A stretch of 64,000 nucleotides of DNA from Branchiostoma floridae (lineage: Eukaryota; Chordata; Leptocardii; Amphioxiformes; Branchiostomatidae): contig NC_049992.1 of NCBI RefSeq assembly GCF_000003815.2, positions 17,390,134 to 17,454,133 on the forward strand, in the 5' to 3' direction. Position 1 is the stretch's first letter. The number at the start of each line of letters is the position of its first letter. Both the position numbers and the translations under genes were made by a program. Below are positions 1 to 64,000 of the stretch, in pieces. The notes beneath the pieces are model-generated. The model was not told where the DNA came from. It was given only the letters and a program-made list of their open reading frames with translations, and ran no database searches.

Positions 1-1302
1 TTAGAACATTAATATTATGCCAATATAGCATTGTCTTGTTTTTGCAAGGAGTTGTAAATAAATTGACCTACATTACCTCGACAGTGGATAGTAGTCATTG
101 TTATGATTATAATAATGATAATGATACAGCCAACTGAGCGGAAAATTATTTGGTGGAGTATGGGTGGGGGGCGACAAAAGCAAAGAAATAAGTGTCACAT
201 GACATGTGTGACCTTTAACACCCAGCTCACGTGACTATCCTACAGGGCCAAAGAAAGCTGGCGGATGTCTTCTTTGAAGTCTCAGTACACATTATTTATC
301 CGCGACCCCAATCCCCAATAGTAGTTCGGGTAGAAAGTAGTTCGTCACAGTACCTTAAAAGGCCGAAGTTCTTCTTATGTGTACAGCAACGAAGCGGGAA
401 TTGTGCTGAATGGTTAAAGGAATACAGCAGTTTTGAGACTGTATAAGTTAACGATGTTTCGTCAGATGGCGAGAGTTTGCGCCTTGATACTTTACCGGGT
501 ACTGCCTGTGCGCCGGCTGCTATTCCACGACCTCCGCTAGGGTCTAATAAAATGTGGCTTTTGTTAAAAAACGATCCGACAAGTCTATGCTCATTTTCAG
601 ATATTTTGTTAATTGTTCCCTGAACTTCAACGTATCAAGTTCTTGTAAACTGTTTCTGCACCCTGTTATGAATTATGAGGCGTCGAACCATCTCACTTTG
701 GGCTCCTTGACCATGTACATACAACCTCATAGGCGAAAAACTGTGTCTGATATTCTTAATAGCGACTCTCTGTGCCTTTTTTGTCACAAGCGTTCCAGCA
801 AATGTGTATTATAAGCCCCAAAAGACGAAAAAATTCCCAAAGAGCCTTCTATATGGAGGCTATGTTCTGAGACCTTGAAAACCTGTCCCCACATGTACAG
901 CTTCTTTTCGTCGTTGCGTAACAGTTGTCAACTCTCTGTATCCAATAGATAAGTTATTCCAACCATGGTCCACAATCGAAATTACTGTCTCCAGAGAAAT
1001 CCTTACCATCTGCCACGGTGGAAAAACACTGTGCTTAAATGTCAGTAAGATTGCAGCTTCCATACAAATGATGACTTTCAAGTCATATTCGTGACGAACA
1101 ATACCCCCATTCCGACAGCCGTGCAACCGAACGATTTCATAGACCGCTCAAACAATTTCAAAGATAGAAAAAAATCATTTTACGCTTTGTGCGATTATTG
1201 CCTTTCATGCATTCTAATGATGTTCAACTTATGAAATAAATGATAACCAAAATCCAATTTTGGTTGGTAAGGGATCTGTGTCTAATAAAAGTGAGGACAA
1301 AA
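1..1302. other. No gene recognised
   Basis: I see no coding region, RNA gene or clear repeat here. The open frames are short, have no recognisable motif and look like chance. The DNA is AT-rich intergenic-type sequence. Confidence 0.5.
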
Positions 1303-1534
1303 GATGATATCTCACTGCACTTGAGGCACTGTTGTAGCACTGCGGGGTTGTTCAGTGCGGCACTGTTGTGTTATTTTCTCCAATTTAAAAAAAAATAGAT
1401 ATTGCGTCATACTTAGAAGACAACAAAATACACAAAACGTAAGAAAATTCGTTCTTTATCTCTGAAATTCGTCCAGTAATCTTTGGGACCTAGCAGTGCC
1501 GCACTGGTGCCCAAGTGCAGTGAGATACGCACCT
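1303..1534. mobile_element. Palindromic MITE, family M1, copy 1
   Basis: The left end reads like TATCTCACTGCACTTG and the right end is its inverted partner (CAAGTGCAGTGAGATA). The interior (GAAAATTCGTTCTTTATCTC and a reversed GCGTCATACTTAGAAGAC block) recurs at 2558-2775, 8749-8970 and 9862-10083. It has no coding capacity. This is a non-autonomous DNA-transposon-like element, superfamily unassigned. Confidence 0.65.
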
Positions 1535-1904
1535 TAACCAACCAAGGCAGCATCATAGACAGTCAAGGGGTTGCATAAATCCAGTTTAGGCCGTAGCAAG
1601 GTCTAGTGAAATGGGGGCTTAATAGGAAAACCCTGCATGTAGAGGACACTCTCTCGTGTGAAATAATCGCCTTATAATATCACGATGACCTGGATACCGT
1701 TTGCAGTACACTTCTTGGGCGCCATTGACACTTCTTGTTACGTCAAGCTCGCTGTAATAACGATACAATTTTGCGCTTTGCACATCAAAGAACACATTTG
1801 CCAAGATAACATTTAGACCATACATCAGAAAGCAATAAAAGCATCTTGTCTGGCAGTCTGCCCGAACGGAAGATCGACGCACCAGGGTAAACCGAATACG
1901 CTTC

Positions 1905-2215
1905 GAATTTATACACAACCGAGTGGTTTATTCAAATTGACATTTCGGTAATCGTCTGTCCCCTTCCTTAGGGGAATTCTGAATGGTTCACCTTGTACTG
2001 CAGCATAGGTGGCGCTTCTTATTGATGCGGTTCCAAACGTAAACAATAAAGACCTATATGTATGTAATATACCCGTTTGGGACTTCATCTGTAGGAAGCG
2101 ACACCTATGCTGCATTGCAATGTGAATCAGTCAGAATTGCCCTGACGAAGGTGACAGACGAAATGTCGCTCGAATAAAACACTTGGTTGCGTACAAAGTA
2201 TTCTGTTATTCAGTA
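1905..2215. repeat. Foldback repeat, family F1, copy 1
   Basis: Two outward-facing copies of one module surround a unique centre. The right-hand copy reads CTGACGAAGGTGACAGAC, then GAAATGTCGC, then GAATAAAACACTTGGTTG. The left-hand copy (about 1912-1975) is its degenerate reverse complement. Related foldbacks lie at 18725-18975, 35138-35335 and 41540-41890. No coding capacity. Confidence 0.55.
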
Positions 2216-2486
2216 ACTTGTTAACCGTATGTAACGGATAACGGAATTCGATGAAAAGCTTGAATTATGCCCATTTGTTCCGGTATCAATTGAATGTCAC
2301 AGGTCTAGCATACTTAAGATGACTGTTTGCAGCTTTGCACACTTGTCCGTCTTTGATCATCATTTGTCCCACCAAAAATGTTCGGTCTCTCTGATTTTAT
2401 TGTTCGCGACACACTGAAGTCCAATTACAGATATATTTATGATTCAGTGTTGTAATTAAGGATACATTTGGAGACATTCTACGGTA

Positions 2487-2930
2487 GAGATGTCCCTGTA
2501 GCTCAACTGGTAGCGGTCTCACAGTTAAGCTCCTGGTTCTAATTAGTTGGTAACTTTAGGTGCACTCTCACTGTACTTGCGTCAAGCTTGCGTCACTGTG
2601 GGGCTCGCTCACTGCGTCACTGTTTTGTTATTTTCTGGATTTTTTTATAATTTTGATATTTTGGAATACGTACAAGTATGAGTTAGAAGACGACAAAATA
2701 CACAAAAAGTCAGAAAATTCGTTCTTTATATCTGAAATTAGTTACGTATATTTCGAACACCGGTGCCCCAAATGCAAACCCCAAGTCTGTGTCTTGGTTG
2801 GGGTTGCAGCCTTGTTTTGAAAGGAACGTAAAAAAATGGAAGCCTTGTGTTCGAGGATTTGCCTTAAGCTCGTTATACCTTTCCCTGTAGAAATATACCC
2901 CGCTACTGAAACAGCAAGGCAACTTGTTGA
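2487..2930 (+). mobile_element. tRNA-derived SINE (family S2) split by an M1 MITE
   Basis: The tRNA-like head at 2490-2557 carries an A-box-like TAGCTCAACTGGTAGC after GATGTCCCTG. The SINE body resumes at about 2776 (TTGGTTGGGGTTGCAGCC, then a GGAACGTAAAAAAATGG block). The same head and body occur unbroken on the minus strand at 50125-50275 and 51640-51783. The interruption at 2558-2775 is an M1 MITE copy, so the SINE is the older insertion. Confidence 0.55.
2558..2775. mobile_element. Palindromic MITE, family M1, copy 2 (nested)
   Basis: Starts GGTGCACTCTCACTGTACTTG and ends near CCGGTGCCCCAAATGC. The interior matches the other M1 copies (AAAATTCGTTCTTTATATCTG). It sits inside the SINE described for 2487-2930. 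Its ends are more diverged than those of the copy at 9862-10083. Confidence 0.5.
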
Positions 2931-4571
2931 CCTATGTGCCACAAGGTACTACATGTACAACGCCAGCAACAACATTTCTATGGCCCTCATTGACAAACAT
3001 GCAATTTAGATGATAAGAGGGTCCTTGAACAGATAAGGTTTTCCATGTCCTAAGGATTAGATCTGTAATCAGTGTGAAGGAATAATCAACGGATTGATCT
3101 TAGGGTAGATTAAAGAGGAAATGAAAGTTCGGGAAAAGGATTAAGGTACCGATAGCGACCCTGTATACATAGTCACTGGCTTCCCTGTCTATGCAAAATA
3201 TAAACCATACGGGCCAATGTAAAGTCCGTCATAACATTCAACCATTGGCATCGAATTGTAAATCGTTGCCTGTCCATTCCCTTAAATAATACTCCGTTGC
3301 CTACCCCTCTTCCTTCCTCCATGGACCGTTCCCTGCATGATAGTTTTGGCTAGTCACAATGATTGTGACACGTGCCCGTACTACTACAGTTTCTAGATCT
3401 GTTTCTTTACTGTGTTTCGTACGGACCGGTGTTTTGCCTGACTCTATTCCACACTTAAAGCTTAAGCATTCCAGATTTGATCCGAAGAACCTGCTGTAAG
3501 TATATCACCTCTTTTCTCTAGTTTTTCTGTCAGAGTTCGAGACTTACAGGCTTACGCGAATACGCAAGTGACTAGGTAGCCCTTCATTCTGATTTTGAAG
3601 CTGAGCTTCGTATGCTTATGTTTCCAGGTATACAGGCCCTAGTATTGTGAGTGCCGCAATTGTGTGTGCTACCCTGACGAGGACATCTTATTCTGATCTA
3701 GCTAGACATTTCAATTCTTTGAAGGTTTCCATTTTTGTTCCTTTAAGCTATTAGGTTTCCTATCAAGATGCGCAAACGTATGTAGCTTTCATCATTTTGC
3801 ACATAAAAGACAAGTGGTAAAAAATAACAGTAGGGGCAATAAAACCAGATGACGTCATTCATATCTTCCAAGAAATCATATGTAGAATTCATTCATGCCC
3901 ATCTATCAATATTCTTTACGCCCCTATTCTTTCAATCTTTACTGTTGAGAAAGCAATGCAAGGTAAAAATGCCAATTTATCGATGTAGAAAACCTTAATT
4001 TCTATGTCCCCCTAGTATTTCAGTTAGATAATTTAAGATGCGGTTACTGTAAGTGTTTCCTAGAATCCTTCGCCAGACACACGGGTGAAATTTATGTATC
4101 TCAGCAAGGAGCGAGTGATTGATGACCGGGTGTAGGGCCGTTATAGAGGGCGCCGAAACCTCATCTCTGTTTCCATTAAAGTGAAATAGAAAGTTCAAGT
4201 GCTTGCCCCTGCCTTTCCTTTTGTCATTGTTACAGGCCTATTGTGGTGACAGTAAAGTCTGGTGGAATGGGAAGATGCGTATATATTGGGGTGGCGCAAT
4301 GGTTTATGGTAACAACATATAACAAACTCTGTTGTCGATGGGACGTAAAAGTCTATGGGTGCAGTATTGTACTATATCATATGTGCGGTGCAGTACAGTA
4401 CATTTCCAGCTTGGGTTTGTTCGTGCGTATGAAGCATGCTAAAGTCTATGGCGCTTCCGTCTCTATGTATCATACATTTTTGTCTTGACGCCAGCATCTA
4501 TAATCAGGCCTAAAGCTAAGGCTATGCAGTGAAATGCACCTTCTCAGACCGCCCTAGCGATGTAGAGTCTT
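2931..4571. other. No gene recognised
   Basis: About 1.6 kb without a recognisable gene or repeat. Open frames are under 85 codons and show no motifs. Confidence 0.45.
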
Positions 4572-4601
4572 AATGTGGTATCTCACTGCACTTGGGGCAC
4601 C
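4572..4601. mobile_element. Left stub of an M1 MITE interrupted by the LINE
   Basis: Reads TATCTCACTGCACTTGGGGCACC, the terminal part of M1, then passes directly into the (TTTG)-rich tail of the LINE. The complementary remainder of an M1 copy starts at about 8749, on the far side of the LINE. The simplest reading is that the LINE inserted into this MITE. Confidence 0.5.
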
Positions 4602-4931
4602 TTTGTTTGTTGTTTGTTTGTTTAATTGCGATCTCCATTAGTGTACATCATAAAATCATGCCACTACTCTTCCTGGAGTCATAATAATAAGAATAAATGA
4701 AATACATGAAATGAAAAAGAAACAACTTAACATCAAAAGCGGATAATTAGCGTAAAATAATAAGCAAAATAATAAGCAGAGGTCAGAGGTCAAAATAAAG
4801 AAGTGATCATACATAACGAATAATGAATAGCAGAAGAAGTTAACTTAATTGATTGAAACACAATCCAATCAAAAGTGTACTAATAACACAAGATAAATGT
4901 ATAACTTAGATATACTGAAATATAAAAATCA
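4602..4931 (-). mobile_element. 3' untranslated region and simple-repeat tail of the LINE
   Basis: Follows the reverse transcriptase stop on the minus strand. The 3' terminus is a short (CAAA)-type tail at 4602-4625, as is usual for CR1/L2-like LINEs, which end in short microsatellite repeats instead of long poly(A). A direct repeat AGGTCAGAGGTCA (DR1 spacing of nuclear-receptor half-sites) lies at about 4782-4795; function unknown. Confidence 0.6.
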
Positions 4932-7610
4932 TTACCACCATGTGCTCAGGGGTTGTCTTTTGTCTCGTGTTTTCGCAAGCTCATTTATCCTAGATTTGAA
5001 CTCAATGTTGTTGTATGATGTCGTTGTGTTTGGCAATGTGTTATAGGTTTTGATGCATCTGTAGCCAAATGTCCTTGTTTTAGCGTTTGTTTTGGGTTTT
5101 GATTGAGTGAATGCTCCTCTAGTAGACAGCCTCGTGTGATGCTCATGTATGGATTGAATTGTTTGTAATTGCTTGAAGATGCATTGGGGTTGCCTTTCCT
5201 TAACAATTTTGTGGAATGTACATAGAGTATTTGTGAAGAGTCTTTCTTTGACGGTTTGCCACTTTAACTGCATGTGTAGGTCTTCCAGGTTGGTGTCAAA
5301 GGGTTTGTTTGTGGCCAGGCGAGCAGCGCGATTCTGGACCACCTGAAGACCATCTATGTGTGTCTGTGGTGCAGAGGATAGCAGCACTGAGCCGTAGTCA
5401 ATGTGTGACAAAACCAGAGCCTGAATAAAAGATCTCAATATACTTTTTGTGAAGTACTTCCTGTGTCGTCTTATTGTGGCTAGTATGCCTGCCATTTTAT
5501 TCTTAGTTTTGTCAATATGCGATCCCCATGTGAGACGTTGGTCTATAGTGAGACCTAACAGTTCAGCCTGTTCTACATGTGTAATGTCTGTTCCATCTAT
5601 TCTTAGTTCTAATTTGGGATTACGTTTTAGTTTTTGTTGCGTACCCATCATGATTGATTTAGTTTTTCCAATATTGAGAACAAGATGATTAGTTTGTACC
5701 CAATCCCAGATTCGCTCCAAGTCAGTCTGCAATTTGTATTTCAATTTTGCGACGGTGGGAGCCGATGCTGAGGGCGTTGAATCATCAGCGTACATGACTA
5801 CTATACTATTTGTAACTGCGGGGAGATCATTGACAAATATAGAGAAAAGCAATGGACCCAGGCAGCTGCCTTGGGGAACGCCACACCTGGATTCTTTATA
5901 AGAGGAAAAACTACCGTTAACGAATACAGCTTGTTTCCTGTTGCCAAGATAACTCTGTACCCACTTGATCGCCGATTCCTCAAAACCATAGCTCTTAAGC
6001 TTGGCTAAACAAATATCGTGGTTAATGACATCAAATGCCGCGCTAAAATCTAGCATAACGGCGCCAACCAAATTCCCTTTATCTATCTCCCCCAACCAGT
6101 AGTCAGACATTTGTATAAGGGCACTAGCTGTAGAGTGTGATTTTCTATACGCATGTTGGTTTTCGGAAATTATGTCATTGGAAACAAGGTAAGATTGAAT
6201 TTGTTTCTGGCATATCCTTTCCATGACCTTGCTAATTGCTGGTAACAGGCTGATGGGGCGACTGTTAGGTCCGCTAAGCGGGGTGGATTTATTCTTTATA
6301 AGTGGTAGAACCTTTGCTATCTTCCATTGTGAAGGGAAGATGCCTCGCCTGATGGAACAGTTAAATATGTGACATAATGGGGGAGCAATGTGATCGGCGC
6401 AAAGTTTCAAGAAAGTGTTGTCAACATTGTCGTGGCCAGTAGCATTACCTGGGGGCAGTGCTTTCAACAAAGCGTGCACCTGCTCGACAGTTACATATTG
6501 AAAGGAGAAGGAACAGTTCTTATTAGCCATGATATATTCTTCTATGGGAGCTACTGAGTTCGGTATGTCCGGGTTATCATCTTTGGAGAGTTTTTGTATT
6601 TTTTCAATGAAATATTCGTTGAAATATTCAGCGATTTCAGCTGGTTTTGTCAGTATTTGTCCGTCCACTTCAATGGAATTCGGTGCACTTGAATTGTTTT
6701 TACCTAACATTCCGTTAACAACTTTCCAGAGTTGCTTGCTGTCTTTAGTGCTACTGCATAATTCAATTTGTTCCCTGTAGAAGGCTTTCTTCCTCTTTCT
6801 GTTTTCATTTACTACTAAATTCCTGAGTCTTTTGTAGATCTTGTGGTCTGATTCCATTCCCGACACCTGTGCTTCACGCTTTGCGTTGTCACGCTGTGCC
6901 ATGAGTTCTCGAAGGTCGCCGTCTACCCACTGGGCGGGCGACGCCCTTACTGAACACTTTCTGACAGGAGCGTGTTTGTCGCATATCTCTGTGAAAAGAG
7001 CCATGAAACACTCCAAAGCGTCATCTACACATTCTTTATTTTGCACTAGGTGCCATGGAACAGACAAGATATCTAACAGGAATTCATCTAGGTTGAATCG
7101 TTTATACGAACGTTTTTGTACGATTTTCGGTTGGCCCTTTGGAACTTTCGTTTTGCGAGTTGTGTGTATAAGATTGTGGTCTGAACATCCTAGAGGGACG
7201 GACTGTGTGCTTGTTAGTTTTTCAGGCCTGTTTGAAAAAATTAGATCTATACAAGAAGAGTTTACTGGACCTTTGGAAGTCTTGACTATTCTAGTTGCTT
7301 GATTAACCATTTGTTTAATATTCAATGCAGTCGACTCTAGGTAAAGTTTGTCTCTTAAGGTACAGGTCATGTTTGTCCAGTTTATATTAAAATCACCTAG
7401 TATCAATACTTCCTGTTCTGTATTTGTCGCCAAATCAAATGCCTGTATGATTCTGTTGAGGTAGTCCAACTTGGCACTTGGAGGCCTGTATAGGCATCCT
7501 ACCAAGATTGGCTGTGTGTGTGGAATGTGTATTTGCGCCCAGATAAGTTCAATTTCGGGGGTTTCCAAGTCAAACCGTCTTTTATACGGAATATTGTTTT
7601 TTATGTACAT
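4932..7610 (-). CDS. Non-LTR retrotransposon ORF2, main part: endonuclease C-terminal part plus reverse transcriptase
   Basis: This 892-codon open frame encodes most of the replication protein of a LINE. The start of the frame holds the second half of an APE-type endonuclease: YRPP, then GDFN, then CSDHNLI. A linker follows, then reverse transcriptase motifs: SRPISLLP, the LDFSAAFD aspartate block, GVPQGSCLGPLLF and the catalytic YADD. The C-terminus (FGYRCIKTYNTLP near the end) is typical of CR1/L2/Jockey-related LINEs. There is no RNase H domain and no C-terminal cysteine motif, unlike the LINE fragments in receptor intron 1. The frame has no internal stop. The endonuclease N-terminal half lies in the upstream frame (7601-8152), offset by two bases, so this copy is broken by one small indel near 7608-7620. 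The ATG at 7610 is internal to the endonuclease and is not a natural start. Clade assignment (CR1/L2/Crack-like) is inferred from domain order. Confidence 0.9.
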   Translation of the reverse strand: MYIKNNIPYKRRFDLETPEIELIWAQIHIPHTQPILVGCLYRPPSAKLDYLNRIIQAFDLATNTEQEVLILGDFNINWTNMTCTLRDKLYLESTALNIKQMVNQATRIVKTSKGPVNSSCIDLIFSNRPEKLTSTQSVPLGCSDHNLIHTTRKTKVPKGQPKIVQKRSYKRFNLDEFLLDILSVPWHLVQNKECVDDALECFMALFTEICDKHAPVRKCSVRASPAQWVDGDLRELMAQRDNAKREAQVSGMESDHKIYKRLRNLVVNENRKRKKAFYREQIELCSSTKDSKQLWKVVNGMLGKNNSSAPNSIEVDGQILTKPAEIAEYFNEYFIEKIQKLSKDDNPDIPNSVAPIEEYIMANKNCSFSFQYVTVEQVHALLKALPPGNATGHDNVDNTFLKLCADHIAPPLCHIFNCSIRRGIFPSQWKIAKVLPLIKNKSTPLSGPNSRPISLLPAISKVMERICQKQIQSYLVSNDIISENQHAYRKSHSTASALIQMSDYWLGEIDKGNLVGAVMLDFSAAFDVINHDICLAKLKSYGFEESAIKWVQSYLGNRKQAVFVNGSFSSYKESRCGVPQGSCLGPLLFSIFVNDLPAVTNSIVVMYADDSTPSASAPTVAKLKYKLQTDLERIWDWVQTNHLVLNIGKTKSIMMGTQQKLKRNPKLELRIDGTDITHVEQAELLGLTIDQRLTWGSHIDKTKNKMAGILATIRRHRKYFTKSILRSFIQALVLSHIDYGSVLLSSAPQTHIDGLQVVQNRAARLATNKPFDTNLEDLHMQLKWQTVKERLFTNTLCTFHKIVKERQPQCIFKQLQTIQSIHEHHTRLSTRGAFTQSKPKTNAKTRTFGYRCIKTYNTLPNTTTSYNNIEFKSRINELAKTRDKRQPLSTWW

Positions 7611-8152
7611 GGCGACACCCCTCCTTTGTTATTACGGTCTTTGCGTAAGATAGTGTAATCGCCGGCATTAAGCGCTCCGTCATACACACTGTTGTCTAAG
7701 TGTGATTCAGAAATTGCGAGAATGTGTAGGTTGTTCGTGTACAATACATTAGCGATCTCTTGAACCTTATTACGTAAGCTGTTAATATTTATATGGCCTA
7801 TATGCAGTCCTTTACGTGCCAAATTCAGGTCTATGGGTCCAGGGTTCGTCTGGACATCTCCAGCCAGCAGCAAGGCCAGTGTCGCCAGGAGTTTAGACAC
7901 ATTTTTCAGATGATGGCTCGATGTTGATGGGTTAGTGTCTCTAACTTCAGTGTTGCGCTCAGATGTAGCAACGTTGCTGACAGCGTAGATTCCGCACAGA
8001 GCGAGGGATGGGGGTCGACGTGGTGCAATCTGCCATCTGTCCGTCGATTTCGCTTTACTTGACTCAAATGTGCAGCTGGCTTTAGGTAATAAAGCTATTG
8101 TAATTACAGCCAAGAGCTGCACGATCACTAACATTTTTTCTAGTAATGACAT
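7601..8152 (-). pseudogene. LINE ORF2, N-terminal part: signal-peptide-like leader, 2A-like peptide, start of APE endonuclease (frameshifted at its end)
   Basis: The 183-codon frame opens with a signal-peptide-like stretch (hydrophobic run at about residues 7-22, KASC at 24-27). A short Ser/Thr/Pro-rich spacer and a second hydrophobic patch (LLATLALLLAG, 88-98) lead to GDVQTNPGP at residues 98-106. That is a 2A-like ribosome-skipping motif, with Q where most active 2A peptides have E. The endonuclease begins at once: NINSLRNKV and the catalytic SESHLD. Known family facts: several amphioxus and sea-urchin LINEs carry N-terminal 2A sequences, and some are preceded by signal sequences. The frame shifts by two bases relative to 4932-7610 near codon 178 and stops. 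That is why I call it a broken part of one original ORF and not a separate ORF1. I chose the ATG at 8152 because it gives the leader; an upstream start cannot be excluded. Confidence 0.8.
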
Positions 8153-8748
8153 CTTAATAGAGGACTCCAGGAAGTTCCAAAGCGTAGCAAGGAGTTAACT
8201 ACATCAATCAATATATGATACAGTGTGATGGTAACCAGGCTATCATCAAGTCAACTGCATGCTTACAGGTGGATCTAGTTGGGCGCTCAATTAACATATG
8301 AAAAGCGGCGTTTACAATGATGCAATAATGTGTGTTTGGCGCCAAAATTGTGTAACAGAAACGTCACTGTATTACATGAAACAAAGGCTTATTTGCGTAT
8401 CATAATCACCTATAATCCCTAAGAACTATCACTACAATATCTACAGTCTATACTTAATTCCTAAGATATTGCATAAGTAATATTTGTGGGGTAACGCGGG
8501 TAGACACTGAATGGTAGACACCTTCCACACAGGTATGCGCCGCTGAATTGGGCATACGGCTTAGAGCCTTATTTTCCGTCGGATTTTACTTTCAGGTTTT
8601 TTTTTAAATGCTGTGTATATGAAAAGAATGCTTGGGTCAACGAAATAAACTTAAAATAAAGCCAAAATAAAGGCGAATACTTGCGTAATAGGGAAAAATT
8701 GTCGGAGCGAACTGGAAGGTGTCTAACCGCCGGTGATGACCTCTGACC
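8153..8748 (-). mobile_element. Probable 5' untranslated region of the LINE
   Basis: If the LINE split an M1 MITE (stub at 4572-4601, remainder from 8749), its 5' end lies near 8748, giving a leader of about 600 bases and a total of about 4.15 kb. A 14-base inverted pair (GGTAGACACCTTCC near 8511 and GGAAGGTGTCTAACC near 8708) lies inside it. It could be leader structure or another small insertion. Confidence 0.4.
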
Positions 8749-8970
8749 TGTGCGGCACTGCGGGGTTCGAAAGATTACTCAAAGAATTTCAGAGTAAACG
8801 AACACATTTTCTTACATTTTGTGTATTTTGTTGTCTTCTAAGTCATACTTTTACTTATTACGCAATATCTAAATCTAAAAAAAAAAATCGTCGAATATAG
8901 CACAACAGTGCCGCAGTGAACGAACCCCGCAGTGCCGCAACGGTGCCCCAGGTACAGTGAGAAACAAACC
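8749..8970. mobile_element. Palindromic MITE, family M1, copy 3 (right part)
   Basis: Starts TGCGGCACTGCGGGGTTCGAAAG, keeps the family interior (TTACGCAATATC) and ends GTGCCCCAGGTACAGTGAGA. The left TIR tip is missing and is probably the stub at 4572-4601. Confidence 0.6.
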
Positions 8971-9861
8971 CTTAGCAAGGCTCTGGACTTCACCAAAACC
9001 ATGCTTCAGTTCACCCCCTGTGTTGTCATTCGGTCATTATTTTACTAGACGGCAATTGCTGACGGAAATGGGATTTGTGTAACCAGTTGATTTCATTATT
9101 GGAAAAATGTACTGGATATCGACAACAAAACAGACAGAATGTTTGAAATACCCCAAATCATGACAATCCGTCAACCCCTAATTTTGTTATTCCCCTTGAA
9201 ATTCTGACACTAAACTGCCCCTTTCAGTTACCAAACAAGCCGCTAGGTGGACCAAACCTACACCACTTACTCACAGCGCAAAGAGTTATGTACCACGCAA
9301 AAACCATAATCATAGTATGTTCAGACTTACACAAACGCTACCCAAAATACAACATTCTTGAAGATGGTATAAAACACTATTTTTTTCTTTATTTATGGAA
9401 TTCGTTGGGCGATCCGTCGAATCTTTGCTCTAGTGGATTTAAGTGGGTGTTAGTAGCCTGTATCGTGTAACAATGGCTTTGGTGATATATCTTTTCACCG
9501 GGTGGTCTTTCCAAATCCCATAGTACATGAACAGCGTGAAAGGCAATTTAAGGAAGTACAAGGTTGGCAGGTTTCGACTCGCACCATTCCCCAGCTTTTA
9601 TTGGGTAGCAAGAACTGCATCAGATTGGTTTTACACGCGAGGGACTGCGCGGTTACGCGTAAGGCTAAGCGTCTGGAAAGGACATCCAAAATCTGCGTGT
9701 CACAAATATGGCATCAACCGGATGTTAACCCTACCAGTACATTTACGTCATATCTCTTAGTCTCTCTCTCTCTCTCTCTCTCGATACTATACTTACAATG
9801 TAAAGAAAAAGTAATGAAAGCTACTTTTTGTTTTGTTCAAATCTTACGTTGTATAGCTTTA
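8971..9861. other. No gene recognised; short (TC)n microsatellite
   Basis: An uninterrupted (TC)n run lies at about 9761-9783. Otherwise I see no supported gene or repeat. An open frame over 9502-10017 runs through the microsatellite and into the next MITE and is not credible. Confidence 0.45.
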
Positions 9862-10083
9862 AGGTGGTATCTCACTGCGCTTGGGGCACCGGTGCGGCAC
9901 TGTGGGGTTCGAAAGATTACTCAACGAATTTCAGAGATAAGAACGAATTTTCTTACGTTTTGTGCATTTTGCTGTCTTCTGGTCATACACTTGCGTATTA
10001 CGCAATATCTCAATTAAATCAAAATTGCCGAAAATAACACAGCAGTGCCGCACCGGTGCCCCAAGTGCAGTGAGATACCACCT
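9862..10083. mobile_element. Palindromic MITE, family M1, copy 4 (best preserved)
   Basis: The ends are AGGTGGTATCTCACTG and its inverted partner CAGTGAGATACCACCT. The TIR extends over about 40 bases, through GCACCGGTGCGGCACTG. The interior is AT-rich and non-coding. This copy defines the family best. Confidence 0.75.
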
Positions 10084-11386
10084 ATAGATGGTACACCGCA
10101 AGAACAACCTGTGTCCAGACATGAAATCTAAAGTTATACAAAATAAAGCATGTTCCAACATGTTGGAACATTTTGTAAATGGTTTAATGAGCTGTGAATA
10201 AACCAATACGCACATACGTCAATATGTCAAGTTTTCATTACGTAACATTTCTTTGCTACTTTTTATTAATATGAGCAGCATTTTTTTATAACTCTGTGAA
10301 TAATTTTCGAGTCCTCAAATATGCTCATCATCCCATGTTATGCAAGGCTTATCAATTAAGTATTACGCGTAGGAGGAAAGCTATTGGCTGACTCACATGA
10401 CTGCTTATTTCTTCTACAGCCACTAAGCGTTAAACGATTGTGCTTCTGATGTTGGCTTTGTGACAGTTGAACAAGGGCTCCAAAAATATCCCCACATAGC
10501 ATCAGCGAAACGGATGAAAGAAAATAAAAAAAAACTGTAGCCAGATTGGTAATAATCACTGATCGCTCAATGTTGCATAAAGACATAACGGCATGCACCG
10601 CAAACACTTTCATTTTATGGTTGATGTTGGTGCACGCTTCGCCCACGCAAGGAACGTCAAGTATCATTTTTCACCTTATCGACGACGGGCACTTTATTTC
10701 CTATTGATTAACAATGCAATATGTAGCATGTTAGCCTCGCTGATGCTGTTTTGATGCAAAATAATCCCTTGCTTTTCCTGAGATTACTAGAAGCTTTTAC
10801 TCTCTCCCAAAATTTCAAGATACATTCTCCTACGCATATATATAACGTGCCTCTATATACTCTGGGAAAACTTTTGATCAGATAAATCGGATTGAAGTTT
10901 ACGCTTCCGTGGGTGTAAATAACAAGCAGTTTTCAGTCAATCAGAGAATCGCCCCAATTCGTTCCTTTGGGTAAAGACCATTCTCTGATTGGCGGACGGT
11001 TGATAAGAGGTATTGCCCAGAATAGTGGAAACCCCAGCCTGGTTTAGCATACCCTACCTTAGGTATTCTTGTAATTAGGTTCGACTTTGTGTTGTTGTAT
11101 GTCGTCGCTATATCATGCTAATAGCAACTGCCATAGTTCAGTTTCAACGAGAATTTGACTTGAGATCTCAGTTTCAGTCTCCCCTGTACATTTCAATAGA
11201 ACAACACTATATTTTTGAAAATCTTAAGCTTTTGTTATTTTGCTAGCCAAGATTTGTCTGTTTGGCTTCTTATGCACCTGTACATGTATCATTTAAGCTC
11301 AGAATGTTTCCAAGTCATTTTGTGTTATCTGCTGTACGTTAAAGTGCTTTGTCCAGTCACGTATCAACGTATGAAGCACGACGCTC
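10084..11386. other. No gene recognised
   Basis: AT-rich sequence without supported coding regions. A small inverted pair (CAATCAGAGAATCG near 10938 and CATTCTCTGATTGG near 10980) is too short to name. Confidence 0.45.
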
Positions 11387-11393
11387 TTTACAG
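11387..11393. repeat. Left target-site duplication TTTACAG
   Basis: TTTACAG directly abuts the left end (TAGGGAGGGGTGTTA) of the DNA transposon. The identical 7 bases directly follow the right end at 15580-15586. Confidence 0.85.
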
Positions 11394-12040
11394 TAGGGAG
11401 GGGTGTTATTTCACGAAAATTATCAGATTGAACTTTAGCCCTGATTTTCCCATGCGTCCATGTCTTGGAACGACATTCATGTAAAAAAGTAAGAAGTCCA
11501 GCCCGAAAACCCCCCCCTACCCTGAAAATTACTTTTTCAACCCTGAAAACATGTGTTTTTTGGCTTTTTTTTAAACATCTACTCCTTTTGATTAAGTAAG
11601 ACGTAGAAAAATGTTCCTGACAGAGCCTTTAATGGTTATAATGTAGCATGCCATGCCAAGGGAAAACTTTGCACTGCAAACAGTGTTGTGTGAAGGTCAT
11701 TTTGTAGGTCAAAGGTAACCAAAATGGGGAAAAAATGCCAATTTTCATGCAAAAATTGACGACTTTCACACATTTCTCAAAGTTCAAAGAAGAAACATGT
11801 TTATTATGAGCTCACTGGCTCCTCTGCTGTGTATCATGTCACGAGAATAGTTTGTGTGATACATAAAGTCACATAGGCTTCCATCGAATATTTCGAACAT
11901 ACTCTGTGCATGCCGACTGTGGCACGATCGAACATTCGAATACCTGATTCGGACGTTGGAACATTTCTGCTGTAACTACAGGTATCCATAACAGAATTCA
12001 ACATAACATCGTCAACCACAGTCATAATGTTCATTGTGGT

Positions 12041-14893
12041 TCACTTTGATACATGTAGATCATTAACGACTGCGTCAAAGTCTTCCCAGGACACGTCTGC
12101 TCTGCAACTTATCTTTGACAAATAGGTCTTCAAGTTGTTGGCATATCTAGACAAAGACAGATTCTTGTATTTCTCCTTTAGCTTGAACAGAGGAGAAGTC
12201 TTGGGCAAAGACAGACTGGTAGCCTTGCTGTACCTAATTTCAAGATACAGCCGGTCCACTTTGGCTTCCTCAGATAAAGTTGACTGCGTGAATTTGTCAA
12301 CCTCCTCTGGTGTCGTGAAGGGACCACCCATGGACTTCAGCTTGTGCAAATCTGCATTCCGTTTTCGATCCAGGTCCTCATTCTGAGCTTCTTTCACGCT
12401 GAGTCCCTTCTCTTCTAGCTTCTGCTGTGAATCCTTCCAACTCTTCCACAGGGCTACGAGCTTACCGTCTTGCCTAACCAGGTCACGGAATTTGTCCATT
12501 TCGTCTGCTGGCTTGAGTTCAATCAGGTCGACTGACTTCGCCTTCACAATGCTTCTACTTGCAGCATCCAACTTACCAGCTCCTCGGACGGACAACTCAT
12601 GCTGGAACGATCCAACGTGCCTCTCAGCAGCAATGTTGTTGATTGGTGCTTGCTTCAACTTAGCTTGATTCTTTCTGCTAACTAGGAGTTCACTTGTTTC
12701 GTCATATTCTCCAAACCCAAATACGTTTCCCCTTTGTCTATGGAACCCTTCGGCGAGTTTTGGTAGCGCAAGGGAAGCAACTTTGACAATTCTGTCTGAA
12801 TGTTCTTTCACAACATCGGCAACAGCTGAGAGAATCTCTTCACTGTACTTGCAGTTCTGGAACAACTCTGTAGTTGTGAATCCAAAGGCTGGCTTGGAAG
12901 TGTCCAGAAGTTCCCGTGGATTAGTCGTTGTCAGATCATGGTACAGTTCCTTCATGTGAAGTGTGAGTCTACCGTAGTCGATAGTTGTCGACGTGGTGAT
13001 CGCTAGGAAAGGCTCTATCAAATGGACACCGAACAACGCACCTACTGCTAGGTGCACCTTCAGAAACTCAACTCCTTCAAATGTCCTCACAATGCAGGCC
13101 AGAGTGTTAGTGACATGTTCATACTTTGCAAGGAAGGACCAGATGTAGGGATCAAGGTACAGAATGACGGCACAAAGGTACACAAAACGATTGAAACGTT
13201 CCTTCCTGAACCCTACTGCAAGATTCTTCTTAGGGGACATATGGATGGAGAACTGTGCACTCTGGTTCCATGCCTTATGGTTAAAATCGGGACTGAACAG
13301 ATTGGTAACACAGTGGATGAATTGCTCAGTGACACTGTTGTGTTGGTTTGTTGCAGTTACCAGGAACATACTGAAAATCTTCTCTGAGCCTATACCCTGT
13401 TCGATGGCTGCAAAGAGATTGATAAGTTCACGGTTGAACATCAGCACAGGATGCGTGTGGCAGAGAAGGTGGTCCGGTATGTGGTCGGTGCCAAGCTCTA
13501 GAGCCACCATTTCTTCAATGCCGAAGTTGTGACTCACGCCATCAGTGAGCTTGAAAGTGACCTTCTCTTGTATATCCTTGGCAGTGTACTTACCATTACT
13601 TACAACAGATAGAATGTTCAGGACTGTGATTCTTAGCTGGGTGAGGTTCTCTCTAGTCTCAGAGGAAATCGGAAGCGTGGGGAAGGCACGGTATTTGCCA
13701 TTGATCGTGATGCCCTGGACGCTAAATGATCCACATCCCTTCTTCTTGCTTCCATCATCATGGTAGGTGATGACAACGTCGGAACTCGACATCATCAACT
13801 CAACAATTTCTGAAAGGGCGAGGGCCAGAATAGCTTTTCCTGCCTGACGTAGCTGTGAATCATGTGGTACAGTGTCCAGGTCAATTACATCGTCATCCTC
13901 TGAGTGGTACTTCCACTTTCTTCCAAACAGAATGTTTGCAGTCTCCACAATGCCTGCTATAGCCTGGCTGTATGAACAGTGGTAAACACTGACGAGTTTG
14001 TCCGCACACCTATAGAATTCTGGCTTGACTTTACGAGCAGATATACGTAGATGCTGATAGCACTGTGGCATTACATTGCTATCACTCTCATTGCCGCCAG
14101 TGTCCGTGGCAACAGGTACAACTTTTCTCCTTTTGGACTGGATTTCCTCAGTTGTAGGATCATATGTACTATCTGCTGTAACATCTTCCTCTGATGTACG
14201 GTCAGTAGATACGGCAGTGGTCTCTGTGGTCACCTCCTCCATAGCTTCATCGTATGTTGACCCAAGTAACGTTCTGTCAGCCTTCTTGCGCTCTTCTTCT
14301 TTCTTCTGCCTGGCTTGCAAGGCCTTTTCCCTTGCATTTTTTTGTTGCATTGTTCTCTCCCACTTTCTATCAACCTGCTCCTCGCAGTAGCCCTTGCGCT
14401 CATTGCGCATGGAATTCAAGAATTCCCATTCCTCGTCTCCCATCTTGACCCCAAACGTGTTTTCCTGGGACTCCCGTGCCGATTTGTTCTCGCAAAAAAT
14501 GTCAAACAGCTTGTCCATATCACCATTGTATTCATTCATGTCACTTTTCCATTTCTCACTTCGTTTGCACTGTGGCCGATTTATATTGGTCAGGAAGCGG
14601 GTGTAAAGTGCTTCTATCCTGCTGGCAATGTATTGCTCCCCAATGGTATATATGTTGCAGAACAACCAGTGGTCTTTTAATGCAGAGGCGAGAATCTTTG
14701 CAGCCATAGCTCTGGTTCGCTGGACTTTACCTGCTCTTGCAGGGCGAAGTAGATACATCATACATTCGATGATGTCTTTCTTCCGTGGCAAGACACCATT
14801 AGGGAGATCTGACGCTTCCATATACGTTACCCCTGCAAGTTCTTTCTTGGCTTTTGACCTTGTACAAACTTCCGCCATTGTTAATTGTTTCAA
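12041..14893 (-). CDS. Candidate transposase of an unassigned DNA-transposon family (950 aa, intact)
   Basis: This single-exon protein is encoded between the TIRs of the 4186-bp element. Residues 1-140 are mixed helical. Residues 140-210 are charged and probably coiled coil (run of K/E/R at 185-206). Residues 215-265 are acidic and Thr-rich, ending in SKRRKV, a possible nuclear localisation signal. The likely catalytic core starts at about 370. ITYHDDGS (D379/D380) looks like the first acidic strand of an RNase H-like fold. LTDGVSHN (D451) and CHTH (C478, H481) resemble the second Asp and the C-x2-H motif of hAT/KDZ/MULE-type transposases. NNIAAERHVGSF (E757) would supply the last acid, after a large helical insertion, as in hAT. 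The C-terminus (800-950) is Lys-rich. There is no BED zinc finger visible. The motif reading is inference, but TIRs plus TSD make mobility well supported. The second ATG (codon 6) could also be the start. Confidence 0.75.
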   Translation of the reverse strand: MKQLTMAEVCTRSKAKKELAGVTYMEASDLPNGVLPRKKDIIECMMYLLRPARAGKVQRTRAMAAKILASALKDHWLFCNIYTIGEQYIASRIEALYTRFLTNINRPQCKRSEKWKSDMNEYNGDMDKLFDIFCENKSARESQENTFGVKMGDEEWEFLNSMRNERKGYCEEQVDRKWERTMQQKNAREKALQARQKKEEERKKADRTLLGSTYDEAMEEVTTETTAVSTDRTSEEDVTADSTYDPTTEEIQSKRRKVVPVATDTGGNESDSNVMPQCYQHLRISARKVKPEFYRCADKLVSVYHCSYSQAIAGIVETANILFGRKWKYHSEDDDVIDLDTVPHDSQLRQAGKAILALALSEIVELMMSSSDVVITYHDDGSKKKGCGSFSVQGITINGKYRAFPTLPISSETRENLTQLRITVLNILSVVSNGKYTAKDIQEKVTFKLTDGVSHNFGIEEMVALELGTDHIPDHLLCHTHPVLMFNRELINLFAAIEQGIGSEKIFSMFLVTATNQHNSVTEQFIHCVTNLFSPDFNHKAWNQSAQFSIHMSPKKNLAVGFRKERFNRFVYLCAVILYLDPYIWSFLAKYEHVTNTLACIVRTFEGVEFLKVHLAVGALFGVHLIEPFLAITTSTTIDYGRLTLHMKELYHDLTTTNPRELLDTSKPAFGFTTTELFQNCKYSEEILSAVADVVKEHSDRIVKVASLALPKLAEGFHRQRGNVFGFGEYDETSELLVSRKNQAKLKQAPINNIAAERHVGSFQHELSVRGAGKLDAASRSIVKAKSVDLIELKPADEMDKFRDLVRQDGKLVALWKSWKDSQQKLEEKGLSVKEAQNEDLDRKRNADLHKLKSMGGPFTTPEEVDKFTQSTLSEEAKVDRLYLEIRYSKATSLSLPKTSPLFKLKEKYKNLSLSRYANNLKTYLSKISCRADVSWEDFDAVVNDLHVSK

Positions 14894-14990
14894 TTAGTAT
14901 GTCGCATGTGAAACTTTGATGTAGGTTTGTGATCGAAACAAAGAAACATCACCTTATATACTTAAGAAAAAATTGTATTTAGTAGGTTCC

Positions 14991-15099
14991 ATTTGAATTT
15001 GCCGCCATTGATTAAAAACGTTTGGCGGGAATCATAGTTCTGGAGTCATAGTAATTCCCGCCAAATTGTGTCATACTTGTCTTGGCGGCAAATTTGAAT
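14991..15099. promoter_or_regulatory. Nested palindrome with paired E2F-like sites upstream of the transposase ORF
   Basis: The inner pair is TTTGGCGGGAA (15021-15031) facing TTCCCGCCAAA (15055-15065), both exact matches to the classic E2F consensus. The outer pair is AATTTGCCGCCA (14996-15007) facing TGGCGGCAAATT (15083-15094). The cluster begins about 100 bases upstream of the ATG at 14893. It could be the transposon's promoter or sub-terminal transposase binding sites. Confidence 0.45.
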
Positions 15100-15579
15100 A
15101 ATAAATGGCAGCTATATGTTGTACTATTTTAAATCTAATGTAATGCATGGGGCTTTGAAAGGCCAAAAGGACATGGGAATCTGTCCAGGAAACCAAAGGA
15201 GAGTAAACTCGGGACAGATTTGACAAAATGTGAAAGTGTTGTGATTTTAAAAAAAGGGCATTTTGTTGACCTTTGACCTACAAAATGACCTTGACATTAG
15301 ACTTTTCATTGTACAAAGTTCTCTTACAATACCACATGACACATATAAGATAATTCAATGGCCCATCTTGGACATATCTGTACATTGTAAGGGAACAAAA
15401 GTGAATAACCTTTGAAATTGCAAAAAAAGACACATTTTCAGGGTTGCAAAAGTAATTTTCAGGGTGGGGGGGGGTTTTTGGATGAAATTTTTTAAAAAAT
15501 TACATAGAAGTGCTTAAAACATCGTGTTGCTTCAGGAAATCAGGGCTATTTTGGTATTTGGTATTAACACCCCTCCCTA

Positions 15580-15586
15580 TTTACAG
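15580..15586. repeat. Right target-site duplication TTTACAG
   Basis: Identical to 11387-11393 and immediately adjacent to the inverted right terminus TAACACCCCTCCCTA. Confidence 0.85.
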
Positions 15587-15918
15587 CCCTAAGACCACTG
15601 TTATTGAAGTATCTACGTAGCAAATCCTCCCATTTTTTTGGGCCCTTGACTTACGGCAAATGCTTTATATACCCGCGCTGCAAACCAAACGCAAGTCATG
15701 ACCCCCCCCCCCCCCCACGCCCATTCCACAATACGGCGATCGCTCTGCGACCTCGCTGCCATTTGTTTAAGAATTATGCAGCACTTCACCTCATCATTGG
15801 AATTTATTTTTATGCCTCTTCTTCTTTCGTTTGAAGCTACCACCCTCAATATCCTAAACATTCTGTAGCCTATACACCGACTGTAAGATTTGTACCATAA
15901 CACACCGGGGCATGCTCC

Positions 15919-16100
15919 TACAGTCAAACCTGTCTATAGTGGCCACTCAGGGGACCGGACAAATGTGGCCACTATAGACAGGTGGCCTCTGTATAGAGGT
16001 GACAACTTGTAGATAAAAGACCCAAGGGACCGACAAAAAGTGGCCACTATGGACAGGTGGCCCCTCTGTAGAGATGGCCCCTGATACAGGTTTGACTGTA
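15919..16100. mobile_element. Tc1/mariner-type MITE with TA duplication
   Basis: Ends CAGTCAAACCTGTCTATAG and, inverted, ACAGGTTTGACTG, flanked by TA on both sides. The sub-repeat GTGGCCACTAT-GACAGGTGGCC recurs inside. It is about 180 bp and non-coding. TA duplication and CAGT-type ends point to a pogo/Tigger or Tc1-like source. Confidence 0.75.
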
Positions 16101-16129
16101 CTCGTTTTCGAAAGGTGTGGTGGGTTGAT

Positions 16130-16355
16130 TACCGTGCGTGGGGTGTGGCTCTCTCAAAACAAGGGAATTTCTTTTAACGTCGTATCCGAGGGATAAACCA
16201 AGCCGGAGAAAGGTAATTTTTTTAACTGATAAGTGAAGTGAAGAAAGGCGTGTAAAATGAATTTCCGAAGGTCATAAGATCGGTGACACGGCAGGATTCG
16301 AACTCGAGACATCTCGGTCCTTAGTCAAACACGCTGCCGATGCACCACGCGATTC
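16130..16355 (-). mobile_element. tRNA-derived SINE (family S3)
   Basis: On the minus strand a tRNA-like head at 16355-16272 shows an A-box-like TGGTGCATCGGCAG and a B box GAGTTCGAATCC. A SINE body then runs toward 16130 (CTTTCTCCGGCTTGGTTTATCCCTCGG). A related but degraded copy lies at 23730-23955. The acceptor stem is not conserved enough for a functional tRNA. Confidence 0.6.
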
Positions 16356-16867
16356 TAAATTGACCCATAATATGATAAATAACTGATTCAAAAAGATACT
16401 AAAACACAAAACTTTCTATCTCTGAAATTCGCGGATTCAAATTGCTCAGCCGCAGCAAGGTTGCCGTTATAGTGGGATGGGGGTATCAGTCGACCGTATT
16501 GACTTCTTTTTGGTACAGTCGCGGAATTTGGGGGTGATTGCGTTTCGCCGTGTCAGGTGAAATCAAAATGTCGGCGCCTGACAGATTAGAAATTGGGATC
16601 AGCTTGGATCAGTGATCCCGAAACATCGAGATGAGGCTGTACTTATTAATCTAACATACGCGGTTACCCTCACGACTGGAGAGGCCACAGGGATTACTCG
16701 TCAATGCTGTGTGTAATAAACACCATGATTACTACTTTGTAAATGTAAAAGTTACCTCTGTATCAAAGATCAGGTCAAGAATAAACAAGTGGTCTCGAAC
16801 CTTTTTTGCTTACCGAAGAGATGCACTTCCACTGGTTGTGCCAGAGAAGACAAACATGCAGTAGTGA
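16356..16867. other. No gene recognised
   Basis: I see no supported coding sequence or repeat here. Confidence 0.4.
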
Positions 16868-17449
16868 TACGAGGGGCGTGCAATTAGTAATGGTCCTGAC
16901 CCATTTCCCATAGCAGGAGATTAATGAAACTTGGCACAGCTATTAGTCTTTCTCTTCATAGAAATCACCCAGAGTTATGCATTTCTCCCATCGTTTGATG
17001 CAGCTCTGGACACCGATTTTGTAGGACACCCCAGGTTGGTCCTCCAACTGATGCCTCATCAATGGCACAAGAGGGACGACCAGGTCTGGGAGCTGTTTCC
17101 ACAGACTTCCAGCCACGTTTGAATTCAGGATGCCAGCGTTTTACAAGGTCATATGATGGGGCATCATCACCATAAGTTTCATTTATTTCATCAAAAGTCT
17201 TCTTTGGTGTGCGTCCTTTCAAATACAAAAACCGGATCACTGCGCGACACTCAACTGGTTCCATTTCACACCTGGTCCATTTCGCACCTGACTAAGTTCA
17301 AACACCAGTAAATCAGAAACCACAATTAGTTCAGAGCTGTCTTTTGCAACATAACCCATAGAGATATGAATTATTACACATACAAAATTTCATTTAGATC
17401 AGACAACTGGAAGTGGGTCAGGACCATTACTTATTGCACGCCCCTCGTA
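16868..17449 (-). mobile_element. mariner deletion derivative (578 bp between TA duplications)
   Basis: TIRs start CGAGGGGCGTGCAAT (16870) and are inverted at 17447, extending through TGGTCCTGACCCA. Both are flanked by TA. The inside keeps only the two ends of a mariner transposase gene (see 16930-17264). Full-length mariners are about 1.3 kb, so some 700 bases with the catalytic core are gone. Confidence 0.9.
16930..17264 (-). pseudogene. Internally deleted mariner transposase (N-terminal HTH joined near the C-terminus)
   Basis: From the ATG at 17264 the frame encodes the mariner N-terminal helix-turn-helix region: RAVIRFLYLKGRTPKKTFDEI, then YGDDAPSYDLVKRWHPEFK and ETAPRPGRPS. After residue 72 or so the sequence jumps to the transposase C-terminus, seen in another frame as a stretch equivalent to SCIKRWEKCITLGDFY just before a stop near 16940. 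The catalytic D,D34D core is absent, so no active enzyme can be made. The remaining HTH could still bind TIRs if expressed. Confidence 0.8.
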
Positions 17450-17530
17450 TGTTTTCTGTACAAGTGAAATTCATCTATTTGCGAGAAATACAATGAACAG
17501 TCGTCCTAAAGCCCCCTTTACAAATCAAGA

Positions 17531-17888
17531 NNNNNNNNNNNNNNNNNNNNNNNNNNNNNNNNNNNNNNNNNNNNNNNNNNNNNNNNNNNNNNNNNNNNNN
17601 NNNNNNNNNNNNNNNNNNNNNNNNNNNNNNNNNNNNNNNNNNNNNNNNNNNNNNNNNNNNNNNNNNNNNNNNNNNNNNNNNNNNNNNNNNNNNNNNNNNN
17701 NNNNNNNNNNNNNNNNNNNNNNNNNNNNNNNNNNNNNNNNNNNNNNNNNNNNNNNNNNNNNNNNNNNNNNNNNNNNNNNNNNNNNNNNNNNNNNNNNNNN
17801 NNNNNNNNNNNNNNNNNNNNNNNNNNNNNNNNNNNNNNNNNNNNNNNNNNNNNNNNNNNNNNNNNNNNNNNNNNNNNNNNNNNNNNNN
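17531..17888. other. Assembly gap (358 n)
   Basis: Run of ambiguous bases. Nothing can be said about its content, and open frames crossing it are artefacts. Confidence 1.
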
Positions 17889-18239
17889 GGCTTTAGGACT
17901 GTGACCCTTTTCAGTAGCTGTTGGGTAAGCCACAAGAGCCAGGATTCAGAGTCAGTAATTCTAAGTCCAGGGCGAGGGTCGCTAGCTACGGGACTACACT
18001 CACTACCATGGACCGGAGCATCTTCCTAACTCAAGAGAGCACTTTATCGACAGACACAGTAGTATGCTTTCAACTGACATGTAACGGAGAACGTAGAGTC
18101 GTTCTTACATGTATGCTGCAAGTGTGTCGAAATTGCGCAAGAAATAAGTTTCGACAAGATTGTGATTTTCAAAACCCTAAATTTTCCTTTAATGTTCCGG
18201 ATTTCACTTAACTGTCTTAACTTATCTATAATTCTTCAA

Positions 18240-18345
18240 GGGATGTCCCTGTGGCTCAACTGGTAGCAGCCAATAGTTTGAGGAAGAAATATGAAGGCCC
18301 GCGCGTTGGGAACATTTTGGTTGGGGTTGTACCATCTTTGAAAAG
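18240..18345 (+). mobile_element. tRNA-derived SINE head (family S2), degraded
   Basis: GGGATGTCCCTGTGGCTCAACTGGTAGCAGCC matches the S2 head (A-box region) seen at 2490, 22190 and, inverted, 50270 and 51780. A body remnant (TTTTGGTTGGGGTTGTACC) follows at about 18318. The B box is not preserved. Confidence 0.5.
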
Positions 18346-18724
18346 GGACTTTAAACCGGGAAAAGTTCATGCATGCGCGGTTGTCATTCATGTAACCAAG
18401 TCTGGCTGAAGTTATTGGCCGTTTGAACTAATAGTCTGAGGAAGCAATATGACATCGCCTCCGGTAGAGAACTTCTAATAGTGACGTCAAACTGACGTCA
18501 GCAAAGGTAAGTGTGACGCACGGATATTAGTGTACATTACATGTAGGATGTCCGTAAAGCCTGGTATGGAATGGGAAAGGGTGGCCAACATATGTTAGCA
18601 CAACTGCGGGCTGTAAGTGTTGGATTACGCAGTAAATGGTCCGCGTTTATCTTTCCTAGAAAGAGCTTTGCAAAAGCAGACACCAATTAGCAACCGTTGC
18701 GTTGTACCTCGTTCTCTTACTATG

Positions 18725-18975
18725 GGACTGACATATTTTCTTATATAACAGAATTCTTTGTACGCAACCAAGTGTCTTATTTTACCGACGTTTTGGGTTT
18801 TGGGGGGAAGTAGACAACGTTTGGGACCGCATCTGTAAGCAGCGACACCTATAGCTGCAGTACAAGGGAACAGAGTCAACTTTGAGGAAGGTGACAGATC
18901 TAGACAGTCAACAAAACGTGAGTTGAATAAAAGGCTTGGTTATGTGTACAGAATGTTGTTATTCAGTGACTTACC
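18725..18975. repeat. Foldback repeat, family F1, copy 2
   Basis: The outer arms are an inverted pair: AACAGAATTCTTTGTACGCAACC on the left and GGCTTGGTTATGTGTACAGAATG on the right. The centre holds GCAGCGACACCTATAGCTGCAG, also found in copies 1 and 4. Confidence 0.6.
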
Positions 18976-18989
18976 AATCTGATAAAACT

Positions 18990-20515
18990 ATAAAAAAAAA
19001 CTTCTTTCGATACTCTCCAATGTATGATTAGACACTAATGCGCCATTCTAGGTGGTTGTTCTATTTAGCAGTTTATCTTGGTGGTGCATAGTGGTCTAAT
19101 CTGGTCCAGCAGGCAAACATATACCAAGAAAAACAGACAAAAATAGAAACGCAAAAAATGACGTCAAGCACTAGCCAGATCCTAACCTCTGATTGGAGAG
19201 TGAGATTTTGACACCGTTAAACACACAGAAAAGTTTATTTGAATAATTCGATTGAAGTAGAACCAATTTTAACTGTACAAATCAGTCCTTTGAGCTCGAC
19301 CCAAATCCGTCACAGCTTTTATCTACACTCTCAGGAGCTCGCTATGACTTCAAAGGTTCTTGCTATGAAATCTATTAAAGGGAGCTTAAACCAATATTCC
19401 TCACTTACCCCCGAGGTCAGTTTTAAAAGGCTATCTGCATACATCGGGGGAAGGGCTATCTTCATTACAGGCAATTGAGATATGAACAACTACAGGTAGA
19501 CAGTAGACCAAGGTTACTGTTTCTTAAGTAAAGGTCAGTGAATCATGAGGGGCCCCAACCATCCTTGAGAGTCATGTGTGTATATGTTATATATGTGATT
19601 GTGTATGTTTGGGGAGGGTGCATTTGAAGTGGCGTTTTAAAAGGATGTCGCGACGTCGTCATAAGTCTACCCCAGATATTATGTGATTATTTGGTTGTGA
19701 CGTTGGTGAGAAGCTTAGCTGCAAACTTCAAAACTACTGACTTCACGACCAATGGATGCACTTCTCGGATAGAGTTTTGTCCGTCCCCCGAGTTTAATTC
19801 CTTTCCAAGCTTCTATTTCAGACGCATGACAATTTGCACACAGGACTTTAAAAGTAGTGCGCTTAAACCATGGGCCGTATTAAGTCAAGAGAGGGGAGCT
19901 TTCTAACGGTACAATAAGTAGAAACTGGCGTTTTAACCTAATTGACTAAGGTCCCCTTACGGCACCAGACGGCAATCTCTGAGCGAAAGTACAGCAACCA
20001 AACTCAAAAGTCAAAATTGGGTTTGTGCAGGCATAGATTCCACAATTGAAATATGATGCTAGATATAAAAAGATAACAAAGATAATTTTGAAGCATAGAT
20101 CGTGAAAAGAACATCTTACAAAATCGTTGCGCAATCTGTCAATCTTAAGCTGCTTTCCATCTTCCAATATCAAAGAGATTAAGAATTGTACCCCGACAAA
20201 AATAGCCACTCTTAGTGATACAAAGTTCTCAGACCATAGATTCAAAGTTGTGCAGATGATGAGCCGTATGCTGTAGCTACAGCTTAGTTATACATCACTG
20301 GGTAAAGAACGGCTTACTGAAATCCTAGCTTGCTCCCATTCCGGCTCTTACCTCTGCGGTCAAAGTTCAGTTGAAGTTAAGTTATATTATCAATGCATGC
20401 CGCCTACTCAACGGATAAAACTGAGTACAAAATAGTAGTAGTGGTGACACTACTTATTACATACAGCATTAAAATGTTACGCAAGACTAATGGAAGCTGC
20501 GATGTGAAGCTTTTC
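18990..20515. other. No gene recognised
   Basis: About 1.5 kb with only short, motif-free open frames. Nothing is supported. Confidence 0.4.
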
Positions 20516-20519
20516 AGAA

Positions 20520-20625
20520 TAATCCGCCATCTTTCTTCAGCTCTGCCTGAAGGGTATCACGTGACCTGGGGTCAAAGGTCACACAGGTCAGGTGACACGA
20601 GGGTGATTGGCCGCGGTTTTCTGTT
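20520..20625. repeat. Repeat carrying AGGTCA half-sites (copy 1 of 2)
   Basis: Contains GTGACCTGGGGTCAAAGGTCA, then CAGGTCAGGTGACACGAG. A second copy lies at 52085-52180 with the same order of motifs. GGGTCAAAGGTCA is a DR1 arrangement, the classic RXR/HNF4-type site. Whether it is bound is unknown. Confidence 0.5.
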
Positions 20626-20989
20626 CTTGCATTTGCTACGCGGTATCAATCCACGTTTTTATTCCAATCAGACTTTTATCTATTGTGAAACTACGATTTT
20701 CCAATAGATAAGGCATTGTTGTATCATATCATATGAGCGATCGATTGTGACCTACACTGAACTCTTATCCTGGAGAACTGACCCCGGTTAAACCTATAAG
20801 AAGACCAGTTAGGTGACAATGATTGAAAGATCCGAAAATCCTAGCGTTTATTGATTTTACTCCACGTACAGGGCAAATTTCGGTATTTGTGCGCAGACAA
20901 AATGATTAGGTACCCTTGGCAAAAGCGTTTCAAAAAACCCAGATTTTTAGCAATGTTTGTGGTTGCTGTAGGCTCTAGAAATTTTTCCA

Positions 20990-21190
20990 CCGTAAAGTTG
21001 TCCTTGTTTCCTTTTTAGTGTCGCTGACGAAAGCTGGTGGATACCAGTTGAAACGTCTGACCGTTTCCAAAACCATATCCAGTTGCTTGAGTAACTGCTT
21101 TTTGGCGTATCTTATTACCTGGATGTCTAACCTACTTCGACGTTTTCGTTGTTTAGTGCTCATATTACACTTTAGAGACCAATGTGAGTT
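20990..21190 (+). repeat. Dispersed repeat with CTGACGA-hairpin-GAAACGTC module
   Basis: GCTGACGAAAG is followed by a hairpin CTGGT-GGAT-ACCAG, then TTGAAACGTCTGACC. The layout resembles the module in F1 foldbacks. No coding support. Confidence 0.35.
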
Positions 21191-21317
21191 TTTTTTTATG
21201 TTCTAAAACTCAGGTAGGTGATTTTTGACAGCCTCTTTCAGTCATGATTCCCATTATTTAAGTACATGTATAGGCAGCCAAATACCGAAATTTACACTGC
21301 AGCTCCTGAAATGGTAA

Positions 21318-21415
21318 CAGCATTGAGAAACACTGCGAAGAAGTTAACTTCCGAGTTAGAAATTGAGAAACACTGCATTGAGAAACACTGCGAAGAAGTT
21401 AACTTCTTAGAAATT
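21318..21415. repeat. Short tandem duplication
   Basis: The string ATTGAGAAACACTGCGAAGAA with following GTTAACTTC occurs twice, with a third partial copy (ATTGAGAAACACTGC) between them. Local slippage-type duplication. Confidence 0.7.
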
Positions 21416-22189
21416 ATAGCCTGTACTTTCAACCACCTTCGCTGAACACAATTTATGTCATGGCTCTAGTCACCGGAATCCCCGCTAGCATTATCGTGTA
21501 TGAATTTCCGGCGATTTTAAATCATACTTGGTGGGAAAATGTGTGATGATAACTCAAATGGAAAATTGACTCTAGTTTCTTTGAAAGAACCATTGATCAC
21601 CAGAGTGCAGCATATTGTGAAAAGACAAAGACTTAAGACATAATTCTATCTTCATGTGCGAATGATGTCAAGAATATTATTTTGGATATATCCTAATTTG
21701 TCTATTTTTCACGGAGATAACAGCAGTTTTGTTTCCTGAATTAGGCATGTTCCGTCTTTACCTTACTTGACAGAAAATAGGCATCACGTGTAGGCATTTT
21801 TAACATTTAGGTAATAGAAAAATACCATGAAAAATGTCGCCAGTGCGTCCCATAAGGTTGATGATGGGCGCACTTTTAGTGGCTCACAATCGGAGCCCAA
21901 ACATCCATCAAACAGAAGTTCTCTCCACTTAATCGTTTTCCCACATAGACAGGATGCAGGGTTTGTCTTAAACGCAAGCCACGCGCGCCGGAAAGCCTCT
22001 AGACGTAAAGGAATTTTGTGGGAAATCCCAGGAGTGCGCATTAAAGTTCTGGCGCATGCGATTACTTAGACATATCTCATGGTTTCTCCAAAAATGGCCC
22101 CGCAAGCAATCAACTCGCAGTTTGACCACCAACTTAAAATTACTGCCTTCTATTGCACAACCCACTCGGAGAAACTGTCCATCATGTAC

Positions 22190-22395
22190 AAGGATGTCCC
22201 TGTAGCTCAATCGGTAGCAGCATTGCTCACAGTTGGGCTCCTGATTCAAATCAGTTGGTAACTGGACCCGGGTTCGAAAGCGGGGAAGGGCAACCTAGTT
22301 AGAGCTACATTTGTTTTTCGGAAGGGACGCAAAATGGCGGTCCCGTAATCGAGTAGGTATCCTCAGCAGGTCACCACAACCTCAATACTCAGTTT
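22190..22395 (+). mobile_element. tRNA-derived SINE (family S2)
   Basis: The head reads GGATGTCCCTGTAGCTCAATCGGTAGCAGC, with a B-box-like GGGTTCGAAAGC at about 22270. The body includes TTTTTCGGAAGGGACGC, shared with the minus-strand copy at 51640-51783 and with a tail fragment at 32910-33005. Confidence 0.6.
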
Positions 22396-22640
22396 GGATA
22401 CCTACTGGCGGTACTTTAAGTTGAATAGCAACCAGAATTTACGAATACGCAGTGTATTCGTATTCGAGGAAGTTCCTCATAAAATAACTCATAGACATAA
22501 GTATAGCGGCGATACCAATGGATACCTACTGGCGGTACTTTAAGTTGAATAGCAACCAGAATTTACGAATACGCAGTGTATTCGTATTCGAGAAAATACC
22601 TCATAAAATAACTCATAGACTTTGTATGGCGGCGACACAA
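22396..22640. repeat. Two tandem copies of a 124-bp unit
   Basis: The unit starts GGATACCTACTGGCGGTACT at 22396 and again at 22520. Each contains a hairpin around ACGAATACGCAGTGTATTCGT. The start (CCTACTGGC) also occurs at 32998 after an S2 tail, so the duplicated unit is probably SINE 3' material. Confidence 0.75.
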
Positions 22641-23238
22641 ATTCCACATCTTTATAGGGAAAGCACGATAGGCGTATCAATAAATGATGTATGATCCGTA
22701 TTACGCCCCCCTCCTCTTTGAATAGAGGCTGCGACCGCCAAAGGGGAAAAAGATTTCGCAGATTGCTCAACAAATCTTATGGATTTTTTAAACGTTTTGT
22801 GTCATTCATTTTCTTTTAAACCATACTTTTGCAGCAGGCATCAGCATTCATGAAATCATGAAACTCAGAGTTTGGTCGTTGCGCGGTCGCCCAGCGAGCG
22901 CTGTCTGGTGGAAGAAGAGTATTATAGGATATACGGTAGGCCTATCGGTGCGGATGCCGACATTTTCCGCATCGGCGTTTTGAGCAATCACACTAAACTG
23001 CAAAGGTGTGTGCAGCTGATAAAGGTTGGTAGTAACTCGGGTTAGCGTGCTCACCTAAACGTTTTACACCCAGCAAATCTTTCACAACCATATTGTAAAA
23101 TCAGGCGCATGCGCGGTAGGCATCGTCTAATGTGTTTCTAATACTCTGCCGAACGCCCCCGCGATGTCGCGTCAAATTTATGCTCCTCAAAATTTGCACT
23201 CCGTGGAATATTGCGTGTAGTTATATATAGGGTTAGGC

Positions 23239-23338
23239 NNNNNNNNNNNNNNNNNNNNNNNNNNNNNNNNNNNNNNNNNNNNNNNNNNNNNNNNNNNNNN
23301 NNNNNNNNNNNNNNNNNNNNNNNNNNNNNNNNNNNNNN
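23239..23338. other. Assembly gap (100 n)
   Basis: A round 100-n run, probably a scaffold gap of unknown true length. Confidence 1.
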
Positions 23339-23729
23339 TAGCCAACGTTGAAAATTGCGGACAACGACCCCCCCCCAAAAAAAACCCAGCCCCTTCCCGA
23401 AGACTGCAAGGTAGTCTATAATAGTGACAATCTTAAATCAAGTCTTAAGAGCTTGATGGAGAAGGTCAAAATATGCAATTGATACAATAGACAATTGAAC
23501 CTTTACCTCGTCAAAAGCTATGCCTGTCTTGGTCATCTGGGTATACTTCTATTTTTGTCTATGAATAACGATATCTGTATTTATATTTTGTTTATATCTT
23601 TTTTTCGTTTTTTTATTTGTAATTGTATGTCTGGTAAACCGCCTCACCAGGTCTTTACTTAACAGTGCAAGCTGAAAATCCAGACAGATTTATTTGGACC
23701 CCTGCTCTTTTCGATGATATGGTGGTTCT

Positions 23730-23955
23730 TCTTATGTGCTTGGGGTGGGACTTTTCTCAAAAACGGGACCTAGATTTAACGTCCTACCCGAGGTATGGCC
23801 CTTACCAAATCTAGGTACTCATTTCCACCTTACCGAAGTAAGGAAAGTCGTGCAAGGTGTCTTTCTCAATGGTAAATCGTCAAAGGTATATCATGGGAGT
23901 AAAACTCAGGACCTTCAGGACAAAGTGGGCAGGTTTGAGCCCCCTACCGTTTAAT
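23730..23955 (-). mobile_element. Degraded SINE, family S3
   Basis: Shares blocks with 16130-16355 in the same order: GGTGGGACTTTTCTCAAAA, TTTAACGTCCTACCCGAGG, then AAGTCGTGCAAGGTG. The tRNA-like end (near 23930, CAGGTTTGAGCCCCCTACCG) is decayed. Confidence 0.4.
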
Positions 23956-24830
23956 GTGGGAACTGCAAGGGGCGTTTTTGTCATGACATTCCAAAGAGGA
24001 TAACTGAAGAAAGGAACGACGGATTTTCGTTATTACATGCATATAGGTAGCTTAGGCAAAGATGTTCATAATGATATACATGTTATGCAAATGAGAACTT
24101 AGTCTACTTACGTTATATTTGTCTAAAAACAACGACCCCTTATGTACTGTAAAGACAAAACAAACGGACGCATTTCCCCGCAGCGTTTTCACGGAAGCCG
24201 TAGCTATCCTTGGGTAAAAGTGGAAATTAGTACTGTAGATAAGCAGTAGGGACCCGTCAATCACCCGATGCAATTGGCTTTATCTTCCAAGTTCAGGTGA
24301 TAAGCACGGGAGATACCACCCTGCAGGGTACCGCTCTGTGCTGCGATTCATGTCCCTTATCACGATCAGACATAAACCTGTAATAATACACTTTGCCTCG
24401 CCTGATAAAGTAGACCCAATTTCTTGTGTTATTAAAAATGCATGGCAGACAGTTTGCATTTTGCACCCGGCGGCATTTGGGACTAGATGAGCTGTATAAT
24501 TTTAAACTTTTATATGAGAAAAATGCCTGGAATCTATCCAATTTTGCTTGACAATAGAGTGCAATGATGATATGATTAATATGCCGTTTAAGAGCTTAAG
24601 ACCTTGAAGGCTTTTGTGTGTTGTTCCATTAAGTTGCAGTCTACTAGATATGGTCGTATATAATCTAGGCATCTCGGACGTGTTGAAGTCTACGGTACTA
24701 TCAGAATGATGTATCGTAGACATAATGCAAGTGGTTCGTTCAGACACTTGTATTGCCTAGTGGCACATAGGGCAGCATAAGTTTCCTGAGTGTTTCACTT
24801 GCAGGGTATATATTTTAGCTAAAGCTAAAG

Positions 24831-25112
24831 CTAAAGTTGCCATGCATCACATTGTGATGCGTCGGCCCGGCACCCATCTCTGTTTTTAAGCCCTGGGGAC
24901 ACACATATATAAGTCACTACAGCAGGGGGCCAGTCCACCGGTAGTGAAGTGTGTTTAGCTTCCATACTCTTCCTCTTTGCAGAGAAAGAAGTATGTACCA
25001 TTTTTAAGAGTCTTTGGTATGACCCTGCTACAACATCCAGTCTTCCTTGGTGGTCTCCTGATTGAATTGTGGGGCTGCTATTAGTTGAGCTACGTATACA
25101 GGGACAACCAAA
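24831..25112 (-). mobile_element. SINE with S2-type head and S1-type body
   Basis: On the minus strand an S2-like head (TAGCTCAACTAATAGCAGCC region, about 25090) is joined to a body with ATACCAAAGACTCTTAAAAATG, GAGTATGGAAGCTAAACACAC and CTGCTGTAGTGAC. That body is the same as in the S1 SINE at 39855-40192, which has a different tRNA head. Confidence 0.6.
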
Positions 25113-25199
25113 ATGAAATTTACATGTTTTACATATACAAAATATAAAAACTATAGCTTTGATGAACGCCGATACCTCAAGTTGTATCATCATAGAGGT

Positions 25200-26400
25200 T
25201 GAAAAACCAAAATGATGTCTTTATCGTCAATTAGACATAGAATATCAATATTCATCGAACGTCTGGCCGTTATTACATGTCAGTTTTGCAGAATGAAGTT
25301 ATCGTGTCCATGATCAAAACAGGATCTTTAAGTTTGATAACTAGATAAGTAAAAGTTCTGGCTTGTCAAGAAAACAAAGACAGGCGTGAACGAAGTGTTG
25401 TTGTGATTTGTGTAGTAGGATTTATTTTGTCAAACATTTTTGTGTCAAATTTGTTTCTAAGCAAGGACAATAGTCTAAGATTAAATAATTTAGTTTGTAC
25501 TTTCATGACGACAAAAATAAACATATACATGTACCACTTTTCAATTTTGAATAGCATTACAGTTGCTTTCGTTACAGGTATTTCTTGGATGTTGACTACA
25601 TTTCAGCGACTGTTAAAAAACAGTTGATGTTTGCAGTGTAAAATGTACCTTAAAATTATCTGGTACATGGTTTGAATTGTATAAGCCTTTGGTATGCAAA
25701 TAGATACCCTGTTGTATGAAATAAGTTTCAATCTTTAAGTTATCAAAATAAGAACAAAACAGGAAAGATTCATAGTGCTTTAGGAATTCATTATGACAAT
25801 CCTATCTGTTTTCTATTTTAATGTCCGTTTTTTTTCATATGTAATTTTTGTTTCACCTTGTCTCTAATAAGAAGCAAGCCTAGTAGAGGAACGATATTGC
25901 TCTTGCTGCTGGCTCCTCTCGGATTTGCTCATGGTCTAGAAAGTTGACTAGACTATACTTTGATGGATGTTCCCGATGTCCATATGGTTCAGTGCATCTG
26001 CCTTATACGTTTCCCTTCTCTTCGGCATGCAGGCCCCTTACTGCCATTGTCATTAAGAGGCACGTGCGGAGCATAAATGGGGAATGGCGAGTTAATAACA
26101 CGCCTTATACGGACAAAATGTGTTAGACACCAGGGTGACATACGTGACCGTGTGTTAATACCATACGGCGACACAAAGCGGCTGACGAATGAAAGACGAT
26201 TCCGTTGCGACCTTCGGGTCAATTTTTGGTAAAGTCTCTGTCAGTTGGTTCAAGTTTGATGCACGGAAATTGCGTGCTCTGTCTTGTAACTAAGATGAGT
26301 GTTCTTTTTTTGCAATATTTATGCGATGGTAACGTTTCTGCGGTTTTGTGGAACATTAACTACTTCTTCTCATTCTACTTGCGTTTCAGACGCATTTCTA
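25200..26400. other. No gene recognised
   Basis: AT-rich upstream flank of the receptor gene. From about 26400 CpG dinucleotides become visibly more frequent, which may mark the promoter and 5' UTR of the gene starting at 26811. No TATA box was identified. Confidence 0.4.
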
Positions 26401-26810
26401 AGAAGACTCTCTAAGAGACGGAATGGGAAGATGGCTACGTCCGATGGCTCTGCCGTCTTGAATATGCATCTTACTTGAGAAGAGTATGTGCTGCGATTGC
26501 CTCCCGCTTTCGGCTGCGAAGAATGCTTGACTGATCCGTCTCCTACACAAACTGAGTCCAAAATGGCATGAAATGGAAGGCGCCGCACCTTTGTAGCCAC
26601 CCCTGAGGAGTATAATTAGCTGCTGCAACAACCGTCGTCGTGCAATCTGACAAGTAGCGCTGGAGCACGCCGCGCCAGGGAGACCGTGTGGGGGTTTTGG
26701 AAGGGATGCAGCCAAGCATATCGACGGTGGGATCGATCGGGTGTTCACATCTCATCATCAAGACCAGGTAAACGAGTAGGGAACACCGTACGTTGGTATA
26801 GCGGGTCAGA

Positions 26811-27368
26811 ATGCCGCCATTTCGCCTCCTTACTCTTCTGCTGTCCTTGTTTGTTGTTTACATTTGTGGAAACGCCACCACCTTAGCGTGTGAGATGGAA
26901 AACAGCACGAGTGAAGAAGGGACGGGATCCTTGTTGAATGCCAACATCAAATGGCCGGTGCAGAGGGTGGTTTCAATCGAAGGAGACTTGGTGTTGGGGG
27001 GTATGTTCAACATCCACGAGCGATCGGACGCATATACGTGCGGAAAAGTGCTAGAACAGTCGGGAGTACAGGCTATGGAGGCTATGCTGTACACGGTGGA
27101 CATGGTCAACAACGATCAAACGATTCTGCCCAACATAACCATCGGCGTCCACATCTTGGACAGCTGCGACCGCGACACGGTGGGGTTGGAACAGGCGGTG
27201 GACTTCATCCGGGGGTCCATGAACATCGTAGGAGGATCTCGGTACAAGTGCGAAGACGGCTCGGTGCCCACCGTGGATTACAAAAAGATCGTTGGCGTCG
27301 TGGGCTGTTCCTCCAGTGTCACATCAATCCAGGTGGCCAACCTTCTCAAGCTCTTCACACTCCCTCAG
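26811..27368 (+). CDS. mGluR-like class C GPCR, coding exon 1 (residues 1-186)
   Basis: Opens with a signal peptide (MPPFRLLTLLLSLFVVYICG) and enters the N-terminal lobe of a Venus-flytrap domain: SIEGDLVLGGMFNIHE (55-70), EAMLYTVDMVN (90-100), LPNITIGVHILDSC (106-119), the serine run GCSSSVTSIQVANLL (165-179) and LFTLPQ (181-186). These blocks follow the order of metabotropic glutamate receptors. A donor site CAG|GTGAGA ends it in phase 0. In mammalian mGlu1 the block EQYGIQR carries Tyr74 and Arg78, which contact the ligand. Here it reads EQSGVQA, so Ser84 and Ala88 stand in those places. I chose this ATG because it starts the signal peptide and nothing upstream is open with coding character. 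The protein should act at the plasma membrane. Paralogue group (I, II or III) is not clear from the sequence. Confidence 0.92.
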
Positions 27369-28764
27369 GTGAGATGTTTTGATGCGTTGGGATGCACATG
27401 TGCGTATTCTCTGTTACCATGTATCGAAATTACCACGAAAAACAATCAGGCAATAGCTAGATAACAAATTTTAGAAATTAAGTTTTGATACTAAAGCCCA
27501 CAGAAATATCGACTGCACGTTGGCTGCCTTGTCCATAAAACTGGTAGATATAGCTATAACAAAAAATGACAGAGGGCGTATGTAGTTTTACGCTTTGCGT
27601 GGACACAGCAAATATAAGAAACTTGCAACACGAAGAAAGAATAGCCAAGTACAAAGACGTTATAGCTTTTTTCCACGAAAATATAACTAGATTGTTGCAT
27701 ATCAGCAAAAGAAGCGTGTTTTATTTCTCTGATAGCATCACTAAAGAGAAAGCTCTTCAACAGTATGTAGAAACATAATGATAGCCCGCCGTCCAAATGA
27801 CACAGCAACAGCTTTGTACTTTTCGCAATTTCTGCATGCGTGTCGCGTCTTAAACATTTACCTTGAGCATAACATACATATGAAAGTAATTACAGTAAAG
27901 AGCATCCATTTATATTGAATTGCACAGTCCATAGACGTACTGTAGCCTGTACTTTATTGCCTTTGATAGTATGCTACATGAATAACACACTTTCCCTGTC
28001 GGGTTGTTTTGATTTACACTACTGGCATTGGTAATGTTTGTACTATTAGAGCGCTGCCAAAATGTCTAAAAGACAATTCTCTAGTGTTAAAAGTGCGCAT
28101 GAGAATTGGTTAAAGTTACATCAAGAGCAGCTAAATGAGCCTGGAAGAAGCAAATGAAAAATGGTATAAATCATACACTAGGTTTCAAAATGTTACTAAA
28201 AAGGCGACGAAAAGAAGCCATGTTTTTGGTTTAATCCTTTTTTTCAATAAATTGTTCTCAAGCAGTATATTAATTGCACTCAATATTCTGAGAATTGTAT
28301 GAAAAGTTGCAGCGCATGCGTATGCACTGTTTGGTCTTTTCTTTCTAACAAGTCACGTTTAACAGTGTTTTTCCACCCCACAGTTACCAACAGTGTATTA
28401 TTTTGGTCATTTTACCCAATAAGTCAGTACCGAGAATATTTGAAAAGCTGAGAAATATGGCCAAGAAAGGCTTGAAATGTTTAAAGACACAAGATTGGCG
28501 ACTTTAAATTGATTAGTGCTGGGAAGATCAGTGGGGCAATTTTCAGAGAAAGGTCGAGTTAAACTATATCCCGAAGGAACTCATCGTCGTCGATATGAAG
28601 AAAAATAGTCCATTTATCACATTATGATAAGAATTATGATATTATATGTAAAGCTGTCATCCCATGTGGTAGCCTGGGTTGTGTCCTGGGAAATAATTGG
28701 GCATGTATTATTGAAAGTGTGTGTGTGGTTAGGCTGGTAAAACTCTACCAATTCGTTTTCATGA
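27369..28764. other. Start of receptor intron 1: no gene recognised
   Basis: Intron 1 spans 27369-51847 (24,479 bases), GT to AG. This first stretch holds no supported feature. Confidence 0.5.
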
Positions 28765-29301
28765 GGCCACAGTAAGTAAATTTTATGGATGACATCCTCT
28801 GCAGACTGCAAAAATAGTGCGATAGGGCGAAAAAAACAAGATGGGTGAAAAAAAACACAAGATGGCTACATTTTCAAAAAAAGGCACAATAAAGTTGTGA
28901 TGACTGTTGTAAAAAGAATTAAAGGGACAAAACATGGTATCAAAGCAACACGGCATCATTCCTGTATTTAAGACATGTACTGGTGTGGTAAAAGTGACAA
29001 TAGTGTGGTAGACTGGCATCACCAACAAAGTTGTCAACCATACTCATAGCTTCCATATTGGTGTCACTTTAACAACTATCCAATAAGTTTCAATTCTACA
29101 ACTACAGTCCTGGGTACCTCGCAAGTGTCACTTCTACAAGTACAATTATTAGGCTACAACACGATATATTTGCTCCTTTTGATACTTTATCGTCATGTTG
29201 ACCATCCCTGCAGAAGAAAAAGATTCTTGTTTTTTTTTCTGAAATCAGGCGAAAATTAATGCGCGCGCTCATGTCATCCATAAAATTTACTTGCTGTGGC
29301 C
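28765..29301. repeat. Foldback element with 31-bp near-perfect TIRs
   Basis: The left arm starts GGCCACAGTAAGTAAATTTT. The right arm, inverted, differs at one base over 31. The interior is purine-rich (GGGCGAAAAAAACAAGATGG). A related fragment beside the gap at 47375-47440 shares AGTAGGTTTTATGAATGATA and the CGCAGACTCCAGAACG block. Non-coding. Confidence 0.65.
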
Positions 29302-29667
29302 TAAGGGATGGTTAATAATGACGTATAGACCCCCTAGTGTTACCAATCATTTTCATTGCGCAGGTGCCTGGGTGGTCTCCCGAGTGAAATGTACACACTT
29401 TGACATTTTGATTCTGAAATCCAACCCCGGCTTCTTCAACACGCTTAATGAATAAATGAACAAAAGACATTTATTGTACGTTTATGCCCTTACCATCTAA
29501 GTACATGTCATGGTGATAACAGAAGTACAACTACAGTACTAATAGAAATGGTAAGTGAGTGATAAGTAATAATAATCTTACTACATGTACTCGTACAATG
29601 ACTAGTGTATGCTGCTATGGACTTGTTGGAATTCGTCTCACTTCCTCGTGATGAGCAAACTTATTTC

Positions 29668-30076
29668 TAGTGGTGCGTATCTAAAGCCCGGACTTGGAAT
29701 TGGACCTAAAAATGTTTAGGTCCAAGTCAAAAAAAAAAAAAAACACCTAAATGTCCGGAGCCAAGTCCGGACTTGCAAAAAGCAATCTGTCACTTATATT
29801 CCATTCTTTTGTTCTAAACCATCTAAAACCTTCCATAAACAGTGAAATTTGCAATGGAAAAAAGACAAAAAACAGTTCGTGTTTACACTGGATGTCTATC
29901 ATTTTCATGTATTTTTCACATTGCATTTCAATTCATTCTAACATGCAATTTTATATGAACCCCCTCCCCCTCAAAAAAATGCACATAATATGCGATGATG
30001 GGTTCAGGTCCGGACTTGAACTGCTGGATCTGAATCCGGACCTGAACCTGAAATTGAGTTTAGGTACGCACCACTA
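29668..30076. mobile_element. hAT-like MITE with 8-bp target duplication
   Basis: TIRs are TAGTGGTGCGTATCTAAA and its inverse, TTTAGGTACGCACCACTA. The flanks are CTTATTTC and CATATTTC, an 8-bp duplication with one mismatch, as expected for hAT. The interior is rich in GGTCCGGACTTG and GTCCGGAC palindromes. An inverted, truncated copy lies at 47457-47815. Confidence 0.75.
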
Positions 30077-31030
30077 CATATTTCTGTCTTCGTTGATGAA
30101 GCGAGCTTTCAACACTATGTTATTGACATCCCCTTTCTACGAGAGACTGCGTTTCCTGAGCAATTTTAAATGTCTCTCAATGGGTTTTACAGACGTTTGA
30201 TATATTTCAAATCATACTTTACATCATATTCCATAATGATGATCATATTACAATTATGAAACAAAGGGTTAGACAAATCCACTTTCTGGTCCCTGTACTG
30301 TAGCTGCGCAATTGCCGTCTATTACAAAGGGGCTATAATGGTATACGTATTGGAATAAGACCACTGTTTGTTGCCACAGAAGACTCCCTTACTATGCACC
30401 GGTACCAAATTGATAAAGCAAATAAATTGACTGTAAAAGGAAAAATATTCGCAGTAGATTCATATTCGCGGTTTTTCCTCTTCACTCCAAACTAAAACCA
30501 CCGCGAAAATTTTCGTCCAGTCTTCTGCCCTCCCGTTTCAACCGCAAACTTTTAAAAAACCACTGCGAATACGCCATTTTCTACCCACCGTGACATCAAA
30601 CCCCCGCTATAACATTTCCCTTTGTACAGTTTTCGCATTTTAAGCCCAACAAAGGTAGGAAAGATAACGTTAAGCACGTCCATTCCAGCTTTATTTGCCG
30701 ACGCCCGGATGAGCGAGTTTTCTGTTGTACGATGCCCTCCACCAAGGACATCCTTTTACATGCCAGACAGGTTCGGTACAGGAAATTCCGCCGTACTTAA
30801 GAATGCCTTTATGCTTGCTCTTAGACAATTTCCTCACGGGGTATGATGAATAAACCACCAAAGCCCCCATCAGAGGCGCTAGCCTCTCACTACGGTAATA
30901 CCTCGCGATGTGTAAAATACATAACGACAGCCTGATCTCTAGCTACTCCGAATGTTGGTTTGAAGTTAGCATTTAGCCATGCATTGTAACTTGGCATCAG
31001 GTAGCTTTTAGATCATTACCTCCTTGGAGA
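30077..31030. other. No gene recognised; CGCGAA-rich repeat remnant
   Basis: About 30440-30580 contains TTCGCGGTTTTTCC and CCACCGCGAAAATTTTC, reminiscent of the MITE family at 41583-41793 but too diverged to be sure. Otherwise nothing is supported. Confidence 0.35.
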
Positions 31031-31061
31031 ATGGAGGTTGTTGTCCTGTGCCTGTCTGGGT

Positions 31062-31087
31062 TTCTCTCTCCCTTTTTTTCTCCTCTT

Positions 31088-31135
<48 letters not shown>

Positions 31136-31160
31136 TTCTCTCCTCTCTTTTTGTCCTGTT
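31062..31160. repeat. (CT)n microsatellite, imperfect
   Basis: Pyrimidine-only tract of TCTC repeats interrupted by single A, T or C changes. Open frames through it on both strands are low-complexity artefacts. Confidence 0.9.
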
Positions 31161-33720
31161 TCCGAATATTTCTTCATAGGAACATAAGACATGAGTGTAC
31201 ACAGGTGGTTATTAATATATGCGTAGGCCTTATGAAGTCATTAAGATCGATCGTGAGTGCTCTGGTGAGTCCTTGGAACTGCAGCAGAACGTCCGGTTTT
31301 GGTATTCTTTTGGCGGTAGAAAAAACTTTGGATGACAGAAAGAAATGGTATAGGGTTCTCCTGTGGTTGAAGAGATTGGAATTGCTCGAATATTTTATGT
31401 AGTGAGACAAGTACAGAACAAAATGTCTACTAGAATCCTCGAAATGAATGTGGCTCAAACGTTGTTGTATGTAGAATTTAAATACATATTTGTATTTACA
31501 TACAAACAAGGTGTATATCCGAACAGAGTTATTAGATCCACTCACAGTGAGAAGGACCTATCTTCTCGAAACATGTGGCGGGTTCTTTTACGTGCTCGAG
31601 GTGTGAATCTGCTCAAATTTTGCTCAAAAATGTACCTCCAGCTAGATGTGATTACTTTTACACGGGTTAAGTAAGGAAAGTCGTGTGCTTCTGCCAAGGC
31701 ACCCTTCAACTTCAACCAGGGCTTGTAAGAAGTTTTCTAAAGTCTGGGACAAACATGCCACCGTTAACACTCACTGCATAAGTTTCTATACAGCGTAAAT
31801 GAATATGGATAGCAAGGATAACAATGTATAATTGAAACACTGGCTGCAATGGATCTGGAGCTTGCTCGCCAATATCTTGTATCGAATTCCACTTACTTTC
31901 ACCCAACCAAACTTGTCTTTCGATTTGTAAGAACTTTAGTGTAACACTTAAGTAACGGCCATAGTAACGATTGCCGAAACATCACATTTCCACGTCCAAT
32001 TTTGTTTGTTCAGTCGTTAAGTAAGCTCTAAAAGGATTAGCCGTAGTTGATAGTTTGTGCTGATGTCTGGCAACTTTGAGTTTGCTCGTCAGCTCTTGGT
32101 CTATTTATTCCTTTGAAAAGCAAAGAAGGCCTCTAATTGTAAGGGTTACTTTATGAGTCTGCTTGATTGGCTTTTTTCCCGGTCGGTCAGCAAATTCCCA
32201 ATTCTAAACTATTGATTAAGCCTAATGTCATATTTCCAACCCGAGGCCCGGCTGGGCTTTTTGTGAAGACGAAAAAATGGGGTGCTCTCGTAGTAGGTCA
32301 CAGTGTCTATTCGTTACCGGGTCCCGTGTTTATTTTAAGTCGGACGTAAATTGCCCCAGAATAGCAGCAATATATCGCACGACACCATGTTAGGGTGGTC
32401 GGTGCACACCGGAAAGTTTCCGAAAACAGCCCGTTATTTGAATCTAGTGAAGGGCACCCTGGTTGACATCGTCGTTCGAAAGGGAGTCACTTATTAGTAG
32501 TCGAGTACCAACTCGCTGTACTACAATGTGAATTACAAGGTGAATTCTGAACATCAAGAATAGAGATAGAGTGAACAAATTTATTCTTTTCATTGATGAT
32601 TCATCAGATGTTATATCAAACGCAATTAGATGGCGTCTGGGTACCGCTGAGAATGTAGTGAAAGGAGGACAGAAAATGGGATGCGACAAGACGTATAACA
32701 ATATAGAGATGATGAGACAGTTTGCATCGCGCTAGCATCGCAAATTGAAATCATCCAATTATTGATTGTCCAGTACTAACCATTGAACATGGCAAGGTGA
32801 AAAACTACAGTGGAAGTTTATGCTCTTGGAGTAAAGGCTACAAAGTGAGAAGGTGACTTTAAAGTCAATCGTGCTATTGTCTTCGTTTCTAAAGTTTTCC
32901 ACGAAATCGTCTTCCGGGAGGGACGTAAAAGGGGGGTCCCGTGCTCGAGGAGGTGCCTCGACCACGTTAAACAGCCTCATTACTTATACTTGGGGTACCT
33001 ACTGGCTGGCAAAATACACCAGATGATTATTGTTATTATTATTATTAAATTATCGGCGAAAATGACACAACAGTGCCGTAGTGAACAAATACAATGAACA
33101 TGATAAATATGCTATCATATGTACATCGCTAATCAATTCATACAAAGACCCTTCGCCTTTTAATGTGAAAGCTAAATACCAATACTCAGGATTTGTATTG
33201 CCCTTGCTTCTGATGAGAGTCCAATCTTAATTAGAACATTTTTGCTTATCAAAAATTATTAAACAGTAATTTGATGTACAGTCTCAATGCTACTGTAAGC
33301 AGTGTGTAACAAACCTCTTTAACGTCTGCTGGGTAGCAATTATTACCTTCTAATGCCTGATTGAATTCTGATACAAACTTCAATGCATAATAATGACTAT
33401 GAACGTTCCATCTATGCATGCTTCAAGTATCAACTCCGATTACCTGAAGATTCAAATTGACACTTTAATGAACATGGAAGCCAATGATGCTCTGATAGTC
33501 ATAGATGTGCTTAATTTTTACCTGGCGTATGATATCTCTTAACGACAGACGAAGTAATGAATCATTTTGTCTTCTCTTACAGAGACTGAACAGGTGGTAA
33601 CTAAGCGGGGGGTTAAAATGTGATAAGGATACTGTACTCATGATCGAGGATAGTCCATTACATAATCAACACAATCAAATATATGATTCTAAACATTCAG
33701 TGCGCGTTTTTTTCCGCTAG
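31161..33720. other. Intron 1 continuation: repeat remnants only
   Basis: A probable S3-type remnant (AAGTAAGGAAAGTCGTGTGC) lies near 31668. An S2 SINE tail lies at 32910-33005 (CGGGAGGGACGTAAAAGGGGG, then CCTACTGGCTGGC). An M1 end fragment lies at about 33048-33090 (ATGACACAACAGTGCCGTAG). No gene was seen. Confidence 0.4.
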
Positions 33721-33898
33721 TACAGTAGAAGCCAGTTAATTGCACAACGGATTAACGCACTCTTCTGATAACTGCACGGAATCCCAAAATCCCAAACCGG
33801 TACGGTCCAGCTAGATAGCTTAGCATAATCGCACCATCCGGATAATTGCACGAAATTCACTGGCAAATAGGCCATGTAATTAAGCGGCTTCTACTGTA
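33721..33898. mobile_element. pogo/Tigger-like MITE with TA duplication
   Basis: TIRs are CAGTAGAAGCC-GTTAATT and the inverted AATTA-GCGGCTTCTACTG, flanked by TA on each side. About 174 bp, non-coding. The interior repeats ATTGCACRR motifs (TTAATTGCAC, ATAATTGCAC). Confidence 0.75.
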
Positions 33899-33899
33899 T

Positions 33900-35137
33900 A
33901 AGTAGTGTCAAGCCATCACAATTGAAGATTTAGAACGTATTTGTCGAACTCCCAAATACAAAACTAGTCCTATGTCTGCAGACCATTTCCCTAAAGACTC
34001 CAAACATCTTCTTGGTATTCCAAAGCGCCAGACATGATGACCAGCTAAACGTACCAAGATCTACTGACAGGTCCTCGCCCATTTTAACCATGCAATTACT
34101 GTCTATGTACGTGAAGTATACAGCAGTACAGTGTTAACTTGCAATGCAATAACTGGGAGATTTCATCTCTCTAAGCACATGCTCTCATACCCTCTTCATA
34201 CCCTTTAAAACGTGTTGACTGCTGCTATCATTGTCTGACTCAGACGAATCTACGTTGAGCTAGATTCACCGAGGTCACTGAGGCAGACATCGATTCATTC
34301 TTGATTGGCTTATCTTCTATTCGTTCCACATAAGATAGATACTTTGCTGGAATAGATCGTTGACCTTTGCCCCTACACCTTATAACAGCAGCGGGCGGTA
34401 ATTCACACCACTTTATTGCACACTGAAAGGTATTTCACCAGCCGTTCAACGTCTATGGCTCCGTGCATTCTTTGAGAAAAATGGGTGCTCAGTAGACCGA
34501 TTTTCTGAAGCCACGCAGGTTTCCTTCTCAATATAACTCTCGCAACGTGCCCATTAGTTCTCGGGAGATCACGGGAATTACGGGCCGTATTCACAGTGAC
34601 TGCCGGCTCACCAAATGGTATCCGTAAATCGAAGTTATTAGGGAAGAAAATGCAGTCGATTAAAACCCTGATTGCACGGCGGCAATGGAATACTAATCTG
34701 TCCGTACCCTTCATGGTTCCCATAGCAATTAGACTTCAGCGAATACAATCACGCACTGCAAACAATATAACACGTTATCGCAAAGAAACTGTGAAAGTTA
34801 AGCTTATTGCCCGTGGGAATAATCTCAATGTTTCTTAAGACTTACAATCAATCAGAATTCGGAAGCTTTAGTACAAATGAGAACATTGCCAAGCACCAGA
34901 GACAATCCTCTCGTTACGGAGGCTGGCACAAAGAACTTTCCAATTTCGAATACATGATTTCGTATTGTCTGGCCAAGTCATTAATTTCCCATTGATACCG
35001 CAGTGCCCTCGGGGACGCTAACGACGGCGATGGAATTGATCATGGCTTTCCAATTTAGAAGGCAGCTTTTGGCTGCTACATATATATTCATAGACCTCTG
35101 ATCTGTGGGCTTCAACGAGTGATAAATCGTGTACCAA
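33900..35137. other. No gene recognised
   Basis: A minus-strand open frame at 34403-34723 (106 codons) has no recognisable domain or transcription signal and is not called. The rest is unremarkable. Confidence 0.4.
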
Positions 35138-35335
35138 GAATAACAAAATTCTTTGTACACGACTGAATTTTAAAAAAAGTTAACCGACATTTCGGTGACC
35201 GTTGGTCACCTTTCTAATTTAATCCAATCAGGACAGTTCTGACAGGTTCCAATTGGAGACGGGTACTGAAACGTCACTTGAATGAAACAATTGCTTGTGT
35301 ATATAGAATTTGGTTATTCAGTGACTTACCAACCT
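35138..35335. repeat. Foldback repeat, family F1, copy 3
   Basis: The left arm TTCTTTGTACACGACTGAATTT and right arm TTGAATGAAACAATTGCTTGTG face outward. The left module contains the strong hairpin GGTGACC-GTT-GGTCACC next to CATTTCGG, read on the minus strand as hairpin then CGAAATG. Confidence 0.6.
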
Positions 35336-35339
35336 GACG

Positions 35340-36475
35340 AAATTGTATAAGGATATATGGGAGCAAACAGTTGACCCTGGAAATCAGTTTTCTATAAGAA
35401 ATATGGAAAAATCATTTGTCATAAATAAAGATGGAAACCCTTTTCATTTGGCAGTAGAGACACAGCAACATCGTAACTTCCGTAGACAAGGTTGCAATAA
35501 CTACCGACCAAAGTAGAGTCGTAATGCTCATGAAAGATGAGCCCAAGAACCAGAAATGTAGAAAGTAGGACGAATCTGTTTGTCATTTCGTCATTTATGG
35601 ATGTTGGATCATTGTAAACTTCATTTTACATAAAACGTCATCGTTATGTGCTGGATTGATTCAATTCATGAATGATAGAGCAGATTTAAAAAAAATCAAA
35701 ATGAAAACAAAGTATTTTACATGAATATCATGAAAATATATACAAATAGTCAAACATCACAGTGCATACAAATAGTAAAAAAAATATAGGGTGTACAAGT
35801 CAGATTGACGAAGAAAAGGTGTAAACAAAAAGCATCGAACATTCACCAAAGCAAAACATACATACACAAAAGAAAGAATCTACAAAAACACATATACATA
35901 ATATGGTATTCGACGAGTGTCGTGTACATGTAATATGTTGTTTAAAAGTCTTACAGAGAAAAGCTAATGAAATGTTGATAAACGACGTTACTACATTTGT
36001 ATTCTTGTTGTTTATAGTTGCAATTTCTACTTGCTGTGAAGAAAAGCTATATAGATCAGGCCATCAACGGATTAGTTGTGGATTACCTGATATTGCGGTG
36101 TAATCCCTCTGCACTACACCAATCTGGCCCCAACAGCTGACTCTCGATGGCAATGCGTATTGATTCTTCACGATAATTAATGACTTCAGTTGATTGTTTT
36201 AAATTGAAAAATAAATGATGGGGAGACATTGCTCGTGATTGGAATTCATATACAATTCGACAAAAGCGTCAGGGTGTCATGATAGTCTGAGCTTTAGCTT
36301 AATCGCGATCTAAAAGCGGCCCTAAGCGCAGAATGAGGTAATGACAATGGATGGCGCTCAACAGTGAGGCCAAGTGAAGATGACATCTTCCGGGGAGCCT
36401 AAAACGGTGCAAGCGTGCAAAAAACTGGCAGTGTGTGTTTTCATTAGGTTGATCATATGACTAAATGCCGAAATG
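35340..36475. other. No gene recognised
   Basis: Very AT-rich intronic sequence, A-rich at 35690-35900. No supported feature. Confidence 0.4.
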
Positions 36476-36479
36476 AGTA

Positions 36480-36780
36480 TGGTACGAGTATAAATTATAT
36501 GGAACAATAGATTCTGGATAGATCTTGATATATAATGGTGTTGATGATGACATGCTTCATTTTTGGTCATTCAAATTTGAGTTTGAAAATTGACTTCGGC
36601 ATTAGTATATGTTTCCCAATATTTTTTTTTGTATGAGTATGGTATACAAAACAATATATTTTGGATAGATCTTGATATATAATGGTGTTGATGATGACAC
36701 ACTTCATTTTTGGTCTTTCAAATTTGAGTTTGGAAATTGACTTCGGCATTAGTATATGTTTCCCAATATTTTTTTTTTGG
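36480..36780. repeat. Two tandem copies of a 147-bp AT-rich unit
   Basis: GATCTTGATATATAATGGTG occurs at 36521 and 36668, and TTCGGCATTAGTATATGTTT follows in both. Copies differ at few positions, so the duplication is fairly recent. Confidence 0.75.
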
Positions 36781-37208
36781 TAATCTACAGCATGAATTTG
36801 GTTATTTGGTGGCTGCTTTGTACGTTGAACAGTATGTTTGATTTTCTTTCCAAAATCGAGCAAATATTAGTGCGCAAGGATGTCACTTATATATTCCAAT
36901 CAATATTGCCTTAGATATGGAAAAATCTTGAGTGTTTTTATTTCTGTTATCAATGGCAGTGGGCAGATGGTTTGACTATTGGACTCCATATGTCCTATCA
37001 AATGCCACTACAGCTAGTTCATTGGATGACCCGACTCCTATAAGGTCAGAATGGTCGTTCCCTGCTGACTAGAGTAATCGGACCATTTTCAAGCTGTGAT
37101 GTGAGTGAAACAGTCAGCTAGACATACATTGAACTGCTTACACCCTTACACCTTGTTACATTTCAAATTATAGATTCATGGCAATTGTGGCGAAAACGCC
37201 GCTATGCA

Positions 37209-37760
37209 TAATGAATGAATGAAGACCTTTATTGCACATTTCACTGGGCTAAGTACAGGTCACATGGTAAGAATCACATGTATGTAACAATGGAAACAAT
37301 CATACACATCTATATAATGTGTAGATGTGCGTCTAATCTATTCTAGGACATTCGACTTCCTCTCGCTTCTTGGTAATTGTTTAAATGTAGCTAGCTGTAT
37401 GGTTTGTAAGAGTTGGTTTATCAAAAGCTGTCAGGAATATAAATTTCTCTTTACTATTCAAGTATCTAAAGTGGGGATATTTACTTTTACTAGTAAAATG
37501 TACTTCATCTTCTACTTTCCCTAAAGTACAAAATTAGCATATTCTTTGCTCTAGAGGAGTGTGGTTATGTCTTCCTGATTCGATTCGTAATTTGTGGCAA
37601 CTGATTCTTAGCTTTGCGATGGTAGATCTGTGTCGTACATTGGCAATCTTAAGGTATTCTTCTTCTTTAAAATAATAACATCGCGTTTGTTTTTGACGTT
37701 GTAGCGGCAACGCAGCGTAAGTCGACAGGGGTAATTGTTCATAAAGACTTAAACTCGAAA
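37209..37760 (-). pseudogene. LINE 3' end, minus-strand copy (reverse transcriptase C-terminus and 3' UTR)
   Basis: On the minus strand the frame encodes RHRSTIAKLRIS, then KLRIESGRHNHTPLEQRIC, the conserved region just before the C-terminal cysteine motif of several LINE clades. A 3' UTR follows, ending in GCAATAAAGGTCTTCATTC and (ATTC)n at about 37209-37240. It forms the left arm of a large palindrome with 37929-38376. 5'-truncated and dead. Confidence 0.7.
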
Positions 37761-37928
37761 ACATGGGATTACTCAGTAATTGTCCTTTATGTCTTTGTGC
37801 AAAATATGTTGAAGACTGGTGTGATTGCTCACGATTCTGCATGCAGACACAACACCTCGAGTTGTATGTAGAGAAACTAAAAATAGCGTCTAGAAAGCGT
37901 TTCCCTGTATTTTCTGTGCAGTAGTTTA

Positions 37929-38376
37929 CTACAATCAGTTGCCACAAATTACGAATCGAATCAGGAAGACATAACCACACTCCTCTAGAGCAAAGAGCAT
38001 GCCAATTTTGTAGTTTAGGAAAAGTAGAAGATGAAGTACATTTCACTATGGATTGTCCTTTGTATGATAGCGATAGGAGCATTTTATTTGACTATGTGTT
38101 AAGTAAATATCCCCACTTTAGATACTTGAATAGTAGAGAAATTTATATTCCTGACAGCTTTTGATAAACCAACTCTAACCAACGATACAGCTAGCTACAT
38201 CTATGCAATTACAAAGAAGCGAGAGGAATTCGAATGTCCTAGAATAGATTAGACTCACATCTGCATATATAGATGTGTATGATTGTTTCCATTGTTACAT
38301 ATATGTGATTCTTACCGTGTGACCTATACTTAGCCCAGTGGGGCAAAAATGTGCAATAAAGGTCTTCATTCATTTA
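37929..38376 (+). pseudogene. LINE 3' end, plus-strand copy with C-terminal cysteine motif
   Basis: The translation shows LRIESGRHNHTPLEQRAC, then QFC, EDEVHFTMDCPLYDSDR and a stop after IYIPDSF. This is the C-x2-C...H...C motif of LINE ORF2 C-termini. The tail reads GCAATAAAGGTCTTCATTC at 38350-38370. It is 5'-truncated at about 37929 and near-identical, inverted, to 37209-37602. Confidence 0.75.
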
Positions 38377-39240
38377 TAAACAGGCGGCACCATAAATCCT
38401 TTTGCTAGATTGAACTAATGTCTACAAGTATGATGTAGTACAAGAAATGTACAGGTTCATAGATATCTACATATAGGTGACAATTAGCTGTCTCTAGGGG
38501 CATGGACAGTTATACAGAATCCCCCACAAATGATATACAGTTTGCCCAAATTCTTGGAACCTTAGACAGAATTTGGGTAAACTGCATACTGCATTAGAAT
38601 AAAATATGTTTGCATTATTTTTTTTGTATTCTGCATCATTATGTAACAAACATATCAGTATCAACAGATAATGTTACTGTCTTGCCAAAATGAGTTTATG
38701 ATTGTTTTCCGCAGCTAGACTGACATTCAGGAATTTGTTTCGCTTCTTATTTTTACATAATTCTATTGCTGTTTTGTTATATAAGCAATACATTAATCTT
38801 TGTTACACGTCTAAGCCTTACTGTTCACATGATGTGTAATTATGTAAGATCCGTTGATCCTATATAAGAAATAGTTACTCAACAAAGAATGTTTTATGAT
38901 CGTGAGCTTTAACGCTAGTTCACCTTTATTCATGGGGTGACCTTTATCCGTTGTCTTTAAAAACAGCACATTTAGGAGAATTAAGTCTGCAGACAGTGGT
39001 TTCAATTTCTTTTTCAAAATGTTCTGATTTGAAACGATCAACAGTCCATCGACTTCATATCCCTAAATACGTTTTTTCATACAAACAACGAATATAGGTT
39101 ACCCTCGGATAAAGGTGATCCAGCGTTAACACATGTGGATGCCGTGATGTGAAGATACGTTTCCAGAATCATATCTTGACAAACCAGTGCTAGGAGAAAA
39201 CCCTACGGACATCTTATTAATTTCGCTAACAGTAGGGATA
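38377..39240. other. No gene recognised
   Basis: AT-rich intronic DNA. Nothing is supported. Confidence 0.4.
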
Positions 39241-39241
39241 T

Positions 39242-39690
39242 GTGGATCGAAACGGGGTGGAAGAAAGTGATTTATCTTTTTCTGCCTTGGGAATATTTCG
39301 AATATTGTTATTGATAGTTATTCTGTTCATGCTAAATTCCGACTGTATTACATTTTGCGATAAGAGTTTCATGTATGTAGAAAACAAAGTACACTTTGTC
39401 CTAGAGTGTTCACTATACAAAGATCTGCGAAATGCATTCGCTAATGCCAGACTTATAGATAAAAAATATGCGCACCTGACGAAGGAAGATCTGTTCAAAT
39501 ACCTTATGTCATCATCTAACTACGACATACTGGAAAAACTTTGTAAGCTCGTCCACGCATGTTTTAAGAAGAGAGAAGAAGCATGTAAATTGTAGTATAT
39601 GTATAGCTTTCCGATTACTTTCTATGTACCAAACTGACTGCATTTAGCCCCAATGGGGCATGAATATGCAATAAACATCATTGTCATTGT
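39242..39690 (+). pseudogene. LINE 3' end fragment (ORF2 C-terminus plus tail)
   Basis: The end of the frame encodes NKVHFVLECSLYKDLRNAF, KEDLFKYLMSS and ACFKKREEACKL before the stop near 39593. These match the H-x5-C and C-terminal helix pattern of LINE ORF2. The tail has GGGGCATGAATATGCAATAAAC, then (ATTGTC)n at about 39675-39695. The upstream part is missing. Confidence 0.65.
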
Positions 39691-39854
39691 CGTTGTCTTA
39701 GTTGGACAGCCCTGGCTCTTCATACTGAAAAGACAAACCACCAAATAGATAAAGTAAATTGATTACCAAGAATCGAGAAGAAGCCGAACTTCTGTGTTAA
39801 ACAAGATCTGTGATACTTTTATGTATATACATATATGTTTTGTCTTGTTGTTAA

Positions 39855-40192
39855 CCGGTGCAATGGCTGAGTGGGTAGAGTGTTTGCCTTGCATTCGGGA
39901 GGTCGTGAGTTCGATCCCCGGCCGAGTCATACCAAAGACTCTAAAAATGGTACATGCTGCTTTCTCTGCTTAGCACTCAGCACTAATGACGGGAAGAGTA
40001 TGGAAGTTAAACACACATCACTACCAGCGGACCAGCCCCTTGCTGTAATGGCTTGCACATGTGTGGTCCAAGTGGAGATGTGCGCCACCCTACGCGTCTG
40101 TAGATGCATGGGCAAACTTTTTTTTTCTTGTTGTGACCTGTAGTTAGCTTGGTTGGGCCAAAATGTGCAATAAAGGTCTTCATTGATTGATA
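39855..40192 (+). mobile_element. tRNA-Ala(TGC)-like SINE (family S1) with a LINE-derived tail
   Basis: The head at 39857-39930 has A box TGGCTGAGTGGGT (39864-39876), an anticodon-loop-like CTTGCAT (TGC) and B box GTTCGATCC (39909-39917). The body ATACCAAAGACTCTAAAAATG is shared with 24831-25112. The last 60 bases (GTGACCTG...GCAATAAAGGTCTTCATTG, 40133-40192) match the 3' ends of LINE fragments at 38319, 40546, 43328 and 55245. SINEs that borrow a LINE tail are usually copied by that LINE's reverse transcriptase. Confidence 0.8.
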
Positions 40193-40379
40193 GGTACTCC
40201 CTAGGAAAGACCACGGGGTATTTTCTATTTGATGTATTTTGTGCCGATAAGAACCCACAAGAAAATGTACCTCGTCGACAATAGTCTAGAACTTTAGAGC
40301 CTGAATGTTTTCTATGAAAAACCTTGAACAAATTGAGCAACAAACATTACTTATAGGTATATACTTCGTAGATCACAAA

Positions 40380-40605
40380 GTTGCGGCTGCATGTGTTATC
40401 AATCATATTAAGAAGCGAGAATAAGTTGAACCTGTACATACTAGTAGTAGTACTAGTATACTTTAGACTTTGTAGTTCCAGTCATGTATCACAGTTTTCA
40501 CAGATTGTACTTAGAATCACTAGGAGATGTACCCTATTCACATTGACCTGTACTTATCTTCTTAGAAAGCAAAAGCGTACAATAAAGGTCTTCATTCATT
40601 CAATA
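40380..40605 (+). pseudogene. LINE 3' end remnant
   Basis: Ends TTGACCTGTACTTATC, then GTACAATAAAGGTCTTCATTC and (ATTC)n at about 40600. The coding part is too decayed to read. Confidence 0.5.
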
Positions 40606-40819
40606 ACTTCATGGGTAGGTTATACAGAGTACATGTCCCCGTAGCAGGTAACATAACCCCGCTGCTTAGACATCTGGATCAACTTCCACCCACCAAAGCT
40701 CAAACATGTTGTAAGGGATCGTATTTGTCGTTTCGGATGTTAACGTAAAACTGGCGGCCAAGTTGTACGACAGAACGCCTCGTCTTAGCCTCAAGCATCA
40801 AACCTCTTCACCTAAATGA

Positions 40820-41195
40820 ACCATTACGATTCTTAAAAGCAGCTTAAATAAAATATTTAAGATTACAAACATTTGGATTTAAGTTTAGTTTAAAGTACTT
40901 AAAAGTTGCTTAAATGTGTGCCACTACGTGTGCATTACGGACACTTTAAGTCGACGTATGTCACTCAATTTAAGGAGCATTAACGGTGCTTAAATGCTGT
41001 GTAAAGATGAGAATTTAAGCATAGTTTACGATGCTTAAAAGTTGCTTAAATGTGTGCCACTACGTGCCCTTTACGGACGCACGTAACCATGGCTTAAATA
41101 TAATATTTCCGAATGCGCAAGCATGACGTAATGTAGCTTAAAGAATGCCAATACGGTACATTTAAGTACACTTTAAGAGTGCTTAAAGAGCAGTT
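40820..41195. repeat. CTTAA/TTTAAG-rich repeat with internal duplication
   Basis: The string AAAAGTTGCTTAAATGTGTG followed by CCACTACGTG occurs near 40911 and again near 41037, about 126 bases apart. The whole stretch is studded with GCTTAAA and TTTAAGC. Possibly one diverged palindromic element; family unknown. Confidence 0.5.
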
Positions 41196-41539
41196 TTCAT
41201 GCAGTGCAACATTCTCATCGAGAAGAGGAAGGGTGACCTGGTGTGTTTAGCCAAAATGTTTGCCATAGCATAGCCGCATAGCTACTTCAAATACATAATT
41301 CTTAACATCAATTAAAGATGACAGTTGTACCTTACACATGTACCTTTCAGCTCTATACTGAACTATATTTAGATACATAAATACCTGTTTTTCGTTCCAT
41401 GGCTCAATGTAATAGCTTCATAATCCATGTAATCCAACAGATGGCAAGGTAGGCATCCCCGGATTACAGCAGTATCACCTAATGTGTTTGGTATTAATTC
41501 GTTTCAAAGCTCATTATCTGTCTATTGTAGACACACGAA

Positions 41540-41890
41540 AATCAAACATTGGTTTGGGATCGCATTTGTAAGCAGCGACACGTACTGTAAATGTATTTAA
41601 GTTCGCGGGGATTTAATTTCGCGGTAGTGGGAAAAAGGACTTTTCGCCGTGGATTTAAGTTCGCGGTAACTCCATAGACTGCAATCTAATATCATGATAG
41701 AAAATATTCGCGGTGGTTTTAAATTCGCGGTGAAGTGGTCACCGCGAAAACCGCGAACATTAATCCACCGCGAACATTTCTGCATTTACAGTATTCTACC
41801 AGGAGAAAGGTGACGGGCGGTCACCGAAACGTTGGTTGAATAAGAATATCTTGGTTGTATACAATGATGCTGTTATTCAGTTAGTCATGA
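41540..41890. repeat. Foldback repeat, family F1, copy 4, interrupted by a MITE
   Basis: The left part ends GCATTTGTAAGCAGCGACACG at 41582. The right part resumes at 41794 with GGAGAAAGGTGACGGGCGGTCACC and GAAACGTTGGTTGAATAAG. The MITE at 41583-41793 sits between them. Confidence 0.6.
41583..41793. mobile_element. TIR MITE rich in TTCGCGG, copy 1 (nested in F1)
   Basis: Ends TACTGTAAATGTATTTAAG and CTGCATTTACAGTA, with TA at both edges. The interior repeats TTAAGTTCGCGG and CCGCGAAC. The second copy is at 48078-48289. Confidence 0.75.
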
Positions 41891-42286
41891 CATGATCTTA
41901 TGAAACTATTTGCGGATATGTTGAATACAGTTTGTTGAAGGCTGTGCTTAAATAGAGCCCACATAATTTTTATGATAAGTAAACATGGAGTCAATATCTT
42001 AAAATGACAACGTCATAAATATCTCTTTTGACGCTTTTAGAAATCCCTGCACTGCGATAGACTTGCAAATCTACTAACGTTTATTAGTAAGGCCCCATTA
42101 TTGCTAAACAAAAATAGTTTAGCAACCATACAACGGACAACATTATTTTTGGTAAAACCTTAAGAACGCTATGGAGACAAAGATGTCTGGAAGGAGAGAG
42201 TAGACCTGGTCCGGGCACCTCGCCTGTAATGATGATGATGAAAACTCTTGATGTCGTATGATGAAAGATGTAAAACTATTTAAAAG
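41890..42286. other. No gene recognised
   Basis: Short AT-rich stretch with no supported feature. Confidence 0.4.
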
Positions 42287-42289
42287 ATG

Positions 42290-42720
42290 AATATAGTTAC
42301 AAAACGTCAAAAAAATCGCACAATCATTTTATCATCGAAATTCGTTGAGAAATCTGTGAAAATTTGGTCCCTTAGTAGTCACAGTCTAAGGCAGTGGGAG
42401 ACGAAACACATTTTATTTCCAAATGTTCATTCAACGAAACCGAAAGAATCACTCTGTTTAGAGAAGCCACAAAGACTTATCCGAACTTCCCCACATTGAC
42501 AGACGAACAGAAAGCCACTTTTCTCTTGAAATTGCAGAACCCACAAATTTTAGAAAAGGTGGGGCTTTTCGTCTCCCTCTGCTTCCAAAAAAGAAGTCAA
42601 ACCCAACCTGTTTAGAAATAGCCAACACTAGTATTACAGTAGAATATTGTTCATAACTGTCCATTGGCACTTGTATATCTACTATGTTTATACCATGAAC
42701 TTGCAATTAGCCCTCGGGCA
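42290..42720 (+). pseudogene. LINE ORF2 C-terminal fragment
   Basis: A frame at 42394-42615 encodes GDETHFISKCSFNETERITL, KATFLLKLQN and VSLCFQKR, matching the H-x4-C plus terminal-helix pattern of LINE C-termini. A possible tail (AATTAGCCCTCGGGCACGAAC) follows at about 42705. Upstream sequence is frame-broken. Confidence 0.55.
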
Positions 42721-43039
42721 CGAACTTGAAAATGAACTTCTTCTATAATGAAAATGGGGCTTGACAAAGAGATACCTGAAGACGTTACTGCATGCCGATA
42801 GACTGATGGAGCAGACATTCCTTCAGCAACAAAGGTCTGATAAATCAAGACACGATCTGACATTTGCCGGGCAATTAGAGACCGCGGCGGCACATGAATC
42901 AGGGAGGTCAGGGCGATATGGTCAAAGAGTAGGACATTGATGGGGTCATGTTTGTTAGTTCCTCTTTGACCTCTCGTCCCGGTCAGGAAATGTCAGACTA
43001 CCATGAAGCACAGAGGGGTATAAAACTGTCTGCTCTTGG

Positions 43040-43390
43040 GTTGATTTTGAGTTCAAACACATCCATGTGCATTATTTGTGGTAGAGTGTAGATTGTATAC
43101 CGTAGAGAGAAATGAACTGTATAAGGTTATACATAACCAATTTCCTCATTTCATACATCTAAATTCTGTAGAAAAATTCATATTCATAATGCAACTAGAC
43201 AAACCATCGATCATAAAACATATCTGCTCTTTTATCTCCACAATAACAGAAAAACGAGAAGTTAAATTTATCCAGCAATAGTCTCATTTTGTATCTGTGA
43301 ACTGTATCTTTTCAATATGTCTTGTTGTGACCTGTACTTAGCCTGGTGTGGCAAAAATGTGCAATAAAGGTCTTCATTCATTAATTCATT
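43040..43390 (+). pseudogene. LINE ORF2 C-terminal fragment with intact 3' tail
   Basis: CIICGRV near 43065 (C-x2-C) runs into a stop. A frame then encodes YKVIHNQFPHF and MQLDKPSIIKHICSFISTI to a stop near 43281. The tail GTGACCTGTACTTAGCCTGG, then GCAATAAAGGTCTTCATTC and ATTC repeats, ends at about 43390. The similar MRLDKP block occurs in the fragment at 55001-55302. Confidence 0.7.
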
Positions 43391-43612
43391 ATCAATTGTT
43401 TCCAGTGATCTTACTAAACTTTTGATTTGATTTCTATCGTTTACTGCTTACTACATCTGCCTCATTTTTTGGGGGTAATAAATGCTTATGTACATTTCTT
43501 ATTCGTGTAATATTTTTGTAGTATTTGTTTTATAAGCCCATCATTTATTAATCCATTCACTAATCGTTCGTTCTTACGTATACGCTCTTTTGTTCTTTTG
43601 TCCATTAATTTG

Positions 43613-43814
43613 GTTATATATACTCTCCATGCAGAGGTTAGGCTCCGGCTGTTTTTTAACGTTTCTTTAGTCGTTTTTATCGGGCTTTCTATTTTTTATA
43701 TCTTGCTGGCGTACTTCAAGAAAAATGACAAAACAGAAAGCACGATAAAAACGACTAAAAAAACGTTAAAAAAACAGCCGGAGCCTAACCTCTGCTTGGG
43801 GAGTAGTTATATAT
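43613..43814. mobile_element. Near-perfect hairpin MITE
   Basis: The arms GCAGAGGTTAGGCTCCGGCT (43631 on) and their inverse ending at 43795 match through TTTAACG, TTTAGTCGTTTTTATCG and GCTTTCT with only single-base differences. A loop of about 40 bases is left. Weaker pairing continues outward to about 43613 and 43814. An open frame across it is a palindrome artefact. Confidence 0.8.
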
Positions 43815-43829
43815 ACACACAGTGACGTT

Positions 43830-45780
43830 CTGTTGAAAAAAAAAAGTCAAATATTCAAAGAGCGGAATAATGGTCAGACGGTATTGATCAATATTATTTG
43901 AAAAAGTATGTATATGTAGAAAAGCTACGGGCAATATCTCGCTGTTACTTCAACCGCACTACTCAGAACACAGGACTTTGTACCTCAGCCCTAGCGCGCT
44001 GCCCCCAAACATAACCTGTTATTTTCTTCAGTTATGACAAACAAACAAACTTTTACCAACTGTTCAGATCAGTTTGGCTGTCTGAAGTGAAATTTCTCAA
44101 AAACACGCGTGTCCATAAAGCCGTTATTTTTGGATCTCAGCAGTACTCTTTTACCCACTCGGAGTAATACATGAATAAGACCGTGTGTGATTAGGATGCA
44201 ATGGGGCACGTTGTTGCTCGGTGAAATTGAGGCGGGGGTTGGGATGCGTTGGACCGTCGGCTGATACGGTGACCCAAGCCGCTGACCTTGGGTGATATTG
44301 ATCCCATCGCTGTCGAGAAGATTGCGAAACTATTTTGGTGATGGCCGGAACGTGTCTCACTTGGAATCTTAAAGTTTGGAGACACTCTGTTGCTTCCGTG
44401 CTCTCATCATCCTAGACGTTATGCTGTGCAGGAGGGGTTAGGTCCTTGAGGACGTCCATAAGCTGCCCTGAGACCGGAAAGTATCAGTGCAATATCTACT
44501 GGTGGGCGTTGTATCTTGCACTCGAGACGCTTCGGGAGTAACAAACTGTGCTATGGATACCTGATTTGAACCTTCTGGAATAAGTTGAATAGCAATTTTC
44601 AACAGAAAAAAGAACTTATTTAAATATTCGACTGATGAGCTCCAGTCTTTGTCAAAAAATGAACAATCCACTGCTTCTGTGACGTCACGTTACGTAGATA
44701 GCACACGTGACTCTGTGAGCAGTTGATCATAGGTTGCAGGAAATCTAAGCCGCCCACCGTCTCTGTTTAGGGATGGTTGTAGAGACCTGATGTAGATGGC
44801 TTGATGGCTTCAAGTTATTATCAAACCTTATACGTCATCATCAAATCTTACTTTCTTGCATTAATATTGTACCCAACTGGTAATAGTAAAAGGATATCGA
44901 TACAATCCGTCAAACCCTAGGCCGGCCTTCCTGAGTTGTTTTCTTTTCAATGAAACTGGCCACTGCAGCCCCCAAAAAGCCGCTAGGGGGCTCAAACCTA
45001 CATTATTTTGTAGGACACCAAAACATGTCCATGATATGAGAACTGGATGTTCCGCTGTAGTTCCTAAATTCATTTAGGGATGTCATTAATACCTACCCAC
45101 ACCCGAAATATATAGACAATCCATACAGATCTTCTTGAATAGAGTTGTGCTTTGCATCCACAAACATACAGATAAAGACAAACGCTGCCAAACATAACCT
45201 TCTTGGCGAGGGTAGAAATTGATGCTTTAAGCGACTGCGAACGAGAGCTGAATAATAATGATTAGCACATTGTTCGACCATATCAACACATATCATGGCA
45301 GCCATGAACAAAGCATACTAGTAAAAGCTTATGAAACGATCCATGATATGTTGTTCAAGAGAAGACCAGAGAGTGAGTACTTCAACTAATTTCTTCAGAA
45401 GACAAAAAAACATGTCTACATCTGATAGTGTTATACCTCGCGCCATAAAACATGAATACAGCTCATGCAGATTTGCGATTTATCGTAAATATGATGCTCA
45501 TAGAATAAAAATGATTATAGTTTCAAAATAGCCGTACATACCATTTATTAAGTATCATCATATAAGTACGAAAAATCAAATTTACCTACTATATTCTATT
45601 AATAAATCTTTATGGTAGTCCCCTAAGTTGTTCAACTAATTTACATTGGCGCCTTTAATTGCTAAGCCATTACATCAGGAAATGAAGAGGGTTACTTAAC
45701 ATGAATTGAATCATATATTTATAATTTTATAACGTAAAGAAGTTACAGGAGAAAACAGCTCAAAACAATAACAACTAACA
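43830..45780. other. No gene recognised
   Basis: About 2 kb of intron 1. Short open frames on the minus strand at 44150-44390 and 44438-44671 show no domain. Nothing is supported. Confidence 0.4.
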
Positions 45781-45804
45781 ATCATGAAGCAATGTCATCC
45801 AGAG

Positions 45805-46020
45805 GTCAGGGTCAGAGGTCAAGTTCAAGTTTCTTATTTGGAGGCTTATTAGGTGCCTGTTTTAGCACAGTGTGCTGCTACTGCCCTATCTGCAAATGTT
45901 GCTGTGTTCTATTAGATTTGTCAGCACTTTATTTCCAGTGCTGAAAAAGTTTCAGCTCTGGAAATCGAGTGCTGACAAATATTCCGCACTGGACGCAGAG
46001 TGCTGAAGCCGCCGACTTTA
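45805..46020. repeat. AGGTCA cluster followed by GTGCTGA repeats
   Basis: AGAGGTCAGGGTCAGAGGTCA near 45809 contains three half-site-like hexamers. GTGCTGACAA, AGTGCTGAAAAAG and GAGTGCTGAAGCC repeats follow, with inverted TTGTCAGCAC near 45918. The sequence suggests a diverged foldback; identity unknown. Confidence 0.35.
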
Positions 46021-46029
46021 AAGTAGCTC

Positions 46030-47274
46030 GACACGGCTCCAGGCCGTATGAGCTGCAGTTACTTACAATCATCATCCATTAACATACTACCGCCACATGT
46101 ATGTTGGGAAGCGAGAAGTCTGCCCGACGTAATCGCAAATCTCTCTCCTCCGTCACAACACTTACTGCCCCCCTCCCAACAACATTTTTCATCCAAAATT
46201 TGCTCAAAAATAATAATTCAAAGACTCATAACTCTTCATAGGATCAAGATATTGAAACGGAATTAAGTTTTCTGTAATTCTTGGTTCATTTTGTATCAGT
46301 CCAACAAGTTTCATTTGAAAATATTATTGTTTAATTGATTTACACACCCATTTGTATAATTATATCAAAGGGCGTGGTCCAAATCGGGGTCAAAAGGTCA
46401 AGGGCAGATAGCCGGGTCAAAGCTACCACTCTGCGACGGCTATCATATCAAAATATATCCCTGACATACCCTTCTACTTAAAAATCATAATCATAAGGAC
46501 AATTTGCCACCTCAGGTGGTACTGATATGTAAAATTTTGGGGTCTGGCCCATGGACCGTAGAGGGGGCTAGGTCGCAGCGAGTTCGCTGCCCTTGTGGAA
46601 TGAGGGTGTAAGTGTGTCCGTTTCTGTTCCCTTTATCGATCCAAAACATTGTGATGGATGCAGACTAGCAGCTTTATGTGTAAACGGCTTTCAACTGCAG
46701 CCAATAAGCCGCCCTACTTATCATCTACGTACCCTCCATGCTACCATTAGCGGTGATATGATGGTCCTCGCGACCAGAGCTTTGAAGAAAGAGGCTTTTA
46801 GAACGTGTGTCGTGATTCGTTATGAAATTATGGGACGGACATTTTCGTAATAGTTTGACAAGCTGCAAGCGTGCTTAAAATTTTCAGTTTTCAATTTGAA
46901 AAAAAAAAACGTAAGGAAAATTGAAATTCTGCGCTTACATTTGCGAAGAATGATTTCAAGACTATGAACAAGATTACATTATCTAAGGACTACCTTACCG
47001 GTGGGGTTACCTTTCAAGAAAAAGTGAATTGAAAATGCATTTCACTCACGAGCCTACATCAGGGAAATGCAAGTAATGCTGCTTTTGGATTTACGATTAT
47101 TGCCGTTGAATGGGGTTAAATTTATAACGCGCCGTGCAAATACTGCCCCTATTCTACAAGAAGTACATATATGTATACGAGAGCGTTACATTTAACATGT
47201 CTATGGATGAATGATGAAAAGTAGCATTTGTTATCGACGAAAAACGCATTTTGTAGAAAGTTTCTTCAGGACAA
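46030..47274. other. No gene recognised
   Basis: No supported coding sequence. Unremarkable intronic DNA up to the gap. Confidence 0.4.
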
Positions 47275-47374
47275 NNNNNNNNNNNNNNNNNNNNNNNNNN
47301 NNNNNNNNNNNNNNNNNNNNNNNNNNNNNNNNNNNNNNNNNNNNNNNNNNNNNNNNNNNNNNNNNNNNNNNNNN
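47275..47374. other. Assembly gap (100 n)
   Basis: A round 100-n run. A foldback fragment related to 28765-29301 abuts its right edge (47375-47440), which may explain the assembly break. Confidence 1.
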
Positions 47375-47456
47375 AGCAGTAGGTTTTATGAATGATATCT
47401 TCCGCAGACTCCAGAACGCAAGGGAGCGAAAGAACATGAAAAGTAAGAGCACGAAG

Positions 47457-47815
47457 TAGTGGTGCGTACCTAAACTCATATTCAGGTTCAGGTCCGGATT
47501 CAGGTCCAGCAGTTCAGGTCCGGACTTTAAGTCCGGACCTGAAACCGTTATTGCATATTATGTGCACTAGAAAATTGCATGTTAGCATGAATTGAAATGC
47601 AATGTGAAAGATACATGCAAATTATATACAACCAGTGTAAACATGAAAAGTTTTTTGTCCAATTTTCTCCAGTGCAAATTTCACTGTCTATTCGAAGGTT
47701 TTAAATGGTTTAGAACAAAAAAGGGAATATAAGTGACAGATTGCTTTTTGCAAGTCCGGACTTGGCTCCGGACGTTTGATTTTTTTTGTTTTGGACTTGG
47801 ACCTAAAAATCTTTA
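47457..47815. mobile_element. hAT-like MITE, second copy, inverted and truncated
   Basis: Starts TAGTGGTGCGTACCTAAA, as the inverted right end of 29668-30076, and carries the same GGTCCGGA blocks in reverse order. It stops near 47810 (GGACTTGGACCTAAAAATC), about 45 bases short of the other TIR. Confidence 0.7.
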
Positions 47816-48077
47816 AAATTCTGTATGCTAGATAGAAGTGCACAGCGTGACACAAACCTGGCAACTACACCCGTGAAACACCGAGATATGTGTATTCCAT
47901 GCCCTTCCGCACAATATTTCATTCTGTGTATTGATCTAGCTTTGGTTATGATGCACAGTGTCAAGACCAAATATCGGCATGTCACAACATTTGAAAATAA
48001 ATTGTTATCCTTCACACGGCACTCCCTTTCCTCGATAATGGCTCGAGCAGGTGTCCGTTAAATAGGCGTGGAAGGAA

Positions 48078-48289
48078 TACTGTAAATGCATTTAAGTTCG
48101 CGGGGATTTAATTTCGCGGTAGCGGTAAAAAGGACTTTTCGCGATGGTTTTGATTTCACGGTAGCACCAAGCACCGGAGTATCTTAATGCCCTGGAAAAA
48201 TGTTCAGGGTGGTTTTAAATTCGCAGTGAAATGGCCGACGCGAAAAGCGCGAACATAAATCCACCGCGAACATTTCTGCATTTACAGTA
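48078..48289. mobile_element. TIR MITE rich in TTCGCGG, copy 2
   Basis: Ends TACTGTAAATGCATTTAAG and TTCTGCATTTACAGTA, with TA at both edges. The interior is similar to 41583-41793 over its length. Non-coding. Confidence 0.8.
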
Positions 48290-50124
48290 CGCTGTGAGAC
48301 CCCGAGACAAGTACGTTTTTTCAAGATTAGGAAACCTTGGCACACGTCTATGTTTAGTATTCCTTCAACACTACACCGATCCCCCCTATGACATATTTTA
48401 GTCTGCCAAAGTCGAAGTCTGCCACAGAAGAATATGGAAACCGTTATTTTCAATTTTATATTTTGGCACATTGCCCGTGCTATCACGCTAACGTTGAGGG
48501 TGCCCTCTATTGATTATTTCCAAGAAGGACTAGCCGTAATCTGGCCGATTTATTGTTAATCATGAACCTATTTTTGTCCTGGCACTTACTCTAGAGAAGC
48601 TTCGTTGCAAAAGTGCGTAGCAAAGTCCTAATATTACTGGCATTGTTTCAGCATATCCAGAAGTATCATATTACTCTTTTACACCTGGTCTCTATCGGCT
48701 AAAATATGAGGGGTGGGTGAGCAATAAGTTCTGTACCTTAGTCAGGAAAATGGTGCACAACTAAATTTTTGAGGTGAAATCAAAACCCTTTTCAAGCATT
48801 TATGAAAATTCAAATAATTTCGATTTCGACTTTAAAGGCCGGCGGCATCTATTAACGTTAGGGAGAGAGGGAATAACTAGCTCTGCCGAAAGTAAGATGC
48901 CCACACCTTTTTATTCTAAATTTTAGTTGAAATACGAAGGGAATCCTCATAAAACATCTTGAAAATATCTTCTTACATCTTATAGCATGAGGAACTCGAT
49001 CTACACAGCTTTGACCACAGCTCGCCCATACTCTATTCTCAAAAGGACGTCGATTGAAAAGTAATGACCACTTCGATTTGATATTACGCGGAGATCGATA
49101 AAGACTTCATACTTTAGAACCATGCCCCGAAATTTAGTTCTGCACCTAATTCCTTGATGAGGCCCAGAATATATTGATCGTCCTCTCCTATCATGGCTTA
49201 CTACGCATTGAAATTATCCACACTCCATAATTCATCTGCTGCCCACTCTAGCAAATGGCCTGTTCCAGTTTTATTACCTAGTAATGGCCAAAAGCATCTG
49301 CTTGACCTTTGTTACAGCCTTAGTTATTGTACTCATATTGTATCTGGACTGCCATTAGCGTTTTATGACAGACTGGGGGACTTTTATTGCCCCTCTTCCT
49401 TATCTAGTTTGGTGTACTTAAACTGGTCTGCATGCATGGGAGTCCTTACTAAATGTAATCGGTGCCTCCTGTCTGAAAGGGCTCTAGTAATGGATACTAA
49501 AGTTACGAAAGACAGAATGGTATTGAAAATATTGCATGAGTATTATTGTATGGTCACGAGGCTGAATATAGCCCCCGGCATTGTCAATCTAATTAGCTAA
49601 GCAAAACATGACATAACGTTACGTGTGTATATATGAAAACAGATATCTTTTTATCAAGCTGCCTAGAAATGAATTTTATTGCAATGTTGATGTTCACCTT
49701 GCAGTGTCTATGTCAGCAAATATTCTTTCTGTGGTATATGTGTAAAGTGAGCAGTTGCTAGCACTTCCACTTTACGAGATTCTCTGTACACAAGGTTGTC
49801 ATCTTATACACAAGGGTTTATCTCGATGGACCTGAAGTGCAAATTCAAATACATCATGACATGTGACAATCCCTGCATGACAGATATAGGAAAATTTATC
49901 AAAGAAGGTTTAGACATTAGGAATTCCTCCAATGATTGTAAAAGCCTCCAATAACTGTAAGAAATTTATCCCATACTACAACTTGTGTATTAGTTAGATA
50001 AGCGTTAAGTTATAGAATTGTAGCTATGTAGATGCCATACTTTGTACCCCGTACAATTGTTGTGCAATAAAACTATATGTAAAACCATATGTATTCTTGA
50101 GGCACCTTCTAGATCATGGTACCC
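48290..50124. other. No gene recognised; possible LINE-like 3' end at about 50090
   Basis: A 135-codon frame at 49193-49600 has no motif I recognise. The stretch 50035-50095 (TTTGTACCCCGTACAATTG, then TGTGCAATAAAAC) resembles a LINE 3' end, so the frame may be part of a decayed element. Evidence is weak. Confidence 0.3.
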
Positions 50125-50275
50125 CCTTCTTACCTCCATTTTGAAAGGCAGATGCAACCCCAACCGAGATGCACATCCCAGTATTTGAACAGTGTCTTCG
50201 AGTTAGCAATCAATTCGAGTTCAACTTCGAGGCTGCTACCAGTTGAGCTACAGGACATCCCTACTTTGTTGTAAT
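50125..50275 (-). mobile_element. tRNA-derived SINE, family S2
   Basis: The minus-strand head GGATGTCCTGTAGCTCAACT and TGGTAGCAGCC sit at 50272-50235. The body CTCGGTTGGGGTTGCATCTG runs to about 50130. The B box is weak. Confidence 0.55.
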
Positions 50276-50389
50276 GGTAGCTCCCCAAACGTAGAGATAA
50301 GCAAACACATGACGAAATTCGATTTTGAGAATACGGTAAGAGATCAAGATGAACTTGATGGATAAGGTCCTGATACTGAGCGTCCAAGA

Positions 50390-51639
50390 CGGATATCAGA
50401 GTTTAGATTTGACTCTAATGACCTCTCAATACGTTTGATCTATGATCTACTGCCCTTCTCAGGATCGGTGACAGCATAAGCTTGTATCTCACTGGCCATG
50501 GGCTATGGCCCTTGGTGACAATTTATTACGGTAACTTTTTTCAACTTTTTGGGGCAGCTCTCCCTTGTCAAAGACGTGCGATACACGGGTAAATAAATCC
50601 ATATGACTTTTAAAAAATGGTATCACCCTGAATGTCACATCCCAAGTTTCGGCCTCAAAGTAGCTGCTAGATATGTAAAAATTGCACTAAATCACCTCAC
50701 CTCACTAAATAACCAAAAATTTACAATTGCTGATTGGATTCATAGAAAAAAATCGCAGTGATCGCGGCTTTTGCAAGAATGCGACATTTTCCCAATTGCA
50801 GTTATGCCAATTGCAAGTTCTTAACATATGTCACTATTCCAGATGGAAAACTTGCGTCTCTTAGCGTATGTTCTTCGCAAACCGGTACCAACAAGCGTAG
50901 CCCAGTGAGATTACCGGCCTCACGTGGCTGCATGCTTGCAACACTTGTTTTATCTGGCTAAGACCGGTACTAACCGGTCCATCGACTGTCATTTAATTTT
51001 CCTCGATACGGCGCCATGCTCAGGGATCGGTCATAAAGAGTATGTCACGAACGAATAGGATAACAGGCACGATCCCCGGCCAAGTTTTACAGCTTTTAGT
51101 CCAAGGTAATAAATTCTCATCGTTTGATATCAAATCAAACAAACGTTGGTGGTAGTAAAACGCTTTAGTGCCATCATGCTATTATAGCCGCCGGCGTTTG
51201 TGTAATGATGTTTCTACGACTTGCTCCTTTTGCAACCTTACGGTCAAAATCTTATGGAAGTGATAAAACAGATTTTTAACCACCATATAAGCCAAGAACC
51301 AGGCATGTTTTGTTCTTGAATTGAAAATCATAGTCAAAGAATGGACGTATATCTATCATTCTTAGGATGAAGACGACTTTCTAAATTCCTGTGATCGTCT
51401 CGTCTAAGGTCTGAAGACACTGGTCGTGGCTAAGATGATCTAATGAGAAAAACAATAAGGAAAAGTTGCCAGTTACTTTTTGATTTTTATTCTTTATTTT
51501 CATTGTTCCTGTTCACTTTGTAGTACCCAATGCTATCAGTCGGTAGGTTTTCCGTAACGGTTGTTGTTTAGATAGCAGGGAAATATTTCCATCTAGCCTT
51601 TCCCATTTAACATGCCTGAGGCACAATCCCAATTTTATG
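50390..51639. other. No gene recognised
   Basis: The 3' part of intron 1, no supported feature. Confidence 0.4.
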
Positions 51640-51783
51640 TCCCTTCCGAAAGACGACCGTAGCCCCAACCAAGATGCTCTTTACAGGATTTAAACCGGGT
51701 CTCTAAGTTCCCCACAAATGGGAGTCAAGAAGCTCAACTGTGACGCTGATACCAATTGAGCCATACACAGGGACATCCCAAAT
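51640..51783 (-). mobile_element. tRNA-derived SINE, family S2 (best head)
   Basis: The minus strand starts GGGATGTCCCTGTGTATGGC near 51781, with A-box-like TGGCTCAATTGGTATC and B box GGTTTAAATCC. The body CATCTTGGTTGGGGCTACGG and TTTCGGAAGGGACAT follows. It ends only about 60 bases before receptor exon 2. Confidence 0.65.
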
Positions 51784-51847
51784 TATTGGCACTACCCTAC
51801 TATGTATTGCTTATATGGCTATACTTACGTAACATTCTTATTTTCAG

Positions 51848-51934
51848 ATCAGCTACTGGTCCACCAGCCCTGAGCTGAGCATTAAGAAACGGTTCCCCTA
51901 CTTTTCAAGGACTGTGCCATCCGACGAATTTCAG
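51848..51934 (+). CDS. mGluR-like class C GPCR, coding exon 2 (residues 187-215)
   Basis: Bounded by TTTTCAG and CAG|GTGAGA, phase 0 at both ends, 29 codons. It encodes ISYWSTSPELSIKKRFPYFS then RTVPSDEFQ, which continues exon 1 (LFTLPQ) exactly as in mGluRs (LPQ-ISYxSTxPELS). Thr192 aligns with mGlu1 Thr188 and Asp212 with Asp208, both contacts to the ligand alpha-amino and alpha-carboxyl groups. Confidence 0.92.
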
Positions 51935-52084
51935 GTGAGAAAGAAATTCAACCCGTACACAAATAGAAGTACCCTAGATTTATGAAATTATGATCAAATT
52001 AGAAATCTAGATGTTGTTCTTGGATTCGTTCGAATGATTCAGATTGTTACACGCTACAACAACAAAAGTTTTGTTCAGACTTTT

Positions 52085-52180
52085 AAACGACATCCGCCAT
52101 TTTCATCAGCTCAGAAAGTGTTGTCTCGTGACCTGAAGGTCAAAGGTCACTCAGGTCACTTGACACGAGAACGTTGTAGG
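52085..52180. repeat. Repeat carrying AGGTCA half-sites (copy 2 of 2)
   Basis: GTGACCTGAAGGTCAAAGGTCA, then CAGGTCACTTGACACGAG. The layout is the same as at 20520-20625, including the CATC-GCTC stretch upstream. Confidence 0.5.
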
Positions 52181-52195
52181 TGAGAGGAGAAATCG

Positions 52196-52305
52196 GTCAG
52201 ACGGGAGCCATTCCTCCTCTTCCTCCTCCTCCTCCACCTCCCATTGGCTCCCGTCTGTTCACGGCACACGGGAGCCAATCCTCCTCCTCCTCCTCGCAAA
52301 AATGG
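52196..52305. repeat. CCT-rich foldback with GGGAGCCAAT units, left member
   Basis: The stem AGACGGGAGCCA pairs with TGGCTCCCGTCT around a CCTCCT loop, then ACGGGAGCCAAT with more CCT follows. A reverse-complement relative lies at 54270-54365, 2 kb away in the same intron. Confidence 0.6.
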
Positions 52306-52744
52306 ACGATCGCATTGCATCGGCCGGGGTGATAAGGTTGATTAAAACTGCTAATTATGCAAAAATGTAAACATGTGGCACTCTGAGATACATTAGTAGC
52401 AGTGCTTTTTAGCATAGCAGCGCGTTTTGACACGTTGTATATATTTTTGTGTTGTTTTGTCAGGGAACTTCTTAGTTTATCGTTCGGTTATGGTTGCTCT
52501 GTCTGCAAAACAAGCTTTCTGATGAGGCACATTACAACTTCACCCAGTGTTTCTGAATCCGACTTCTATCAAAATGGATCGGGTAGCTGGTTGCTGGGAT
52601 GTTTTTTCGTTTAAATTATGGTCCAGGTAAGAAACGTTTAGCTTACAAGTGGATGTCGTGTGACACTTCTGTATCTAGGGTATAAAACCATGGAATGTTA
52701 TGTAGAAATTAAGAGGGGCGAGTAAGAACAGAAAGAAACAAACA

Positions 52745-52830
52745 TGCCGATACCCGGGATCGAACCCGGGTCGGCAGATTACAAATCCAACGTGAAAACC
52801 ACAACACCATAAGCTCTAGAGCCACTGGCG
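52745..52830 (-). other. tRNA-like sequence (probably a SINE head or pseudo-tRNA)
   Basis: On the minus strand a perfect T-arm (ACCCGGGTTCGATCCCGGGT) is preceded by an anticodon-loop-like TTTGTAA (TGT, Thr-like) and followed by ATCGGCA. No 5' acceptor strand (TGCCGAT) is present in the right place, and the D-arm is poor, so I do not call a functional tRNA gene. Confidence 0.5.
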
Positions 52831-52977
52831 TGGTCAGTCTGGCAGCTCTTAAACCCCACAGTTACAGTTATTTCAATAATGTTGCTCCAAATAAGACACA
52901 ATATAAGTGTATGTAGTGTGTTTAAATATTACCTCTATTAAGAAACACCTTACACGTAGGTGTGTTTTCTTTGAGAA

Positions 52978-53512
52978 GGGCCAGGTGAGACATTCTAAAG
53001 GTGAAATTGGTGTGTGTTTCTTTGCCTAGGGCCCAGGTGGGACATTGTGCAGGTGAGATAGTTCTGTTTACTTTGACTAGGGGTCAGGTGAGACATTGTA
53101 CAAGTGACATAGGTTTGTTTACTTTCAATAGGGATCAGGTGGGATATTGTACAGGTGAGATAGGTGTGTTTACTTTGAATAGGGGCCAGGTGGGACATTG
53201 TACAGGTGAGATAGGTGTGTTTGCTTTACCCAGGGGCCAGGTGAGACATTGTACAGGTGGAAAGGTGTGTTTAGATAGCCTAGGGGCCAGGTGAGACATT
53301 GTACAGGTGAGATAGGTGTGTTTACTGTGCCTAGGGGCCAGGTGGGACATTGTACAGGTGAGATAGGTGTGTTTACTTTGCCTAGGGACCAGGTGGGACA
53401 TTGTACAGGTGAGATAGGTGTGTTTACTTTGCACAGTAAACACACCTATCTTACCTGTACAATGTCTCACCTGGCCCCTAGGCTATGTAAACACACTTAT
53501 CCACCTGTACCT
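52978..53512. repeat. 51-bp minisatellite that reverses orientation at its end
   Basis: About nine direct units of 51 bases run from 52978 to 53430 (starts of GACATT at 53041, 53092, 53143, 53194, 53245, 53295, 53346, 53397). Each has two CAGGTG boxes. At about 53430 the sequence turns round and 1-1.5 units follow inverted (GTAAACACACCTATC to 53512). Because 51 is a multiple of 3, frames stay open on both strands; these are not genes. Confidence 0.9.
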
Positions 53513-53879
53513 GTCGTGTCAGGGCAGACGGTGCTTGAAGTGAATGACCGCGCTTCGACCCCTGGTGAAGACCCGTCCCACGGGATGTCGTAAATTTTCC
53601 CGTGGAGGAGAAAAACCGTCTGAGGGATTTCAGTTTACCCAAAGAGGTTCTTTGTTTACCAGCACAGCGGTCCGTCTGAATTTATGATGTCCCACCGATG
53701 GACAAGAATGGATATATTTGTCGAACCGTCAAAATTTCAAGTTATAATGTATAAAAAACATTTAAAAGAAAGTCTCTTTATTTATTTATCTATTTATTCA
53801 TTTCAATACAGGTGGGTAGCCTCTTACAACTCTTCTAATCTATCTGTGGATATTACATAACTTAAATCATTGGAAAAGG

Positions 53880-54120
53880 TTACAGTAAGTCTTTATATTG
53901 AATGAATGAAGACATTTATATTGAACAAACTATTGATAGGTCAATATAACATAGATATTGATAAACACAGAGATACCAGGTTACTTTTCATTCACAACCT
54001 GCTTCCCAGCAAAATAAAAGGCAGATACACATCACCGGACAAAATTCTAAGTAAGGAGGAGGCGGATACCTCACATTATTGGCCGCTATTCCACGTGCTA
54101 AAATTACGCAAGTAGTCAAT
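53880..54120. repeat. Possible LINE 3' tail, inverted
   Basis: TTGAATGAATGAAGACATTT at 53898 is the reverse complement of the local LINE tail consensus (GGTCTTCATTCATTC). No coding part could be read upstream on the minus strand. Confidence 0.3.
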
Positions 54121-54269
54121 GTGCATTGTGTTAATTAACTAGTCCCTTACGATCAAGATCATGTGGGGAGTATAACGTCAACGCTCAGAGGAGCTTTCTT
54201 GTTTCTTGGCAAAGGAAGTAAATTAAGAAGAAATACATTGAATCAGGGTAGCGAAAGAGTTGTTTTGTT

Positions 54270-54365
54270 GCGAGGAGGAGGAGGAGGATTGGCTCCCGTG
54301 TGACCAGAACAGCCGGGAGCCAATGGGAGGAGGAGGAGCGAGGAGGAGTGGCTCCCGTGTGCAAA
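54270..54365. repeat. GGA-rich foldback with ATTGGCTCCCG units, right member
   Basis: GAGGAGGATTGGCTCCCGTG and CGGGAGCCAATGGGAGG form the inverted counterpart of 52196-52305. CCAAT/ATTGG boxes recur in each unit. Confidence 0.6.
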
Positions 54366-54639
54366 AATCGTGAGAGGAGTGTGGTGCGTCATTTGGTACT
54401 TTGATACGTCGTTCATATACGCGTGCAAGACACACGTCACATGCTTTGATTTGTGAGTATTTCGTCATCTAATGCATCTCACGAAAATGGTTTATTTCTC
54501 TGGTAAGCAAAGCAACAACGCCATGCCACTTGAGAAAACCTAATGGCTCTATTATTTCACAATACGAGCCACTCCTATGTACTAGTAGCCCTAGTGAAAG
54601 CATCGCCTAATGGAATAGCATGTACACTTTGATGGGTAG

Positions 54640-54762
54640 GTTTTTTTTTACAATTCTATGGTCCTGGAACCCACTGAAAATCAGTGCTACGACACTGAAA
54701 TGGGCCATCCTGGTTAAATAAACAGACAAGAAACAAATGGTCAACAAACAAACAAACAAAAA
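54640..54762 (+). pseudogene. 3' end of a CR1/L2-like LINE
   Basis: Reads CTACGACACTGAAATGGGCC, then ATCCTGGTTAAATAAACAG and (CAAA)n. The (CAAA) tail type matches the LINE at 4602. No ORF remains. Confidence 0.4.
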
Positions 54763-55000
54763 ATCTGACAGTGTAAACAAGACTTCACATGTCTACGAAA
54801 TATTTATCAATTCATTCGGTGAATTTCCTTCATTATTTTTGTGAATTTGAGGCTAAGCCAACCTTTCCATCCTGTCAATCTTCAGTTACACCGTCATCTG
54901 CTTTCAATTACATCCTGTCCCTCACTGCACAATATCCAAATAAATTTCAAAACGTACAAAAGTAAACACATAGACGAAAACAATACGTCCGTTTTCGGTA

Positions 55001-55302
55001 ATGATAACCTTAATACTAAATATTGATATTGAAATTATTAGAAATACGCTTTTTAGAAATATAGAAAGTAGAATCCGTCACTTTAGACATATGAGTAGCA
55101 CCGACAGATTCATATCTTTCATGCGTTTAGACAAACCGACTATTGCGAAACCCAAACAGTCCTACATTTTCACTATTACCAACAAACGAGAAGAAGCCGA
55201 ACTTCTGTGTTAGCCTTAATCACGATCTGTGATTTGTTTTTTTGTGTGACCTGTGCTCGGTTGGGCAAAATGTAAAAGGAAGGCCTTCATTCATTCCTTT
55301 GT
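55001..55302 (+). pseudogene. LINE ORF2 C-terminal fragment with tail
   Basis: Encodes RNIESRIRHFRHMSS, FMRLDKPTIAKPKQSYIF, then TITNKREEAELLC and a stop at 55213. The 3' tail is GTGACCTG...GCCTTCATTCATTCC. Same family as 43040-43390. Confidence 0.7.
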
Positions 55303-55819
55303 TAATTCAAGTCACAACAATTATTATTATAACGTCCTTTTTTATTTATTCACTTATCTTTCAGGGTAGTCCCTACAGTTAAAAAAACTGATTTCCAAGG
55401 GAGCCCATATCAATCAACTTAAACATAACAATAATCGTATAAAATGAAACGTGACTAATCAAACATAAGGGTAATAACTTGACTATGATTAACTCAACAT
55501 AACAATAACAACTCAAAGTTATCAATTACAAAAACTCATCACAAAAATAATCATATGAATGGAACAGAACAAAACAGTGAATAGATAAACGAAATCAAGC
55601 TTAGTTTCAAACAAGAGCACAAGATCATATTTCCTAGTCATCTTATCACACCACTTCATACAACACACTAATCCGTCAAATCCAAATGGCGCCACCCTTC
55701 CCATCATACACCGCAAAACAAAATGGCGGCGCCCATAAAATGCCAACAAAACAGAATAGGTTTTGCTATCGCAAACCTGTAAAAATGCTGTCATTGATCG
55801 GATGATGAACTTTTTCCAG
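55303..55819. other. End of intron 2: no further feature
   Basis: AT-rich sequence, then the acceptor TTTTTCCAG at 55811-55819. Confidence 0.5.
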
Positions 55820-56048
55820 GCCAGAGCCATTATGGACATAGTGACCACCTTCAACTGGACCTACATCTCCGTAGTTTATGAGGACTCCAACTACGGACAA
55901 CAGGGCCTGTCGCAGCTGAAGGCGGAGGCTGAGAGAAGAGGCATCTGTATCTACTTGGCATTGAAGTTCCCCCGAGATTCGCAGATGGCCAGTAGCGAAT
56001 GTTTCAACGACATTATGAAAGATCTTGGGAGCAAAGACACTGTGAGAG
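55820..56048 (+). CDS. mGluR-like class C GPCR, coding exon 3 (residues 216-291 and first base of codon 292)
   Basis: Starts ARAIMDIVTTFNWTYISVVY, the strongly conserved mGluR block leading to the second lobe, then EDSNYGQQGL. Tyr240 aligns with mGlu1 Tyr236, a ligand contact. It ends at AGAG|GTAGGA in phase 1. The rest (ECFNDIMKDLGSKDTVR) matches the spacing of mGluRs without gaps of note. Confidence 0.92.
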
Positions 56049-56787
56049 GTAGGACAACATGCTCAACATTTATATAAAATGATTCAAGGGGAAACTGTAC
56101 TTTCTGGTAGTAAATTCACACAAGTAAAAATCCACATAAAATCAAGTGCATGCTCAAAAATCATATTCAATGACTGAAGGAAAAGCTGTGCTTTCTTGTA
56201 GTAATTTTACTCAGATGAAAATTAACACAAATGTTTAAGTGCATTCCACACCATAAATTGTCAAAGTGTGGTGCCCATCTCATTTTCTTGAAACCAAGGG
56301 CCACCGATGGATGCGTGGTCACTACAGCAGGGGGCTAGCCCACTGTACCAACAGTTGTGTCTGTGTCCAACTCCCATACTCTTTCTTAGCCGAATGCTAA
56401 CAATGGTAATCGAAGAAAGAAGCGTGTGGATTATTTATGGTTATAACAGATTGATACAACAAGTATGTTGTGATTCTTTGATGTCTTGGTGCTTGGTTAC
56501 ATGAATCTAACGACGCAATTACGATATCTTTAGTGATCTGACTACAAACTTTATTCTGACTGCCATGTGAGCCTGCCAGCGAAGTAAAACAAACTGGATA
56601 AAAGTGATACAAGTTGCTAAGATCACAGTTAATGAGCCTGATGGCGAAGTAGTACAAGCTGGTGGCGATTGAATATTCCTAGTGAACAAGTAGTGCGAAT
56701 GTCATTTTCGTCTATCTTGACTATGTAACGTTAACTAAGTATGTAACATAGTTGTTGGTTATGAAAACGTTTGTCTGTTTGGTTCAG
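56049..56787. other. Intron 3 with an S1 SINE-body remnant
   Basis: 739-base GT-AG intron. GGTCACTACAGCAGGGGGCT and CTCCCATACTCTTTCTTAGC at 56315-56390 match the inverted S1/S2 SINE body seen at 24905-24985. Confidence 0.6.
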
Positions 56788-56915
56788 TGGTGATAGTGTA
56801 CGGCACAGACCAGGATGCTGCTGAGCTGATGCGGGCCGCCAAGAGAGCTAACACCGCGGGGCGGTACGTGTGGATAGGCAGTGATGGCTGGAGCAGTCGG
56901 CAGTCCCCCGCACAG
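56788..56915 (+). CDS. mGluR-like class C GPCR, coding exon 4 (end of codon 292 to residue 334)
   Basis: Acceptor GGTTCAG, donor CAG|GTAAAA, entering in phase 1 and leaving in phase 0. Encodes VVIVYGTDQDAAELMRAAKR, then GRYVWIGSDGWSSR. Asp324 and Arg329 align with mGlu1 Asp318 and Arg323. The WIGSDGW block is a hallmark of mGluRs. Confidence 0.92.
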
Positions 56916-56947
56916 GTAAAAATCCCCTACCTTGACCCAGCTTCGAA

Positions 56948-57423
56948 GGTAGCAGAACACAGTTTTCGGCCTATGGGGATTTCTATAGTTAAGGGCCTCA
57001 AGGTGACTAGCTTCGACGCAATGAAAAATATAGTAGGGTGCACTTTTGGAATACCAAAATCGGATATGTTTGAGTTGAAGGTACAAGCCACAATATATTA
57101 AAAAACAAAAAAATACTGTCGGCGTATCGTCTTCTCACGCCCTCTTTGAAATGCCCCTCTGCGGAGGTCACAGAACTGCAGCCGGCTCACGCTAGAAAGG
57201 CAGTTGCGTAATGGAGCGCATTTATACACAAAATAGAAAACTTTCACAATCCAAACCATGCAGTCTCAGAGTCGACACCTTCCGTGACCACGTAGCACAG
57301 GTTATATCTGGCTGCCCCTCAAATAAGGCTTTTTACCTCTCCTTCAACAAGTTTATCCGTACTATTTTATGTACCCGCGTCATACTCCCCGGGGTTCGCC
57401 CACTAATACTGTGTTCTGCTACC
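56948..57423. repeat. Array module A, copy 1 (476 bp)
   Basis: Ends GGTAGCAGAACACAG and its exact inverse CTGTGTTCTGCTACC. It lies 32 bases past exon 4. The left flank is unique intron sequence (CAGCTTCGAA), not module B. Non-coding, although two short frames recur in each copy. Confidence 0.85.
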
Positions 57424-57425
57424 TT

Positions 57426-57946
57426 GAACGAACTTGACCTTGGATTTTTTTTCGTTCAGACAACAAAACTAGTAAAGATGTAAACTTCTGCCAATTAACT
57501 TTCCCCACTTTCAAGCGGTTGCTGAGATTTCGGCAACTTTATACTTTGGCACCTGCCACTAGGTAGGCCCCGTACAGGGCTTATAGAACGGGCCATTTAG
57601 TGGTCTCATTATCTGATCAAATTCACTATTCTGGTTGCTCTTTTCATTGAAACGGAGACAATCTGTGTCTGTTGTTACGTTAGGAGTGATTTAGGGTTAG
57701 ATTCAAGGTTAGTTGCCGCAGAAAAGGGGGGGGGGGGTGCGGGTTTCGGGCCAAAGGCGCTTTCACACTAAGTCCCATAGTTAAGCATAGGGAAAGGCCC
57801 AAAGTGGCCGTTGCCATGGCAACGGCCGTCTGACGGTAGAACAAACAGGCTTATTTCAAGGGAGTCTACGCCAGGACCTGACATACCAAGCAACTTTGCC
57901 CAAATATAACGCTTTTGTCAGTTTTTGGCCAATACCCGTTGCGGTT
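57426..57946. repeat. Array module B, copy 1
   Basis: Begins GAACGAACTTGACCTTGG and ends TACCCGTTGCGGTT. It contains a poly-G run (near 57727) and the palindromic X-box GTTGCCATGGCAAC at 57810-57823. B-B junctions read GCGGTTGAACGAAC. Where A intervenes the junctions are GCGGTTGAA-[A]-TTGAACGAAC, consistent with insertion of A plus a TTGAA (or TGA) duplication. Confidence 0.85.
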
Positions 57947-60900
57947 GAACGAACTTGACCTTGGATTTTTTTTCGTTCAGACAACAAAACTAGTAAAGAT
58001 GTAAACTTCTGCCAATTAACTTTCCCCACTTTCAAGCGGTTGCTGAGATTTCGGCAACTTTATACTTTGGCACCTGCCACTAGGTAGGCCCCGTACAGGG
58101 CTTATAGAACGGGCCATTTAGTGGTCTCATTATCTGATCAAATTCACTATTCTGGTTGCTCTTTTCATTGAAACGGAGACAATCTGTGTCTGTTGTTACG
58201 TTAGGAGTGATTTAGGGTTAGATTCAAGGTTAGTTGCCGCAGAAAAGGGGGGGGGGGTGCGGGTTTCGGGCCAAAGGCGCTTTCACACTAAGTCCCATAG
58301 TTAAGCATAGGGAAAGGCCCAAAGTGGCCGTTGCCATGGCAACGGCCGTCTGACGGTAGAACAAACAGGCTTATTTCAAGGGAGTCTACGCCAGGACCTG
58401 ACATACCAAGCAACTTTGCCCAAATATAACGCTTTTGTCAGTTTTTGGCCAATACCCGTTGCGGTTGAAGGTAGCAGAACACAGTTTTCGGCCTATGGGG
58501 ATTTCTATAGTTAAGGGCCTCAAGGTGACTAGCTTCGACGCAATGAAAAATATAGTAGGGTGCACTTTTGGAATACCAAAATCGGATATGTTTGAGTTGA
58601 AGGTACAAGCCACAATATATTAAAAAACAAAAAAATACTGTCGGCGTATCGTCTTCTCACGCCCTCTTTGAAATGCCCCTCTGCGGAGGTCACAGAACTG
58701 CAGCCGGCTCACGCTAGAAAGGCAGTTGCGTAATGGAGCGCATTTATACACAAAATAGAAAACTTTCACAATCCAAACCATGCAGTCTCAGAGTCGACAC
58801 CTTCCGTGACCACGTAGCACAGGTTATATCTGGCTGCCCCTCAAATAAGGCTTTTTACCTCTCCTTCAACAAGTTTATCCGTACTATTTTATGTACCCGC
58901 GTCATACTCCCCGGGGTTCGCCCACTAATACTGTGTTCTGCTACCTTGAACGAACTTGACCTTGGATTTTTTTTCGTTCAGACAACAAAACTAGTAAAGA
59001 TGTAAACTTCTGCCAATTAACTTTCCCCACTTTCAAGCGGTTGCTGAGATTTCGGCAACTTTATACTTTGGCACCTGCCACTAGGTAGGCCCCGTACAGG
59101 GCTTATAGAACGGGCCATTTAGTGGTCTCATTATCTGATCAAATTCACTATTCTGGTTGCTCTTTTCATTGAAACGGAGACAATCTGTGTCTGTTGTTAC
59201 GTTAGGAGTGATTTAGGGTTAGATTCAAGGTTAGTTGCCGCAGAAAAGGGGGGGGGGGGTGCGGGTTTCGGGCCAAAGGCGCTTTCACACTAAGTCCCAT
59301 AGTTAAGCATAGGGAAAGGCCCAAAGTGGCCGTTGCCATGGCAACGGCCGTCTGACGGTAGAACAAACAGGCTTATTTCAAGGGAGTCTACGCCAGGACC
59401 TGACATACCAAGCAACTTTGCCCAAATATAACGCTTTTGTCAGTTTTTGGCCAATACCCGTTGCGGTTGAAGGTAGCAGAACACAGTTTTCGGCCTATGG
59501 GGATTTCTATAGTTAAGGGCCTCAAGGTGACTAGCTTCGACGCAATGAAAAATATAGTAGGGTGCACTTTTGGAATACCAAAATCGGATATGTTTGAGTT
59601 GAAGGTACAAGCCACAATATATTAAAAAACAAAAAAATACTGTCGGCGTATCGTCTTCTCACGCCCTCTTTGAAATGCCCCTCTGCGGAGGTCACAGAAC
59701 TGCAGCCGGCTCACGCTAGAAAGGCAGTTGCGTAATGGAGCGCATTTATACACAAAATAGAAAACTTTCACAATCCAAACCATGCAGTCTCAGAGTCGAC
59801 ACCTTCCGTGACCACGTAGCACAGGTTATATCTGGCTGCCCCTCAAATAAGGCTTTTTACCTCTCCTTCAACAAGTTTATCCGTACTATTTTATGTACCC
59901 GCGTCATACTCCCCGGGGTTCGCCCACTAATACTGTGTTCTGCTACCTTGAACGAACTTGACCTTGGATTTTTTTTCGTTCAGACAACAAAACTAGTAAA
60001 GATGTAAACTTCTGCCAATTAACTTTCCCCACTTTCAAGCGGTTGCTGAGATTTCGGCAACTTTATACTTTGGCACCTGCCACTAGGTAGGCCCCGTACA
60101 GGGCTTATAGAACGGGCCATTTAGTGGTCTCATTATCTGATCAAATTCACTATTCTGGTTGCTCTTTTCATTGAAACGGAGACAATCTGTGTCTGTTGTT
60201 ACGTTAGGAGTGATTTAGGGTTAGATTCAAGGTTAGTTGCCGCAGAAAAGGGGGGGGGGGGTGCGGGTTTCGGGCCAAAGGCGCTTTCACACTAAGTCCC
60301 ATAGTTAAGCATAGGGAAAGGCCCAAAGTGGCCGTTGCCATGGCAACGGCCGTCTGACGGTAGAACAAACAGGCTTATTTCAAGGGAGTCTACGCCAGGA
60401 CCTGACATACCAAGCAACTTTGCCCAAATATAACGCTTTTGTCAGTTTTTGGCCAATACCCGTTGCGGTTGAACGAACTTGACCTTGGATTTTTTTTCGT
60501 TCAGACAACAAAACTAGTAAAGATGTAAACTTCTGCCAATTAACTTTCCCCACTTTCAAGCGGTTGCTGAGATTTCGGCAACTTTATACTTTGGCACCTG
60601 CCACTAGGTAGGCCCCGTACAGGGCTTATAGAACGGGCCATTTAGTGGTCTCATTATCTGATCAAATTCACTATTCTGGTTGCTCTTTTCATTGAAACGG
60701 AGACAATCTGTGTCTGTTGTTACGTTAGGAGTGATTTAGGGTTAGATTCAAGGTTAGTTGCCGCAGAAAAGGGGGGGGGGGGTGCGGTTTTCGGGCCAAA
60801 GGCGCTTTCACACTAAGTCCCATAGTTAAGCATAGGGAAAGGCCCAAAGTGGCCGTTGCCATGGCAACGGCCGTCTGACGGTAGAACAAACAGGCTTATT

Positions 60901-62044
60901 TCAAGGGAGTCTACGCCAGGACCTGACATACCAAGCAACTTTGCCCAAATATAACGCTTTTGTCAGTTTTTGGCCAATACCCGTTGCGGTTGAACGAACT
61001 TGACCTTGGATTTTTTTTCGTTCAGACAACAAAACTAGTAAAGATGTAAACTTCTGCCAATTAACTTTCCCCACTTTCAAGCGGTTGCTGAGATTTCGGC
61101 AACTTTATACTTTGGCACCTGCCAATAGGTAGGCCCCGTACACGGGCTTATAGAACGGGCCATTTAGTGGTCTCATTATCTGATCAAATTCACTATTCTG
61201 GTTGCTTTTTTCATTGAAACGGAGACAATCTGTGTTTGTTGTTACGTTAGGAGTGATTTAGGGTTAGATTCAAGGTTAGTTGCCGCAGAAAAGGGGGGGG
61301 GGGGTGCGGGTTTCGGGCCAAAGGCGCTTTCACACTAAGTCCCATAGTTAAGCATAGGGAAAGGCCCAAAGTGGCCGTTGCCATGGCAACGGCCGTCTGA
61401 CGGTAGAACAAACAGGCTTATTTCAAGGGAGTCTACGCCAGGACCTGTCTGACGGTAGAACAAACAGGCTTATTTCAAGGGAGTCTACGCCAGGACCTGA
61501 CATACCAAGCAACTTTGCCCAAATATAACGCTTTTGTCAGTTTTTGGCCAATACCCGTTGCGGTTGAAGGTAGCAGAACACAGTTTTCGGCCTATGGGGA
61601 TTTCTATAGTTAAGGGCCTCAAGGTGACTAGCTTCGACGCAATGAAAAATATAGTAGGGTGCACTTTTGGAATACCAAAATCGGATATGTTTGAGTTGAA
61701 GGTACAAGCCACAATATATTAAAAAACAAAAAAATACTGTCGGCGTATCGTCTTCTCACGCCCTCTTTGAAATGCCCCTCTGCGGAGGTCACAGAACTGC
61801 AGCCGGCTCACGCTAGAAAGGCAGTTGCGTAATGGAGCGCATTTATACACAAAATAGAAAACTGGCACAATCCAAACCATGCAGTCTCAGAGTCGACACC
61901 TTCCGTGACCACGTAGCACAGGTTATATCTGGCTGCCCCTCAAATAAGGCTTTTTACCTCTCCTTCAACAAGTTTATCCGTACTATTTTATGTACCCGCG
62001 TCATACTCCCCGGGGTTCGCCCACTAATACTGTGTTTTGCTACC

Positions 62045-63464
62045 TTCAAGCAGCCATTTCACAATAGATTTTATTCCAGATAAGGCGGCCATTTTGGGTC
62101 ATCCGGGGTCACACACAAAAATGAGGCTGGAGTTGGGTAGCTATTAGTCTCTCGTTGAAAGCCTGTATAACAGCATTCACTGTTTGGTAAAAGCCATTTT
62201 CAGTGGTACGTTTCCCCCCCCCCCCCCCCCTCTAACATAAATACTGTGGAATATGTGCCTGCCATCTGTATGAAATACCATTTATGGTATTTGAACACGA
62301 CTTCGGCTGAATTTTTTGTTCATTTTCTTATACAGTTTTTGATGGGAATACAAATATCACGGTGAATATCTAGACTATGCTCTATTGGTCAGGCTCCTAG
62401 AGGCTTAATAGCCAAACTTCTACGTTAGCAGAACTGGAAACGTCCTGTTCACTTATGCGTATGTGCTGACTCGGGCCAATTATTATCAGACTGTGTTATC
62501 AACAGTGTTATCATGGTGTTGGAGGCTGTGATGACGTCTTCATAGTGATATAAAGTCTTGAGCTCCCATTTGATGGATTTTCATAATGATTGAAATTTAT
62601 GACCTGCTATTGGTGAGTTTAGAGGATTGGATCAGAATTGTATGTCCTCAAATTCTCGAAAAGGAAGCCTAATAAGCCCCTAACAGCAAAGGTGTCAGGC
62701 GGGACTAAAATTACTGTGAACTATCGTCATGGTAATATAGACTTTGTCCAATAAATGCCACATGTTCTTTAGCTACCTTACATCCCTTGATAACAAAGCT
62801 GCGTGAACGAACACACACTCTATCATCATTGCCCGAGACGTAGCCATATGGTGCCTTCAGCGAATTTCGATTTCTTGTTGGGTCAAACATGTTGACCGAG
62901 CATATTTTTCTCTGGTCCAATGCAGGCAAATGGTCAAATGCGATTATTGACAAAGCACCTCTTATATTTTCTAAGGGTTTGCAAACTCTTAGCAATCTTC
63001 TTGAAACGTGAATTCTTAATTTGTTTAGATATGCAAGATAAGAATAAGATTAACATTGGGTAATTTTCCATGGTCGTTGTGTACACAGGTACATTTCTGT
63101 TTTGAATTCGTTTTCTTACTCCTATATCTCTGTCTCAAATTTCACTGATTCGTGGACGAAATTCGATACTTGAGTCGACCACAGCTTGGGAATATTCTAC
63201 GTCTTTTTGTCATTTCGGATGGTAACTTGTTACCAGTTGCCCGTGTATGAGGGATCTTCAGGTGTAAGCCTAAAACGTCAAACATTTGTACGTGAAAGAA
63301 ACCAACACGCTTATCGTTAACAGAAAGGGAGACCCTGTGTGCTTGGCAAAAACTGCAAACCGTAGCGAAGCAGCATTCCACTACCACTCGCTACATGAAA
63401 AAAAAAAATCATGCTTCATCCCTGTTAAGGATACCTGTTTTACCTGTTTCACCATCTCTACCAG
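62045..63464. other. End of intron 4: no gene recognised
   Basis: A C-rich run lies at 62214-62230. No supported coding sequence on either strand. Acceptor CTCTACCAG at 63456-63464. Confidence 0.5.
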
Positions 63465-63881
63465 GGACAAGAGGATGAGCTGGAGGGTGCCATCACCATT
63501 CAGCCCATGGCACAGGAGATAGATGGCTTCGACGAGTACTTCGCGTCCCTGAACCCTGCCACCCACCGTCGAGACCCCTGGCTAACCGAACTGTGGGAGG
63601 AACACTTCCAGTGCAAGTGGCCAGGAAGCAGGCTCACCCCTTTTAACTACCACTTCGACAGCATCAACAAGACGTGTGACACCAACGTATCCATCAACGT
63701 TCACACAGGTTATAAACAGGACGGACAGCTGCAGTTCATAGTCAACGCGGTCCTGGCGTTTGCTCACGCACTGGACGACGTTCACAGGACGTACTGTAAG
63801 AATGTGAGCGGACTGTGTCAAGAGATGAAAAAGGTTACGGAAGAGAACTTCTTGAGTTTATCAGAAATGTTTCATTCACAG
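63465..63881 (+). CDS. mGluR-like class C GPCR, coding exon 5 (residues 335-473, gene continues beyond the window)
   Basis: Phase 0 at both ends (CTACCAG acceptor, CAG|GTAAGC donor), 139 codons. Encodes ELEGAITIQPMAQEIDGFDE, WLTELWEEHFQCKW (373-386), KTCDTNVSINV, then YKQDGQLQFIVNAVLAFAHA (417-435) and DDVHRTYC. In mGlu1 the block QDSKMGF carries Lys409, which binds the glutamate side-chain carboxylate. Here QDGQLQF places Gln422 at that position. The cysteine-rich domain, seven helices and C-tail are not in the window. With exons 1-4 the joined frame is 473 residues with no stop. Confidence 0.93.
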
Positions 63882-64000
63882 GTAAGCTCTTGTTTCTTAT
63901 ATTATTTTTAACTAGATATAAAAATCGATTTATTGTTTTTGGTGTGTCTGTCTATGTGGCTATTTTGTCTGTGGTTTCAGATATTCTTAGTTAGCATAAC

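Follow-up and report, generated by a model that had tools for sequence, protein, structure and literature searches.

A 4186-bp amphioxus DNA transposon, probably of a deep hAT-related lineage, with 7-bp target-site duplications

The window analysed here, 64,000 nucleotides of the Branchiostoma floridae genome (C14:17390134-17454133), contains a 4186-bp element at 11394-15579 that we read, with a probability of about three in four, as a DNA transposon moving by cut-and-paste, a member of a deep hAT-related lineage that joins its ends at a 7-bp stagger. The reading builds on the tips, the length of the target-site duplication (TSD) across several families, the conserved residues of the transposase, its predicted fold and the few amino-acid changes between two near copies; that the element is autonomous, and how it is excised and joined at each biochemical step, we infer. 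We place the element in a hAT-related lineage rather than in canonical hAT because an 8-bp TSD and a Pfam signature were looked for and not found. It is the geometry of the transposase complex that fixes how far apart the two strand joinings occur, and a diverse lineage of hAT-like fold with a spacing of 7 bases instead of 8 would be a natural comparison for what sets this distance. In this genome, annotation by Pfam profiles also misses transposase genes that are long, uninterrupted and diverse as a group.

We posit that the 945-aa transposase, with an RNase H catalytic core (D375, D446 and E752), a Cys-x2-His motif and a helical stretch as in Hermes, would bind the terminal inverted repeats (TIRs) and the subterminal repeats. 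The element would be excised by DDE hydrolysis, plausibly leaving a hairpin on the flanking DNA by analogy with Hermes, and its ends would be joined to the two target strands at points 7 bp apart, with a target preference for nTnnnAn; gap repair would then leave a 7-bp duplication.

An element with intact ends

Tips, TSD and related copies together delimit the element. Its left tip, TAGGGAGGGGTGTTA (11394-11408, plus strand), is complementary at 15 of 15 positions to the right tip, TAACACCCCTCCCTA (15565-15579, minus strand), and the repeat TTTACAG abuts it on both sides (11387-11393 and 15580-15586) as an exact 7-bp match, with no other exact repeat of any length from 3 to 12 bp. Coordinates, tips and repeat agree with those given in an earlier note on this DNA, as do the long imperfect TIRs that it reported: inside the tips, inverted likeness extends to about 330 bp, with 71% identity over 228 columns between element positions 110-333 (11503-11726, plus strand) and 3866-4088 (15259-15481, minus strand). 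The single open reading frame (12041-14878, minus strand, stop included) is uninterrupted, as the note had said, but its 950 codons count from a TTG, and the first ATG gives 945.

When 1117 Markov-random windows of equal length were scanned for inverted tips perfect over 12 bp, 0.3-8 kb apart and abutted by an exact 7-bp direct repeat, chance alone produced 7 such cases; the tips of the element itself measure 15 bp. By the same criteria, the real window holds two 7-bp pairs, one being the element and the other the pair at 1413/8841. Two further candidates for paired TIRs and TSDs, 28784-29282 and 37557-37982, were rejected: their flanks extend the inverted repeat, and the palindromic "TSD" is part of that repeat.

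Duplication length in related elements

Ten of eleven elements with both tips mapped are flanked by an exact 7-bp repeat (TTTACAG, GTTCTAG, TTGATAT, CCTATAG, TTTTAAT, CTAAGGC, CTATGAA, GAAATAA, TTTTAAG and CAGTAGT), with no exact repeat of 3-6 or 8-12 bp, and the 7-bp length is thus independent of the window copy alone. The earlier note's proposal of a DNA transposon with a true 7-bp duplication is borne out, and the check that it suggested, measuring TSDs on further genome copies, yielded 7 bp, with no exact 8-bp repeat among the eleven. The eleventh element (L020, on C11) has no exact repeat, just an ACGTTG match that, at the left tip, is shifted by two bases. This element (1957-5861) matches L019 at 99.2% identity over 3.4 kb, yet lacks a clean TSD; imprecise cutting or a later change might be responsible.

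The ends of seven elements (C14, C1, C10, C17, C15, C13a and C11) were set by tip or inverted-repeat matches without use of the TSD, and six of these seven carry the exact 7-bp repeat. The other four (C7, C18, C13b and C10b) were located by a finder in which a flanking repeat, of 5-10 bp or 6-8 bp, was a condition. Finder-derived ends have independent support in two instances: the alignment of L026 with L027 begins exactly at both left tips, and the ends of L031 match its alignment with L030 within a base or two. For L026, the finder gave three other pairs, and the TAG-tipped pair came from a search demanding TAG tips. Left out of the count, an end being cut off, not sought or not found, were L012, L015-L018, L021-L024, L028, L029, L030 (whose right tip ends in N) and L032-L035; L011 has the same left flank as L010, and the two were therefore counted as one insertion.

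When the TSDs are read on both strands, 15 of the 20 half-sites have T at position 2, giving the pattern nTnnnAn. All tips begin with TAG, as TAGGG or TAGAG in ten elements and as TAGCT and TAGCG in one, TAG having been a search condition for the C18 tips. The TAGGG-like tips fit the hAT tip pattern. Two 2.9-kb relatives (L013, 2120-5009, and L014, 2168-5043) have a foldback-like shape, with inverted ends of about 600 bp at 73% identity and 7-bp TSDs.

Copies and signs of mobility

The genome searched comprises 513 Mb in 431 contigs, and we found in it one uninterrupted copy of the window element's subfamily. A near copy on C1, located elsewhere and flanked by its own 7-bp TSD, aligns in the DNA search as three pieces at 95.6%, 98.6% and 94.9% identity; about 190 bp of its coding sequence are missing, and it contains a run of N. 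Between the two copies there are 6 nonsynonymous and 13 synonymous differences in 349 codons (dN/dS 0.13), and 10 and 12, respectively, in 496 codons (0.22). L019 and L020 differ by 7 nonsynonymous and 3 synonymous changes (0.64), and synonymous sites are saturated in the comparison with L021. With its frame intact, its ends clean and its amino-acid changes few, the element may be autonomous and active. The recent mobility suggested in the earlier note is moderately supported by these sequences and should be put no higher: the nearest copy is 1.4-5% different over its three pieces and internally deleted.

Older or non-autonomous related pieces lie on C6, C7, C9, C10, C13, C15 and C17. Protein searches recovered relatives at 52% identity (C9), at 30-31% (C11 and C13) and, in one case, at 24% (C7); this last protein has 38 genome matches including itself, several with uninterrupted reading frames of about 1000-1350 codons. 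Identity of the core to the window protein falls to just 12-15% in the farthest branches. Six loci (L029, L030, L031, L032, L034 and L035) belong to a single related family. Their longest aligned pieces are 96.7-99.3% identical, their reading frames run uninterrupted for about 1000 codons, and their tips are TAGC; this family is probably young.

A transposase with a predicted Hermes-like core

In the alignment of nine proteins, two of which (L030 and L031) are nearly the same and come from one family, D375 (13754-13756), D446 (13541-13543) and the C473-x2-H476 motif (13451-13462) occur in all nine, and E752 (12623-12625) in all eight that reach it; these positions lie on the minus strand, and the spacing in the window protein is D-71-D-306-E. 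The earlier note had numbered from the TTG, five residues higher (D380 is D375 here), and its D380, D451, C478-x2-H481 and E757 are conserved in every aligned relative covering them; D379, which it had paired with D380, is not. The CxxH after the second Asp is a hAT feature, and the spacings in Hermes are 68 and 324.

The AlphaFold model of the core (residues 285-830; 12389-14026, minus strand; pLDDT 71.0, pTM 0.74) predicts an RNase H-like fold with a mostly helical stretch inserted between the second Asp and the Glu, the architecture of the hAT catalytic core. D375 would lie on model strand 86-95, D446 directly after strand 158-161, and E752 in helix 465-481. Hermes, the hAT transposase of the house fly, is the top match of this model in both Foldseek and VIA, at 9-12% identity over the structural match. 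The structure prediction that the earlier note called for thus points towards hAT, against that note's doubt. The full-length model, built on seven alignment rows, has a pLDDT of 38.9.

Sequence profiles tell nothing of this kinship. Pfam, PHROGs and PDB sequence searches with the window protein gave no transposase; across nine sequences, Pfam matched no transposase, no hAT dimerisation domain and no BED finger (E up to 10 for the window protein, up to 5 or 1 for the eight others). Relatives gave just sub-threshold Pfam matches to unrelated families, the best being DUF2891 for L026 (E 6e-4, under the cut-off), and PDB profile searches produced no match for A2 and four chance-level rows for A4. 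Searches found no relative of the window protein in viral contigs or prokaryote genomes, and none of the L025 protein in viral contigs; A2 contained no stretch of sufficient conservation to serve as a query.

Placement among known superfamilies

The earlier note held that 7 bp fits few superfamilies and that the element may belong to a poorly described one. The former was overstated, since 7-bp TSDs are known in hAT7, Galileo, Dada and Kyakuja; the latter holds insofar as Pfam does not recognise the lineage, but the nearest fold is that of hAT. Hermes resembles the element in its DDE residues and predicted core, and differs in its 8-bp TSD and in the Pfam hAT signature that is missing here. 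That we are dealing with an ordinary, fast-evolving hAT subfamily, like hAT5, hAT6 or fungal hAT7, in which TSD length shifted and divergence explains the Pfam miss with no separate branch, is unlikely. The Hermes-like predicted fold and the TAGGG tips speak for it, and hAT7 of rust fungi combines a 7-bp TSD with hAT kinship (PMC12730594); hAT7 clusters by sequence with fungal and plant hAT (Ac and Tam3). Against it stand the absence of a dimerisation-domain match in nine sequences and the sharing of the 7-bp TSD by members just 12-15% alike in the core, which argues against a late shift in one subfamily. A command given as an example in a Repbase paper picks hAT families annotated "7-bp TSD" (PMC4455052), and the titles and abstract beginnings listed in literature searches named no animal hAT-like lineage with such TSDs.

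Membership of another CxxH/DxxH superfamily with TSDs of 6 to 8 bp, namely P (Galileo), Dada or KDZ, is very unlikely; each was set aside by its described motifs, domains or ends. Galileo shares the 7-bp TSD, whose consensus GTANTAC also conforms to nTnnnAn, and long TIRs (PMC4168063), but has a THAP domain and a D(2)H motif, where the window protein has CxxH, as do all nine aligned proteins, and no Pfam THAP match. Dada, as described in PMC3706591, has 6-7-bp TSDs and a DDE core with a DxxH motif after the second Asp, resembling the element in TSD and xxH motif. It differs in its DxxH, its CCCC (N-terminal) and CCHC (C-terminal) zinc fingers, the introns of most members, and insertion into snRNA and tRNA genes; a pattern scan found no zinc-finger-like spacing among the 16 Cys of our protein, and an Rfam scan of the window, covering the flanks of this copy, gave no match, which speaks against an RNA-gene target here; some families in the Dada table bear names without an RNA target. 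Kyakuja, of KDZ, shares the 7-bp TSD but has CA..TG ends without TIRs (PMC12730594), in contrast to the TIRs and TAG..CTA ends found here. A domesticated host gene, derived from a transposase and no longer mobile, would suit a subfamily with a single uninterrupted copy and few amino-acid changes relative to the C1 copy; the gene still lies, however, between perfect tips and within an exact TSD, and the C1 copy sits at another place with its own TSD, so that we regard domestication as highly improbable. As for the rank of the hAT-related lineage that we favour, we give a less than even chance to an undescribed superfamily sister to hAT, with branches 12-15% identical, TAG..CTA tips, a 7-bp stagger at nTnnnAn, a CxxH DDE core (D[GS][ST] / D / CxxH / N-x3-E-x3-G), a Hermes-like predicted fold and several long uninterrupted genes in the genome; branches so dissimilar would make it old.

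Other features of the window

A dispersed repeat of about 107 bp lies inside the element at 11869-11976, 3' of the reading frame. It accounts for 26 of the 57 rows of the genome DNA search, with 81-88% identity elsewhere in the genome, and the alignment with the C1 copy continues through it. The arms at 1413/8841 carry the 7-bp direct repeat GTCATAC. Two minus-strand reading frames of 892 and 183 aa (4932-8152), adjoining each other and located between inverted arms near 1358-1425 and 8841-8913, resemble a non-LTR retrotransposon, with a YADD-like motif seen by eye. Finally, two copies of a 476-bp unit with tips GGTAGCAGAACA, flanked by TTGAA, lie at 58470-58945 and 59472-59947, 1002 bp apart and with identical flanks.
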